Source: Cryphonectria parasitica EP155 (taxonomy: Eukaryota > Ascomycota > Sordariomycetes > Diaporthales > Cryphonectriaceae). Taken from it: a DNA stretch of 64,000 nucleotides. This document shows positions 1 to 64,000 of the stretch, piece by piece. Position numbers and translations under genes: made by a program. The notes below the pieces were generated by a model that saw nothing but the letters and a program-made list of their open reading frames with translations, ran no database searches and was not told where the DNA came from. How positions within the stretch are numbered: position 1 is the stretch's first letter; each line of letters starts with the position of its first letter. The stretch is from NCBI RefSeq assembly GCF_011745365.1, contig NW_024468915.1:2086653-2150652 (forward strand). The letters run 5' to 3'.

Positions 1-1914
1 GGATCGCCGGCTGCTTATGACTGGGGCCAACATGCGGTCTGTGTACTCCTCTTCTCTTATGTGAGAGGCCGAGAGAGGTTCACAATCTGCAATATGTGTA
101 CTGTACATACTAGAAAAGGGAAAGGAGGGGGGGGGGAGGGTAAAGAAACGCAATTGCGGCACAGTAGAATATGAACATGCGTGCAGAACTGTTGTGTAGG
201 GAAGTCTGCTGTGGGGAAAACCCGGAACAAAATTCCGGGCAATGAATGCAGAATAAAGTGGATTGATTGACAATACCACAAGAAGCAAGAACAACACCCA
301 ATGAAGGAATGGGCCCTGTGATCAGTGTCAGAAAGCAGCAGCCTTGCAACTATGCTCGAAATAAGGCTGGCACGCGGGCGATATGATGTCGAAATTTGGG
401 TGTATTACAAAAATTCCCGGCCCTTTTCAAATTTCCCCTCCTAGGCACGACACACAAGACTTCTAACGGTGGTGTGTGATGAGACGCGGAAAAAAATTCC
501 CGCTCGAAATGACGCGAAGGTGGGCATAGTCCGACCACTTCACCTAAAACGCGACACAGCCTGGCTTTCCCTGCGTCCCTGCGGCCCGATGATGTCGGCC
601 GAGGCGACGATCTTTCCTCGTGGAGGCAATTGATGTGCAGGCTAGAGAAGAGAAGAGTAGAGTGTCAGGTATGAGAGCAGTAGGTATTAAAAAAAGAAGT
701 TTTCTCCAGTTGCCCAAGTAGTCTGACAACGCCATGACGGCTCCCGGACTTGGAGTGTCAGGAGAAAACACGTGCTCTTTACCCTCTTGGCAGGGACAGC
801 CTATGCACGACTTGTCAAATGACTTCTTGTTGTCGACGCGGCTGAGTGCACATGATGACTGCTCTTCATGCCAGTGATTCTGACTTTGGCCGGCTTGTCA
901 GGATTGGTTGCAGTACTGAGGTACTATCGGCCAACCACAGCAAGGGATAGGCAAGCAGAGAGGACGGAGGGAGCAGGATGTTGCCGATCATGACATAAAG
1001 CGACCAGGTCTGCAGGCCAGGAAAAGGCCTCCTCGATGTGTCAGGAGACAGGCGATCCAGTCCAGCGCTAAAAGAGGTCTGACCTGACGGGCATGGCTCA
1101 GGGACCTGGGGGACCAACAAACCGGGGAGTATTAGGGCAACAGGAAGGGTTTTCAGCCTTTCCATCCCTCCTTCTTCCCTGCAACAGCCGCCGCCTGCTG
1201 CTCCCAGCTTGACACTCTTGCCCCGACTAGAAAGGGGCCCTCCAAAGTCCCGGTATAATGATGACGACAAGATGCAACGCTGAGCGATGGGCGCAGGCCT
1301 TGTCGAATTGGAAGAAAAACTGTAAAACGGAGTGTGGTGGGTTTGTTCTGCCTGCGCCTCAATCAAGGTAGACAGTAATGATGTGCCGCAGCACCGGTAC
1401 TACTACCACTTAGTGGGTGGTGCGTACTGCCATCACAATGTGTTTCCTATGTTCACCGGCTGCGGACCCCAACCGGTGCTCGAACTTGACCTTTGACCTA
1501 GGTGCGTGTTCCTTGTCGCCCGCCCGCATTTACGCGGGTGATGTCATGCTGTCATGCTTGGTTTCGAAACGGCGGGAAGAAGGCGGAGTCTAATTTTCAC
1601 GGCTATAATCAAGGGTCGTCTTGTCTCGTGTCGGATGGCGGCAGTGGCTTGGGGGTTCTGTTCGACGCCTTGGCTATGAGAACATCTGCAGAATAGGATT
1701 AGGATCCGTTCCTCAAACCAGTCAAAGGGAGAGGCGAGAAAGAAAGAAAAATAAGAGATCGATTTGAGGGACTGCATTCATGATGGCGGTTTTGGTAATC
1801 TCACATCTCATTCTCGATCAAGCAGAGAAGAGAAGAGGAGTTAGCTTGCCTGTAGACAGTGTCACTGTCGTTGGCAGGAGGGGAGGAGGGTCATTTACAT
1901 ACCAATCATTATGA

Positions 1915-1966
<52 letters not shown>

Positions 1967-4900
1967 AGTCGTGCAGCCGAAGAAGCCTCGAAGAGCTGTT
2001 GAGGGTAGATGGTGATGCTGATGGGCGGCGGGTGCAGACCCGAAGCGACGATCTTTGCAGTACATGGCAAACACCGTGGCACAACTCTGTTGGAGCAGGG
2101 CATCCCACCACTCACTCTCGTCCCCAAACAGTACACAGTGCACAATCCTGATACTGAGCTAGTGCTGTTCGGGTTCTGATAGGGATCCTGGCTATCCTCT
2201 TTCTGTCCACGATGCGCATGTGGACATGGGCATGTCTTCTCAAGATGCCAATGACGACCTGCGAGGACCCTGCAGGAGGAGGCAAAGCCAACAAGGGCTT
2301 GTACCATAGTACCGTAGTACAAAAGTGCCAGCTTGCCAGGGGGTCTGGTAGGAGGGAAAGAGTTTGAAAGCATGGATCCTCCTGTCTGCAGCGTATCCAA
2401 TTTTTTCGCTTCTTCTCTCTTGGGCCAATCTTGACGGTGTGTGTGTACGAAATTGGGTCAATCGACGAATTTGAGTTGCCCAGTCAGGCAGTCAGCATCC
2501 ATGACCCGCCCCCACCCGGGTGAAGAAACGGTTTCTTGATGGTTGAGATAATCGAGGTGGACATGGAGAAGGTACATAGTAATCTGATAGGAATGGCGTG
2601 TCGACTGAGTATGACGGAATGGCCTGACTGATCGACGAGGCTGATCAAGGAAAATAACTTGCAAGAGCTGGTCAGCGTTTCTTGACTGGTGATGGTAGTT
2701 GTGGTAGTTGTTTCGCCCAAGATTGGGATCGGCTAAGCTTGAGATTGATGAGGCGGGACGACCATCAATCATCACCTGCAGGGCAGTGTACCATAGTATT
2801 GTGGCAGGAGCGGGTGGCAGTTGAGCGTTGTCAATACTTTCTATGTGCAGTACAGTACAGTGCCTGGCGTCAACTCAAATACAGGTACAGTGCAGTGAGA
2901 CAGTAGCATGCAGCACACATGGCAGCATGCCACGGCAGGCACCCCCACCGGCTGCCCCTAGCTGATTCGGGTTACTGCCTAGCTGTCAAGGAAGAAAAAA
3001 GAAAGAAAAAACCCAAACCCCCCCCCCCCCAAAAAAAAACCACCAGAGGAAGGGTCTAACTGGGCCACATACTGTACAGCACAGAATTATCATAGTAGGA
3101 TGGCCATACGGTGTTGCCGCTGTGGTTCGGCCCCCGCCTCCGTCCCCTCTCAGCATGCAGACGGATGGAGATATTTCATAATGATGACTTTTACAACGCA
3201 CTGCAGAATGTGTGATTTGTGTTAGTTCCCCCTTCGTCTCATCATCTTTCGTCATCATGGTCATGATGCGATCTTCTTGGGTAACGGGTTCGTCAGACGC
3301 ACGAGTCCACAACCCGATTACATAGTACAGGAACTTCGTACAGAAGTACGTACCACAGTACAGAAGTACATACAGATTTGTATATGATGATCCAATCCTT
3401 TGCCACGGCCCCATTTGAAACAATACTGTGTACCCTCATCAGAGTACACAGTACAGTATCCCACTGACGGACGGGGTTTATTACCTCACCGGAATTGTGC
3501 ATGGTCTCCTGCATGGTCTGTCCTACGTACAAACTTGTCGCAACTCGCGCGCCGCCCTTCTTCCATATTCTGCTGATGATCGACAAACGGCGCATCCAGC
3601 GACCCACTTACCCCCCTCCGCTCTGACGGCGGCAACCAGGCAGAGAGACCCAAGAGAGACACGGCAGGACATCGGAATGATGATCAGGAGAAATCCTCCA
3701 CGGGAGTAATTATGGAAACATTTTTTTCTTTTCTTCCCAGTCTTCCCACCAACCATAGATGATTCCTTTTCTGACCTCATCGGTTTCTATGCAGGATCGT
3801 TAATGTCGCCGGCAACTAGGAAAATCAGCTGCTTCTACGCATGGGGCTTGCAGCCTCAAGCAAGGAGAGAAAGGAAAGGGAGAGAACAACAAGAAGGACA
3901 AGAAAAACCACCAAAAACAACCTCTCTTCTTTCTCCACCCATCTTCATGCAGTGTCTCCAGAACCTTCGGCTGCGTTGCCAAGGAGGGGCCACCCCCTCA
4001 AATTCTGCTCGACGATCAGTGAGGATCGCTGGCATGAATCGCCGCTCGTGATGCACCGGGGAACCCACGCCGCAGTCATTGGCATTTCTAGCGGTGACCC
4101 GGTGGCCAACGGTGGCCAACAAACAGAATAAGTGATCATCGCCGCGACCCTCATCAGACCTCCTGCTCCGGCAGCCGGCCGAGTCAGGGCTTTGTGTCTC
4201 GCTATGGATCCGTACTGTGACATTTACTGTATAACGCAGCAAAACAAGCATGTGCGCATGCAGGGCATAGGTGAAAGAAATGCGAATGGTACCTATCCCG
4301 CAGAGCAAGATGCGGGAGAACTGTCACGTACCGCTACACACAAAAAGATGTGCCGTGTGCTTCTACGTGTAGATCCCCGGATTTTAATACGAGCAAATGA
4401 AAGAGGGAGGAGGGAGGTCTGACAGGGTTGGACCCAACCGGCAGTCCTGGCCAACGCCTCGGGTGACGTATCTTGGCGGGAGGACCCTTAATCCTTGACC
4501 CTCTCTCCTTCCTGGAAAGTTGGCAGGCAAAGAGGGCGGGCAAGGCAGGAGCACAAGGCAGCGAGCGCACCAGTGAGCGGCAAGAGCAAGCAGCCAGCAC
4601 ACACCCGCTCTGCCGCTGTGGTGGAGGCGAGTCGGCCCCTTGGCCCCATGTCCAGGTGTCACCTGTTCCTGCTGGACCGTTCCTGACAGTGGATGGGGGT
4701 GCTACAATTTTCAGTGGCTCTCCAGGGGGCTGCTCGTCAGCCACTTCGAAGCCTACTCAGGCCCAGTGCCTGTCTGCCCCTGCCTCTCACTATATACTGT
4801 GCTGACATGCAAGCGTCAAGTACTAACCACGTATGTACATAGTACGTAGTAGGGTACAGTGGCACAAGACAAGGGGGTGGCCCAGCGGTGCAAGGGTATG

Positions 4901-5827
4901 GGACAGGGGACCACACAACATGGGTTAGAGTCACCGAAGCTCTTCCTGTGCTGTGCCCTATCTTCTTCTCCCCTCTAACGCGCGCATCACAACCTCCCCT
5001 CCTCCTCTTGTCACCCCCCCAAAAGAAAGACCTCCCACCTGCAGTGCTACGATATGCAATTGGATCCTCTTTTTATTTTTCCTTCCACCTCACCTCGTGA
5101 GGCCCAGCACGTAACAATCTCCTCCTCCCCTCAATTCTCGTGGCAGCCCCGCCGATATTTTTCTGGCTTCCCACTCTGATCTCTGTCCCCCTTACCTGAG
5201 CACTAATTGAAACCCTTCTTCCTTTCTTCTCCCTCCTACTTTTTCTCATCTTCTCACGAACCTCACCACCACACCACGATCACACACAGGTGCTGAATCT
5301 TTGCAAGGATTACCCAGTATCGACATCGGCGGCGCCTAGTCACAAGATCACGTTGTGAGAGCGGACCTCCGCACCCAATACAGATTACAGTACGATAACT
5401 CTACTGTGGCAACTACGGTGAGGACGAGGCGATACAAGTAAATAAGAGAAAGAAGAAGAAAGAAAAAAAACCAAAGCGGAAGAGACAGAGAAAGGCAGAG
5501 GGCGCTCGCATGGAAGATCAGTCACCCATCAATCCTGTCCCTTGCCTTGGTTTTCAACTGGACTGGGTCCACTCCACCTTCCTATATCTCGCCCAAATTC
5601 CGAGTCCACGACTCAGGCACACCACGCAGTCAGCTTCCGGCACCACTCAGGCGCCCACTGGTGTTTCCCATCCTTAAACGACCACGAACACCACTACCAT
5701 CTTCAGGCTAATACTCCCTGGAGCCAACAACACACACGCCTTGACATCAACAAAACTTTCCCATCCTGCCACACCCGGTAGACCGACTCCTCTAGACACG
5801 CAACACACTCTGCGTACATCGCACATT
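1..5827. other. Long intergenic region, no supported gene
   Basis: I see no open frame here with a family signature, signal peptide or coding-like codon use; the longer frames are proline/serine- or cysteine-rich and interrupted. The stretch contains a (GCA)16 microsatellite at 1918-1965, a C13A9 homopolymer block at 3018-3039 and many GTAC-centred palindromic motifs (for example around 97-111, 2845-2862, 3331-3375, 3444-3456 and 4833-4857). From about 4950 the + strand becomes pyrimidine-rich, as is usual for the promoter and 5' leader of a filamentous-fungal gene, here the coiled-coil gene starting at 5828. A non-coding RNA or a gene with very short exons cannot be excluded. Confidence 0.6.
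1918..1965. repeat. (GCA)16 trinucleotide microsatellite
   Basis: Sixteen perfect GCA units in a row. Read on the minus strand it is (TGC)16, and it gives poly-Cys, poly-Ala or poly-Leu in different frames, but none of these frames has other coding support. I therefore treat it as an intergenic microsatellite. Confidence 0.95.
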
Positions 5828-6430
5828 ATGGACGAGGTCCCTCAGTCACCGAATCGATTCGACGAATACCCTCGACAGATGCCAGAAATGGCTCGTTCAG
5901 ACTCGTCCTCAGCCTCATCCGTCGGTGGTGACTCTTCGCTCCCACAGATTGTCGCACCCGTCCCCGTACGCCCACGTCTCCCGAGCCGCAAGAGCAGCGG
6001 CACGATAATAGTGCCACGGGAGTCGGCAGAGGCTGTCGAGCCGGCGGAGTTGAGGTTAGATCCTGGCGACGTCCGCGCTATGAGCCCTCGGCGGACGAGC
6101 GAGGACCTGGAGAATCTCGGTCGCGAGGCAAGAGACGAGCTGCGGAGGTGAGTTCACATACGCCAGCAAGAACTAGCACAACGCCGGGCGCGAGATTGCA
6201 CCTATGCACACTACACTCGTGGGGAACCGCTGCTGACTGATGACGAACACTATTACAGACACGCAAAGGCCCTACAGGAATCACTGGTCGCAATCTTCAA
6301 CCGTATTGAGGCCGTCAAGGAAGAGCACGACAAGCTCGACAGCAACAATAAGTTCCTGCAGAAATACATAGGCGATCTCATGAGTACTAGCAAGATCACG
6401 GCCACGTCGTCAAGCCGGGCCAGAAAATGA
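5828..6430 (+). CDS. Short coiled-coil (SCOC/Slo1-like, DUF2205 family) protein, two exons
   Basis: Exons 5828-6147 and 6259-6430 give about 163 residues; the intron has a GTGAGT donor and a TTACAG acceptor and splits an Arg codon. The first ~105 residues are Ser/Pro-rich and probably disordered. The last ~55 form the conserved core: a heptad-patterned helix beginning HAKALQESLVAIFNRIEAV, then KFLQKYIGDLM. This matches the short coiled-coil family (human SCOC, yeast Slo1), small Golgi-associated proteins that bind Arl-type GTPases. ATG 5828 was chosen because it is the first in-frame ATG that leads directly into the MDEVPQSPNRFDE segment; the upstream part of the same frame looks like 5' leader. 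The Golgi role is inferred from the family; the coiled-coil and splice match are seen directly. The next supported gene starts 3.4 kb downstream. Confidence 0.85.
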
Positions 6431-9400
6431 TACCAAACACATCGAGATCATGATTCCTTACGGCGAGCGAAAGGCAGAGCAGAAGCGCAGCAGAGACTGG
6501 ATGCCTAAGAAGTGCCGTAGGAAGGAAAATTACAGAAAACAGGCAAGAAAAAAAAAGGGGGGGGGGGAGGGGGTAAAGAGGAGACGAGAGAGCTACGGCG
6601 ATGGAGCGGAACTACGGACGAGCATCCGCGAACACATTCAGTTGACCACATCCGGCTACGTCATGGAGACTACAGCAAATTCTACGACTGGCGGTAGTCG
6701 CTTACCATATTGCACGGTTTGGGATGGGCAAGGTGACACGACGCCATGGTGTCACCGGAGATCTGACGGCGCTTGGTCGTGTGGCTCACGGGATTGGATG
6801 AGCTCGGTGTGATTGGCATCAGCCGGTCAGCACACCGCACTGGGGAGGGTGATGCAAGGACAGGAAGAAAGAAGACGAGACAGGGCCAGCTCGCAAGCGA
6901 TGAGAGGCTGCTGGCTTCAGGAAAGCCGACGGAAACAATCCAACCAAATACTCGTGGACGCAAGACAAAGGTCCCTCTTTTCCTTCCAAGCCCCAACCGA
7001 TCAACCAACGAACAAGAAGACACCAGCACCACCACCAGCACATCACCACCGTATGTTGTTCGCCACCGCCAATAGGAGGCCCAAGGAAACCGAACACTTG
7101 AAACACAACCAGTCAAGACGACACTCTCTATTTCTATCAACGCTCATCATTCGGCGGCGCAACCCAGGGGGGAAAATTGTGCAAATTTTATACCACTTCA
7201 TCAACACTAAACCATTTATGTCTCCTTCTTCATCACCGCCTCGCGGCCCACCCAAGACCGGACAGACAGCATATTCCACGGGGTTTGTTTTCAAGCATCT
7301 AGCAAGAGGGGTTTAAACAGGCATTCACAAGGACAAGGGGCTGGATAGCATCATGCCCTCGGCGTTGGTGTGTTTTGGAATTACAATGTTCTTTGCTCTT
7401 TTGTTTTATTATGTCGGCGTCTAATGATATATCACTGTACTGTACTCGGAACAGGTAGCGGAGGAGCGCGAAGGCAACGCTGGCACCACAGGAGAGGCAG
7501 CAGGCCTCACGAGCATGAGACTCAAGAAACTTAGATACCAGTCAGAGATCAATCAAGGTGGCCTCAGTCCGGAGGCTCGACTTCTTTTTATTTTCAACTT
7601 CTACTTATGCTGTCTCCCACTGTGTTCTTCATGAGAGCGAAAGAAGACGGGCATCAAACCCTCACCATCTCCGTCATCTAATGTATCAGACAAAGATGCT
7701 GTGCCTTTGTTAGGATTCCTCCCAGATTGGAGAGGCTGAAGGATACTCCACATTTGTTCACTTTTCTCGGGCATCCAGGAGGAAGGGAGAAGTGAGAGAT
7801 GGATCACCGGTCTACACAATTACACCTCTCGCTCCCGAGCTGCTATGTTGGTTCGAAATCCCCCTGCCCCGTTGGACCGGAGCCCGTGATGCAAAGAGTG
7901 GAGTGTGTATATTTACAACAAAGTCTGGTTGTGCCATCCTTTGGCCCCTCTGCTTCAGGAGCGAGGATTAAAGTGGCCAGGTACTACTATGTACTCTGCA
8001 ACGCATGTCATTCTTGTTTTTGGGGGGGGGGGGTTAATGTTTTTTTTTTTTTTATTCAAAGAAAATTTATCTCTCTTTGTAGCTCACCTCACCGCCCCTC
8101 TCTTTTTCTTTCTCTCCTTCTCTTTGTTCTCTTCTAGATTTTACTTTTCTCCTGTATTTTTCTCCCCCCTCTGGTTTCTTTGCTTTTCCCTTTGCCCCGC
8201 CTTACCCACAGTCGCTGGTGTTCTTTCCAGTAGGGGTCACAGCCACTGATGTAGAAAAAAGGAGGGGTTGCTACCTAGTAGTAATAGGTTTTTGCGTAGT
8301 GCTTACTTGTACATAGTATATGTTCCCCCCCCCCCCCCCTTCTTCATCTTCCTTTTTTTCTTCTCTTCCCCTTGGCTCATGTACCATGTTTGCATGTATG
8401 AAAAGACGAGAGGACGCAATGCGCTGCTGTGAATGAAATTCTGGACAGGATTCCAACACACCAGAGAGAGCGGTGAGTGGTTTTGATGAGGTAAGAGAGG
8501 CATAGCAGGCTGAGCTGCACTTACCCCCTTCGAGTCATGGATCAACGAAAGGATGATCACATCGAAGGGATGATCACATCGCGGCATGTCGACATATGTA
8601 CATAACCGCGGGCTTACCTTACAGGTCGCACCTGCTTAGTACGTTGTTAGGTAACGCAGCCACGTGCCGGCACAGCGTGGCGACTTAGCTAACCTGACGT
8701 ACATGGCATGTCATGTGAGGTGTGGGGGCAAAAGAGGAGGAAGAAAAAGTCATGGAGGAAAGAAGAAATTTTATGTCATCATATAATGAGTCCTTGTTAT
8801 GCGGGGCAGAAATATTGGGTATTCCTGCAGCAGTGGATTAGAGACATAGTCAAAACTAAATGAAGGGGACACAGAAAAAAGCAAAATCGGTGCGAAGCAA
8901 GTATGGCAGAGTGGTTCGGGGAGGCGTAGTATGTGCTGGGATCATGGTTTGATTACCTGCTTGTCAGATCAGATCATGCAGATGAGGCTTGGCTGGCGGC
9001 CCTTTTCAAGGGTCCAAGGTGGCTGATTGATATGGCTAATGGTGTGCTGCGTTGGCGCGCGCGATGCGGCTTTTGGAGCACTTGTAGATGCGAGCAAGCT
9101 GAAATATGTATCAGGGCTACACGATTGATTGGACTGCCAATTCAGTTGATCAAATTGGGATGCCAGAAAATGAGTGAGGAGAGTGGGGTTGGGATGGAAC
9201 TTACGTACCTATGAGGGCTGTTTCTTCAAGTAAGTGCTTACTGGACGTACATATATGTTTTCAAGTAATCTAGAAAAGCTCTCTCACACACTGATGCTGA
9301 TATCAAGCAGGAAGTAGCGACGAGGTGATGTTCACGATCGCCGAAGGAGGAGTGGGGCAGGTCCTTAGTCATATTGCTAACTAGCCGTCCGCTCTGCCTG

Positions 9401-9847
9401 GCGCGACGGATTAACGGATTTACCGGGCCAGTGCTCAACGGAGTCAAGGACCCCAGTCAACGAAGCCCCCCCCCCCCTTCTTCGTTGGCGACGATGTGTG
9501 CCTTGTTGCATACTGTATTGCCTCTACAGCCGACAGCCAGTCGTATATGCGCCGATTCTTGTGTTATCTACTTGTGTTGTTCCGCTGGCCCTATCATATC
9601 CAGTTTTACTAGGAGGCCCTTCGGATTTACGGTCGTCTTGACCCGAGCTCCTGTATCTTGACCTCAACCCGGAACATCCGCCGAAACGATCATTTTCACA
9701 TATAGAGACACCCACAATTGCACATACACATACATAGTGTAGCCCAGGGCCGGCGTTGCAGCCGACTCGGCGTGGTCCCTCGGGCCGAGAGGACCGACAA
9801 GATCGACGGGGGACGGCGGGGATTGGTGTTGAGGATCAAGGACGAGG
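6431..9847. other. Intergenic region, no supported gene
   Basis: This holds the 3' flank of the coiled-coil gene and the long upstream region of the Zn2Cys6 gene. It contains G or C homopolymers (G12 at 8022-8033 followed by a long T run, C15 at 8325-8339, C12 at 9466-9477). Open frames here are short and low in complexity. A tRNA-like patch at 8897-8964 does not fold into a full cloverleaf. I see nothing else I can support. Confidence 0.55.
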
Positions 9848-12268
9848 ATGGAGAAGAATCCAAAGGCGTGCGAGCCCTGCCGGAGGCGAAAGATCCGGTG
9901 TGATGGTAAAATACCGTGCAGCCGCTGCGACAAAAAGCCCTCGGAGTGTGTTTATCGTCTTCGCACCCGTGTCAGGAAGACAGGTGCCCGCCGTGCTGCT
10001 GCTGCTGCTGCTGCTGCTGGCGCCGCCGCCACACCTGCTGTCAGCAATGCCGCACAGGCAACACCCCCTGATGGGAGGAACATCGACGAGCAGGACCCTT
10101 CTCTCTCAAACCAAGCCGTATCCTCGTCATCTCCGGCATCAGGTCGCAGCAAGCGAGGAGGAGGAAGAAGACCCAGGCTGCACTCGGCGTACAGCACCGT
10201 GTACCAGAGCGTGGCGGCAGCTCATGACAACGGCAGCGGTAGGGACTGGACTGAAAACTCTCGCCTCTTCTATGGGCCTTCGTCACAGTTTGCATTCCTC
10301 CAGCAGGTTCACAGGGCTATTATTACCTCCTCCTCCTCGTCGTCGTCTTCATCTTCCTCCTCAGCACCGCAGGGCCAGCCGGACCACGAGGTGCAGGAGG
10401 GCGGCGAAGGGTTGGACTTGTTCTTACAACGCGCCTTCTTCTTTGGCACCGCCTCGCGTGTCGACATGAGCTCCATGTTTGGCTCTTCTTATCCCTCCTC
10501 CAGTGCGGCCGGCGTCCCCCTCGAACAGGCCGAGGAGTTCCTACGGGCGTACAAGGGCTGGACCGCTCGCATCCTTCCCTTCTATACTGACGACGAGCTG
10601 GATGGGATGCTGCGCAGCCTGTATAACGGCGACAACAATAACAGCAGCAGCAGCCAATCTCAGGCTGGTCGGCCCACGCAGATGAGGGCGCTTATGCTGG
10701 TGATGCTGGCTGATGGGGCGCTGGCCACACCGCACACGGACACGGCAGAGATGCTCCTGACCCGGGCCAGGCACGAGGCGGTCGTGTTCGAGGACACAGT
10801 CAGCCTGCAGATGGTGCAGTTTTCCTTGCTGGTGGCGCAGTACCAGGCCGATATTGGCAGGCCGAACCAGGTGTATCTCGCCCTGGGTACCGCATGCAGG
10901 AAGGCTTTCGCCCTGGGGCTGCACCGCGAGTCCGTGAACGACCTGTGCCGGCGGGCCGAGGATGTGCACAAGTTCCGCACAACGCTGTGGTGCCTGTACA
11001 CCCTCGAGAACTCGTACTCGATAAGCGTGGGAAGAGAGAGCTCGCTGCGCATGGCCGACATCTCGTCGCCTTTCCCCGAGGGACAGCCTCTTCTCGTCAG
11101 CCTCTGCCGCCTCGCCCACATCACCGAGCACGTGAACCGCGTCATCTACACCCAGCGTTACGACTCCCTGCGCGGCCTGTACGCCGCGGCCGAGGCTGTC
11201 CATGTCCAGCTCCGGGACTTTGCCCGTGAAAACGGCATCGCCGCTGGAGAGGGTGTCGGCGGCGGCGGCGGCAACAGCAACAGCAGGGTCGTCTCACAGG
11301 AACCTGCGTCGCTGATACTACACAGCCTCTTCTACCATACCATCCTGCTCACGTACAGGCCGTTCCTCGTGGCCGACCATGCCCTGAGCGCTGCTAGCCC
11401 TGAAGGCGGGATGAAGAACATTAACAGCAGCAGCAGCATCAGTGGCGGCGGCGGCGGCGGCGGCGGCGGCAGCGGTGGTAGTGCGATGTGGCTTCGCCAG
11501 GCGTGCAGGACAGCCATTGACTCGGCACAGGACTGTATCCTGTACGCGCACTCGCAGATCAAGAAGCACGAGGCTTGTCGGGGGTGCCGATACAACGGCT
11601 TCTTCTTCGAGTCGAGCTGCGCCGTCCTGTTCTTCGACATTCTGCACCACCCATCCAGGTACCCTTATAACGCGGAGTACATCCACATGGCCCTGCAGTC
11701 CCTCGACTCCATGGTCCACGACGAGCCCATCACCAACGCCCGCCGGTCCATCCGCCAGATCCTGCGCGTGGTCGAGGATACCATTGCTAAAAAGACCGCC
11801 GGCGGAGCCACGAGTGTTGTGCTAGGCCTTGCAGATCCCCTAACCCGCCAGCAATCAATGACAAAGACCACGAACCCATCACTGCCGTCACCGGTGTCGT
11901 TTTTGGGCCAGAATGACAACAACCACTACCAACACCAGCACCAGCAGCCAGTGGCCACATTTACATCTGCATCCTCATCATCCTATGCACAGTTCCCCTC
12001 GCTCAACGGGCCCAGCCAGCAGCTCATCTACTTCTCCGACCTGGGCGGTGGTGGTGACGCTGCTGCTGCTGTTGGTGGTGCTGCTGGGGATGGCGGCACC
12101 CCTTGCCAGAATCTTCCCTCGGCAGACGCCGAGGCAGGCGGCGAGTGGCTGGACCCTCTTTCGAATTTCCACTACGACGTCCTGGCGACCGATCTGTACT
12201 CCTTCTTCCCATTAAACATGACGCCGCCAGATGGGGCTGGCGGAGAAGATGGGGCACCTGTGGGATGA
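9848..12268 (+). CDS. Zn2Cys6 fungal transcription factor (Fungal_trans family)
   Basis: An uninterrupted 806-codon frame. Residues 8-34 form a canonical binuclear zinc cluster, C-x2-C-x6-C-x5-C-x2-C-x6-C, with the basic stretch RRRKIRC between the second and third cysteines, followed by an Arg-rich linker. From about residue 228 a helical middle region resembles the fungal-specific transcription factor (MHR) domain, including LLVAQYQADIGRPNQ and KAFALGLHRES. Low-complexity inserts encoded by trinucleotide repeats interrupt it: poly-Ala near residue 50, poly-Ser near 160-173 and poly-Gly near 430-435 and 531-543. Expected role: a nuclear, sequence-specific regulator of a metabolic pathway; the target is unknown. 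ATG 9848 is close upstream of the zinc cluster, as is usual. The nearest gene, convergent on the other strand, ends about 280 bp downstream, with a G14 run (12366-12379) between them. Confidence 0.9.
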   Translation: MEKNPKACEPCRRRKIRCDGKIPCSRCDKKPSECVYRLRTRVRKTGARRAAAAAAAAGAAATPAVSNAAQATPPDGRNIDEQDPSLSNQAVSSSSPASGRSKRGGGRRPRLHSAYSTVYQSVAAAHDNGSGRDWTENSRLFYGPSSQFAFLQQVHRAIITSSSSSSSSSSSSAPQGQPDHEVQEGGEGLDLFLQRAFFFGTASRVDMSSMFGSSYPSSSAAGVPLEQAEEFLRAYKGWTARILPFYTDDELDGMLRSLYNGDNNNSSSSQSQAGRPTQMRALMLVMLADGALATPHTDTAEMLLTRARHEAVVFEDTVSLQMVQFSLLVAQYQADIGRPNQVYLALGTACRKAFALGLHRESVNDLCRRAEDVHKFRTTLWCLYTLENSYSISVGRESSLRMADISSPFPEGQPLLVSLCRLAHITEHVNRVIYTQRYDSLRGLYAAAEAVHVQLRDFARENGIAAGEGVGGGGGNSNSRVVSQEPASLILHSLFYHTILLTYRPFLVADHALSAASPEGGMKNINSSSSISGGGGGGGGGSGGSAMWLRQACRTAIDSAQDCILYAHSQIKKHEACRGCRYNGFFFESSCAVLFFDILHHPSRYPYNAEYIHMALQSLDSMVHDEPITNARRSIRQILRVVEDTIAKKTAGGATSVVLGLADPLTRQQSMTKTTNPSLPSPVSFLGQNDNNHYQHQHQQPVATFTSASSSSYAQFPSLNGPSQQLIYFSDLGGGGDAAAAVGGAAGDGGTPCQNLPSADAEAGGEWLDPLSNFHYDVLATDLYSFFPLNMTPPDGAGGEDGAPVG

Positions 12269-12547
12269 GAATGTCTGCTTCTTGAGACAAATCATATGAC
12301 ATATTGATTATTGTAATCATGTATGGGTACAACTCCTTGTTTGAAATTGGGTAATCGAATGGACCGGGGGGGGGGGGGGTGGGGAATCATGTAGTCTGTC
12401 TAAACGAATGCTATCTGGCTTTGCAGACTTTATCTCCATATACACCTCCCTTCAACTAGTGAGTGAGTGACAATAGCTCCCTTCGTTCTTCATTCTTTCA
12501 GTATACTCTCTTGTCCAAACACACCCTCATAAACACACAAAAGAATC

Positions 12548-13279
12548 TCACAACAGGGTAGCCATGGCGAGGAATACCGAAGCAAGCGCCCAGCCAGCGC
12601 TATAAACCCGCCCAGCCGCATTGTCCTTGTCATCAGACTTGGTATCCTTCTTGTCGCTATCCGACGAGGAGGACGACTTCTCCTTGTCCGCACTCGTGCA
12701 GTTCGTGATCCCACCGTACAGCATGACCCGGCCCTCTGTGTAGTTGAGGTACTCGACCCCCCAGCCTTGCCACTTCTGAAAGTCGCTGACGTTGCGGCCC
12801 TCGTAGGTCAGGTTCAGGCCCGCGGTGCCGTCGCTGTGGTTGTACACGCCAAACTCCCACGTGCCCACGGCGCTGTCGAGGGTGACGCTGTGGCCCTCCT
12901 CGACGTTGGTGTGCGAGGCGACCTGGTTGCACTTGCTGTCGGTGATGGAGACGTTGAACTTGGCTGGGGTGTTGTCGTCGCTCTTGGTGTTGTTGTTGTC
13001 GGTCTGGGCGGCGATGACGACACCGCACCAGGAGTTGGAGGACGAGGAGGTGCAGCCTGGGTAGGCGGTGGCTGTGGCGGTGGTGCTTGTGGAGGTTGAC
13101 GTGGAGGAAGACGATGAGGTGGTGGTGGTGGTGCTCGCCGTGGCGGAGGACCAGGCGTCCTCGACGCGGGTCTTGGCCGAGTCAAAGTCGCTGTGGATGT
13201 CGTCGAAGATGCCTGGGGTGGCGGTGACGCCTGCGGCAAGGAGGGCCGTGAGGAGGCTGGCGGTGGTGGTGGTCTTCAT
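12548..13279 (-). CDS. Secreted, probably GPI-anchored Ser/Thr-rich protein
   Basis: A single-exon frame of 243 residues. ATG 13279 gives a textbook signal peptide (MKTTTTASLLTALLAAGVTA, then TPG); a start 13 codons upstream would spoil it, so I reject that one. A Ser/Thr stretch follows at about residues 45-70. A compact central domain has several Cys residues (CTSSSSNSWCGVV, SKCNQV, GGITNC) and N-glycosylation sequons (NVS, NHS, NLT, NYT, NCT). A Lys/Asp/Ser-rich linker leads to a C-terminal hydrophobic tail (AGWALASVFLAMATLL) after small residues, as in GPI-anchor signals. The likely location is the plasma membrane or cell wall. The central domain resembles conserved but uncharacterised fungal cell-surface proteins; I do not recognise an enzyme. 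It is convergent with the Zn2Cys6 gene. Confidence 0.8.
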   Translation of the reverse strand: MKTTTTASLLTALLAAGVTATPGIFDDIHSDFDSAKTRVEDAWSSATASTTTTTSSSSSTSTSTSTTATATAYPGCTSSSSNSWCGVVIAAQTDNNNTKSDDNTPAKFNVSITDSKCNQVASHTNVEEGHSVTLDSAVGTWEFGVYNHSDGTAGLNLTYEGRNVSDFQKWQGWGVEYLNYTEGRVMLYGGITNCTSADKEKSSSSSDSDKKDTKSDDKDNAAGRVYSAGWALASVFLAMATLL

Positions 13280-16095
13280 ATTGAGAATGTTTAAGAGGGA
13301 GGGTAAGGCGGGAATCACTAGGAACTAGGCTTGAAAGGAAGGACCTCAACTAAAGGAGAGTGAGAAGCAAGACGCACAGCGTCGGAGGGCTAAGATAATA
13401 CGAAGGTAATACAAGAGTCGAAAAGAAGAACGTGCTACATCCAGCCTGGGAGAGCGATAGGAGAGAATGAGAGAATGAGAGATTGAGAGACAAAGAAAAG
13501 CGAAGATAGTAGTGAATGATGGATAGTGAGTGCCAAGACTTGATGAGAAGGAAGAAGGGTGAAGGCCCGCGATATAAATTAGAAAAAGAATCTAGGTGCC
13601 TATCCTGCCCTGCCTGGAAAACACCCACTCATCCGTCCATTTCCACGGCCCCTATAGAGATCGTCGTCTGGCCTCGCTCAGTTCGTAGAACGGGAAAGAA
13701 ACGCAGGCGAGACACAAGTGTGCTGACTTTGATGGCCGCGCTGACGGCCGGATGGGGGGCAGGGCACCCGAGCCCGGGACGGAGGAGAAGCATACACAGC
13801 ATGGCTGGCGTTCAGCGCAGAAAGAGAAGAGAAAAAGAGGAATGACGGGTAAATTCAAGCTTCTTCTTCTTCCCGGGGCCGGTGAGAAAGGGTCTTGGCC
13901 CGGGCCGCGCCCGTCAGATCGGGTGGGCGGCGTTTCGGGTCTGGCTCGCAGTTGATGATGGAAAGTGCCGGTGGTTGCTGGAGAGAGAGGCTTTGCAGCA
14001 GAAAATGTTTGGTGGTGCGGTGGCTGGGCTGTGCTTACGTGTGCCTCCTGGTCGTCTCTTGATTTTCTTTTCCGTTTTCCTTGCCTCTCTCCACGCTCGT
14101 CAAACACTAGGCTCTCTCTTGTCTGGTGGTCACTACTATGGGCTTTGGGCCTGCCTACGATGCTTCATTCATTTGCCTAATTGGTTCATGTTTATGCCAG
14201 CAGGATGCATTAGACGTCATTGAGCCATTTGGTCATGATGTGGGCTTAATGCAGAAGAAGATCGGAATGCAGAATCTTTTCGAGAAGGGAACATTTGTGC
14301 ATGATGATGACGTTGAAGTCGTTGAGGAAAAGGTTATAGCATAATAGTTGTGTGAGCCTGTTCTGCGGGCTTGATGCAGTAGACCTCTTGTTACGTGCAT
14401 AGAGCTGAGAGACGTTGTTGTACACCATGTCTACCCTGTGTGCTTCCTCACATTTGGGCCAACAGAAAGATGAAGTGACGAGCGTGTTTCCTGAATGAAA
14501 GCCCTGCAGACCAATTTCGGAGTGTTCTTCGCCTCGAACCATACTCACCTGGCCTCGTTTCCGAGCCCTAAATCGAGTATTGCCATCTCTCCATCTCTCT
14601 CCATAGATGCCCTCGACACTCATGGCCTCACCTACCTGCCTATCACTCAATCCAGGAGATTCGAACTTGGAATCCGACTCGTCATATCGGCATCCCCTCC
14701 TTTGCCCTCGTCAAGGAGAGCTCACCGACAGGAAAGGAGCACATACAACATAGCCGATCCTCGGGTCAGGTAGAATACATATAGGGGATAAAGTATGGAG
14801 CTCAGGCGGGTACGCATGTACCTCAGCATCTCAACGATGCCAACAACGTTGAACGTTGAAGAAAAGAAAATTGCCTCTTCCCTGGCGGTCACGGATGTCG
14901 GTCTCGCTACCAGTCTCAGCACAGGGACTCCAGTTCCAGGGGCATTTAACGAGGCACTCTGAAAGCGAAGAGACGCAGACAGGGGCTCATCACGTGTATG
15001 ACGCGCAATAGCAGCAGGACCGTGGTTGAATCCCCCTTGCTGAAGATCCCAACTTTCCATGAAATCCGGGGGAAGGGAGGCGAAGGGATGAGTTGCTTTC
15101 CAGCGAAAACTTAATTTCGTCAAGCGGGCTGATAGAGTTCCGGGCCGCACGAGCCTACATTTTTTTTCCTCTTGAATTTTGCAACGTCCATTGTCACGAA
15201 ACGGTCCTTCTCGTTATGTTGCATGTACGTAGGACGAGGGAGATTGAGACAGGCAGGAGAGCAAGAGAGAGCCCTCTTTTCGTCTGTGGGGAAAAGTGGA
15301 AGAAGCTGTTCTGACGGCACGAGTAAACAAAACGCCTCTGGAAACACTGGCTGACGCGCAAGGGAAACGCATATTGGGGGCGGATCCACCAGGGCCAGGG
15401 GGGAGGATTGTTCTCCAGATCGACGTCATGAATGAACAATTATTGATGGGGAATGGAGGATGGCAGTGCACTCTTTCCTCCATCGTCGCACACGCACACA
15501 AGGTTCACTGGCAGCCTGTTTTCGTCTGGGCTGAGATCAGATCAGAACGCTGCTCATGGGATCGTTAGCCGGCAAGGGCACAGCTAATGGTGAACGAATA
15601 GCCACTCCAGAAACCTGTTGTGGCTACACAAATGGTGGTGAAAAGGGCAGTGTATATGAGACCAAGGCCGGGGGGGCCGGCGTCTGAGACATCGCGTTCC
15701 AGTCTGGCGAGACCGGGCTGTGGTGGGTCAGGGACGGGAATACCGGTTTGTCGATTTTCGTACGGATTCCAGAAAGGATGTGTCAATGATTGTCGGGCCT
15801 GGCAGGCTGGCAAGACACACGAGGCTTCTCCATTTATTATTACCTCAACCTTGTTTGCCCACACCCACATCTTCGGATCCCAGAAGGAAAAAGGAGGTAA
15901 GGAGAGCAGGCAAGGCTCGGCATTTCGTCAAAGACAAGAAGAAGAAAACCCTTCTGCCGCACGACGATCCCGAGGAGAGATCTGCAGCCATCTGCAGTGC
16001 CATCCGGGTCGTGCCTTGGTGCTAAAATCGGAAAGAAAAAAAAAAGACAGGTCCAAACAATGAGGCGTTTCTCATCCTAGTGTGGGCCTCATGGC

Positions 16096-16123
16096 CATGC
16101 ACGCATCCATCCATCCATCCATC
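16096..16123. repeat. ATCC tetranucleotide repeat
   Basis: A run of about five CATC/ATCC units followed by an AT-rich segment with GTAC motifs. It is an intergenic microsatellite with no coding frame through it. Confidence 0.8.
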
Positions 16124-16551
16124 CTACTATACTATGTACAGTAACGCTGTTCATACAATGTACCATACATAGTACATGAGTATGTAATAGAATATGGACA
16201 CCCGTGGCTGTGTTGCGGTGTGATTTGTACTTGGTGGTTGATTTCCTTCTTTTTCTGCTGGTGATCAACATACTTGCATCTACAGTCACAGTCAAAGAGT
16301 CTGCTTTCCTGAAAATCCTGATTTGACCTTGTACCACTGTCAATCACATCACCGCCATCAATGATGATTCTGTTTGGTAGGCTTGTCATGTGCCGTGTAT
16401 GCCAGGGGGTTGGCCAGCTATTTTAGCACGTGCAGCATTTCATCAAAAACCTGGATCCTGCAACTGCCAGACCATTCACGTACTACATTCACAACCAATA
16501 AAAATTGAGGTTGAAGAAATGAGGATTCAAATTTGGATTAGGTCATGGTGT

Positions 16552-16590
16552 GGTGAGGTGAGGTGAGGTGAGGTGAGACGAGACGAGACG
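16552..16590. repeat. GGTGA / GAGAC pentanucleotide repeat
   Basis: Five tandem GGTGA units pass directly into three GAGAC units, so one 5-bp periodicity continues while the unit changes. This pattern suggests slippage plus point mutation of one ancestral pentamer. Confidence 0.85.
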
Positions 16591-18707
16591 CCTCGAAACG
16601 TACAAGGCCTGGGAGGCAGCAGGAGGAGGAGAGAAACTGATCTAAGTTGAAGGACGGGGGGGGGGGAGGCTGACATGGGTGGCTTGCTTTGGTAGGGATG
16701 CCCTATCACTGAAGAACAGGGGGTCAGGGGGTCCCTAAGAAGCCCTGGAGAGTTAGTGGGCACCGACAGTCTGGACGCTCTGTGGACGCAGCGCCTAGTC
16801 CTGCAAGAGAAAAGCACCAGCCCCCTGTACGTCTCTTGACTGCACTGCAGCAGCAAGCCGACCAATTGACGCCCGGACTGCCTAACCAACAAGGGATACA
16901 GCTGCGCATCGTGCTGCTAGATCGTGGCCCTGCAAGCGGTAGGCGGTAGAATGGACGCTCTTGGTATGGGGAATCTCTGACTTATGGATCCAGCAATCTG
17001 AATCTGGATCTTGAAAACAAAAATGGGACCTTTTACATATCGTAGGACTTTTTGTGGAAGTTACAGAGTACACAGTTTTGCCATGGTATGACTTGGCTGA
17101 AAATCCTGTCACATCTGCCGCTGCGACAAAAAAAGAAACATGAAAAGATTGGGTCTCCTCGTTTTTTCGTTCTCGTCCTTCCTTCGCTCTCTTCACTCTT
17201 CCTTATCTGACGTCAAGTGACAAAGTGGGAGAAACGAAAAAAGAACTCATCTTCAGCGTCCAACAGAAGGAGGAGAAAATCCCCAAACAAGGCACTGACA
17301 CCAACCATGTTGCAAGTGACGAGCGATCGAGCCCCACGCCAGCCTTCCTCCAAACCTAAGTGACGATGAATTGCATACTCCATACCATAGCAGTGATAGC
17401 TTTGGTGCTCGACGGGCCTTGAAACAGGGCTGGGCTGGGCAAGGAAAAGACTTACCAGAGACTATACGCGTAAGACTCGGCAGTATTTTCCGTTGCGCCA
17501 TTATACTACTATTGCCAGAGTACCGCCGCCGGAGCAAAACAAGCGCGGGAGATTACCATACACACAAAAGGGCCAAACCCCTTCGTCCTTCGCGCTGGAG
17601 AATATGCGCCTTGACGACGTCAGTATGGGGCCGTTCCCACAATTTTTCTCCCTCTCCCTCCCCCCTGCCCCCTTCTCGTTTGCTCGTGCTCTCTATTCTT
17701 TCTAACTGATGGGGATCCCGCATCCCCATATTCCATCTTCCCTAGATCGTTCTCTGCTTGCTAAATCGACCATAAAATCAAATCCCCATTGATACTATTG
17801 TGTTTATTCTGCGCTATCTAATTAGGCCCTTTTTTTTTTTTTTTCCTTTTTCCTCTTCTTTTTCTTGCATGGTTCCTTTCTTGGGTCCTTGATCCGCGGT
17901 GGGCCAGTGACGGAACCCCACTGACGCTGACGAAAAAGGTCCAGAGCATTTTACATACATAACATAGGAGTGTGCAATACTAAGTAGTAAGTAAAGAGTC
18001 AAAAGTCGTCGACGTCGCATTCCCTCGTCTCGCTTCAGCCTCCTCTGGGCCGTTCCCTAATTTCCATTATTTACAGGTGACACACCGACCACACCCTCTT
18101 GACCGTGCGCCCCCTGGCTTCAATTCATCTCTAACCGACATTCGATTCGTTGGCCGGGCATAGTTTCTTGACCCTGTCTTCTTTGTTTGTCTGTCTAATC
18201 CTCTTGTGGTCTCCTCTCCATCCTCGGCTATCGTCTGGGAAATTCACATCGAGAGAAGAAAAAGGGTGTGTATTATTTGTCTGTGTGTGTGTGTGTTCAT
18301 CTTAATATGTTTTGGCCCCTCGACCGTCACTTTTGTTGCCTGTTACCACCCCCCCCCCCAAATCCTTTTCCTCCTTTCCCTTTATTCGCCCCGTAAAATC
18401 GGATCACCAATCCCACCCCATCACGATCCCCTGGCCCCCCCTCCATATAAGCCCTGTCAGCTCACAGACATTTATTATCTTGGTAAATAAGGCTTGGGTA
18501 GCCCCAGACACATACATAACCTCAAAAACAACCTCTCCTCTTAACCTTACCCATTTCCTTTATCCCAACCCCCTCCGAACCTACTGTGGCCATCCAGAAA
18601 GTTTGGATCTGGAATTTAAGATTTGGGGGACCTGTTCACTTACTCACACGGGCCAATCTCCCTTACAGGCGAGATCGGAATTCGAGTATATAATCTTTTT
18701 TTCCAAG

Positions 18708-20721
18708 ATGGCTGTCACAAGCAGATTACGGGCCATGGGCAGAGCCGCCGCTATGGCCGCCGCCTCTCAGCTTGTCTCGTCAGCTTTCGCCGCGTCCAAC
18801 ACCATCTCGATAAGCCCAACCGAGACACCACCCTCGGACATAGCAGGTGTTGTCGACGTCTCGTTTGCTGGCTTTGGAATAGAACCTTCCAACCTCTTCT
18901 CCTTTACAGGTGAAGAGGACACAAACGATTTGTCCATCAACCTGATGGCTAACCTGGCTAATTACACGGGTAAGTTTTGAGTGATTCTCTTTTTGGTTGG
19001 TTGGTTTTACTATGAGAGAGGCACAAAAGAAAGGGACAAGAGAAAAAAGAATAAGAGGAAGAATAAGAAGTACTCACACTGGCAAAGGCAAACCACCTCA
19101 TATACGGCTGGGCGGCAACACGGAGGACTATATGCTCTACGACTCGACGCAGGACAAGTATGCCGAGATCCGTAACACGGATGCCACCGGCAATGGATCC
19201 ATCAAGTGGGACAGCATGTTGATCGGTCCTCGTTTCTTCGAGGCGGCCAACCGATTTCCCGATGGCACCCCCGTCACCTGGGGCTTGAACTTGGCCTACA
19301 ACGACGACGACTACATCGACAGGATCACCACCATGGCCCAGCAGGTGTTTGACAGGTGTACCAACCTGGACATTGTGGCCTTTGAAATCGGCAATGAGCC
19401 GGATCTGTACTATGCCAGCAGCTTGTTCCGCGACTCGTCCTGGACCGGCGAGGTGTACTCGCAGGAGTGGCTCGAGCGGGCGCAGGCCATCTACGAGCAG
19501 GTCATCGAGCCGACGGGTCTGGGCATGAACTTTTTTGAGCCCCAGGCCACCTCCCACACGAGCGGCACCACCTTTGAGATCGAGCAGCTGGTGACAGACG
19601 GCATCACGAACCAGACCAACGGCTCGTCGTACGTGACCAACTGGAACCAGCACGACTACACGTACTTTTTCGGCGTGGCCACGTACGACCTGACGCTTGA
19701 GGCTGTTATGAGTTTCGATCTCGTCGAGGACCAGCTCGAGAACCAAGCCTCCGACCAGCTTACCCAGTCCGCCGCCACTGCCTACGGCTACGCCCTCCGC
19801 GAGATGGGCTGGGTCGGGCCCATCGGCTCTGTCAATGTGACCGACACCTTTGGTGGCGCCCTCTACACCCTCAACTTCCTCCTGTACGCCGCCTCGCTCA
19901 ACATGACGGGCGTCAACTTCCACATGACGGCCACCAGCTACACTTCTGCCTGGCAGCCCGTCTACATGGACGGCGTGGCTCCGTACCCTCGGCCTCTTTA
20001 TTATGGCCAAGCTGCCTTTGACCAGATTATTGGCCCGACCTGCACTGCACAGGTCTACCAGTACGCGCTGTCTGACGTGCCCACGGGTTACGACTCGTAC
20101 CTGCGCGCCTACGCCGTCTACCAGTCCTCGACCCTGTCGTCCATCACCGTCGTCAACGGCAAGATTGCCAACACCACAGAGACGGACAAGTCCAACCTGA
20201 CCGTCTCCCTGACCATGCCCACCTCGCTGGCCGGCAAGACGGTCTACCTGGCCTACCTCACCAACGACGGCCTCGATGCCAAGTACAACACCACCTGGAA
20301 CGGCATTTCCTACGAGGCCAGCGGCGACGGCACGCCCACGCAGGTGTCTGACGCTGTGGAGACCGCCACCATTGCCAGCGACGGCACCCTGACCCTCTCG
20401 GTGCGCGACTCGGCTGCCGTTGTGGCTCAGATCGGCTCCAAGGTGGGCTCTCTGACCGCCGACAGCGCCGCCTGCTCGTCCATGGCCGCGCTGCGGCCCG
20501 GCACCTACGGCCTCTCTGCGGTCTCCTCGTCCGCATCAAGTAAGCCTGAGAGCGATGGCACTACCTCCAGCACGTCCAGCGGCAGCAGCAGTACGAGTTC
20601 TTCTGATGGTACTGACTCGAACAAATCTGCAGGCATGAGATCGGTGCCCTTTTCTTTGGGACTGATGCTCACCGTCTTGGTATCGTGTGTCTCTATGGCC
20701 ACGGGTGTCTTTCTCTTCTAA
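18708..20721 (+). CDS. GPI-anchored glycoside hydrolase family 79 (beta-glucuronidase-like), two exons
   Basis: Exons 18708-18969 and 19088-20721 give about 631 residues. The join restores the conserved TGKPPHIRLGGNTEDY segment. The donor GTAAGT is strong; the acceptor (AAAG) is poor, so that boundary is tentative. The N-terminus is a signal peptide, then a (beta/alpha)8-like domain with FEIGNEPD, where Glu191 is the expected acid/base. Later comes ALREMGW, in the place where family members carry the nucleophile Glu (here Glu326), followed by DTFGGALYTLNFLLYAAS. The C-terminal beta domain matches the GH79 C-terminal module. A Ser/Thr-rich spacer and a hydrophobic tail (LGLMLTVLVSCVSMATGVFLF minus its last residues) indicate a GPI anchor. 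Family members remove glucuronic acid or 4-O-methyl-glucuronic acid from arabinogalactan-type or other glycans; the exact substrate is unknown. Many N-glycosylation sites fit a secreted protein. Confidence 0.9.
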
Positions 20722-22132
20722 AGAGTAGAAAGACACAAAGGACCTTTTTCTTCTATCATCTCTCTTCAATTTCCTCCTCTCTCCAAACGATCTGGATTCC
20801 TACGATGGAACACCCAACTCTCAGACCCTTCTTTTTTCTTCTTTTTATCTATTCTTATTTTGGATCTCTTCCATTTTATCATCTCATTTCTTTCATTATA
20901 TTTGGTGGGTTTTCTGTGGCATAGCAAAAATTAAGTGGACTGGGTTTGGTGGTGATGGTTTGGGTGTGCGAATTACTTCTGCATCTGGGCGCGGTCAATT
21001 CCTGGGCTTTGTTACAGCATCCGCATACATACACGGGATGGACGGTGTCATTTACACAGCATGGTCTGGAGTTCACATGGCGTTTTTCTTTCTTTCCTCT
21101 CAAAGAACTTGCAATTGCATGGGTTTTTGGTCTATCATGTTCATGACATCAGAGTGTGGTGGAGGTTGGCTTTTTGATTCGAAGAGTGGTCTCGAAGATT
21201 TATGCAGGCTTGGGTTGGTGGAGAGATGACTTTTTGGCCTGTTTGTTGTGATGGATATACCCACACAGGTGCATATATATACATATATATACACACACAT
21301 CATTTACATAGAACAGAGAAGAGAAGAAGGCATAGACACCTGAAAATTTCGGAGGTGGGGTGTGTCAAGAAGATTCACCTAGCTAATAATTGAATAATTC
21401 GAAGAACAGAGTGGTCCATAGTAAGCAGTGTGCCTTTGATTCGGATGATATTTGGCTTCTTGTATTTGTGGTGCCCATTTTATGTATGAAGTAGTGTTGG
21501 CAGATGGGTGTAAAAAAAAAAAAAAAAAAAAAAAAAAGGATGTGGCCGGGTAGTGTTGGCAAGATGATTGCTGAAAAGGATGCTTACGGATCTGTTATAA
21601 TTCTACTCAGACACCTGTTATAGTGGTCAATAAGAAAGGATTTCTGTCAATACTCACGACTTTTGCATCCCATAGCTCGACATGACAGCCCACCAGGTTT
21701 GCGCCATTCACCAGGTCAGAGTGACCAGACAGACAGTGCAAGTCATATCAAAACACCAAGGTCGGTCACACATCTGTGATTCTGCCCGGGACATTACTCA
21801 GAGAGTCTGGATGAAGGTGTATGTATTCCTATCATCAGTAGGATTACGTGACTTTCGCCTAAAATATACATTTGCGGGTTGACTCGTCTAGATGCAGTGA
21901 GCAACGGCTTGTATCGCCGGCCAACTCGAGGGCTTCCGTGAGTCCAGAAGTCCAAGATTTCCAACAACAATACCTATAAATACTATGAGATTCTCCAACC
22001 TCTTCTCTCCCTTTTTATTTTCACTCACAACTAACACACATACATTTGTGAACATACAGAAATCAACATCCATACAGGCACCCACATTTAAACATAACAA
22101 CAATACATAACAGCCATCGATATATAGCCAAG
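20722..22132. other. Intergenic region with poly(A) insertion-like repeat
   Basis: A pyrimidine-rich 3' flank of the GH79 gene, an (AT)-rich TATATATAC patch near 21275-21297, and an A26 run bracketed by a direct repeat (listed separately). The last 170 bp contain a TATA-like TATAAATAC near 21975 and an A-rich leader typical of the promoter of a well-expressed small gene, here the 58-codon ORF. Confidence 0.5.
21492..21566. repeat. Poly(A)26 tract flanked by a 15-16 bp direct repeat
   Basis: The sequence TAGTGTTGGCAGATG (21492-21506) recurs with one extra A as TAGTGTTGGCAAGATG (21551-21566). Between the copies lies a short segment with 26 consecutive A residues at 21512-21537. This is the layout of a target-site duplication around a poly(A)-tailed insertion, although a local tandem duplication around a slippage-prone A run would look the same. 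Confidence 0.75.
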
Positions 22133-22309
22133 ATGACAAACATTGACAAAAAGTCCTCCATGCCTGAGACCAACAAGTCTTCAGGCGAGTCCTCTACCCA
22201 GAACAAGAAGGATAGCTCCCTCGCCTACGGCACCTGTCAGATCCACGGCTTGGTGGCGTTAACTCCTTCAGGCCAGTGCTCCAAGTGCAAATTTCTTAGG
22301 CCAGCCTAG
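22133..22309 (+). CDS. Putative 58-residue protein with a CxxH...CxxC zinc-knuckle-like motif
   Basis: A 59-codon frame, ATG to TAG. The first half is polar, rich in Ser, Lys and Asn and probably disordered. The second half has GTCQIHGLVALTPSGQCSKC, that is C-x2-H, 12 residues, C-x2-C: a spacing able to bind one zinc, as in small zinc ribbons. Third codon positions are largely C or G, like the neighbouring real genes. Upstream is an A-rich leader and a TATAAATAC element about 160 bp before the ATG. I do not know a named family. It could be a stress-induced or regulatory small protein. It could also be chance; no transcript evidence is available here, and an intron joining more coding sequence is not excluded. 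Confidence 0.55.
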   Translation: MTNIDKKSSMPETNKSSGESSTQNKKDSSLAYGTCQIHGLVALTPSGQCSKCKFLRPA

Positions 22310-22892
22310 GTAAAACTCTTGGGCACCTTGTCTCTCCAGCGCGCTGTGGCCAGGTAGCTTGAAAAAAAAGGGAAAAATGATGGAGCATGTCGTGATAAGC
22401 GTCTTCTTCTCTTGAGCTCGCTTGGGTGTAAACTCGAGAAAGGGCATAATCAGTCAAGAATATGTAGAGAGAACCTATAAATAGCACAGGCTCAAGCTGA
22501 TGGGCACACTGGACATGAGGCAATAGAAATTGACTACATTCTGCTAAGACAATTCTACGACACTTGTTCATGCCCCTTTCATATGATATTGTCTCGGAAT
22601 TTTGTTTTCCACTTGTGATGTGATATGCCAGAGTGCTTCCCGAGACTCAAGAATGGTGTTCCTGAAGTCTATACTGCGCGTCCAAAGCAAGGTAAAACGG
22701 TTACAATGTGCTTCCTGAGCTTACAAGTGATCCGTCAAAGAAAAGAAACGTTCATCAAATAAGTACAATCAAAAGTCCTAGAATCTGTGTTTTTACATGT
22801 TTGTCATGTCCTACCAAGAAAGTATACTCCAGGCCTCTCCAAATCCCCCCCCCCCCCTGTCAAAGTTCCAGCCTTTCTGGATAGCAGAGCAC

Positions 22893-24191
22893 TTAGTCCC
22901 AGTGATAGGTGATGTTGAGACCAACACTCGGGCCCTGCTCCTCGCAGGTCGTGTTGAGCGCCAGGTTCTGAGGCGCATCCCACTCACCGCCTGTGCAGGT
23001 GCTGAACTGGTCGCCGTCCACACAGAGCAGGTAGCCATCCGTGCAAGGGCTGTCCGGCGAGGTGGTGCCCGATGGGGAGGCTGTGGAGGCTGTGGATGAT
23101 GCAGCTGCAGGTGGTGTCTGGTAGGCAGGCACGCTGTATTGCGAAACAGAAGATGATGCGGCTACACCAGATGGTCCCACCAGTGTTGAGGCCAGGGTGG
23201 TGGGAAGGGCGGTGGCAATTCCTGTGGCAGTGGCCTGTGTCGTATAGGCCGTGATGCTCGAAGAAGAGGAGGAAGAAGGACCAGCTCCTCCATAAGAAGG
23301 CACAGCAGATCCCACCACCGTGGCAGCAGTAGTCGCAGCAGAAGGCTGGCCAGTGGCAGCCCCACTCGTCCCCGCCGAAGCAGCACCGCTGTTCCGCGGG
23401 TTGCCATCACAGGCCTGAGGGAACAAATTGTCCTGGCCGTTGGGGTAGCTGACAGAATTGCCAGGGTAAGGATAGGCGATGGCCACCTGCTCGTACAGGG
23501 CCTCAGAGGTAGTACAGCCATTACTGGCGCTGCCAATGTTGGCGAGAAACAGATCCGGGTACGTCGTCTCGGCAGTCCTGGCCTTGGTCCTCTTCCTCGC
23601 AGCCTCCTTCTGGGCCCTTCTCAACTTGGTGGTGTCGTCGCCGTCAGTGACCGTGACAGGCGCACAGTTCATGTAGAACTCAGGCGACCCGGCGATGCGG
23701 TTGACCCAGGTCCAGGCCCACGTATACGCACCAGGAGCAAAGTCGTCTGGGATGGTGAAAGTATACGTATCCGGGTCCTGGCCTGGCTCGAGGTTCCCGG
23801 TGACGTTGGCCTTGGGACAGCCGCCCTCGATGGAGTGGATGACCTTCCAGACCGAGTCCGTGGTGGGCGTGTGGCCCTCCGTCAGGGCAAACTGGCAGCT
23901 TCCGCCGCCGTGCACCGCCCAGCCGGCGAAGGAGACACTCTGCTCCTCGCCGATGGCCATCTCGGTGGCCGTGCCGTTGATGACGAAGGCGTCGCCCTGC
24001 GGGACCTTGCATGGGTAGTCGGAGCCGTCTGGGTTGAGCGGGTTTGTGGGGCCGTACTCATCCCAGTTATATGGGGTTGGGTTCACGAGCTGGACATGGC
24101 GCTTATGGATGCTGCTCTCTGCGCCGGCGAGAAGAGGAGTGGTGAAGAGTAAGGCGGCCATGATGGCCTTGCGTGCTGTTGTCAGGCCCAT
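22893..24191 (-). CDS. AA11-like lytic polysaccharide monooxygenase with C-terminal X278-like module
   Basis: A single exon of 432 residues. ATG 24191 starts a signal peptide ending near residue 24. A short segment SSIHKR follows, then His32-Val-Gln-Leu, so a Kex2-type cut after Lys30-Arg31 would place His32 at the N-terminus. LPMOs use an N-terminal His plus a second His to hold copper; the second here is His94 in WAVHGGGSCQ, a hallmark of chitin-active AA11. NPLNPDGSDYPC and EFYMNCAPV also fit AA11. After a basic stretch comes an additional Cys-containing region (residues ~205-265) and a long Ser/Ala/Thr linker. The last 50 residues carry CTDGYLLCVDGDQFSTC and NTTC, like the X278 module found on some AA11 enzymes. 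Role: secreted, oxidative cleavage of chitin-like polymers (own cell wall, fungal or insect chitin). A TATA-like element lies at 24273-24282. Confidence 0.85.
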   Translation of the reverse strand: MGLTTARKAIMAALLFTTPLLAGAESSIHKRHVQLVNPTPYNWDEYGPTNPLNPDGSDYPCKVPQGDAFVINGTATEMAIGEEQSVSFAGWAVHGGGSCQFALTEGHTPTTDSVWKVIHSIEGGCPKANVTGNLEPGQDPDTYTFTIPDDFAPGAYTWAWTWVNRIAGSPEFYMNCAPVTVTDGDDTTKLRRAQKEAARKRTKARTAETTYPDLFLANIGSASNGCTTSEALYEQVAIAYPYPGNSVSYPNGQDNLFPQACDGNPRNSGAASAGTSGAATGQPSAATTAATVVGSAVPSYGGAGPSSSSSSSITAYTTQATATGIATALPTTLASTLVGPSGVAASSSVSQYSVPAYQTPPAAASSTASTASPSGTTSPDSPCTDGYLLCVDGDQFSTCTGGEWDAPQNLALNTTCEEQGPSVGLNITYHWD

Positions 24192-26170
24192 CTTGAAAGT
24201 CGACGTTCCTCTTTTGTGTTGTATGTTTGGTGTAGCTGCTGTGTCCAAGTCGGCTGAGACTTCCTGCTCAGAAATTTATAAGAGAGAGTGACTGTCGTGA
24301 GAGAGTGATTGTCTTTCCGTTGCTGTTCGTTGCGAGAGACCGGACTGGGTTATGTAGTGAGAAAGAGTGGACGCCTACTATCTTATAGACAGGATGGCCA
24401 AATGAACAAGTTGATTGTCCCTCTCAGGAAAAGGAGGAGCGACACCTGCGCTGTCGGAGTGGAATGTGAAAAGATTGTAAAAACAGCTCGGCTGTCTATA
24501 AACAACATAAGTGTTGCGAGATATGGGACGAAAAGGATGGAATAGAAGGCAGTGAGTGTGTGGAGAACATAGTGGTCTTGTTTCAAAGAAGAAAACAAGA
24601 AACAAGTGAAGAGAAAAACTCAACCTGGAGTAATTCATTCACACACCAGAGAAAATAAAGAAAAAATAATCACTTGTCCACCAAGACCACCAGCAAAAGG
24701 GCAAATTTGTTCACACAAAGGGATCGCGCTCTCGAAAATGCCGTCGTTGTTTCGAGCCGGATGCCTGCATGATCAATGTCTCGTTCTCATTCGCCGTGTT
24801 GTGGGCCGTGGGAGGCGTCGGAATAGGGGCTCCACGCCCAATCAATCCCTCGAATCAGCCGTCCCCCTTTCGTGGCGCCCATCATCTGCTGGCGCCACCC
24901 TTTTGGGGCGGACCGTCAGACCACACACACAGCAGCAGAAAGAAGGATGCGACACTGCCTTTACTTACTCGCTTCTGTACTTGTAGAAGCATTACTGCGG
25001 CAGAAGAAGCTTGCTTGCATTAGCTTGCGGTACCTGCATGAAACAACAGCCCGATCGTTTCTTCCTCGGTCTGATGGCGAATCTGGAGGTTTTAATCAAA
25101 GTTAGGATCCGAAGGGTTTAGGATCCGTAAAGGAATAGATTAGGCTGCTCATTGCCTGTTAATTGTATTATTGACCGTTCTCGTGTTATAACTGATGAAT
25201 CGGTTCAACACATCCTCCTCAAAATGAATCCTGCCACTGTACGTACCATGGGCCGCCCCTGCAGGTCAGTCGGCCTGCCTGCTGGACATTCTACAAATGA
25301 TGCATGAATTTAGGCCAAGGAGCTGACACTCTAAAGAAGGAGCCTCCTTTGCAAAAGGCCTATTAATTCAGTACCTTGACTCAACCCGAGACTGATGGCA
25401 GGACGCAGGGAGGCGAATGCTGCATGCATGCACCGCCAACAGTCGGAATTAATCAAGATCTAATCATATTTAGCAATTCCGAGTCGATCAGACAGCTCAC
25501 AAGGGAACAGTCACATGGAAAAGATTTGTGGAAAACTCATAATTAGGGCACAGCCGGTGCGACCACACTAAGGATCGCTTTTGCGATAAGCCCGTATTAT
25601 TCGGCATCTCAGCGTGGCAGAGGTCATTATTTATTCTTTCGAAAGCTCCTCCTCGGAATTCCTTGTGACAACCTCGGACTGTTGGTCTATACATCCACAT
25701 TGAAGCACAAGCATGTTCGTCCAGAAACACATATCTTTGTGTGTCTTCCTGTGGATTCGACTGGCTTAGTGCGATGTATGTCTTGATATGATACCAAGGG
25801 AGAAACTGACATAAATACCAATAAAATCAGCCGGACTTTCGAAATTGCACTCTCAGTGGCGAAGATGATATATATATATATCCAAAAGAATTCGTCCTAT
25901 CTTCATTGTAATGATAGAAAAGCAAAAGCCAGACATCCCATTAGAATCGCCCTGTGGGTGAGCAAGTAAGGAGAGCCAAGCAGAAAACAATATTCAAAGA
26001 GCAGACATACCGTGCTCTCGCTAATGAAGCGATCGTGTTGGCTGAGTAAAGATCCGAATACATCGCAAATTTAAGATACTGCTTAGCTTTGATCTCTGCT
26101 GTATACGTCGCCTGCTCTCTCAAAGTTTGCAACACTCAAGTCTCTTTCTCAAGCCCCCCCTTAGACTCTA
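24192..26170. other. Intergenic region, no supported gene
   Basis: This holds the promoter side of the LPMO gene and about 1.9 kb of moderately AT-rich sequence up to the 3' end of the alpha/beta hydrolase gene. It includes a short (AT)n patch at 25868-25881. No frame shows family features. I see nothing further that I can support. Confidence 0.55.
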
Positions 26171-27100
26171 TCACAGATTCTGCGATCTGACCTTCCATCC
26201 TCCATGCCTATACTCCTCCACCATCCTCTTCCTAGCGCCCTCATCCCCCTTCAACACAAAATCCAACCAGTCCACTGCAGCCCGCCCAAATGTGCCTCCC
26301 TTCTCATCCTCATCATAAAACGTACCCATATGACCAACATCTAGATTCCCCATCCAAGCTGGCAAATCCCCAGGCAATAAGTCCCAGTCCATCTCGGCAT
26401 TCCGATGCGCCAGATCCGCAGGACCGCCGATGAAGAAAAACACCGGCACCGTCAACCCTTTGACCTGCTCCACCTTGTCCGCCGGCCGAAAGATCAACCC
26501 CGAGTTGAACACGCCGACCGTCTTCACCCTGTCTGTAGCCCCCTCCGCCTTGGCTTTCGCCCTCAGCACTGCTGCCGCGGCATACGCATCGATGGCTCCT
26601 TTGCTCTGCCCCGCCAGCGCAATCCGCGACCCGTCCACATGCGACCTGACATCTCCAGCATCCAGCCGAAGCCCCTGCTGCTGCTGCTTCTGTTTCGCCT
26701 CCGCACCAGCCACCCAGGCCACAGCCTCCAACATGGCCCCCTCGTCCACCTGCTGCAGCCTCCCCAGGCCAGACCACGTCCCCTCGTCCCCAGGCCCGCC
26801 GTTGGCAATCACAACATACCCATGCGAGGCAATCTCCCGCAGGAAACAGCCAAACATCAAACCCCAGGCCAGCCCCATGCCGTTCGCCCACACGAGCACA
26901 GGGAGTTTCTCATCCTGGGCCAGGGCGCTCGGGTGGGGTGTGTAGATGGTGTGGTTCGGGAGCGTGGGGTGGACGAGGTAGGACGCGGGGCCGTAGATGC
27001 CGCTGCCGCCTGGGCCGAGGGTTCGGGAGGTGAAGAAGTGTTTCGTGCCTTTGTGGAAGGCGGAGGCGAAGTCTGTGATGTTGGTGAGGGAGGAGAACAT
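26171..27100 (-). CDS. Alpha/beta-hydrolase-fold esterase/hydrolase
   Basis: A single exon; 309 residues from ATG 27100 (an in-frame ATG at 27163 would add 21 residues that look like leader sequence). The order of elements is that of a serine hydrolase: beta strand LPVLVWANGMGL, the segment YVVIANGGPGDEGTW that could form the oxyanion site, the nucleophile elbow GQSKG with Ser166, VFFFIGGPAD near the expected acid, and DVGHMGTF with the catalytic His. There is no signal peptide, so it is probably cytosolic. Family members of this shape hydrolyse esters or small amides; the substrate cannot be read from the sequence. It is the most downstream of a run of minus-strand genes (dehydrogenase, DUF3237 protein, permease) and may supply or clear an intermediate for them. 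Confidence 0.85.
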   Translation of the reverse strand: MFSSLTNITDFASAFHKGTKHFFTSRTLGPGGSGIYGPASYLVHPTLPNHTIYTPHPSALAQDEKLPVLVWANGMGLAWGLMFGCFLREIASHGYVVIANGGPGDEGTWSGLGRLQQVDEGAMLEAVAWVAGAEAKQKQQQQGLRLDAGDVRSHVDGSRIALAGQSKGAIDAYAAAAVLRAKAKAEGATDRVKTVGVFNSGLIFRPADKVEQVKGLTVPVFFFIGGPADLAHRNAEMDWDLLPGDLPAWMGNLDVGHMGTFYDEDEKGGTFGRAAVDWLDFVLKGDEGARKRMVEEYRHGGWKVRSQNL

Positions 27101-27573
27101 TGGGAAATAGGTTTGTGTTGGATGTGAAGGGAAGGGAAAAAGTAAATGCCCAGTGTTTATCAATGTTCAATTTAGGGCACAGGCTTTAAGGTTATATGTA
27201 TGGAAGGGGGTCCTGAAAACTGGGGCTGGGTTATCCAAAGACGAGTTCCATGCTTCTAGCATTGTGGGGTCGCAGTGCATAATAGAAGACCTCCTCTCAA
27301 GCCCTGATATGCCTGGGCAAAAGAGCGTTCGGCGGGTATTAAAAAGGATAACGTCACAAGCGACCCACACAAAACAACATACTTTACAAAGACGGAAACA
27401 CTTGAATGTCGGTTCAAAAGAGTGCAAGAAAGAGTAGTGACTTTCCTTTCTTTTATAGGCCTTAGGATGGAGAAGAGAAACAACCCATAATAATCCGTTG
27501 CCATTTTTTCGTAAGGACCAAGCAGATTCGGCTCATGGCATCCAGTCCATTTCCACCTCATTACTGCACCAGA

Positions 27574-28632
27574 TCAGACATTCCGCACAGGCCCAGAGTC
27601 CCTCCTCAACAGCGGATTCTCGATCAACGAGTTCTTACACTGCCTGCCTTCCAGGAAATCCTCCAGGTTCCTCAACGTGCACTCGGCAATCTCGGTAAGC
27701 GCCTCCTTGGTGAAGAAGGCCTGGTGACCACAAATGATGACATTGGGGAACGTCATGAGGCGCATGAGGTCGTCATCCTCGATAATGGAGTTGGAATGGT
27801 CCTTGTAGAAGATCTTACCCTCCCCCTCGTACACGTCGAGGGCCAGGCCAGCCAGCTCGCGGTCCTTCAGGGCTCGGATGACGCTCCTGGTGTCGATCAG
27901 GGCACCGCGGCTCGTGTTGATCAGCATCGCGCCCGGCTTCATCTTCTTGAGCGCCGCGCCGTTGATGATGTGCTTGGTGTGGGGCATGAGAGGACAGTGC
28001 AGGCTGATAAAGTCCGACGACGAGAGCATTGTGTCAAAGTCCACATAGGTGCCATATTTCTTGAACTCGTCGTTCTCGTACGGGTCGAACGCCAGAACCC
28101 TGCACCCAAACCCGTTCATGATCCGGGCCAGACACACGCCGATCTTGCCCGTCCCGCAGATGCCTACCGTCTTGCCGTGCAGCGTCGTCCCCAGCAGGCC
28201 GTCTAGGCTGAAGTTGCCCTCGCGCACCCGGTTGTACGCCCTGTGCGTCTTGCGGTTGAGTGTCTGGATGAGCGCCACCGCGAATTCGGCCACCGCCTCG
28301 GGCGAGTAGCTCGGCACGTTGGCCACGAAGAGACCCAGTGCCTTGGCCTTGTCTAGGTCGACATTGTTGAACCCTGCGCAGCGCAGCAGGAGGGCCCGGA
28401 CGCCGTTCTGGTGGAGGGCCTCTAGGATGGGTGCCGAAAGGTCATCGTTGACGAAGGCGCACACGGCTGTAGACCCTGCTGCCAAAGACGCAGTGTCTGA
28501 GGCGAGTGGGAAGTCGTGGAAAGTCAGCTGGATCTCGGCAGCTGTACTGTCGTTGGAGGACTTGCGCGCTTCACAAGCAGCGGTGAGGTACTCCTTGTCG
28601 TAAGGATGCGCGTTGAAGATGGACAGTAGCAT
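27574..28632 (-). CDS. D-lactate dehydrogenase-type D-2-hydroxyacid dehydrogenase
   Basis: A single exon of 352 residues, the normal length for the family. ATG 28632 leads directly into the first beta strand (MLLSIFNAHPYDKEYL). The N-terminal catalytic half has RCAGFNNVDLDKAK and VANVPSYSPEAVAEFAV. The NAD-binding Rossmann motif is GICGTGKIG, followed by FDPY, whose acidic residue favours NAD over NADP. The catalytic Arg is in NTSRGALID, the Glu in LDVYEGE, and the His in GHQAFFTKEAL. These are the D-lactate-dehydrogenase signatures. Expected reaction: reversible reduction of a 2-oxoacid (pyruvate or similar) to the D-2-hydroxyacid in the cytosol. A TATA-like element lies about 75 bp upstream on the minus strand (plus-strand CTTTATAG near 28710). 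The alpha/beta hydrolase follows about 470 bp downstream. Confidence 0.92.
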   Translation of the reverse strand: MLLSIFNAHPYDKEYLTAACEARKSSNDSTAAEIQLTFHDFPLASDTASLAAGSTAVCAFVNDDLSAPILEALHQNGVRALLLRCAGFNNVDLDKAKALGLFVANVPSYSPEAVAEFAVALIQTLNRKTHRAYNRVREGNFSLDGLLGTTLHGKTVGICGTGKIGVCLARIMNGFGCRVLAFDPYENDEFKKYGTYVDFDTMLSSSDFISLHCPLMPHTKHIINGAALKKMKPGAMLINTSRGALIDTRSVIRALKDRELAGLALDVYEGEGKIFYKDHSNSIIEDDDLMRLMTFPNVIICGHQAFFTKEALTEIAECTLRNLEDFLEGRQCKNSLIENPLLRRDSGPVRNV

Positions 28633-29635
28633 TTTGATAGGTAGTCAGTCGCCCTTGAATTGTAAGAGGTTGTAGGATTCTTGCAAAGAGACAAGCTTCA
28701 GGTCTCTTTGCTTTATAGTAAATGGTCTGATAGTAATGATGGTTCGATGTTGTTCTTGAACGGAATGCAAGTGACGTAAGGCAAGGACGGGAGGATCCGA
28801 GATGTCTCTGAAACCTTTTTTTTTTTTTTTGGTTCAGGGAAAGTTCATTATTGCGCGACTAGCCTTGGTGTGCTCCTTCTCAGCTCTTCCTTCTGCCGAT
28901 GCACTGCGGACTCAGCGTAAGCTTTCTAGGTAAGCAATGTGACCACAGAAAAAAGAAGAATAACAGGGTTGTGCCAAGCATGCACAGCCCGAGCTGAGTG
29001 CTCCAGAACGTTATGAATCCGTCTTGGCTGTGGCCATACAGGGGAAGCAACCAAGGGTGAGAGTTTGACGCCTTATCTTGGCCTAATCAGGTATTCTGCA
29101 ATTTCAGTCTCGAAAAATGTATATAGAAAGTTAAAGAAAACAATTAAGTTGTCTGGAGTAGGCAGTGATGTAGTATGGAATGTAGTCATAAGGCCTCCCA
29201 AGTATTGAAATATGTAATAAGAATGACCCATCCAGCGGGAAGAAGTCATCCATTAATATAAATCTGAAACGAGGCGTGATCTGATCGCATATTAGATATT
29301 TCGACTCAAAAGAAGGATTCGCTGAAATTACCCTATCTCTCGCGTGTAAGATCGAGTGCGCTATAGCCTTCACCAATGTTTTCGAACAAGAACAAGTTGC
29401 CGAGGCCTTTGAACGAGGTTTCTTCAAGCAGGATCGAGATGATTAGCATCATTGTGACTTACTAGACATGTCGAGAGACGGTTAGGGTCTTGTATTTGCT
29501 TGAGTGACAACCCAGGGGCCAGTCTTGGAGACAAGTGATTAACTCAATTCTCGTTCTTGATCAATCACTTCCACTACTTTGTCCATCGCCTCATTGCCTG
29601 AACAAACAGCCTACCACCTTTATTCAACACGACCA

Positions 29636-30536
29636 TCAAAGCAGCCGATAGCCATCATAAATCACTACCATACCATCCTCGTCAGTCACAAGAAAATCTC
29701 AAGAGAACCAAAAAAAGAAAATAAAAACTCACCTGCCGCACCCCTCCTGATGCCACTCCCAATCCACATGCCCGAATTCACCCAACGATACCTTTCATCC
29801 CCTGTCTCCAGCCTGACAAACAGCCGAAAGCGGTACTCGGACGGATCCACCTTGTCGCCCTCCACAGGGTCCAGCAGTCTGCTCAGCACGTCCGCCGGGC
29901 CCGTCCTCCACCCTTCGGTGCGCACCATGATGTGTGCTGGCTCCGCATCGTCTGTCACGAGGAGGTACCGCGTGTCTACGAATGTGGACTTGTCTCCTGT
30001 TAGGAGTTGGGCGTCTTGGCCGCCTGGCTGTTTTTCATGGCTCGGAAAGTTTGGTTTTGTTTGTTAGTTCAAGTTGTAATTGATCAAATTGATCAACGCT
30101 GAGAGCAATAAACGAGCAGGAGAAGGGAGAAAGAACAAACAATCGAAAAGGGGAGGGAAAAAAAAAGAAAAAAAAAGAAAAAAAAAGGAAAAGAAAATTG
30201 ACGCACCACAATCTTGCCCCGTCCCCAGGTGGCGCTCCAGTCCCCTCCACAGACGCCAACCCAGTTCCGCTCACCCCAGCAGCTCTGGCCCAGCGAGACC
30301 TTGCGCTCCAACCTGGCCGACAGCCGGAAGTCGTGGGCGAGCCGGGGCAGCGGCAGGTCAATGCTCTGAGCGAGACTGGCCGAGGGAAGGCCGGAAAGGA
30401 TCGCCTGTGTCTCTTCGCCGGATCCACGTGGATCGTGACCGTCGAGCTGCTTCTGCTCCTGCTTTTCTTCGGTCTTGGATGACAGGACGGGGAGAAACTC
30501 GTCGCCTCCTGCGGCAGTGGGCGGTCGTTGGGCCAT
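29636..30536 (-). CDS. DUF3237-family protein, three exons including a 29-nt last exon
   Basis: Minus-strand exons 30207-30536, 30028 exclusive down to 29733 (29733-30027), and 29636-29664 give 217 residues. Donors are GTGCGT and GTGAGT, acceptors AACAG and GTAG, and all phases agree. The first join gives GKIVPGGQDAQLLTGDKSTF, the second GSGIRRGAAVIYDGYRLL and a stop, both matching DUF3237 (a small beta-barrel family of unknown function with the pattern G-G-x-D-W/A-Q, then D-x-R-Y-x-L-x-T-D-D). Here VDTRYLLVTDD and NSGMWIGSG are clear. The N-terminal 45 residues are polar and extra. The family often sits beside aromatic-acid or secondary-metabolite enzymes, but no reaction is established. There is no signal peptide. 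The first intron (30028-30206, 179 nt) contains a long A-rich block. Same orientation as its neighbours. Confidence 0.88.
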
Positions 30537-31080
30537 GGCGCGGTCAGGAGGGAGGGAATTGTTGCACTGTGGTAGCGTGAGGCTGTTCGGCTGGTAGGAG
30601 AGTTCTTTGTATAGTTGGTGTAGCTAATGCCGGAGCGGGAAGGGAAAGGTGACGTCGAGATACTCGATGGTCACGGATTATTTATGGTGGATCTCGGCAG
30701 TTGACCGCAGCGGGCCTCGGCACGGAGAGCCCACTTTCACAGTATATTGTCATTCAATGTATTAAGTTACCGTTTTCGGACACAGGCAAAGACAATCGTT
30801 GAGCCTCGAATAATAGATATTGAGGAAGACGAACAGGTGCAGCGGTTCATTATTGGTCGGTGTCGAGCCATGTTACTGGCACTCCTCTAACTTGTAGCCA
30901 CTTATATTTACTGTACGACAGTCTGGCGTCTCTGCAATTATTTGGGCCCAACTTTGCTGGCACAGGTTCCTTTGGATATCCTATTTTAAGGTCGTGTGAT
31001 CCTGTTCAGTGCATAGTTTGTGAGGAATGATCACTCAAATAGTCATATATTTCCTCGACTATGAGTTCCATCAGAACTCT
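30537..31080. other. Intergenic region upstream of the DUF3237 gene
   Basis: About 540 bp, AT-rich, without a usable frame. It separates the DUF3237 start from the decayed gene remnant at 31081-31700. I see no distinct element. Confidence 0.5.
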
Positions 31081-31700
31081 TCATGTCACACACACATGTG
31101 TACATAAATCTACCGAGCCCTCCTCTTCCTCCACCCAAGACTCGTCCATCCGTTTAATATCACTCGAGGAGATGTAATGCTGCACCGGAACCTCTTCTGT
31201 CCTTGCCAACCTATCATACAACCATTCCTCGGCTTGAATCCGCTCCTCGGAAACCTTCATCAAATTCCAAACATGCAGCAACCTGCATCTCTCTCTTTCC
31301 CCCGTCTCTCCTCTCCTTTTGTCATACAAGAACACAAATCTGCAATGCCTAAAGCATCATGTCACGAACCTCCCTAATTTCTCCTTCGTTCCGCTCCCCG
31401 TGCCCAGCTGTGCACCGTCCCACATACCTGTCACCATCGGGATCCGGCATGAACGCATCCTTTCTTATATCTTAATACTTCAAGAGGATGATCCTACCAC
31501 CCGCCTCCATACCGTGAGATCTGTACAACTTACTACCACCGGATGCCACCAGATCGATTTACCGACCTGCCAGCTCCAGCGATGGAGGCACCCTCTTTGT
31601 AGTAGGCACCACTACATCGCACACCTCGTGTTCCACCCGTCCCCTCACCTGACCTCTTGGGCCCCCTTTCAGACCAGCCTTTCACCAGAACATCCTCGGA
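31081..31700 (-). pseudogene. Decayed protein-coding remnant of unknown family
   Basis: On the minus strand, a frame ending at TGA 31081-31083 reads through protein-like sequence (for example LLHVWNLMKVSEERIQAEEW and VPVQHYISSSDIKRMDESW). It continues in the same frame upstream past a single internal TGA at 31357-31359. Beyond about 31470 the frame breaks with stops, but another minus-strand frame carries coding-like text (GAYYKEGASIAGAGRS) near 31575-31620. One explanation is a gene inactivated by point mutations and a frameshift. A real gene with unseen introns is the alternative. I do not recognise the family. It sits between the DUF3237 gene and the permease in the same orientation. Confidence 0.35.
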
Positions 31701-32250
31701 CGAGGTTCCCTCTTCCTTACAGAGGCTCTCTCGAGTCTGTGTCGTGTGTTGTTAATACTCAAAATTCTCGGGAGACTTGGCCGGCGTTGCATCAGACTTG
31801 GTGAGGATCGTGGCTTATTCGAGATAGTTTACAACGACAAACAGACGTACAAAATACAGCAAATTTATGCAGACCCACCCTTTGATCACACAATGTTAGC
31901 AGAAAATCATGTATTGGTATCAGAATGTCTTTCAAAGTCACCCCTACTATCATCGTAACCTATACCAGAACGCTCAGGCTAAGGAAAACGTATCAAAGAG
32001 AGGAGACGAGAGATGAACGCCACCTGCGCCAAAGCTGGAATAGAAACCTTATGAAGACAAGATCATTCCCTTTTTAGTATCCTTCCAACAATTACACTCA
32101 TTTGGATATGAGAAATTTCTGGCAGGTTTTCTCCCGGCTTGTAAGGGAAAAGAAAGAAAAAGAAAACAGTCGGGTCGTGGGACCTTGTGGCAGACGCAGA
32201 GGCTACCATTTACTCCAGGGGAAAAAAAAAAAGACGACCACTCCCTCCTC

Positions 32251-33885
32251 CTAAGTTGTGTATAAAAAGTCAGGCCGCATGTCACCCATGGCCTCGACCT
32301 CAGGCTCCGATTTGCCCTCAGCCCAGCCGTCCCGCTTCCCCTGCAGGCGCTTCTTGTTCTCTAAGCGCAGCAGGAGGGTCATGAGCAGCGAGCCGCCCAG
32401 GAGAAAAAGCACCATGTAGGCGAGGATGGCGCCGTGGCCCTGGTAGTAGCGCGGGGCTTCGAAAAAGATGTTGGACGAGACAATACCGTTGAGGTTGCCC
32501 CAGCCGATGACAAAGCCCAGGACGACGCCGCGCTTGTAGACGCCCTCAATGTTGTTGGCCATCCAGCTGATGGTGTTTGCGATGCATGGGTAAATGCCCA
32601 GGGCGCCCAGGAAGGTGCCTGCGTACTGCACAGCGGCGTTGCTAGAGCCGATGAGCATGCTGAAGCCCACAATGCCCAGGATGGAGACGGCGATGTTGCA
32701 GAGGCCGCGGGTGCGGGTGCGGTCGGCCACGAAGCCGATAGTGACGGTGAGGACGGCTGCGGCTGCGTAGGGCGGGACAGTGAGGAGCTGCGACTTGACG
32801 GTCGAGCCGCCCGAGAGGCCCAGGTCTGCGACGATGCTGGGTAGGAACAGGCTGAAGGCGTAGAGCGGCATGTCGCAGCCCATGTAGATGACCATGCCCA
32901 GCCACATCTTCCAGTCGGCCAGGGCCTGCCAAAAGTATCGCATACTGAAGTCCTCGTGCGAGGCTGACGACTGCTGGTCCAGCTTCAGGCGACGGATGAC
33001 GCGCGCGCGGTCCTCGGGCGACAGGAACCGGGCCACGTCGGGGAAATCATGCACCAGCCAGAAGGACACGACGCCAATAACGATCGTAAGGAGCCCCTCC
33101 AGGATGAAGATCCACGCCCAGCCGGGCCGTCCACCGATGCCGTCCATCTTCTCGATGGCAGCAGCGAGAAGTCCACCAAACGAGCCAGAGAGCGCGGCAG
33201 CCGAGAAGAAGATAGCCTAGGTGGATGATCAGGGCCCTGAAGGGATAGACAGGCAGAGAGAAGGGGAGACAGGGACGCTTACTGCTCGAACGCCAAACTC
33301 AGATCGCTTGTACCAGCAGGACAGGTAGTAGTTGATACCAGGGAAAAGACCCGCCTCCGTGAGGCCGAGAAACCAACGAGCAGCCATGAGACCAGACCAG
33401 CCCTTGACGAAGCCCATACCAAGCATGCAGCAACCCCATCCAATCCTAGTCCACAGGCGTTAGCACCTCTCCCCGCCCCAGATAAAGGGCTGTCTGATGT
33501 CTTACATGATGAGTGGAATGAACCTGGACGGCCGGAGCTTCTTCAGCAGGATGTTGGTGAGCGGCTCAAAGACGGCATACGAGACAAAGAAGATGGTCAG
33601 GCTGGCGTTGTACTGAGAAGTGGTGATTCCAATGCCAGCAGGGGGAGCAGCCACGAGGCCGGCGATCTTGGCATTACCGATATTGGTACGGTCGAGGAAG
33701 GCCATCAGGTACAGGAGACAGAGCCAGGGGATGAGGATCCAGTCGAGGCGCCAGACCAGCTTGCGGTCGATGACAGCCTTTTCCTGGTCCGATCGACCGG
33801 CATCTGGGTCTTCGGGAAGGTCTCGCAACGTGCCGACATAGTTCTGGCGCAGCTCAGTGGCCTTCTCGGTATCGTTGTCACTCAT
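32251..33885 (-). CDS. MFS permease, anion:cation symporter (allantoate permease-like) family, three exons
   Basis: Exons 33506-33885, 33283-33445 and 32251-33216 (minus strand) give 502 residues; donors GTAAGA and GTAAGC and acceptors CTAG keep phase. The protein has a polar N-tail, then about 12 predicted membrane helices. Motifs typical of the ACS family (Dal5, Tna1 and relatives) are present: YLMAFLDRTNIGNAKIAGL, GLTEAGLFPGINYYLSCWYK, and GRPGWAWIFILEG with a following central loop FLSPEDRARVIRRL. The join IPLIMIGWGCCMLGMGFVKGW supports the first splice. Family members import carboxylates such as allantoate, nicotinate, biotin precursors or aromatic and sugar acids; the substrate is not readable. 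Beside a 2-hydroxyacid dehydrogenase and a hydrolase, an organic-acid substrate is an attractive guess. Confidence 0.95.
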
Positions 33886-35219
33886 CCTGTTCTAATTTGA
33901 GTGGTGGTGGTTGTTGTTGTTGTTGTCGTCAGCTGTGGTTTTGAAAATGGTTGATATGACGGTTTGGGACTGCCAATGGTGAGGTCTGGTGAGATTCGAG
34001 ACAGAAGGCTGTGTGACGTTGTCAATATCAGTTAATTGCCAGACAACTTTGCAGCAGAGAGAGAAGGGCAGGCCAGTCTTGAAGATTGGTTGTGGAATAG
34101 AGCTGACAAGCTGCACATTGCAGATAAAGGAGCATAACCTTTTTTTCTTTCCTCTTTCCCCTCTTTAAGACATGTGCACTCGACACAATCCAGTGTGATG
34201 CCCACTTGACTAGGACCAGGAGGTAGGAGGCTAGAGTCTTGGGTGTGGAGATGATATGCAATGAGATAAGATGCAGTGAGAGGGAGGGGGGGGGGGCAGG
34301 GGGAGTGAATGAGCCAAGAAAGAAGCAGAAAGAAAGAGGGGGATGTGGTGAGTGTGAAAGTCAATGACAATTATTAATCGCAAGTAAGGCTGCGAGTATG
34401 GATAATTCAGAAGGATGATTCAAGATGAACAAGAAGAACCCTTCCAACCGAAAGGGATATTGTCATGGCAAGCCACAGGCAGTAGCAGCGGCGTGACAGT
34501 AGTGTGCTGTGGTTCCAAATAACGAAGAAGAAAAGGCCGACCAATACCCGAAGGGGGGGGGGGGGGTTTGAAGAAGAGGATGCGACTGGGCCTGGAAGGA
34601 TCACCACCTGACTCTGACTAGGTGAGAAGGAGGGAGAAGGAGTGGGGATCAAAGAAATCTGGGGAAGACAAGGGTAGGCAGGCGAATGAATGAATGGTTT
34701 ATTTGGGTGCAGGACAGTGTTGTAATGACAAAAAGTGTGATGACGACAACAATAGAATGGGATATCACTCACATCTGTATGACCTCGAAAACAATGTCAA
34801 ATATCAAGGAGAATTGACTTGGAGAATCAGTCAACAACCACAACTGTATATGACGAAGCAGCACAGAGAGTGCAGCACAACAGACGACGTCTTGCAAAAC
34901 AAGTGGACAGACGATTAAGGAAGAGAAGGCGTGGCACAGAGTCTGGAGAGAGAGAAAGAGATTGAAGTTTGCATCTGTAGTGCAGGGAGACCAAGGTGCA
35001 CATGGAAAGAAAAAGAAAAGGAGATAGGACAAGGAAACCAACGCAGACAGACGAGAGAAGCCTAAGGAGAAACCAAAACCCACTGGAGGAGGGAAGGGTA
35101 AGAGGTCGGTAGGGGCAAAGGAAAGAGGAACGGCGGAAGGATGTACATAAGACAAGTAGGGCCACCCCCCACGAAGGAGCAGTACAGCCACTGCAAGCAA
35201 ATCACTGGGAAGCTAGTGT

Positions 35220-35243
35220 CCCTCCCCTCCCCTCCCCTCCCCT
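35220..35243. repeat. CCCCT pentanucleotide repeat
   Basis: About five tandem CCCCT units, all pyrimidine on the + strand. It is a simple intergenic repeat; purine/pyrimidine tracts of this type are common in this window. Confidence 0.85.
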
Positions 35244-36727
35244 GGCCTCGTCACTGCCTACTTTAAGAGAATTCCAGGTAGGGCAGTTACATCCCTGTAA
35301 TTGCAGCAGTACTAGAAGAGACAAGGTGAAAAGTAGTTGGGGCCTCTTTTTTTCCGTCTGATGCTTTGGAAAGATGGCAAGGTGTTGAGTGACTGGTAAC
35401 CTGACGTCTGTGCTATGCTCTAATGGAGGGTTTCCAGGTTCTGTAGGCGCTAAAAGGTGGGGGCTACAGTGGGTTCTGGTAGGTCTGGGGAAAACCCCCA
35501 TGGCCAAGTTCCTTCCCCGCGAATTACCCTCTAATGTGGAGTACATACAACTTGCCACTCGACCAAAGACCCACTCGAGCCCGCTGCTGGTCCTTGAATC
35601 CTTCAACGTTTATGTCAGTGGCCAATCAGTGGTCATGGTCCTCGGAAGGTGGTTCTGTACGTTATACTATGGTACATTGTAGTATACATTTTCGGTGTAG
35701 GGCAGATATCGGTTCAGTGGATGAGATGGGTCTGGCGTGGTGGGCATGCGATCCCCTGTCCCAGTATTTCATTTTCTCTTCCTTCTCCATGCACGTGTGC
35801 TCATAGTGCTGACCGACTTTTGTCAGTGTAAAAAGGCCCATGAGATGATATAGTGTGTATGTGTGCAACAGATAGCTGATCCGAGACAGTCATGCCATTC
35901 CAAAAAGCCGCTGCGGCATCTTTGTGATCTGAGACATTCCTAATCAAGATCAAGATTATGCTGGTGTTCCTGTCAGCCAATGAAGCCGTCCGTTCACTCA
36001 CAACAAATCATTAATATTTCATCAGCCATGGCTTCGTAAAATACATACCTATATATCCTTCCTTCCAGAATCGCCACAGCGGCTGCCTCCTTTCAAGGAC
36101 ATCATGGCTCAAGAATCAGGCAAGCCATGCTGCGCGTGTGGCCAGATGGTAGCTAGATGGTGGCCAGGTGTATGGTTGAACAGATTCACCACATTGTCTA
36201 AGATCATATCGTTCCACAGACCGAGGGAAGCGTAGGACATTGGTGACTGAGGTACACCTGAGCCATCAGAGATAGACATACACACAGAGAGAGAGAAAGG
36301 TACAAGGTACAAGGTACGAGTAGTTACGCGGGCACGAAAACACAGTCTACAAGCCCGCTTTTGGCTGTGGAGGAACACAAAGTATTACCTGTCTGCTCTC
36401 ACCGCAACATGATCGCCATCTTGCTTCAATTTTTTTCTCCGCTCGCAAAGAGACTCAATATCGTTTCTAATTAACTTAAAACAGGGCTTCAAGTGCTGGA
36501 GTTCCACCATAATGGTTAATTTCGGGCATGTTTGGCAACATGAATTGAGAAAAGTCTGCTGAGAGTATCATTGACAACTTCCTGGACCCTCATAGACATC
36601 GTAACATGAGATCCAAACACAAAATACCGAGTTGCCTCCATTAGTCCAAGGCCGATATCTTTTGGAAGTCAACGGAAATATGGCTTGATTTTGGAAGTAG
36701 AAGAAGAAGAAAGAAAGGGGTTTCCCT

Positions 36728-37063
36728 TCACTGCGGATTGGTCAGTACGCTGGTGGAAGATACTTTGGTGACCACGAACTGACGTGCCGAAACGCGGCTC
36801 TCGACCAGTGCAGACTTGACACGAGGGTGCATTGAGAGCATGTGCTCTGCCAGATAGTTGTTAAAGACTTAAGCAAGATCTTGTCATACGTCTGTACCAA
36901 CAAAGCCAGGAAGGTCATCGAATTTGGGAGCCGGCTCGACCCACCGCATAATTATCTCCGGTGCCGAGTGTCTTCCCAGATCGTCAGCGGTGCTGTCCCT
37001 CAATAGCCATCCAGGCTACCGCACCCGACTCGAAATGTCTGATCCAGCACCAGCAGTGACATG
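36728..37063 (-). pseudogene. Decayed coding remnant, family uncertain
   Basis: One minus-strand frame reads protein-like sequence for about 110 codons but contains three in-frame stops, TAG at 37016-37018, TGA at 36884-36886 and TAA at 36869-36871, before ending at TGA 36728-36730. Readable parts include HVTAGAGSDISS, RWVEPAPKFDDLPGFVGTDV and NNYLAEHMLSMHPRVKSAL. The TAA could derive from CAA by a C-to-T change in CpA context, the preference of repeat-induced point mutation. The AGxGSD element is reminiscent of the I-helix of a cytochrome P450, but the following sequence does not continue like one. I cannot name the parent gene. Confidence 0.35.
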
Positions 37064-39195
37064 CTTTAGCCATAAGGCTCAGGCTGCTGTTGGACATCCT
37101 GATCGCTAGCACCAGTCGCCCTGATGCTGTATGATAGCGAGCTCAGCCAAGCACATTGTGTCATTGCTTGGGAGTTGCTCTACGCTGTGATGAGTCGTGA
37201 AACCAGCAGGACCTGCTGTTGTGTTATGAGAGAGATCTCCGGGTTGGCCTTAACTCTGTGAGACGCAATGTATATGAGAAGTCACTGGATCTTCTCACTG
37301 TAGCCTAACAAACAGCGCCCGACGAAAATCGACTATTTGGTCCCGAGGGTGAGCCATAGGAGGCTTGTGGTGGTCACACAGCTTGCCTGGCTTCCGAAGC
37401 AATCTTGAATTCTCCATCTATCACGACATGACTACCAGTCTTCGTGTCGAGCATGGGTTACCCGGGATCTTTACAACTTGGTGCCCCCAGGCGGACCGGG
37501 CCACTGCAATGATCTGGTGAACACCCAAAATCTGGTAATCGGGTCCAAGTTTTCTTCGTGGGCGGCTACTCGAAAAGAAACCCAAGAGATTTTCCGAAAC
37601 GCACGCACCCGTGTTCGCGTGCAACCCAAAGCGCGTGGGCGTGCTGCAGGCATCCGCGGTGCCGTTGATTTGGGCGCGCGGAATTGCGGCTTACGACACC
37701 GTAATTATAGCAAAGACGGCTCACTTGCTGACACTCCGTGGTTTTCAACCCATCATTATCGAATATTGACCAGCGGTATATGTCCACAGCAGACGTTGGA
37801 GGACTGTTTTGTTCTTGCACCCCAAGAACAGAGTATGAAACGACATCGAAAGACCCTAATAAGCTTTCCAGGTTCTTGGGGACTGTTAACAACCGAATGA
37901 ACTCCTACTCCACCACTGGGGAAGATTTCTCGGACGTAAGATTCCGGCCACGAAAAAAAAGGACGCGCACAAAGATTTTGAGGCTGTTTGTGGAGCGCAC
38001 AGGAGCATACTGGATGTAGATGGCGTTGACTAGGATCATTTGGTGAGGAATCCTGCCAAAGAAATTATTTGTCAGTGGCTCTCTGGGAGCTGCTTCGTCT
38101 TTGCCTCCATCTGAGACTGATTGCCTCTTTGATGAGATTTCCTGTGCAACATTGCTAACCCGGCACGAGGTCAGCCCACTCGGGCCAGGGGATGAAGGCG
38201 TGACTGTAGTGTCGTGTCGGAACCAAGTTGTTGGCGTTCAGACGATAAACAGAGTGTGTTAATTCCTAGCCGGCATATGGGTCGTTCGCTGGTTTAATGG
38301 TATGCTCATTTTCGATACTGATCATGATTATGTAAGTTTGAAAAGTAAACAAAACCAAGGCAGTGACAGATAATCATGAGACCATGTGAGATACTTCCAG
38401 CCACGCCTAGGCCGAGTTCCGTATGCACGGTCACACCGGAATGTGAAGAGATGGACAGTAGCTTGTGCAATATAGATCGAGGCAGCATCATCTGTCTGAG
38501 ACAGCAGCTGCGCGTGTTCCTGACTAAAAGATCCTCCTGTGTCTCGCTCGGTGTTGGAACTGCAGCTGACATGCACAGACCGCCTCTCGATTTTGTCTGA
38601 GCATATTTGAAGGAATTCGGAGGCCGTCTTTCGAAATCAAGAGAATCAAAGAAGTCAAAGAAGGTGAACGAGAATGGTTTCTTTCCTAGGTTTTGTTGTC
38701 TGGGAAGGTGACGAGGAGAGGTTGCTAGGATTCATGACTAAGCATGCTCTGGGTGCTTTCACTGGTCCATGGGAAACGGCTTATGTAAGAATGTCACTTG
38801 CGACTGCCGTGATTCCACAAGCTGCTTGCTAGGATGGGCATCGCTCAAGCAAATCTTAAATAACGACAAACCCCGAGGAGGACACAGCTTGAATCTTATG
38901 TGAGATCACTCGCAACCGGCGTTCCGATCTCTTTGTTTGTTTGGTTTCTTCTTTTTTCTTCCTTGGATATGTATATGGACGTGGGCACAGCATCTGTCTT
39001 GTTTTCGTATTGAATAGAAACATCTCGACCTGGAAAATACCGCGGGACAAGTACAACAACCAGCTCCTGCGTCAACTGCCGACGACGACTCGTCAGTACG
39101 CCATCGTGACACTGACCCAGCTGTCATCGTTCCACAGACGCATCTGCGTGTGCTTTCAGCATCTGTCTCTTGTGCATAGAAGGTTTCTCGGCACC

Positions 39196-41556
39196 ATGGC
39201 GGCACCCAAGAAAGTCTGCATAATTGGAGCCGGACCATCCGGGTTGGTGGCCGCGAAAGAACTGCTTCACCGCCCATCCTCTGCTGCGTCTGGCCTTGAC
39301 GCCAGCTTCACAGTCACCATGTTTGACTCCCAGCCTCGGATCGGCGGCCTTTGGCCAGTGTACAAGACCGACGGTGCTGGGCTGGTGCACCCTCTCATGC
39401 TGGCAAACCAGAGCAGGCATACGATGCAGTTCAGCGACCTGGCTTGGGAGCAGGATGCGCCGCATTTGCCAAGAGCGTGGCAGGTTGGAAGATATCTGCA
39501 GCAGTACCTTTCCAGGTACTGTGCGTTCGAGGAAGAGAGGTTTCGTCTGCGGCTTGGATGGACGGTGCAGAGTGCCACACCACGCGACGAGAAGGAGGGC
39601 AGGACATGGCATGTCACTGCTCAGTCTCAAGATGGACTTGTGGACGAAGCCGACTATGACTACCTTGTGGTTGCCTCCGGATTCTTCGGAAAGCCAGTCA
39701 TTCCTACTCTGCCAGGGCTGAGAGAGACCGGCGGAATACCAATTGTGCACAGCAGCCGGTACAGGGACCTCGAAACGCTGCTCCCAGATGCAGATGGAAA
39801 AGGGGGCAAGATTCTCGTCGTAGGTGGCCAGATGTCAGGGGTCGAGATCGCCGGAACTATTGCCTCTCATCTATCCTCCGCTGTAAATACCCCAGGACAA
39901 GGAAAGCTGTCCGGCGCAGGCAAGTACACTGTCCACCACGTCATCCAGCGACCGGTATGGGTATTTCCACTGTTCACGTCACCAGCAGCCGGCCGTGCTG
40001 CTGCACCATTTGCGCCTCTCGACTTTGCATCGTACAACTTGGCCAATCGACCGGGCCCGCTTCACAACACGCAAGGCCACATCACCACCGAGAGCGCCAA
40101 GGTGACCAAAGGTCTTTTCCAAGCGGCACTGGGCACCGACCAGTCCGAGTTCTCGCCCCTGCTCGCTCCATCAGAAAACGACCTCGAAGACCCAGCCTAT
40201 CTCGCCGTCAGTGACTATTATGCAGAATTCCTGCGGCTGGGTTTGATCACTCTGGAAAAGGGCAGACTTGGATCTCTGTCTGGGACTACAGCGACAATTA
40301 CTCCCGTTTCCTCGGATCAAGAAGAGCCCAGAGCCGTCACTGATGTTGCTGCCATAGTGCTTGCCACTGGCTTTGAGGCAGCACCCTCTCTATCCTTTCT
40401 CCCGGACGAGATCCGACGGATCCTCGCTCTGGACCCTACCAACATTGACAACACAGTTCTTCTTGCGTTCCACGGCACTCATCAACCGGATGTGCCTAAT
40501 CTGGGCTTTGTTGGATTCTACCGCAGTCCATACTGGGGGGTTATGGAGATGCAGGCGCGCTTCTTGGCCGAGCTTTGGACACAGCAACGAGAAGGCCAGC
40601 TTCGCCCCTCCATGCAGAAAGCCCTTGCAGAGGATACTTCTATTCAGCGATTCGCGGCGCTCCGTGGGGATTCTCGCGCTTCTCAATTTCCCATGGGTGA
40701 CTACGCCTTCTTGATGCAGGAGTTTGCGGCTGCGCTGGACATCTCTCTACTTCCTTCATCAATCGAGGATACGCCACCACTGCCGCACAATGGAAAGCCT
40801 ATGGATATCCTGACGCCGTCACGATACGCCTCCCCGCTTGCGAAGCCATTAGAGGCGTACAAATCCCTGGCGCAGACGAGAGAGGCCGTCCTAGCCTCGC
40901 TCACGAATGGAAAATTCGTGGCAAGGGCCGTCTTCCGCTCGCTGCTGGGCGAATGGCAATTGGAGAGAGATCTTATCTCGAAGCTGCCCACGCATCCCAG
41001 TGGCCACTGGAGTGGGACGGCAAAATTCCTCCTCCGACAAGCAACAAAAGATGGTCTGAAATGTGTCGACAGAAACGATAAAAGCGGAGCTGGTCTCGAT
41101 CAAGATGACGACGACGACGACGACCCGGGTCTAGAGTATCTGTATGTCGAAGAGGGCGAATTCAAGACGACTACTGGCATCACATTCCCGGCGACGCGGC
41201 GGTATGTTTGGCGATACAACGAGAAGACAGACAAGTTGAGCGTCTGGTTCGTACGGACGGGCGACACATTCAGCCGAAAGGACCCGCGGCGAGAGGAGGA
41301 GCAGATGAAGGCAGATTATCTATTTCACGAGGTCGACTTTGTTGTCCCCAGCGATTACGCCACCAGGCGAGATATCACTACAGGGTGGGAGGCCAAGGCG
41401 GGCCACCTCTGCGTCGAGGACTTTTACGATGTCAAGTATGAGTTCAGGTTCAATGCCGTGAATCTAAGAGACTGGTCGCTTGGATATACCGTGAAGGGCC
41501 CACAGAAAGATTATACCATCGATGGAAAGTATAGTAGAAAGCCCTCGGAAATATAG
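39196..41556 (+). CDS. Flavin-containing monooxygenase fused to a C-terminal DUF6314 domain
   Basis: A single exon of 786 residues. ATG 39196 immediately precedes the FAD-binding strand MAAPKKVCIIGAGPSG (GxGxxG at 11-16); the open frame upstream is Cys/Arg-rich leader. FMO features follow: RIGGLWPVY, a second dinucleotide site ILVVGGQMSG, HSSRYRDL (a weak version of the FMO signature) and VLATGFEA. From about residue 577 a separate domain begins with LLGEWQLERDL. It contains PSGHWSGTAKF, YVEEGEF, RRYVWRY, DYLFHEVDF, HLCVEDFYDVKYEF and VKGPQKDYTI, which is the DUF6314 pattern, of unknown function. Between them an Asp run (about residues 637-643) marks a linker. Expected activity: NADPH/O2-dependent oxidation at N or S, or a Baeyer-Villiger reaction. 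No signal peptide. It is convergent with the alpha/beta-barrel gene (stops 175 bp apart). Confidence 0.92.
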   Translation: MAAPKKVCIIGAGPSGLVAAKELLHRPSSAASGLDASFTVTMFDSQPRIGGLWPVYKTDGAGLVHPLMLANQSRHTMQFSDLAWEQDAPHLPRAWQVGRYLQQYLSRYCAFEEERFRLRLGWTVQSATPRDEKEGRTWHVTAQSQDGLVDEADYDYLVVASGFFGKPVIPTLPGLRETGGIPIVHSSRYRDLETLLPDADGKGGKILVVGGQMSGVEIAGTIASHLSSAVNTPGQGKLSGAGKYTVHHVIQRPVWVFPLFTSPAAGRAAAPFAPLDFASYNLANRPGPLHNTQGHITTESAKVTKGLFQAALGTDQSEFSPLLAPSENDLEDPAYLAVSDYYAEFLRLGLITLEKGRLGSLSGTTATITPVSSDQEEPRAVTDVAAIVLATGFEAAPSLSFLPDEIRRILALDPTNIDNTVLLAFHGTHQPDVPNLGFVGFYRSPYWGVMEMQARFLAELWTQQREGQLRPSMQKALAEDTSIQRFAALRGDSRASQFPMGDYAFLMQEFAAALDISLLPSSIEDTPPLPHNGKPMDILTPSRYASPLAKPLEAYKSLAQTREAVLASLTNGKFVARAVFRSLLGEWQLERDLISKLPTHPSGHWSGTAKFLLRQATKDGLKCVDRNDKSGAGLDQDDDDDDDPGLEYLYVEEGEFKTTTGITFPATRRYVWRYNEKTDKLSVWFVRTGDTFSRKDPRREEEQMKADYLFHEVDFVVPSDYATRRDITTGWEAKAGHLCVEDFYDVKYEFRFNAVNLRDWSLGYTVKGPQKDYTIDGKYSRKPSEI

Positions 41557-41730
41557 ATTATATATCGAGAAAGAATGTCGACTCGCGAAATCCACCGAGG
41601 GAGCGACTCATTGCACACAAACAGTGGACCGCGTGACACGCACCACTTCTCACGAGGCAATATCTCCAGATCCCGCTCACCGGATGAAGTCCTTTCTTCG
41701 TTCTCTTCTCTTCTCCTTGTCTTTCTTTCC

Positions 41731-42423
41731 TCATTGAGTAGCCTCAATGTGATTCTTCTCGAAGTCGATGCGAATCCCACGCCTCACCTGAGAACTGCAA
41801 ACAAGATCCCGAAAGTGCTCAGACTTGTCCAAAGCCACAGCCTCCGCAAGCTTCTCGTACTCGTCTACATTCTCCCATCCACAGAAAGACACCCACTCCT
41901 CCTCCTTCTCTTGGCCCTCGTCTTCGTCATGCCCGTCTGAAGCCTTTTCGATTCTCCACCCCCCTGCAGACGCCTCCCCCACCCCATCCTGCCCGGGGTC
42001 CCGACGACTCAGCCACGCCCAAGACTTCGCCCGCCCCTCAAAAGCAGCCTTGTCCTGGCCCCGCACACGGAACCAGCCGAGGCTCAACACTGGCGCATCC
42101 GCCGGCACCGCAGCATTGGGCACGTCCACGTGGTACATCTCGATGCGCGGGATGTCGAGGTCGTCTCGCAGGAGCTGGAGGAGCTCCTGGTTTTCGGGGC
42201 TGGGCAGGAACTGGTCCCGGTGCTCGGAGGGGGAACGCCAGTCGCCGAGGAGGTACAGGAGCTGAGGGGTCTCGAGGGACTGGTAGTAGGTGAAGCGGCG
42301 GCCGGGAATGCCGAGGGCAGTTTGCATGACTTGGATGGATTTCTGGAGCTTGGCGTGGAGGGCTGGGCTGGCTGGGGTGGTGCCCTGGGCGAGGGGGAGG
42401 AAGGCGAGCTCGGTTACAGGCAT
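41731..42423 (-). CDS. Dimeric alpha/beta-barrel (ABM-like) domain protein
   Basis: A single exon of 230 residues starting at ATG 42423 (MPVTELAFLPLAQG). The first ~110 residues look like one ferredoxin-like half of a dimeric alpha/beta barrel, with strand-helix-strand pattern and the segment FTYYQSLETPQLLYLLGDW. A second, weaker half follows (VLSLGWFRVRGQDKAAFEGR) with a charged Glu/Asp insertion (HDEDEGQEKEEEW). Fungal proteins of this form belong to the antibiotic-biosynthesis-monooxygenase/stress-barrel superfamily; many have no known reaction. No signal peptide. It faces the FMO-DUF6314 gene tail to tail. The assignment rests on fold-like pattern rather than a catalytic motif, so it is moderate. 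Confidence 0.75.
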   Translation of the reverse strand: MPVTELAFLPLAQGTTPASPALHAKLQKSIQVMQTALGIPGRRFTYYQSLETPQLLYLLGDWRSPSEHRDQFLPSPENQELLQLLRDDLDIPRIEMYHVDVPNAAVPADAPVLSLGWFRVRGQDKAAFEGRAKSWAWLSRRDPGQDGVGEASAGGWRIEKASDGHDEDEGQEKEEEWVSFCGWENVDEYEKLAEAVALDKSEHFRDLVCSSQVRRGIRIDFEKNHIEATQ

Positions 42424-43613
42424 TGTTTTGTTTGGGTTTCGGCTGGTGAGTTGGAAGGAAATGCCTAGTGAGAGGCAGAAGAGCGAGAGCGGTAAATCCG
42501 TTGACTTGTTTGGTCTATATTGAACGCTTTTCTTTACTTTCCATCGGACATATGGTCATCCTCATGTACTAACGAGTTGGGGTTCAGGCAACTCTCATGA
42601 CGCAAGCAACGCTCTGTCTACTACTTTACCCAGTTTGAATCTGCAACTCGTTACGTGCATGTTTTCATTCTGCCCTTAGCGTCCCTTGAATTGCCTGTCT
42701 TATGATTGCGTCGATGCGCTCTGACCTGATTTGTTGGGTGAGTGTCATGCATTTGAGCTTCCTGGTTTCTGTATTCTCCTGGTAGTGTTACCACCTCTCT
42801 GAGATCCATTGCTCGTACCTTCTAGAACATTTAGCGTTGGAGCCTCCAGATCACGCGTTACCCGATTCATGCTCCTTATGCGAGGCTGGGATTGATTTAA
42901 GAATGAAGTAGCGACTACTATGGTACTGTATCGACGATCGCTGCCTCTTCCTCTGGATGGAGGATTATTTGAGTGTGTTTTGGCCGCCGGTTTTCATTGT
43001 CCAGGTCATCCCGTCTACTACGGTACAAAATAGAGTTTGTAGGGCTGAAGCTATCCTTCGCTACACATGGAAAAATACAGAGTAAATCTGTTTGAAACGC
43101 TCGTGGAAACAAAGTTTCCCCGCCCATATCGCTAACGGGCCTGGCTAAAATTGCAAGGGGGATAAAGCCACTCCTAGTTTATATGAAAGGCCATATGATT
43201 TCGGTTCCAGACCGGTGAGATCTCAGGGGTGTTGGTTCCACGCCCACCGGAACAAATGCGTCCAATCCTCTAGGTGGGTTGAAGATCCACTGCCAGGATT
43301 CCCGCAATAGACTCTAAACAAACAAAACAGCTTTCTACCATGCTGCATCGTGAGATCACATCCTTGGCGCGAAGGATGAGTTCCACCCCTGTTCAATTCA
43401 CTTGGGAACTGCTGGAGTACAAGATGCTACTGAGGCCCTTATCAACCTCTTTTCTTGTGCACCAGTATTGTTTCATGCCATCCATCTCAGAAGGACAATA
43501 AGGCTGCTGCAGTTGATCTGCAAACCATTCTTTTTTTTATCACATTCTTTTTGATTCAACAGTGTTGTTGACCACACTCATTACATAAGAAAAACATATA
43601 TATAAAACTCAAA
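42424..43613. other. Intergenic promoter region between divergent genes
   Basis: About 1.2 kb separating the alpha/beta-barrel gene (minus) from the Ser/Ala-rich secreted-protein gene (plus), so both promoters lie here. A TATA-like CATATATATAAAAC is at 43593-43606, very close to ATG 43614, and may instead be part of the AT-rich leader. I see no further element. Confidence 0.5.
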
Positions 43614-45685
43614 ATGAAACACTCGCTCTTTTCATTCGTCCCAGCGCTGCTGTCGCTGTCGACGGCTGCGAACGCTGCTGGCCTGACCAACTCGTCCATG
43701 ACAACCTATGTCGACTCCGTCTCGCTCAACTTCAACTTCGACCCTGTCAAGGCTGCCTACTGGACAGGCTACATCCACCACCGTCGCACGCCCTTTGCTG
43801 TCTCTCCCTCAGGAAGCGTTGCATACCTCGCCTACCTCGATGGCTCTGGCACCGATGTCCATGTCCAGGCGATCGACCCCACCACGTTTGAGGCCAGTGG
43901 CATCAACGTCACCATCTCGGGAGGAAAAGAGGCTGGAGGACTGGTCGCTCAGGATGATGGCTTTGCTCTCCTGACCAACGAGGCCATGCCTTCTGGTACT
44001 ACCGATGCTCCTCCAGATGGGACACCAGTGCCTGTTCTGTACAGGTTCTCTGCTACTGGTGAACAGCAGTGGAAGACATGGCTTGGAGGCCCAAATGTCA
44101 CGGATGCTGAGGGCCACAGTACGTAATTTACACCAAACCTCCCCTTTCTTTTTTTTTTAAAAGAATAATTACTTGAGTATAGATATTCATATTGGTTCTC
44201 TTCTGACAAAAATAAATAGTGGCTGCCACCGACATGAACGGTGACCTGGTCTACTCCAACGCCACCGGCCGCTACGCAGCCTACACCGTGGTGACAGCCT
44301 ATGACGGAGATGCTGACGGCCACTTTGGCGATGCCATCCGCTACATCGAGGATACAACCGGCGAGATTGTGGTCATTGACGGGGCCAGCTCTGACTGGGG
44401 CTGCTCTCACAACACAGGCATCGCCCTTGAGGCCGCCGACGCCGCCCCCTACGCCAGTGTCTGCGCCGAGGACCAGGGCGGCATCTGGCTGAACAGCAAA
44501 GGCCAGGGCATGACGACCGAGGGCGTCAAGATCTCCAACGAGAACACGACCAACGGCGCCGACGGTGAGCCCATGGGCGGCATGTCGGGCTCGTACAGCA
44601 ACCTGGCCCGCTGGCAGGACGGCGACGGCTACATCTTCGCCTGGGTCTCGCGCGGTGCCATCGACCTCTACGAGAACGCCTGGATGGGCACGGGCTACAC
44701 CAGTGCGTACAACCGCACCAACGGCCGCAACGTCGCCGTCGCCACCTTCACGGACAAGTACACCATGGTCGAGGCCGAGGCTTCCAGCACGGTGGGTGCG
44801 GCGTCGGGCGACTCGCAGGTCAACTGGCTCACCACGACGACGACGGCCGACATGAGCAATGCCCACGTGGCCACCTTTGACGGCACCAACGCCCTCGTCA
44901 CCTGGGAGGAGATTGCTGATCCCTTCTGCGAGTACGTTGCCTTTGGCTGCCGCGGCACCTTCTCGGGCGCCTACTACCAGCTCGTCACCAACACTGGCAA
45001 CGGCACTGCGGTCGGCGAGCCTCTGGTCAAGTCGGATGTCTACGTGTCCGGTGACCTGGTCACCATGGGCGACGGCCGTATCTGCTGGCCCTATGTGAAC
45101 ATGGACTGGGACCTGGATGGCATTGTTGGGTGGACCTACACCTCTACCAACGTTACCAAGATGAGCTTTGCGTGCGTGAGCCTCGACGGTTCTTCTTCAT
45201 CTGCTTCTTCCTCGTCTGCCTCTTCGACCGCTGCAGTGGCCTCTTCTTCTGCTCCTGCTTCTTCCGCCATTGTTGCGTCGTCCTCTTCTTCGGCCATCGC
45301 AGCTACATCAACCGAGATAGCTGTTGCCGCTGCCTCCGCCCCGTCTTCAAGCGCTGTCTCTTCATCTGCTGCTGCTGCTGCTGCTGCCGCCGACGCCACC
45401 ACCGAGGCTGTCATTACCCAGGCAGTCATTACCGAGGCTGCTGCCAGTACTAGTGAGGCTGCTGCCACTACCAGCGAGGCTTCTGCTGCTGCTGCTGCTG
45501 CTACGACTCCTGCTACAGAGGCTGCCACCACTCTGGCCACTTCTGTCATCCCTGCCACCTCAAGGCAAGTTACTTCCACGAGCGACGTATCTTCCTCTGC
45601 GCCAGAGGCCACGCACACCAGTGGTGGTGGTGGTTTCTGGTCTGGGGATAATGGTCTCAGCTGGGGTCACTGGTGGGGTAATTGA
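43614..45685 (+). CDS. Secreted Ser/Ala-rich protein of unknown function, two exons
   Basis: Exons 43614-44118 and 44220-45685 give 656 residues. The donor GTACGT and acceptor AATAG produce the join EGHMAATDMNGDLVYSN with phase kept. An N-terminal signal peptide (MKHSLFSFVPALLSLSTAANAA) is clear. The ~520-residue globular part has repeated acidic/aromatic segments (YDGDADGHFGDAIRYIED, WMGTGYTSAYNRT, ICWPYVNMDWDLDGIVGW) that could be beta-propeller-like blades; I do not recognise a catalytic motif. About 165 residues of Ser, Ala and Thr follow and should be O-glycosylated; these codons cause long TCT/GCT repeats at 45190-45580. It ends in a Gly/Trp tail (GGFWSGDNGLSWGHWWGN) rather than a GPI signal. 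Probably extracellular or wall-associated. Confidence 0.82.
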
Positions 45686-46355
45686 AGCACTAACCTGTTC
45701 TCATCTCTTACAGCAAGTCAAAGTGCCACCGCTCCAAGTAAGGAAAGGCTGGGTATCGTGGTTGCATGTGGTAGTTCGTCGAGGTGTTGACATGTGCTGG
45801 GGAATGGTTGATCTGCTGTAGTGGACGAGGCATGGTTGGTATTTTGACCACTGGCCCTGAGGTGAAATTCGTGTACATAACGTTGTTTATACGTCCTGCT
45901 TGAGACGTTACAGGGGATGTAACATATGGAAATAAGACCTCTGGCACAACATACAGTGTACCTGTTGTAGGCACATCCCTCCTGATGATTATTTGGTAGT
46001 ATCATAGATTGACTCCCTCCTCTCTCTCCTTGCTCACCACTCTCCCCCCTCCCCTGATTTCCTTTTGGCTTACCTTTCTTTTTCTCTTTGTCTTCTGACT
46101 TGTGATGGCGGCCAGCAGTCTTGTATCAGTATCCAACAACCAAGGTAGCTACATCAGACTATCTAGCCCGTGGGAAAGCTAATTTAGGTTGCCTTAGCCT
46201 GGCAAGAGATGGCCTCGAACCGTGCCGCTAGACTTTGCACTCATACACTGACATCTGATAGTAGAAGCTCAGGTCTTTCATCTCATACCGAAGTCAGAGA
46301 TTCCCACGCCTTTTCCACCCGTGTTGATGGCCTCTCCCGTCGAGCCACTTCCAAC

Positions 46356-47307
46356 ATGTATCATCCAGCTTTCTACCTCACTGTCCTCGCAGCCTCAGCA
46401 CTGGCTCAGAGGCACGTTGTTGACACTACCCGGATAAGAGCCCTCTCTCGTTATGCACGGTTTGCATCCGCAGCATATAGCGAAGACTGCAAAACACCAC
46501 CGCTTGGCTCGACGGTGGAAATGACCTTTGAGAATGCCACCACCGACACGCAGGTATATCTATTTCGAGATGATTCGGCACGGGAGTATGTCTTGTCTTT
46601 CAGAGGATCGTCTACTGTAATGGATATTTTGATGGACTTGAGTGTGCCACTGGTAGATTGCACCTCAGCAGTCGGTGAATCATGCATCGGATGTCGAGTA
46701 AGCTGCAGCAGCAAGGGACTTTTCAGTGGGCAGAGTTGTTATATGACAGGTAACAATCACTGCTGACAAGTTCACATCGTCACAGTGTCATAGAGGATTC
46801 TTGGATCAGTACCTCTCTGTTCGCGATGCCATCTTTTATTACCTCGCCTCTACACCAGGCAGCGGATACAGCCTCACCATCACTGGGCACAGTCTAGGCG
46901 GGGCTCTAGCATCCATCGCAGCCACGGCCCTTGGGGCACAGAACATGAGAGTGGCGGCCTATACATACGGACAACCGAGGACAGGAAACCGGGCCTATGC
47001 TGACTTTGTAGACCGTATATTCCCGCCGACATCTTACGGTCAAGGGGATAGGATGATGTATAGAGTCACGCATGCAAATGACGGCATTGTGCAGGTTCCC
47101 TCTTGGGAGGGGGGTTATCGTCACCACTCGACCGAGTTTTGGATTCTTCCGACAGAGGCACAAGTGGTTCAGTGTGTCGGGCAGGAACCAGTGGATTGTA
47201 ATCAGAAGTTGAGCGGATATCCGTTGAATCAGGCTCGTTTCTCATACCTCGGGGTGAGCGTTGGGAGTCCTTTTGATAAGGATGCTGCGTGTCGAGGCTT
47301 GTCATGA
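46356..47307 (+). CDS. Secreted class-3 lipase (alpha/beta hydrolase), two exons
   Basis: Exons 46356-46697 and 46786-47307 give 287 residues. I chose ATG 46356 because it starts a signal peptide (MYHPAFYLTVLAASALAQR); an in-frame ATG at 46209 would bury it. The intron (GTAAGC...CACAG, 88 nt) restores CIGCRCHRGFLDQYLSVRD. The Lipase_3 features are present: YVLSFRGSS (oxyanion region), the nucleophile elbow GHSLGGALAS with Ser150, YTYGQPRTGN, the acid in NDGIVQVP and the His in YRHHSTEFW. Several Cys pairs fit an extracellular enzyme. It probably hydrolyses triacylglycerols or feruloyl-type esters; feruloyl esterase A belongs to the same fold, so that alternative remains open. It ends 184 bp from the oppositely oriented Zn2Cys6 gene. 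Confidence 0.93.
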
Positions 47308-47490
47308 ATAATGGAATGCCCACTACGGAATAAGAACTGCTCAGACATGGGTGAATATATAATTTATCAGACATATCTTGTCTCAAATTCTTCTCCTCGG
47401 CGTCATTACTATAGTACATGGTCTCCCTTCTAGCCAAAAATGCTCGATCAAGAGCGAAGATAGACCTCACGACTTGTTGTCTGAATGGCT

Positions 47491-49663
47491 TTAGCACGGT
47501 CCAGAGTCAAATATCTGCTCCATCCACTCTCCCGTCCCAAAGAAGCCATAAGCAGGCATTTCAAATAACACAGGTGCAGGAACAATGCGATTCCGGTGAT
47601 CTTCTGCCATCCCATCTTCTGATGCATCACCGCTGCCAATGGTCTCCTGTTCCGAAGTCAAGCTTGCTAGCATTCCTTCCCGAAAGCCCTGCAAATTGCG
47701 CAGCATTTTCTTAAACAGGTCGTCCCCGGCAGTCTCCCCCGCCTCGACACTTGCTTGAGCGGTAACCCCAATGACACAATCAATAATAGCTAACGCATCC
47801 AGGCTTTTTCGCACGGCTTCGAGATCCCGCGCGGTACCGCTCAGCGTAGACAATCTGAACAGGGTCATCAGGCAGCGGCCCACCTGGAGAGTGTACTGGA
47901 TCGACAGACCAACCCAGATAGAGGGCGAAACAGACGTCCAGATCTCAAAGCACGACTTGACGGCCATGGCGGACTGCCAGATCCATTTCAGGCTCTCTGA
48001 ACTGTGCTTGCCGCTTGGTTCGGCGGCATTTTGGGAGGCTTCGGCTGTGGCATCGCAGATACACAACTCTACATAGCGGCTTTGGGCTCGAAGGAGATCT
48101 TGTTTATGTATGCATCCGAGGTCAGCTTGAAAGAAACTCGGTCAAACTAGGGAGGTCAATGTATCCCTTACCAGCTTTTGCCATGCTTGGTGTAATCAAG
48201 GTCTCGACTTGACGTAGCTGTTCACGTATTGCATCGCAGTAGAGGATCAAAGGCGGGGACAAAGGGTCCTGGTGACGGTGGATTTCATGAGCCTTCTGGG
48301 CTAGATGCTGCAGCCGGACCTGTACTACCAGTACTGAATCCGATGGACATGCACCAGCACTTGACTCTAACCTCTGGAGGCAGTCCTCTAGATGAGGCGT
48401 CCAGGGCAAAGATTCCATATGTTTGTAATACGCCGAAACTCTACCAGAGGAAGGCCCAGTTTATCAGCCATGTTTTGTGCAGAAAGGAGCAGTCGGTCAG
48501 GATTCTGACTTAGAGATGGAGAAACTCACGAGGCGCTGAGAAGATAGCAGCCAAGAATAACACGGCTCTTTTCAAGATGCTGTTCCTCATCATTGCCAAT
48601 TGTGTCGAGTTGCTTCATATTTTGACCCCCCCCACCACCACCACCCTCCTTTTTGAACCCAGGATGATTCACAAGTGTGTGCCCTGTCTTTTGTTTCGGC
48701 ACATTTAGCCCCAGCTCATAAAGAATTGATAGAGCGAGAGTCAAGAGGCGTGAGATGCTTTTCTTGCTGAGGAACGTGTCGTGACTCCACGCCACGAATG
48801 TCAAAACAGCCAGCAATAGGTCGATACTGGAATGACCATCCACGAGGAGCTCCTTGGCTAGAATCCGCTTAAACTCTTCTCCTCTGGCGAGTCTGGTCTT
48901 TGTGGACGGCCTGGCCACCGTGCTAATTGCTAGGAGGAGGAACGGTCGATCCCTGCCAAGTGTCTTGATGGATGTTTGTCGAGGAAGATGAACAAAGGGG
49001 CAGCAAGGGAGCAGTTTGTCGATGAAGCGGCTCAAACAGGCTTGTTTCTCGTGATCCGGAAGGTCAAGAGGACCGCCAATTCTTGCGGGGGACTTATTGG
49101 CGACTGGCGGAAGGGTCAATGATGCCATGTCTTCATCCATCCGATTTCGAATGGTATTATTATCGTCCTCCGAGGCTAAATGACTTGTAGATGTTGATCC
49201 CATTAAGGCTCCTGGCGTGATGTCGGCAATGGAGGGATCTTGCACTTCAGATAAGGCATCATATCTTCTGGCGTAAATTTCCCGCCGCAGTGTAGTTTGC
49301 AGCTCATCCAGTGAATCGGGAGATCGGGTGGCGTTCTTCAGCAATGACATGAGGCTGTCGATCCTCTGTTCAAGATGTGCAACTTTGGAACCGGTGCTTT
49401 GGCTTGTCTGTACTCTGCGGCGACGGATTGCATCAGATGGGATGCACCGTTGACCAAGACGATGGCACCTATTACATCGCATATGAGTATTTTCACACAA
49501 AGTTTTGTGAGCGACATGGCTAAGAGAGAATTTTGGCTTATTGTTGTTACCTTTCACAGGTGCCTCGCTCATCCCGTAGCATACACTTGCATTTTGATTT
49601 ATAACACTGCAAGCACGCTTGACCATATGGGGCTGGCTGCCCTGCCTGTCTGTTGTTGTCCAT
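47491..49663 (-). CDS. Zn2Cys6 transcription factor, four exons, intron inside the zinc cluster
   Basis: Exons (minus) 49551-49663, 48530-49468, 48172-48440 and 47491-48098 give 642 residues; donors GTAACA, GTGAGT and GTAAGG and all phases agree. The first join completes the zinc cluster: Cys17, 20, 27, 36, 39 and 46 with spacing x2-x6-x8-x2-x6; an extra Cys25 lies inside the second gap. The first intron falls between the fourth and fifth zinc Cys. A basic segment (AIRRRRVQ) and a likely coiled coil (VAHLEQRIDSLMSLLK) follow, then a fungal MHR-type middle region with WSHDTFLSKKSIS and the segment YYKHMESLPWTPHLEDCLQRL usual in this class. A (ACC)n repeat encodes a Gly run near 48629-48649. 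It is a nuclear regulator. It lies 426 bp downstream of the DyP-radical enzyme gene in the same orientation, so it is the obvious candidate regulator of that block. Confidence 0.9.
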
Positions 49664-50088
49664 ATAAGACTTTAGCTGATAAGAATTATGATGTGTTGAT
49701 ATCTATGACGGACATTGAGTATTGATCAGGATGACTGCAGGGCTTAGTAGTGATTCAATGGCACTACTTCGTGGCCGGAATTGGAGGCACCTAAATACGA
49801 CATTTGCTGTGCACAAATGCCCGGATTTCAGACTCTCCGAAATCCGCCACCAAACCGCGCTCTTACAGGACTTAACGGATGTATTAGATAAGCCTGTGCC
49901 CCACGAAGTCATGCCTGCCTGCATTCCTCAATTATTCCTGCGTGTCTCGCAACAACCACAACCACATGAGAAATCGTGAACAAATCACCATCTGATGGTG
50001 TGCCATGTAAAAAAGAGAGAGAGAGAGGGAAACTACTCAAATAGTTGTACTTCCAATTCCACGATCCCCTTGATCTACCCATCATCAC

Positions 50089-53000
50089 TTAATGCGTAAA
50101 GTACTGCCTTCTCTGCTGCTGTTTCTGATGCTCGGGAAACATGGTGGCGTAGAACTCGGTCCAGCCTCCCATTCTCACACGAATCAAGTTGTACTTCTCA
50201 GGGTCCCTCGAAGCAGCTGCATAAGTAGAGAGATCGGCACATGTGAGTGAGATCAAATTCCCGCCAACATCACCTGCGGCAAAGGCCTTGACGAATTGTT
50301 GGAGCTCGTCCAGCGGGAAAGATTCCTGGATGTTCTGGAGGAATGTTTGAATTAGAAAAAACATGTTCATTTTCACCCAACGGCCCTGGGAGACATGATG
50401 TAGTACATAGGCAAGGGGGGAAAAAACAAAGAAAGACATACCATATCGACCGGAGTCGCATTGGAGAGTCCATACTCGGCTGCATGCCCCTTGACGCTCT
50501 TCATAGCCTGGTAGATATTGCGGAAGCGCGGGTTCGGAGGGTTCAGGTCCTGCGGCGCAGGTGCCGGCGACATGTCTGAGGCGAGAGGGCTGCCGTTCCG
50601 CCGTCCATCAGCCGAGGCGCCGCACGCTGCTCCATCACCGACATAGCCCTCGAAGGTGCCGATACCAGGCGTCACCACAAATTCGAAGCCGCCCTCATCA
50701 TCCTTGTAGCGTTCCTTGATGGCATCCAGCTGCGGCTTGAGCGCCGGCGAGGGGTTGTCCTTATCTATGACGCTTGTGCATAGCCTGACAAGTTGGTCCA
50801 TGAGCCATTCGCCCAGGGCGTTGACTTCCTCGTCGCCTCCACCCCATTTGGGGAGAGCAAGAGCGGTATCTCGGAGCTGTTGGAATCGTAGACCATGCTC
50901 GGCTGCGTCAGCAGGTCCCCTGAATTATCAAGCGCGGTGTCAGCATATTTCATCGAAACATGTTCATGTCGTGAGGGTGAAAGAAAGGGACGGTAATTAA
51001 TTGATTGATTTTCCCAACAAATGGGACTTACAACAGCTGATCTTGGAAGGGTTCAACCATGTTGAACCCCCAGTCGTTCATCAGACAGCGCACCAATTCC
51101 TGCAGGGTGGTGATCGCAGTCTCGGGGTCATATACCAGTTTCTTGATGGCGTACAGAGAATCGATTGTGTTGGAGACACCCATGCACATGGGCGCAATGA
51201 GGTGAAAACGGCCACCTCCATCCGTCAGGTCTCGCCCCTTTTCCGAGCACCCGTCGATGACGACCGACAGGAGAGGACTAGGGCAGACGCTGACAAGGTT
51301 CCCATAGTTGCTGAGCATGACGTTGTAACACTGGATGACAAGCCACTCCAGCTGCTTTACAAAGACCTCCTGTAGCTGCTCAAAGGTCTTCATCTCCTTG
51401 GCGGGTGGAGAGCGAAATGTCTGCTTCAGTCCTCGCAGGTAGATTGGTCCCGCGGCGCCATACGTAGCCCCCTGGTTCAGAGTCTGCTCCAGTGCCTGCA
51501 TGAGAGCGACACTCGCAAAGGTGAAGTCGTTGGCCCCAGCAAACATGGGCTCGTAGCAGCCATCTGCGGCATAGTTTCTGGACCACGCACGCGTGACGGT
51601 GCTTCCGGAGTCCAACAGGCCCTGGCAGAGTTTGTCGTCGTTATAGAGCATCGGCTGAGCGCCGCCAGAAAGAAGACACTTGGCTGCCTCGTCCAGAAAT
51701 TCCTGAGGGATGTCCTTGTACGTTCGTAGCGACACCGTGGGCGCATTGACGGGAATCCGTCGTGCAGCCTTCAGAAACAACATGGTGACTGGGTTCGCGC
51801 CGCCCTCGGGCTTTTCATCGTCTGTGAATTTGTAACCACCCACTGTAATCTGCTGCACCCATTGGTTGATTCCTCCGCCCTGAGGAAAGTTACCTCCGAT
51901 CCCACACACTGCACATGTGCCTATATTACAATAATCGTAGATGAAGGCGCGGTCGATAAAAGCGTTCTCGCCAATCTTGATGAAGAGGCAATCAATGATG
52001 TCCTGCGCTTTCTCTGTTGATAGGCTTTCCTTCTCACGCTGCCAAAAGGGCCAGAGGATCTGGTCGAGGCGGCAGAACGAGGTGAGCTCTCCCACGAGAT
52101 GCAAGCAGCAGTGGAACGAGAAAATGAGCTGCACCGCGTCTTGGAAGGTCTCGGGTGGTTGGTTCACCAGACGTCGTAGGCGCGCTGCGTTGTCTTTCAT
52201 ATTCTGCACGTCTTCGGGTGCTTGGCCAGGTAATTGGGTCACCTTGTCGCAGTTCAAAGCCCAATTCTCCAGGTAAGATTGGACGGCGTGCAGTGAGATG
52301 ATGGACGCCTTGTAAAAAGTGGACTGATTTGCATCACCTCCCTTGGCCTCGCGACGGCTCTGGAGGTCGTCGATCAAGCCCTGCACACCCTTCTTAACCA
52401 CGAGATCATAGTCGGGCACAATGTGTCCCATAGAAGCGTGTTCGTTGAGCCCATTCTTGAGCCAGTGTGCGAGTTCCTCATCCTGGTCCAAGTAAGGAAC
52501 GACCTCCTTTCCCCGACCGAGGGTGAAGTCGGGAATTTGCCCAACAATGAGCTCTCTGGCCTCGATGCGCAAGAGGTTGTTCTCTTTCGCAATTGTCGAG
52601 TCTGGTGAAGAGAGGAGGCCAGCCAGGGTGTGGGAGTTGGCGAGGGCCTTGAGCAGTGCCACATCCTTCTCGTGACCTCGAAGAATCTCCTTGTCCTTTG
52701 GATCGAGAAGGATACTCAGATGCGGTAGACGAGGAAAGTTTTGGCGATGAAGCCATCCGTCGCGCCAGTGATTGAAGGCTCTCGCCATGAGCCCAAGGAC
52801 GCGATCACTAGGCGGGTCGCCACCAACGTAATGGTGTTGGCCCATCTGGTGAAGATAGTCCTGCGAGTTGTAGAATAAATAGCCGTTCTTACTCCTGACA
52901 TTCCAATGATCCTCCTCGTAGATATCATCGGGCCCAGAGACGCCGGCAACGCCCAGCTCAGCCGCCGCTGGCACGTACCAGTAACTGCCACCAATGCCCT

Positions 53001-53880
53001 GCACAGTCGCCAGCAAAAGGTCCGCGGCGTGTCCTGCCTGCTTTCCAACAAGGTGCTTCAGCAGCGCCTCGAACCGTTCCTGCTCATTGCAAAAGGCCAC
53101 AAACATGATCCCCTCCTCACGCGCAGAGTACCCGCCGGCTGTCCCATAGGGCATGGCCTGTCGCAGGATTTTCTTCTGGTCGCCGTTGGCGTCTCTCACG
53201 TTGCCTGCGCGGTGGACATGCCCGCGGAGGCCGTGCTGGGATAGGACAGCGCCGTCCACGTTGCGGCCGATCATCTCATCTTGTGCGTCTGCCGTCTGGG
53301 TGGCAATGGCTGGCCAGTCGAACTCGAACTTTTGGCTGAGGCCGAAGCAGGAGCCGGGATAGGGCCCGTCACGGATGAGGATGTCTTCGACGAGGGTGAC
53401 TGGGTCGTTTGGGTTGGTGATGCCATCGACGTAGCGGCCTCCAATGACACGGCTATCTGAACGCTTGCCGCCGATGGTGATGTCAACTTGGCCCGGGCCC
53501 ACGAGTGGTTCGAGATCAGGGAGCAAAGCCGAGACAATCTCTTGAGCCTTCTCGTGGCTTGGGGCTTTAACATAGAGCAGGATGTCGCCTCCCGTGTTGC
53601 GAAACTTGCGAGTGTCGCTGTGCTTGCCGTCCAGGACTTTGGTGCGGATGGGAATATCTCGCCCTGTCCACTTACCCCAGAGCGCAGGGGAGAAGGCTGC
53701 CACAAGGCCGCAATCTTGATGCTTGGAGTTGATGGTATTGTCCAGGTCACGGATCAGACCGGTGATGGCCGTGTGCATTGTGTCATCTTGATGTTTCAAC
53801 TTGATGGTCAGGAGCTGGCCAAAGACTGGCTTTGTGAGTAAACCCTTCTGGGCTCCAAGAAGGGTCTTGTCAAGTGCCAT
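50089..53880 (-). CDS. DyP-type haem peroxidase fused to a glycyl radical enzyme (PFL/GCxE type), three exons
   Basis: Exons (minus) 51032-53880, 50442-50919 and 50089-50334 give 1190 residues. Donors GTAAGT and GTATGT and acceptors TTCAG and TCCAG are good and phases agree. ATG 53880 is the only in-frame ATG before the conserved start. Residues ~1-330 are a DyP peroxidase: GGRYVDGITNP with Asp152 (the GxxDG motif), GHVHRAGN with His221 as expected haem ligand, and ILRQAMPYG with Arg240. Residues ~370-1190 are a glycyl radical enzyme: GHIVPDYDLVVKKG, NQPPETFQDAVQL, the thiyl/base pair in AADGCYEPM (Cys775, Glu777), TPGIGTFEGY, GASADGRRNGSPLASDMSP and the C-terminal radical loop RVRMGGWTEF with Gly1166. 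No signal peptide or peroxisomal tail, so probably cytosolic. The reaction is unknown; Cys-x-Glu is shared by dehydratase- and lyase-type members. No radical-SAM activase is in this window. Confidence 0.93.
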
Positions 53881-53970
53881 AGTTGGTTTCGCGCTGTACT
53901 TCTTTGGCAACTCTTGTTCTATTTTTCTTCTCCTTCCCAAGTCTATTTATTGGCCTGCCACCGTAATGGC

Positions 53971-53980
53971 TTTATATAAT
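53971..53980 (-). promoter_or_regulatory. TATA-like element upstream of the DyP-glycyl radical gene
   Basis: Read on the minus strand this is ATTATATAAA, about 90 bp before ATG 53880, a usual distance for a fungal core promoter. It suggests an inducible rather than constitutive promoter; no regulator binding site is recognised. Confidence 0.5.
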
Positions 53981-55246
53981 CGTCACTTTCTCTCGACAAT
54001 GCCAATTGTCCCCTCTCCAAATCATTTCCTGGGATAATTGATCAGTAAAGGCCGTGTCTCAGTTATTCTCCATTTACTTACCGCTCAATAAACACACAGT
54101 CTGACGATCGTGTAACTTGAATTGAGGGGAAGACCACAACTCCCCGTGTGGCTTTCAATGTGCATCACAATGGGCCAATTGCCGTTGGCAACGTAAATTC
54201 AATTTCGGGTGATTTCACGCCCCTTATAACGCCGTCTGCATTTGTTTACCTCCTACTGGCTCCACATGAGTATCACGAGGACGAAAATGTCTGCAGCATC
54301 GCGGGGTCGGGGTGATACGGCTTGCCTCAAGCCCATTACGCAGGTGGCAGACAAGCCCCGTCTTGGATGCTCTCAGGGTATGGGTGGAGGACACGAGGGA
54401 GAGGTGGGCAGAGCGAAGGAGAGCCCCAGGTTTCGCAGTTCTGATGCTTACCCATCTATCCCTCAAGTTCTTCTTTTTATGTGAGTCTAAAGTTCCGAGA
54501 CATTTGCACTTGGACAATTCAACCGTGTAACATTACCACCCTTCCAGTGGTATCTCTAGGCAAATGCACGCTGTGTAGTGGACAGGGGAGGCAGGCTCTC
54601 TGATAGTGAGTAGCTCACCTGGGACGAAACACAGAAATGATCAAGCCTTTCAGGTTCTTCTTGCTTGTGTGAGAGATTGTCCTATCCGTACAAGATGCAG
54701 GCCTTCATTGGCAACGCGCACGCAAGAGCTGCTAATTATACAAGTTTGGTCACTCTTGCTCGGATCTAGCGATTATTATGAGACCCAAGAATTAAGTACT
54801 TTGGCAGCATATTCTGATGCGTAAGAGCTGAATTCTAAGAGCGTAACAGGACGACACGGCGCTGCAGGGCCTCAGGCAGCTCAAGCTCCAGTCCGAGCCT
54901 GATCGTTTTGACAAGGCGAGCTTGCTCAGTTTAGATTCCACTTATCGTATTGGTGGAGCAAAACTTGACAAGCCTGGGCAGGGAACTGTACATATGCTAC
55001 TGGTGAGAGATTCTGGCTCGATGATAAGTTGTGAGTCGATTTGACTGTCTGAAGAATCACTTATTATTAGGTGGAAGTGATAAGATATACCTACGAGATG
55101 TAATCATGGTCTAGTAGTGACAAGATTGGTGAAATCCAAATACTCGTGACGTCTTCGTAGAGAGCGATAGAGGGATAGAGATCAAGCAAAGTTCATGTCT
55201 TCTCGGAGTCAAGAAACCAATTCATCTCCTTATAGAAGGGTGTACC
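53981..55246. other. Intergenic region between radical enzyme and FAD monooxygenase genes
   Basis: About 1.25 kb with short interrupted frames on both strands and no family signature. It carries the upstream region of the DyP-radical enzyme and the 3' flank of the FAD monooxygenase. I see nothing distinct. Confidence 0.5.
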
Positions 55247-57063
55247 CTACTCGTCTCCAAACCACCATGACAAAAGGCTCTTCAAAGATTTCGCATTATC
55301 CTCTGATTGACTTCCTTCTAGTGCAACCCAGGCCACTCTCAAGTCAGGACGGACCAAAAAGGCTTGTACACCCTGCCATCTGTCTCCCACCGGCTCAACA
55401 TGCTTTTCAAGCAGCTTGATCTTGTCGCTGTGTGGAGTTGACAAGAGACGAGCCGCAAGCGTTTTTTTGCTCTCAAGTTCATCAATCGACCCACCTACAA
55501 ACGCGAGGACGAAGACATTTTTCCTTGCCGCTTCAAGTATATCAGGTGCATGCTCATCGGAAACATGCGTCAGCCGAGTTCCCACCAGCCTGTGTCTTGT
55601 CTGTGGGCCCTCATCGCCCAGATGATACGGCTCAGTGGGATCATCAAACCCCGTCACGCGCCGAGCCCACAGCCTATTGAAAGTCGGCTGATCAAACGCC
55701 TCCGTGACGAAGTCCACCATTGCCTGCTCCTGTTCAGTGGTGGCGAAGAACAAGGCCATCTGCACCTTGATGTTCTTGATCACAGCCTGCACAGCCGGCC
55801 TGCGCTCCCGCGTGTAGCTGTCCAGGACGCGCTCGACCACCTCCTCTTGGCCCGAGATGCCGCCGCCCACAACGGCGGCGAGCTTCCAGGCCAGGTTAGC
55901 CGCGTCGAGAAGCCCCGTGTTCATCCCCTGCCCTCCAGCGGGGAAGAGCTGGTGTGCCGCGTCTCCGGCAAGAAAAATCCTGCCCCAGCGGTACGTATCA
56001 GCATGATACATGCCGTTTCCCGTGACGGATGACCAGCCCACATCCTGCAGTCCGTAATCTGTGCCGAAACACCTGTCGGCCCACTTCCTGATGAGATCCT
56101 TGTCGGGCGGAGCTGGTCTCTGCACAGGGTCTGTTGCTGCCGAGGGTGGGATGAGCCCCATGTAGCGGACAACACCCGGAGAGATGGTCTGCATGAGCAT
56201 TTTTTCTCCTTGGACCATGGCGGTGCGGATGCCCGGCGTCTTGTCCTGCACCGTGCAGTCTGCCAGCCAGCCGTACCTCGTGGCTTGTGTTCCTGGCCAC
56301 GAGATCCTGGCTGCCTTTCGGACGGCGCTGTGGGTTCCGTCGCAGCCTACCAGCCACGAGGTCTCGACCGTCTCCACGTCGTTGTCGCCGTTGTCGTCGT
56401 TGTTGTCACTGCCATGTCTCTCAAAAATGGCAGAGACAACGTCTGCTTTCTGCTCCAGGCCCACAAACTTGCGGCCCCAGGCGAACGGGATCCCGACTTC
56501 CTCGCATCGCTTTATCAGGACTGCCTCTGTCTTCACCTGTGGGAAAGTGCAGTTAAACGGATATTTCGTCCCCAGCACGTCATAGTTGAGATCTAGAAGT
56601 CGGCGCAAGGCGCCAAAGTGGGCGTTGGGGACCGCAGTGGCGTCTTCTAGGAACCTCGTTGCGATGCCGAGGGTGCGGAAGATCTCGAGTGAGCTTGCGC
56701 TGAAAGTCTAGGAGAAAAAAAAAGTAATTAACAATCTTTCTTTCTCCAGTAAGGTCTACTAAGCCCCTGCAGAGCTACTGAGATTTTTTATTTTATTTTA
56801 TTGTTTTTGGAATGCGTGGCTTGAAGTTCTGAATGCAATTGTTGTGTTGCGGCTTCGTACAGGAATACAAATGTTCAAAAGGGAAGAAGCTAGGTTCGGG
56901 TTGAACCTACCAGACCCTTGGACCAGTTATGCGTAAGATCACGCGAAGGTCTGACGTCGGCCACGAGAATGGCGCTCGCTGGAACACCGGCCTGGTGAAG
57001 AGCCAGGGCAGTGGTGAGACCCACGGGACCTGCGCCGACGATGAGGACTTGTGGTGAAGTCAT
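55247..57063 (-). CDS. Class A FAD-dependent aromatic hydroxylase (phenol hydroxylase-like), two exons
   Basis: Exons (minus) 56911-57063 and 55247-56707 give 537 residues. The donor GTAGGT and the acceptor after a long T run (TCCTAG) join WSKGL to TFSASSLEIFRTLGIA, the usual family text. Motifs: GxGxxG at residues 10-15 (LIVGAGPVGL), DGTHSAVRKA (the FAD/NADPH DG motif), and GRIFLAGDAAHQLFPAGGQGMN (the GD motif, in two parts here). The C-terminal ~150 residues (NVFVLAFVGG, FLVRPDLRVAWVAL) look like the thioredoxin-like domain of phenol-hydroxylase relatives. Expected reaction: NAD(P)H- and O2-dependent hydroxylation of an aromatic or polyketide substrate, cytosolic. It lies upstream, in the same orientation, of the DyP-glycyl radical gene. 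Confidence 0.93.
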
Positions 57064-58066
57064 TGCCAGGTTGGATCTGGTGGCGATTCAACGTACAAGG
57101 ATTTCGAACTTTGTGACAATTGACATATTAATTCACTGATAGCTCAGAAAAATAAGACTACTTCTATGGCACGTCTGACTTTGCCTGTCAACGCCTTCTT
57201 AATCTTTTTCTCTTCCCTCCGCACAGACCTTACTTAGTCTTATCCGACGTGGTGCTCTCCTCCGTGTTCTGCTGCGCCGTCTAACGGCTTGGTCCACCGC
57301 GGCGCAGACATGAGACCGAGGTTCCTAGTTGCATTCGCTTCCGTAGTGCATGCCAAAAGTCCCTCCTCTGGTCGCGTGCTTTCATCAGAATGGGGAGTCC
57401 GAGTAGAGTCCGAGGTCTAGCAAATTGTTGTCCAATCCAGTAGCAACATGCTGTCGTTATCGCCGCTCTCATGCCTCCTTTCCTTTTCGTACATTATTAT
57501 ACTAGGTAGACCTCGATAATTCCTCGCTTGAGATGATGGTTTCATGCCGCTGATGGAATTTTTTTGAACTAAAATGAATGCGGCATAGAGGAAACTGGAA
57601 TGAAAATTACATGTAGGTTATTACTTTCGTACGTATATCAGACAACACAAGTAGTTCTCCAGCACCGGGAATATTCAGTAGGGCTGCTTGGGTATTGACT
57701 CAGGTTGGTCTCGCAATGACCCATTGGACCTAAACCACGTGTAAATTGTATGGTCTGGGCACACCTAACCGATTTAGTCAGGTAAGTACTTGGATCCGAA
57801 TCCTTTGAACGACAATCAGATTGACTTTTAGATACCCATCATATTTCAGGTTTGAAGAGCCCGATTTGGAAGTGGATCAGCAATTAGGATTCCATGGCCT
57901 GTCGGTGTATAATTGTGTCGTGTTGTGCGGCTCATCTGAATCGTAGGCTCCGATACATGCATCTATGAAGATTAATAATGTATAAATAGTTATATAATAC
58001 AGGACGCTCTCTCAAACTCCGGCAGCCGTTGTCTGCGATGTAATCTCTTTGATCATATCCTTTTTT
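57064..58066. other. Intergenic region, no supported gene
   Basis: About 1 kb, the upstream region of the FAD monooxygenase and the 3' flank of the rhodopsin-domain gene. AT-rich, with TATA-like TATAAATAGTTATATAAT near 57980-57997. No frame with coding features. Confidence 0.5.
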
Positions 58067-59481
58067 TTAATGTATCGTCTGGACGATTGACTTCTTAACC
58101 GTGATCCCGTTCCACCCATTTTGGCTGGCCGTGTGCTGGTGATTCTCGTTGAACATATCTGCCAGGTTCGATTGGCTGTTGCTCCAGTCGGGAACACCCA
58201 CGCCAGAGCCAGAGTCTGAAGCTTCCGACACCGTATCGCCCTTATGCTTCTGGCCCTCCAGGTCGGCATCGTTGTGGTTGTTGCCGTAGTGGACGACGGT
58301 GGTCACACCATACCGTTGCTTTCCGGACATGTCGTGCAGGGTAAAGGTGTCGGCGTTAGCGCTGCCTTTTATGTGGCCGCTGCCGGTCCTGCGCCATTGG
58401 TGAGCTGAGGAGCCGTGGCCGGGTGCAGAAGAACCGCCGCCGCCGAAGAACCTGCGGAGGAGAGGTCGCAGCGTGGCGAAGCCGGCGGCTGTGATGCCAA
58501 GTCCAGTCTCGACGGCGGACCAGATCGCAATATCGGTGGTGGAGTAGAGGAAGTCGTCGACATCGGTCAGCGTGTAAAGGTAAGGGAAGCGGACAATGGT
58601 TGCACTCGAGGCACTGTGTGATTCGGAATTGTCAGTCACGGGTGGCGCCACTATTGGTGATGACCTTTTCCCAAGGAAGCTCTTGGGGTGGACTTACATG
58701 GCACCGGCTGCCAGAATGAGCATGACGGAGATCTTGACCTTCCTCTCCATCTGCAGGTTCCAAACCAAAGCGACTGGCAAAAGACTGAAGGTCCAGTCGG
58801 TCCAGCAGCTAATAGCCGAGTATCCATAGAAGGTCTTGGGGATGATAGGCGCTGACCAGCACCAGCCGCCAGCAGGAGGGTCGGCGCTGTATCGGAGCCA
58901 AAAGTAGGACAGTGGTCGGCACTGCAGCAGGAAGAGCAGGAAGAAGGCAAAGCTGTAGAGCTCCGTGACGCCGATGACAACGTAGATGATCCACTTGTGC
59001 CATTTCGAGACACAGATGCGCAGCAAGAAGATGGCGATGGAGGCCTTGATTGCCATGTTGGTCAAGACATAAAGAGGCTCGCAGGTCCACCACATCTACA
59101 GCGTCTGGGGTTAACAAGGAGGTCCTTGGTTCAAGTTTAGCTTGGGTGAGCATGCAAGGCTTACCTGCATCGCCTTGGGGATATCCCCAGGCTCAATATC
59201 GGCGAAGTGCCGTCCGTTGCCATAGTGGACACCGCCGACCTCGTAGGAGATGAAGAGAATAAAGAGAATCTGCCCACTCGTCAACATTTCAAACCATCTC
59301 TGAAAGCTGAGGCTTGTCAGGATATACATACCTGTGCAACAATGGCAAGCCAATCATCCAGTGCGAATGCCTTGATGACCCAGCCACGACAGTAGATGCG
59401 GAGAGCAGTGGCAATGGTGGAAATGGTCAGAAAGGTGTACGCGACCGCAAGAATCTGCGGTGCACGGGTGTCGAGAGTCAT
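58067..59481 (-). CDS. Fungal rhodopsin-domain (Pth11-like) seven-helix membrane protein, four exons
   Basis: Exons (minus) 59332-59481, 59165-59269, 58698-59095 and 58067-58613 give 399 residues; donors GTATGT, GTAAGC and GTAAGT, and all phases agree. Seven hydrophobic helices can be placed in the first ~270 residues, starting with ILAVAYTFLTISTIATALRI and ending with IAIWSAVETGLGITAAGFATL. DDWLAIVAQ, the WSAVETGLGI segment and a Cys-containing loop are hallmarks of the fungal rhodopsin-like integral membrane family that includes Pth11-type receptors. The last ~125 residues form a Gly/Ser/Asn-rich cytosolic tail with NGWNGITVKKS. No CFEM domain precedes the helices. Role: probably a plasma-membrane sensor, but ligand and coupling are unknown. 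Orientation matches the upstream block, though a pathway link is only positional. Confidence 0.88.
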
Positions 59482-62400
59482 GATGATTGGAATGAGGAAC
59501 AAAAAACAAATGTGAATACAGTCAGTCCCCTTCCTGTAGATGTTCTGAAACCGAGAAGAAGCACGCAGAGAAAAACCTCCACCTGACTGATGGCGTGGGG
59601 TCGCCGGGAATATTATATCAACGACAGCAAAAGCCAAGGCGAGCCTCCTCTAAACATACGACGACAAGCAAAGAGGGCCCCAGGACCCCTGGGATCTATA
59701 TGATGGGCAGCTAAGCCTGTCGAAAGCGCACCCCTTTAAGTCAGCTAGAACACGTTGGACAGGTCTTCCCTGATCTCCTAGCACGCCTGGGACATTCGGG
59801 CCGGGCCCTAGGGGGCAGCTAATACTTGGCTGAACGACGATTGTCATTTCTCGTGGGGTTCGAGGCCAAACTCCTGACTAGCTGGAGACCATATTGCGTA
59901 CGGATGGCCATCTACATTGGGCTAGTATTGCGCTTTGATGGAGACTAGATTTGGCACTAAGGCAGTTTACTGGAGCCCACCGTCGTCGCGGTTTTTAGTG
60001 TCAAACAGAAAAAGACGAAAAGAAAAAAAGACCTCCTCCACTTCCCAATACTTATTTACCTACCCCTAGGCACGTCGTCCCCGACCCAGACTTGTTGTGT
60101 CGATCCAGAGGGTCCTCATGCTTGCCATGATACGCCACACACCGTGAACATCAGCGGGTTCAGTGCTTGCCGGAGACATGATTGTCCTCCCTGGTATCGA
60201 AGATCAGCTCTTCTTTTTCCACAACGACAAGGCAAGGCTGTTCGATAAGCTTGGTACCGAGTGAACACACCGTTCTTCGTGGTTTTTTGGTGCTGCTGGT
60301 CCTCTTGGCAAACACACAAGTCACATACGTCTTGTAGGGAATTAGGCTTTCCGTTTGTTACCGAGTAAGCGAAACTGTGAATCTTGCCTAAGTAAGTGGC
60401 TAGTCGGGGTTTTGATAACAAACGTGACGATATCTAACCAACAATACGCCTACACTAGCATTGCTCATGTAGATCATTCCCCATGAATAACCGTCGCGTC
60501 CTCAATAGTCTGCTGGTGCGTACCTGAGTTGTCAAAACCTTCTTGCATCAGCTCCTGGAGGTCGTGGCCAGATGGTTCTAAATTTGACCAGGTAGAAAAC
60601 TCTGCAGCGGAGGCCCTGCGAAGACAACCCGAGCCAGGCTTTCATGATCATGACCTGAGCTGTAGAACTCTCGACAGCCCATATTTTGTTTCTGAATCTC
60701 GCGATCAGCTATCAATACCCTCATTCTATCATGCTGTAACAAATCTCTAACCAAAGATCACCGTATCGCTTGTGAATTTCTTGACAAGGGGGACGTTTTG
60801 GGAAATGGAGAGGAATGGAGAATCTTTCTAGAAGAAGGCATGGACAGTGCCGATCGCCTCTCGTGGTGTGACGAGCAGAGCATGGACATCCCACCTTTGA
60901 CTAATATCGATATCCACGTACGCAGCATGGCAGGTCAAGGTCCAGCAAACCACTATGCACGCTACTGTGCAGTAAATATTAATCCGAACCCCTTTTCTGC
61001 GTACCCCTTGCAGCGGACAATCCCCCCGGCCCGCCGGCTTTACGTCCGGCTTTGCCCACACTGCGCGGTCGTTATACTGGAATTGGCCACAGCTCGTCGA
61101 TCTGGAGGACTTTTTCTGGGATACACCACGTTATGGCAATACAATGCCTCCTGGACGCTGCCTGCTGCTCTAAATTGCCACTCCCATGTAGCTCAGTTGC
61201 TTTGCTTGTCAAATTAGCTTTTGGGTCGTCGCGGAGATCCTGGAACATTTCTTCCGCGTGAGGAACTCCACATGTGAATGTTTTCATAACAATGCTCGAG
61301 ATCTTCCGTCCTCGCCCTCCCCTTTCCTGAACCTGCCTTTCTACCTTTATAAACCTTCCTCCCTACATGCATTCAGACTGGCCATTGGGACGCTGGTGTC
61401 CAACGTGTTTTCGAGTTAGCGTTGCATTCGATGCCGCTACCCTGGGCCTCGGCTTTCATGGTTCCAAGCCCTCGGGACTTCATCTGGCAATTACCAAGCG
61501 TACGTAATCATCAGATTTTCTGTATGTAGAGGGGGGAGGGGGTGGTTGGGGGTGGGGACGGCCTTCAGATGTTCGAGAAAATATTTCGGCGACCACCGTG
61601 CAAGAACACGGATGGCTCGGCGTCGTACTCATCTAGGCAGGCCGTCAGCAAAGAAAGTTCTCTGTTCTTCTGTCCACATTCACAGGACTGTAGCATTGAA
61701 CCGATCTTTTGAACTTCATAAACTCTTTTTTCTACTGACTGCAAGGTTTCTCGGTGAAGGCGTCAATAAACCTATAGGAATGCCCGTTCAAATCGACTGG
61801 CTAGTGAACACCATACTTCCCTGTACCTCGACGACCTCCTCTCCAAGATTATGGTAGAATGCACAGGCAGCTGGGTGCTCGCAATGTCCCGCCGTCTTTT
61901 GCCGTGTGCGCATCCGTATGCGTGTTGAGACTAGTAAATACACAGCCTCTGGCTGCCCCGGGAGAAATTCGGATTAATTACAGAGGTTGCTTTGAAAAAG
62001 GAGCTAGCATTCTCGCTCCCTGGGTTATCTTAAATGTAATCATGCAAGTGAGTAGCAAGCCTCGACAACCATGAAGCCAGTGCGCACATGCATCATGCCT
62101 CGTAGCCCCCGCATTCCCTGGCCTTTTAGTTGATGCTACCTATTTTGCCGATCCTTTAACGACTGAAATGAAAACAGACCGGATGGATGTCTTATTCGGA
62201 TTTGTGTTGACAGCATGTGACAATCGCTTGGCCTTCCACATTGAGTCTTAGCGAGCCTTAGACTACCCCTTGAATCATGTAATTCTTCAAAACCTGTCTC
62301 CACCCAAACATTACAGGAAGTCACTTTGCATCCAACATTGAAGGAAGCTCAGGTTAGGGTTGTTGTGGCCGAGCTAGAAGGTCATTTGGGCTCTGGAAGG

Positions 62401-64000
62401 ATCAACAGTGTTTAGATGAAAGTTTCCAGGGTCAGCCAGCCTTATTTACAGAGTACTTCTTTGGCATCTTCAACATCATCATAATACTAACTATACATTC
62501 TTCTTCTGGCTGTATATCTCTCTCTCCCTGGCAATTCTGTGCTCACCAACTGTAAACATATGTAACAGCTGTTTGCACAGCTGCTTCTCCTTTCTCTGAA
62601 TACAGGACGAGCCACCCGAATAAGCACCCTTACTGCCATAGACTGAGGCCACGGAATTGGGTACTAGACGCGATACGTTAGGCAGTCCAGTGACGACAAG
62701 AGACGCAATACAATGCAAAACTTCGATATTGTGGCTCATCTGCCCTTCATTCTACCTCATCAGCTTTCGACCAACACGTAAGCTAATAATTTACCCAGAG
62801 CGCGAGTCTTATGGCGGTTAGTCGTCGATGGATCGAGAACGGTGACAAGTAGCGCCGCTCGTAGCGCTGGTGGCTTTCAATGGCTTGCAGCAGGTCGAAT
62901 CTAGAATGTGACGTTCGTCTCACCCCCTCTGTGCGCGTTTGTTTTTGGCCGGATTTGTCAGGGGTTTAAACTCTTCGGGCGTAGCAGTCCGTCCAGACAG
63001 GCAACGCTCGATCTTCGCGATGCTGTGGCTGATCGACTTGCAGATTTTAGGTGTGACAGCTGGACCTGACCTGGAACTCGGGCGCCGAAAGAGGCTGGAG
63101 GAGAAACGAGAATCTGGGCGAGCCATTGGTCAGCTCTTCTGACATTTGTTGATCGTCACTATGGATGTCATCACGTCTTTGATTTTCATCTGAATGACGA
63201 CAAGAAAGCAGCAAGCGCCATCATGTCCAGGAGCAGCCTCCTAGAGGACGATTGGTGTGGTAACAAAGGAAGAGCGAGGAGCAGAAGCAGCACCCGTTTG
63301 GTCTGCACGCACCCGCGATGTTTGCTCAGGCTCAACGCCATCCAGCCCCCTCACGAATATCGGCATCGAGCATCGGAAAAGGTGGGAGGGATTAGTATTC
63401 GTTGCATGCTGTTCCATCACACAAGGTAATCAATTTTCTCCTCCTCTTCGAGAACAGAATACCCCTCGTCGGTTGCAGATCCAAACAAGCGAGGCAGCTG
63501 ATGGGCTTTTTAGCCCGGATCGAACACAATCTATTAACGCAAGACATCACCAGGACATTTGACCTGTCACAGTGGCGTTGGTACAGCCACTTGATTTTCT
63601 AGGCCCCGGAGTTGCTAAAGAGACAGATCTGAGACCTCGAACGGCCGAGTCTCGCATACATCATGATGTGATCGAGATTCGCTCCTCTCTGCCCATCGGC
63701 TTGCTTCCTTCACGTCCGGCCCAACTATCCTGTCTTTGAGCAGGGTCAGGTCAATCACTAAATTTTAGGCCCTCAACCTTCTCCAAGTAAATGGTCTAGT
63801 GCAGCCCAAACCTACAGGTCGACTTCATGACCTGACAAAGTGGCCATGATGCGCCGTGTCGGGGAGCTGAGGCCCCTTGAAGATCTCTTGTCAAGGCCTG
63901 CATGGCGCTATTTGGCGGTTTAGTAATCTCATTTCACACGTCTAATACATAGTATAATACGGTCAGGTATGTTTGTGCAACAAGGCTGCTGGGCAAAGAT
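59482..64000. other. Gene-poor right end, no supported gene
   Basis: About 4.5 kb with only short, interrupted frames on both strands. One + frame near 60985-61170 reads protein-like text (TARSLYWNWPQLVDLEDF) before a stop, and a minus frame at 62920-63126 has a Lys/Arg-rich C-terminus, but neither shows a family signature or start. Degenerate transposon sequence is possible; I see no terminal repeats or transposase motif. Nothing can be supported as a gene. Confidence 0.5.

Follow-up and report, generated by a model that had tools for sequence, protein, structure and literature searches.

A DyP peroxidase fused to a glycyl radical enzyme in Cryphonectria parasitica: a probable two-domain family of bacterial descent in which the peroxidase may start the radical

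Within a window of 64,000 nucleotides from the Cryphonectria parasitica EP155 genome (NCBI RefSeq assembly GCF_011745365.1, contig NW_024468915.1, positions 2,086,653 to 2,150,652), we examined a spliced gene whose layout is given in Table 1. The original prediction, made from the DNA letters, held that this gene fuses a haem DyP peroxidase to a complete glycyl radical enzyme (GRE), that exon 1 carries both domains in one unbroken frame, and that exons 2 and 3 complete the protein through the glycyl loop at Gly1166. All of this was borne out. Specifically, the encoded protein has the same sequence as public protein P0001 of this strain, it matches the Pfam models PFL-like (353.7 bits) and Dyp_perox_C (70.6 bits), a single open reading frame of 970 amino acids (51028-53940) contains all of exon 1, exon 3 carries the loop RVRMGGW, and the six residues named beforehand (D152, H221, R240, C775, E777 and G1166) all lie where they were placed. 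Structure modelling, which had been proposed as a check, gave an AlphaFold model with a mean pLDDT of 91.2 and a pTM of 0.93, and we found the PFL/GRE barrel fold, the DyP fold and the DyP family model all present in the fusion protein. An assembly or splice artefact can be ruled out because one open frame spans both domains, an identical public protein exists and the bacterial homologues are fused without introns; in addition, the alignment with these homologues runs unbroken across both splice joints.

Table 1. Features of the DyP-GRE gene (positions in the window)
Feature	Position	Strand	Remarks
DyP-GRE gene, start to stop codon	50089..53880	minus	splicing gives 1190 aa + stop; public protein P0001
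Exon 1	51032..53880	minus	residues 1-949 and part of 950
Intron 1, GT-AG, 112 bases	50920..51031	minus	joint backed by bacterial homologues
Exon 2	50442..50919	minus	spliced gene model
Intron 2, GT-AG, 107 bases	50335..50441	minus	joint backed by bacterial homologues
Exon 3, glycyl loop RVRMGGW and stop codon	50089..50334	minus	spliced gene model
DyP peroxidase domain	52948..53868	minus	model residues 5-311; holds D152, H221, R240
Inter-domain segment, residues 312-349	52834..52947	minus	within Trp/Tyr-rich stretch 291-380
GRE (glycyl-radical-enzyme) barrel, residues 350-1190, introns included	50092..52833	minus	
Cys775 codon, expected thiyl-radical Cys of C-x-E	51556..51558	minus	invariant, 79/79 fused and 12/12 unfused
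Gly1166 codon, expected glycyl radical	50164..50166	minus	invariant, 79/79 fused and 12/12 unfused

We then considered the residues on which either activity would depend. Across an alignment of 79 fused sequences, C775, E777, G1166, W1167 and H221 were invariant and R240 was kept in 78, with the position of D152 occupied by Asp in 66, Glu in 12 and His in one. The C-x-E motif and the RVRMGGW loop were kept in 12/12 aligned unfused GREs (i.e., those encoded apart from their DyP; see below), as were the Asp, His and Arg in 13/13 aligned separate DyPs, and the DyP signature of proximal His, distal Asp and Arg is present in the fusion protein itself. Given how well these residues are kept, the two active sites seem intact and compatible with activity, as the original prediction required. 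The co-occurrence of domains that it expected was found for DyP and PFL-like but not for Gly_radical (PF01228), which exceeded its cut-off in none of the six family proteins tested: four fused proteins gave no match and two unfused ones gave 15.5 and 14.3 bits against a cut-off of 22.2, compared with 120.2 bits for the ordinary PFL of Andreprevotia that served as a control. We assigned Gly1166 by alignment with solved GREs, where the fusion's RVRMGGW aligns with RVAG(Y), and with TIGR01774, the top GRE model for the fusion (196.1 against a cut-off of 678.2), which spans the glycine below that cut-off. The GGW is specific to the fusion's family, and these alignments show a divergent glycyl loop at the C-terminus. 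Pyruvate formate-lyase proper has a Cys-Cys pair; the motif here is C-Y-E and no PFL-type NCBIfam cut-off was passed, and we do not class the protein as such. Finally, the joint between the domains (residues 291-380) held 6.7 conserved Trp or Tyr per 100 residues, compared with 1.0-1.2 in the other three segments; such a joint would suit the transfer of an oxidising hole, but may be ordinary packing.

The nearest solved folds to the GRE barrel were glycerol and propanediol dehydratases and choline lyase (CutC), and none of the solved structures listed covered the entire fusion. We compared the barrel with the B12-independent glycerol dehydratase (1r8w/1r9d) and with propanediol dehydratases (9rco, 5i2g), presuming that aligned active-site positions have the roles they have in known GREs. 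His486 of the fusion aligns with His164 of glycerol dehydratase; by contrast, the positions of the dehydratase His281/Ser282 are Glu/Leu in the alignment consensus, and the glycyl loop differs from that of the dehydratases, whose known members are anaerobic enzymes with a dedicated radical-SAM activase. A CutC-like choline lyase, although among the closest folds, was rejected as the known choline-site positions are not kept around the Cys loop. Relative to DyPs of the DtpB/YfeX type, the peroxidase part is set apart by its GRE partner, whether fused or encoded alongside, and by the replacement of the distal Asp by Glu (12/79) or His (1/79).

A homologue search returned 307 proteins at E <= 0.001, and the best 101 of the 120 listed aligned over 94-100% of the query with identities of 56-100%, values which place the fusion beyond chance and mean, at the level of sequence, that it is not specific to Cryphonectria. 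Fungal sources among the matches listed include Cryphonectria, Coniella, Chaetomium, relatives of Fusarium and Xylaria, Lindgomyces and some that we take to be lichen fungi, and the bacterial sources listed include Andreprevotia, Janthinobacterium, Collimonas, Chromobacterium, Massilia and Chloroflexia. We built a tree from 79 fused and 12 unfused GRE sequences plus one PFL as outgroup on a very long branch (92 in all). In it the 27 named fungal rows grouped together (SH-aLRT 100) amid fused proteins from bacteria, and the unfused 12 formed a group of their own (SH-aLRT 99); the method was a quick one with no bootstrap, and 26 rows were left without a group. From this topology, ascomycetes most likely acquired the fusion from bacteria, with a single transfer as the simplest reading, which agrees with that of Zamocky et al. 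(see below), and DyP-GRE is best read as a two-domain family across several bacterial phyla that moved into ascomycetes. A viral origin was ruled out, given that 46 stretches of viral contigs fitted a short sequence pattern and none encoded a relative. We take most of the bacterial hosts to be aerobic, though not all of them, because the fusion is also carried by Candidatus Scalindua, presumably an anaerobe.

To define the organisation of the pair in prokaryotes, we scanned bacterial and archaeal genomes, one per species, and obtained 49 loci, at 45 of which a DyP accompanies the GRE, either fused or as a separate gene. Thirty loci are fused, aligning to the query from the DyP part onward (L023 and L055 in broken frames). 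In 13 others the GRE, about 835-890 residues long where complete, visibly starts without a DyP, and 12 of these have a DyP gene directly downstream, the remaining one (L045) stopping at a contig end. Six loci are cut or fragmentary (L041, L050, L051, L053, L054 and L056): in L051 and L053 the GRE is cut at its start and a DyP gene again follows directly, and L050 is a fragment of a fused copy with a DyP piece just ahead of the GRE piece. No DyP is seen at four loci: three of them (L041, L045 and L054) are truncated at a contig end, and the fourth, L056, is a remnant of doubtful status. The unfused order, GRE then DyP, is the opposite of that in the fusion, and in the 11 loci with listed spacing the DyP frame has a Met codon placed anywhere from 10 bases ahead of the end of the GRE stop codon to 40 bases past it. 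Most of the separate DyPs have a long insertion close to the haem His. In each of five genomes tested (Cryphonectria, Paracidovorax anthurii, Flavobacterium noncentrifugens, Sphingomonas deserti and Haloferula luteola), the GRE-linked DyP was the sole DyP match.

The fusion itself has been published before: a DyP_B-PFL fusion in Chaetomium cochliodes and C. globosum was described by Zamocky et al. 2016 (PMC5041501), who considered it transferred from proteobacteria, cited Strittmatter et al. 2014 (their reference 38) for the fusion in other genomes, and found the Chaetomium gene induced 3-fold by 5 mM H2O2 and 18.5-fold by 5 mM peroxyacetic acid at 30 minutes; they regard a putative PFL activase gene as the missing component. 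Full-text open-licence literature, a scope which leaves subscription papers largely outside, yielded no biochemical characterisation of the fusion and no further paper on it. The original prediction, which knew of no characterised fusion of this kind, was incomplete in this respect. The Chaetomium protein resembles ours in architecture and in proteobacterial transfer, and the paper notes a putative PFL activase as well; the unfused GRE-DyP operons and the DyP linkage in 45 of 49 loci are new here, and our comparison does not support a dedicated activase partnership.

To our knowledge, all known GREs need a radical-SAM activase. We searched for one with the TIGR02494 profile in 46 genomes, covering all 49 loci but L051, L053 and L054 and retaining the doubtful L056. 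Matches above 120 bits occurred in three genomes, namely Chromobacterium alticapitis, the only one above the curated cut-off, and two Andreprevotia genomes at about 128 bits each, the next best score overall being 48 bits. In both of the two examined among these three, the activase adjoins an ordinary PFL gene, and that of Chromobacterium lies about 8 kb from the DyP-GRE. Seven weaker matches were, by their motifs, presumably MoaA-like (three) and AmmeMemoRadiSam-like (four). As a control, 14 well-known genomes gave PFL-like matches in three and TIGR02494 above cut-off in three. An adjacent activase was also sought by tblastn with 19 radical-SAM queries against all 49 loci (942 kb, some with short flanks) and rejected: no recognised radical-SAM gene lay immediately beside DyP-GRE in any of the 49, and the three genes recovered were a PFL activase at a distance of about 8 kb (L031) and a SPASM-like (L048) and a MiaB-like gene (L018), both within about 2-3.5 kb upstream of the GRE with another gene between. 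The general radical-SAM family gave 12-16 matches per genome in four genomes (58 in total). We found no GRE activase among all those of Paracidovorax anthurii (12 matches, fused) and Sphingomonas deserti (15, unfused): 10 of these 27, scanned against NCBIfam, hit no GRE-activase model at 1e-8, and by motif we take the other 17 to be MoaA, MiaB, RimO, MtaB, LipA, BioB, HemN, HemW, RlmN and PA0069-like. For Actinoalloteichus and Flavobacterium, 16 of 31 were viewed by motif. Recognisable activases are hence rare among DyP-GRE genomes, and a partner was found neither as a rule (three of 46) nor in either complete inventory, an absence that weighs less in the many genomes that are drafts or MAGs. 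Several radical-SAM genes occur in each genome examined for the general family, so an unrecognised or shared enzyme could serve as activase.

The conserved GRE, the rarity of activases, the tie to a haem peroxidase and hosts that mostly live in air together led us to hypothesise that the peroxidase supplies the radical, i.e., that the DyP and H2O2 make a radical which activates the GRE in place of a radical-SAM activase. We regard this as possible, somewhat short of probable. DyP chemistry proceeds through compound I and then a Trp or Tyr protein radical; here, the haem would react with peroxide in the same manner, and the oxidising hole would cross the aromatic-rich joint to the C-terminal loop, where it would generate the Gly1166 radical or first a thiyl radical at Cys775. 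The substrate, from which Cys775 would then abstract hydrogen, would be a small oxygenated compound bound in a pocket like that of the glycerol and propanediol dehydratases, with Glu777 and His486 at the positions of the dehydratase Glu and His. We infer haem loading, radical transfer, catalysis and substrate class from sequence comparison. The DyP would stand in for the activase in the manner of the radical-generating subunit of class I ribonucleotide reductase, where a radical from one protein is passed to a Cys in a ten-stranded barrel. The likeness would be one of working and not of membership, lying in a proposed oxidant-made radical handed to a barrel Cys; the radical generator is a different one, and DyP-GRE keeps the glycine loop and bears no sign of nucleotide chemistry. 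An activation unlike radical SAM, one of the ideas in the original prediction, is favoured by the comparative evidence (rare activases and DyP linkage); its other two ideas, protection of the radical domain and the passing on of an oxidised substrate, are possible but less likely. Slightly more tentatively, the family as a whole may be GREs that work in air, activated by a haem peroxidase and peroxide with neither a radical-SAM enzyme nor S-adenosylmethionine, of bacterial origin, both fused and operonic, and passed to ascomycetes; we know of no GRE activated by anything except a radical-SAM enzyme.

Among the points against activation by the peroxidase are the cleavage of glycyl radicals by O2, the replacement of D152 in 13 of 79 fused sequences, and a PflX-like gene in Cryphonectria, in several other fungi with the fusion and in Candidatus Scalindua. 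Of six radical-SAM matches in Cryphonectria, five resemble, by eye, MoaA, lipoyl synthase, BioB, TYW1 and ELP3, and the sixth, the PflX-like gene, is the only activase candidate, with weak scores against activase models. Its homologues, at least 120 among the matches listed, are 67-92% identical and occur in many other ascomycetes. These data bear on a more conventional scenario, in which a radical-SAM enzyme makes the glycyl radical at low oxygen and the DyP guards it by clearing destructive peroxide. The invariant Gly loop and the peroxide induction fit this scenario as well, and several fungi are listed for both the fusion and the PflX-like gene (Coniella lustricola, Bombardia bombarda, Xylariales sp. 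PMI_506, Poronia punctata and Neoarthrinium moseri). Moreover, Zamocky et al. (PMC5041501) took such a gene as the activase, and their putative PFL activase is probably of the same family. On the other hand, a PflX-like protein occurred in one of the 46 bacterial genomes (Candidatus Scalindua, which carries the fusion too), strong TIGR02494 matches were confined to the three genomes above, and the PflX-like matches listed include Neurospora, Colletotrichum, Diaporthe, Trichoderma and Beauveria, none of them among the named rows of the best 120 of 307 fusion matches. Being rare in bacteria and present in ascomycetes not named among the fusion matches listed, the PflX-like gene is not a demonstrated dedicated partner; the wider comparison does not support such a role, and it may be a helper in fungi. 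The DyP, furthermore, would clear peroxide and not O2, which cleaves glycyl radicals and is their main killer. Considering this, we think a guarding peroxidase rather unlikely.

Gene neighbourhoods bear on another explanation, in which the two domains act successively in one pathway, in either order, and activation is left to some other factor. The two arrangements of the pair would suit any tight functional link, and neighbouring genes offer hints of a phospholipid- or phosphodiester-derived substrate: PLD-like genes lie near the GRE at eight loci (seven unfused and the fused L029) and PF04185 phosphoesterases at five fused loci (L011, L017, L022, L023 and L030). However, besides the DyP, each neighbour family was common to only a minority of the 49 loci, and successive catalysis would leave the rarity of activases unexplained; we consider it unlikely. 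A barrel that has lost its radical function and serves as scaffold or binding partner of the peroxidase would agree with the family-specific GGW and with Gly_radical remaining unreached in six of six proteins, but it is very unlikely because such a loss would be expected to free the Cys, Glu and Gly that are invariant in all 79 fused and 12 unfused proteins from several bacterial phyla and fungi.

We thus return to radical supply by the peroxidase. GREs are textbook anaerobic enzymes, and in this family the radical residues are kept, a recognisable activase is mostly lacking and a haem peroxidase is found at every locus long enough to show it, except for the doubtful L056. Because these features coincide, whether a peroxidase can start a glycyl radical is a direct question for the bench. 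If it can, this would be a second solution to glycyl-radical formation, opening GRE chemistry to work in air and tying GREs to the logic of class I ribonucleotide reductase.

With respect to other neighbours, the largest non-DyP cluster covered 12 of the 49 loci and was of mixed composition, HAD-like genes (labelled by eye) were found at five loci and cytidine deaminase at three. A defence role for the unfused operons was checked with PADLOC, in which neither the GRE nor the DyP nor the fusion had a match, the PLD-like protein hit DrmC/ZacB only weakly, and two neighbours likewise scored weakly.

The PflX-like radical-SAM protein of Cryphonectria (locus L006) is very highly conserved among ascomycetes. 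Beside the fungal DyP-GRE fusion gene, the upstream neighbour encodes a product matching PF01494 (177.8 bits) and Rng_hyd_C (32.8 bits), and the downstream product, for which Pfam returned no match, has a Cys-rich N-terminus that on visual inspection resembles that of a fungal transcription factor.

Features in the Cryphonectria genome and at bacterial DyP-GRE loci (L0xx)
Feature	Location	Strand	Setting	Basis
PflX-like radical-SAM protein	L006, contig C3, ~3.89 Mb			
FAD-binding aromatic-ring hydroxylase type protein	window 55250-56707	minus	upstream of fungal DyP-GRE gene	Pfam
Protein with Cys-rich N-terminus	window 48529-49671	minus	downstream of fungal DyP-GRE gene	by eye
LodA-like (lysine epsilon oxidase) gene	L048:5400-6665		near DyP-GRE	
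LodA-like (lysine epsilon oxidase) gene	L049:16508-18589		near DyP-GRE	
Trypsin-like domain + non-specific endonuclease, one protein	L034:6226-8394		near DyP-GRE genes	
Trypsin-like domain + non-specific endonuclease, one protein	L026:13743-15737		near DyP-GRE genes	
Trypsin-like domain + PLD domain, one protein	L037:13881-16670		near DyP-GRE genes	

At three unfused bacterial loci (L034, L044 and L048), genes for a cytidine deaminase and a HAD-like protein come after the GRE-DyP pair; the HAD-like label was given by eye, and at L034 that protein has no match in Pfam. A PLD-like gene comes next at L044 (on the opposite strand) and L048; besides its LodA-like gene, L048 additionally carries a SPASM-like radical-SAM gene. 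Seemingly broken or fragmentary DyP-GRE copies were seen in Kordia (L023), an Acidobacteriota MAG (L050), Saccharopolyspora spinosa (L055) and Saccharothrix (L056).
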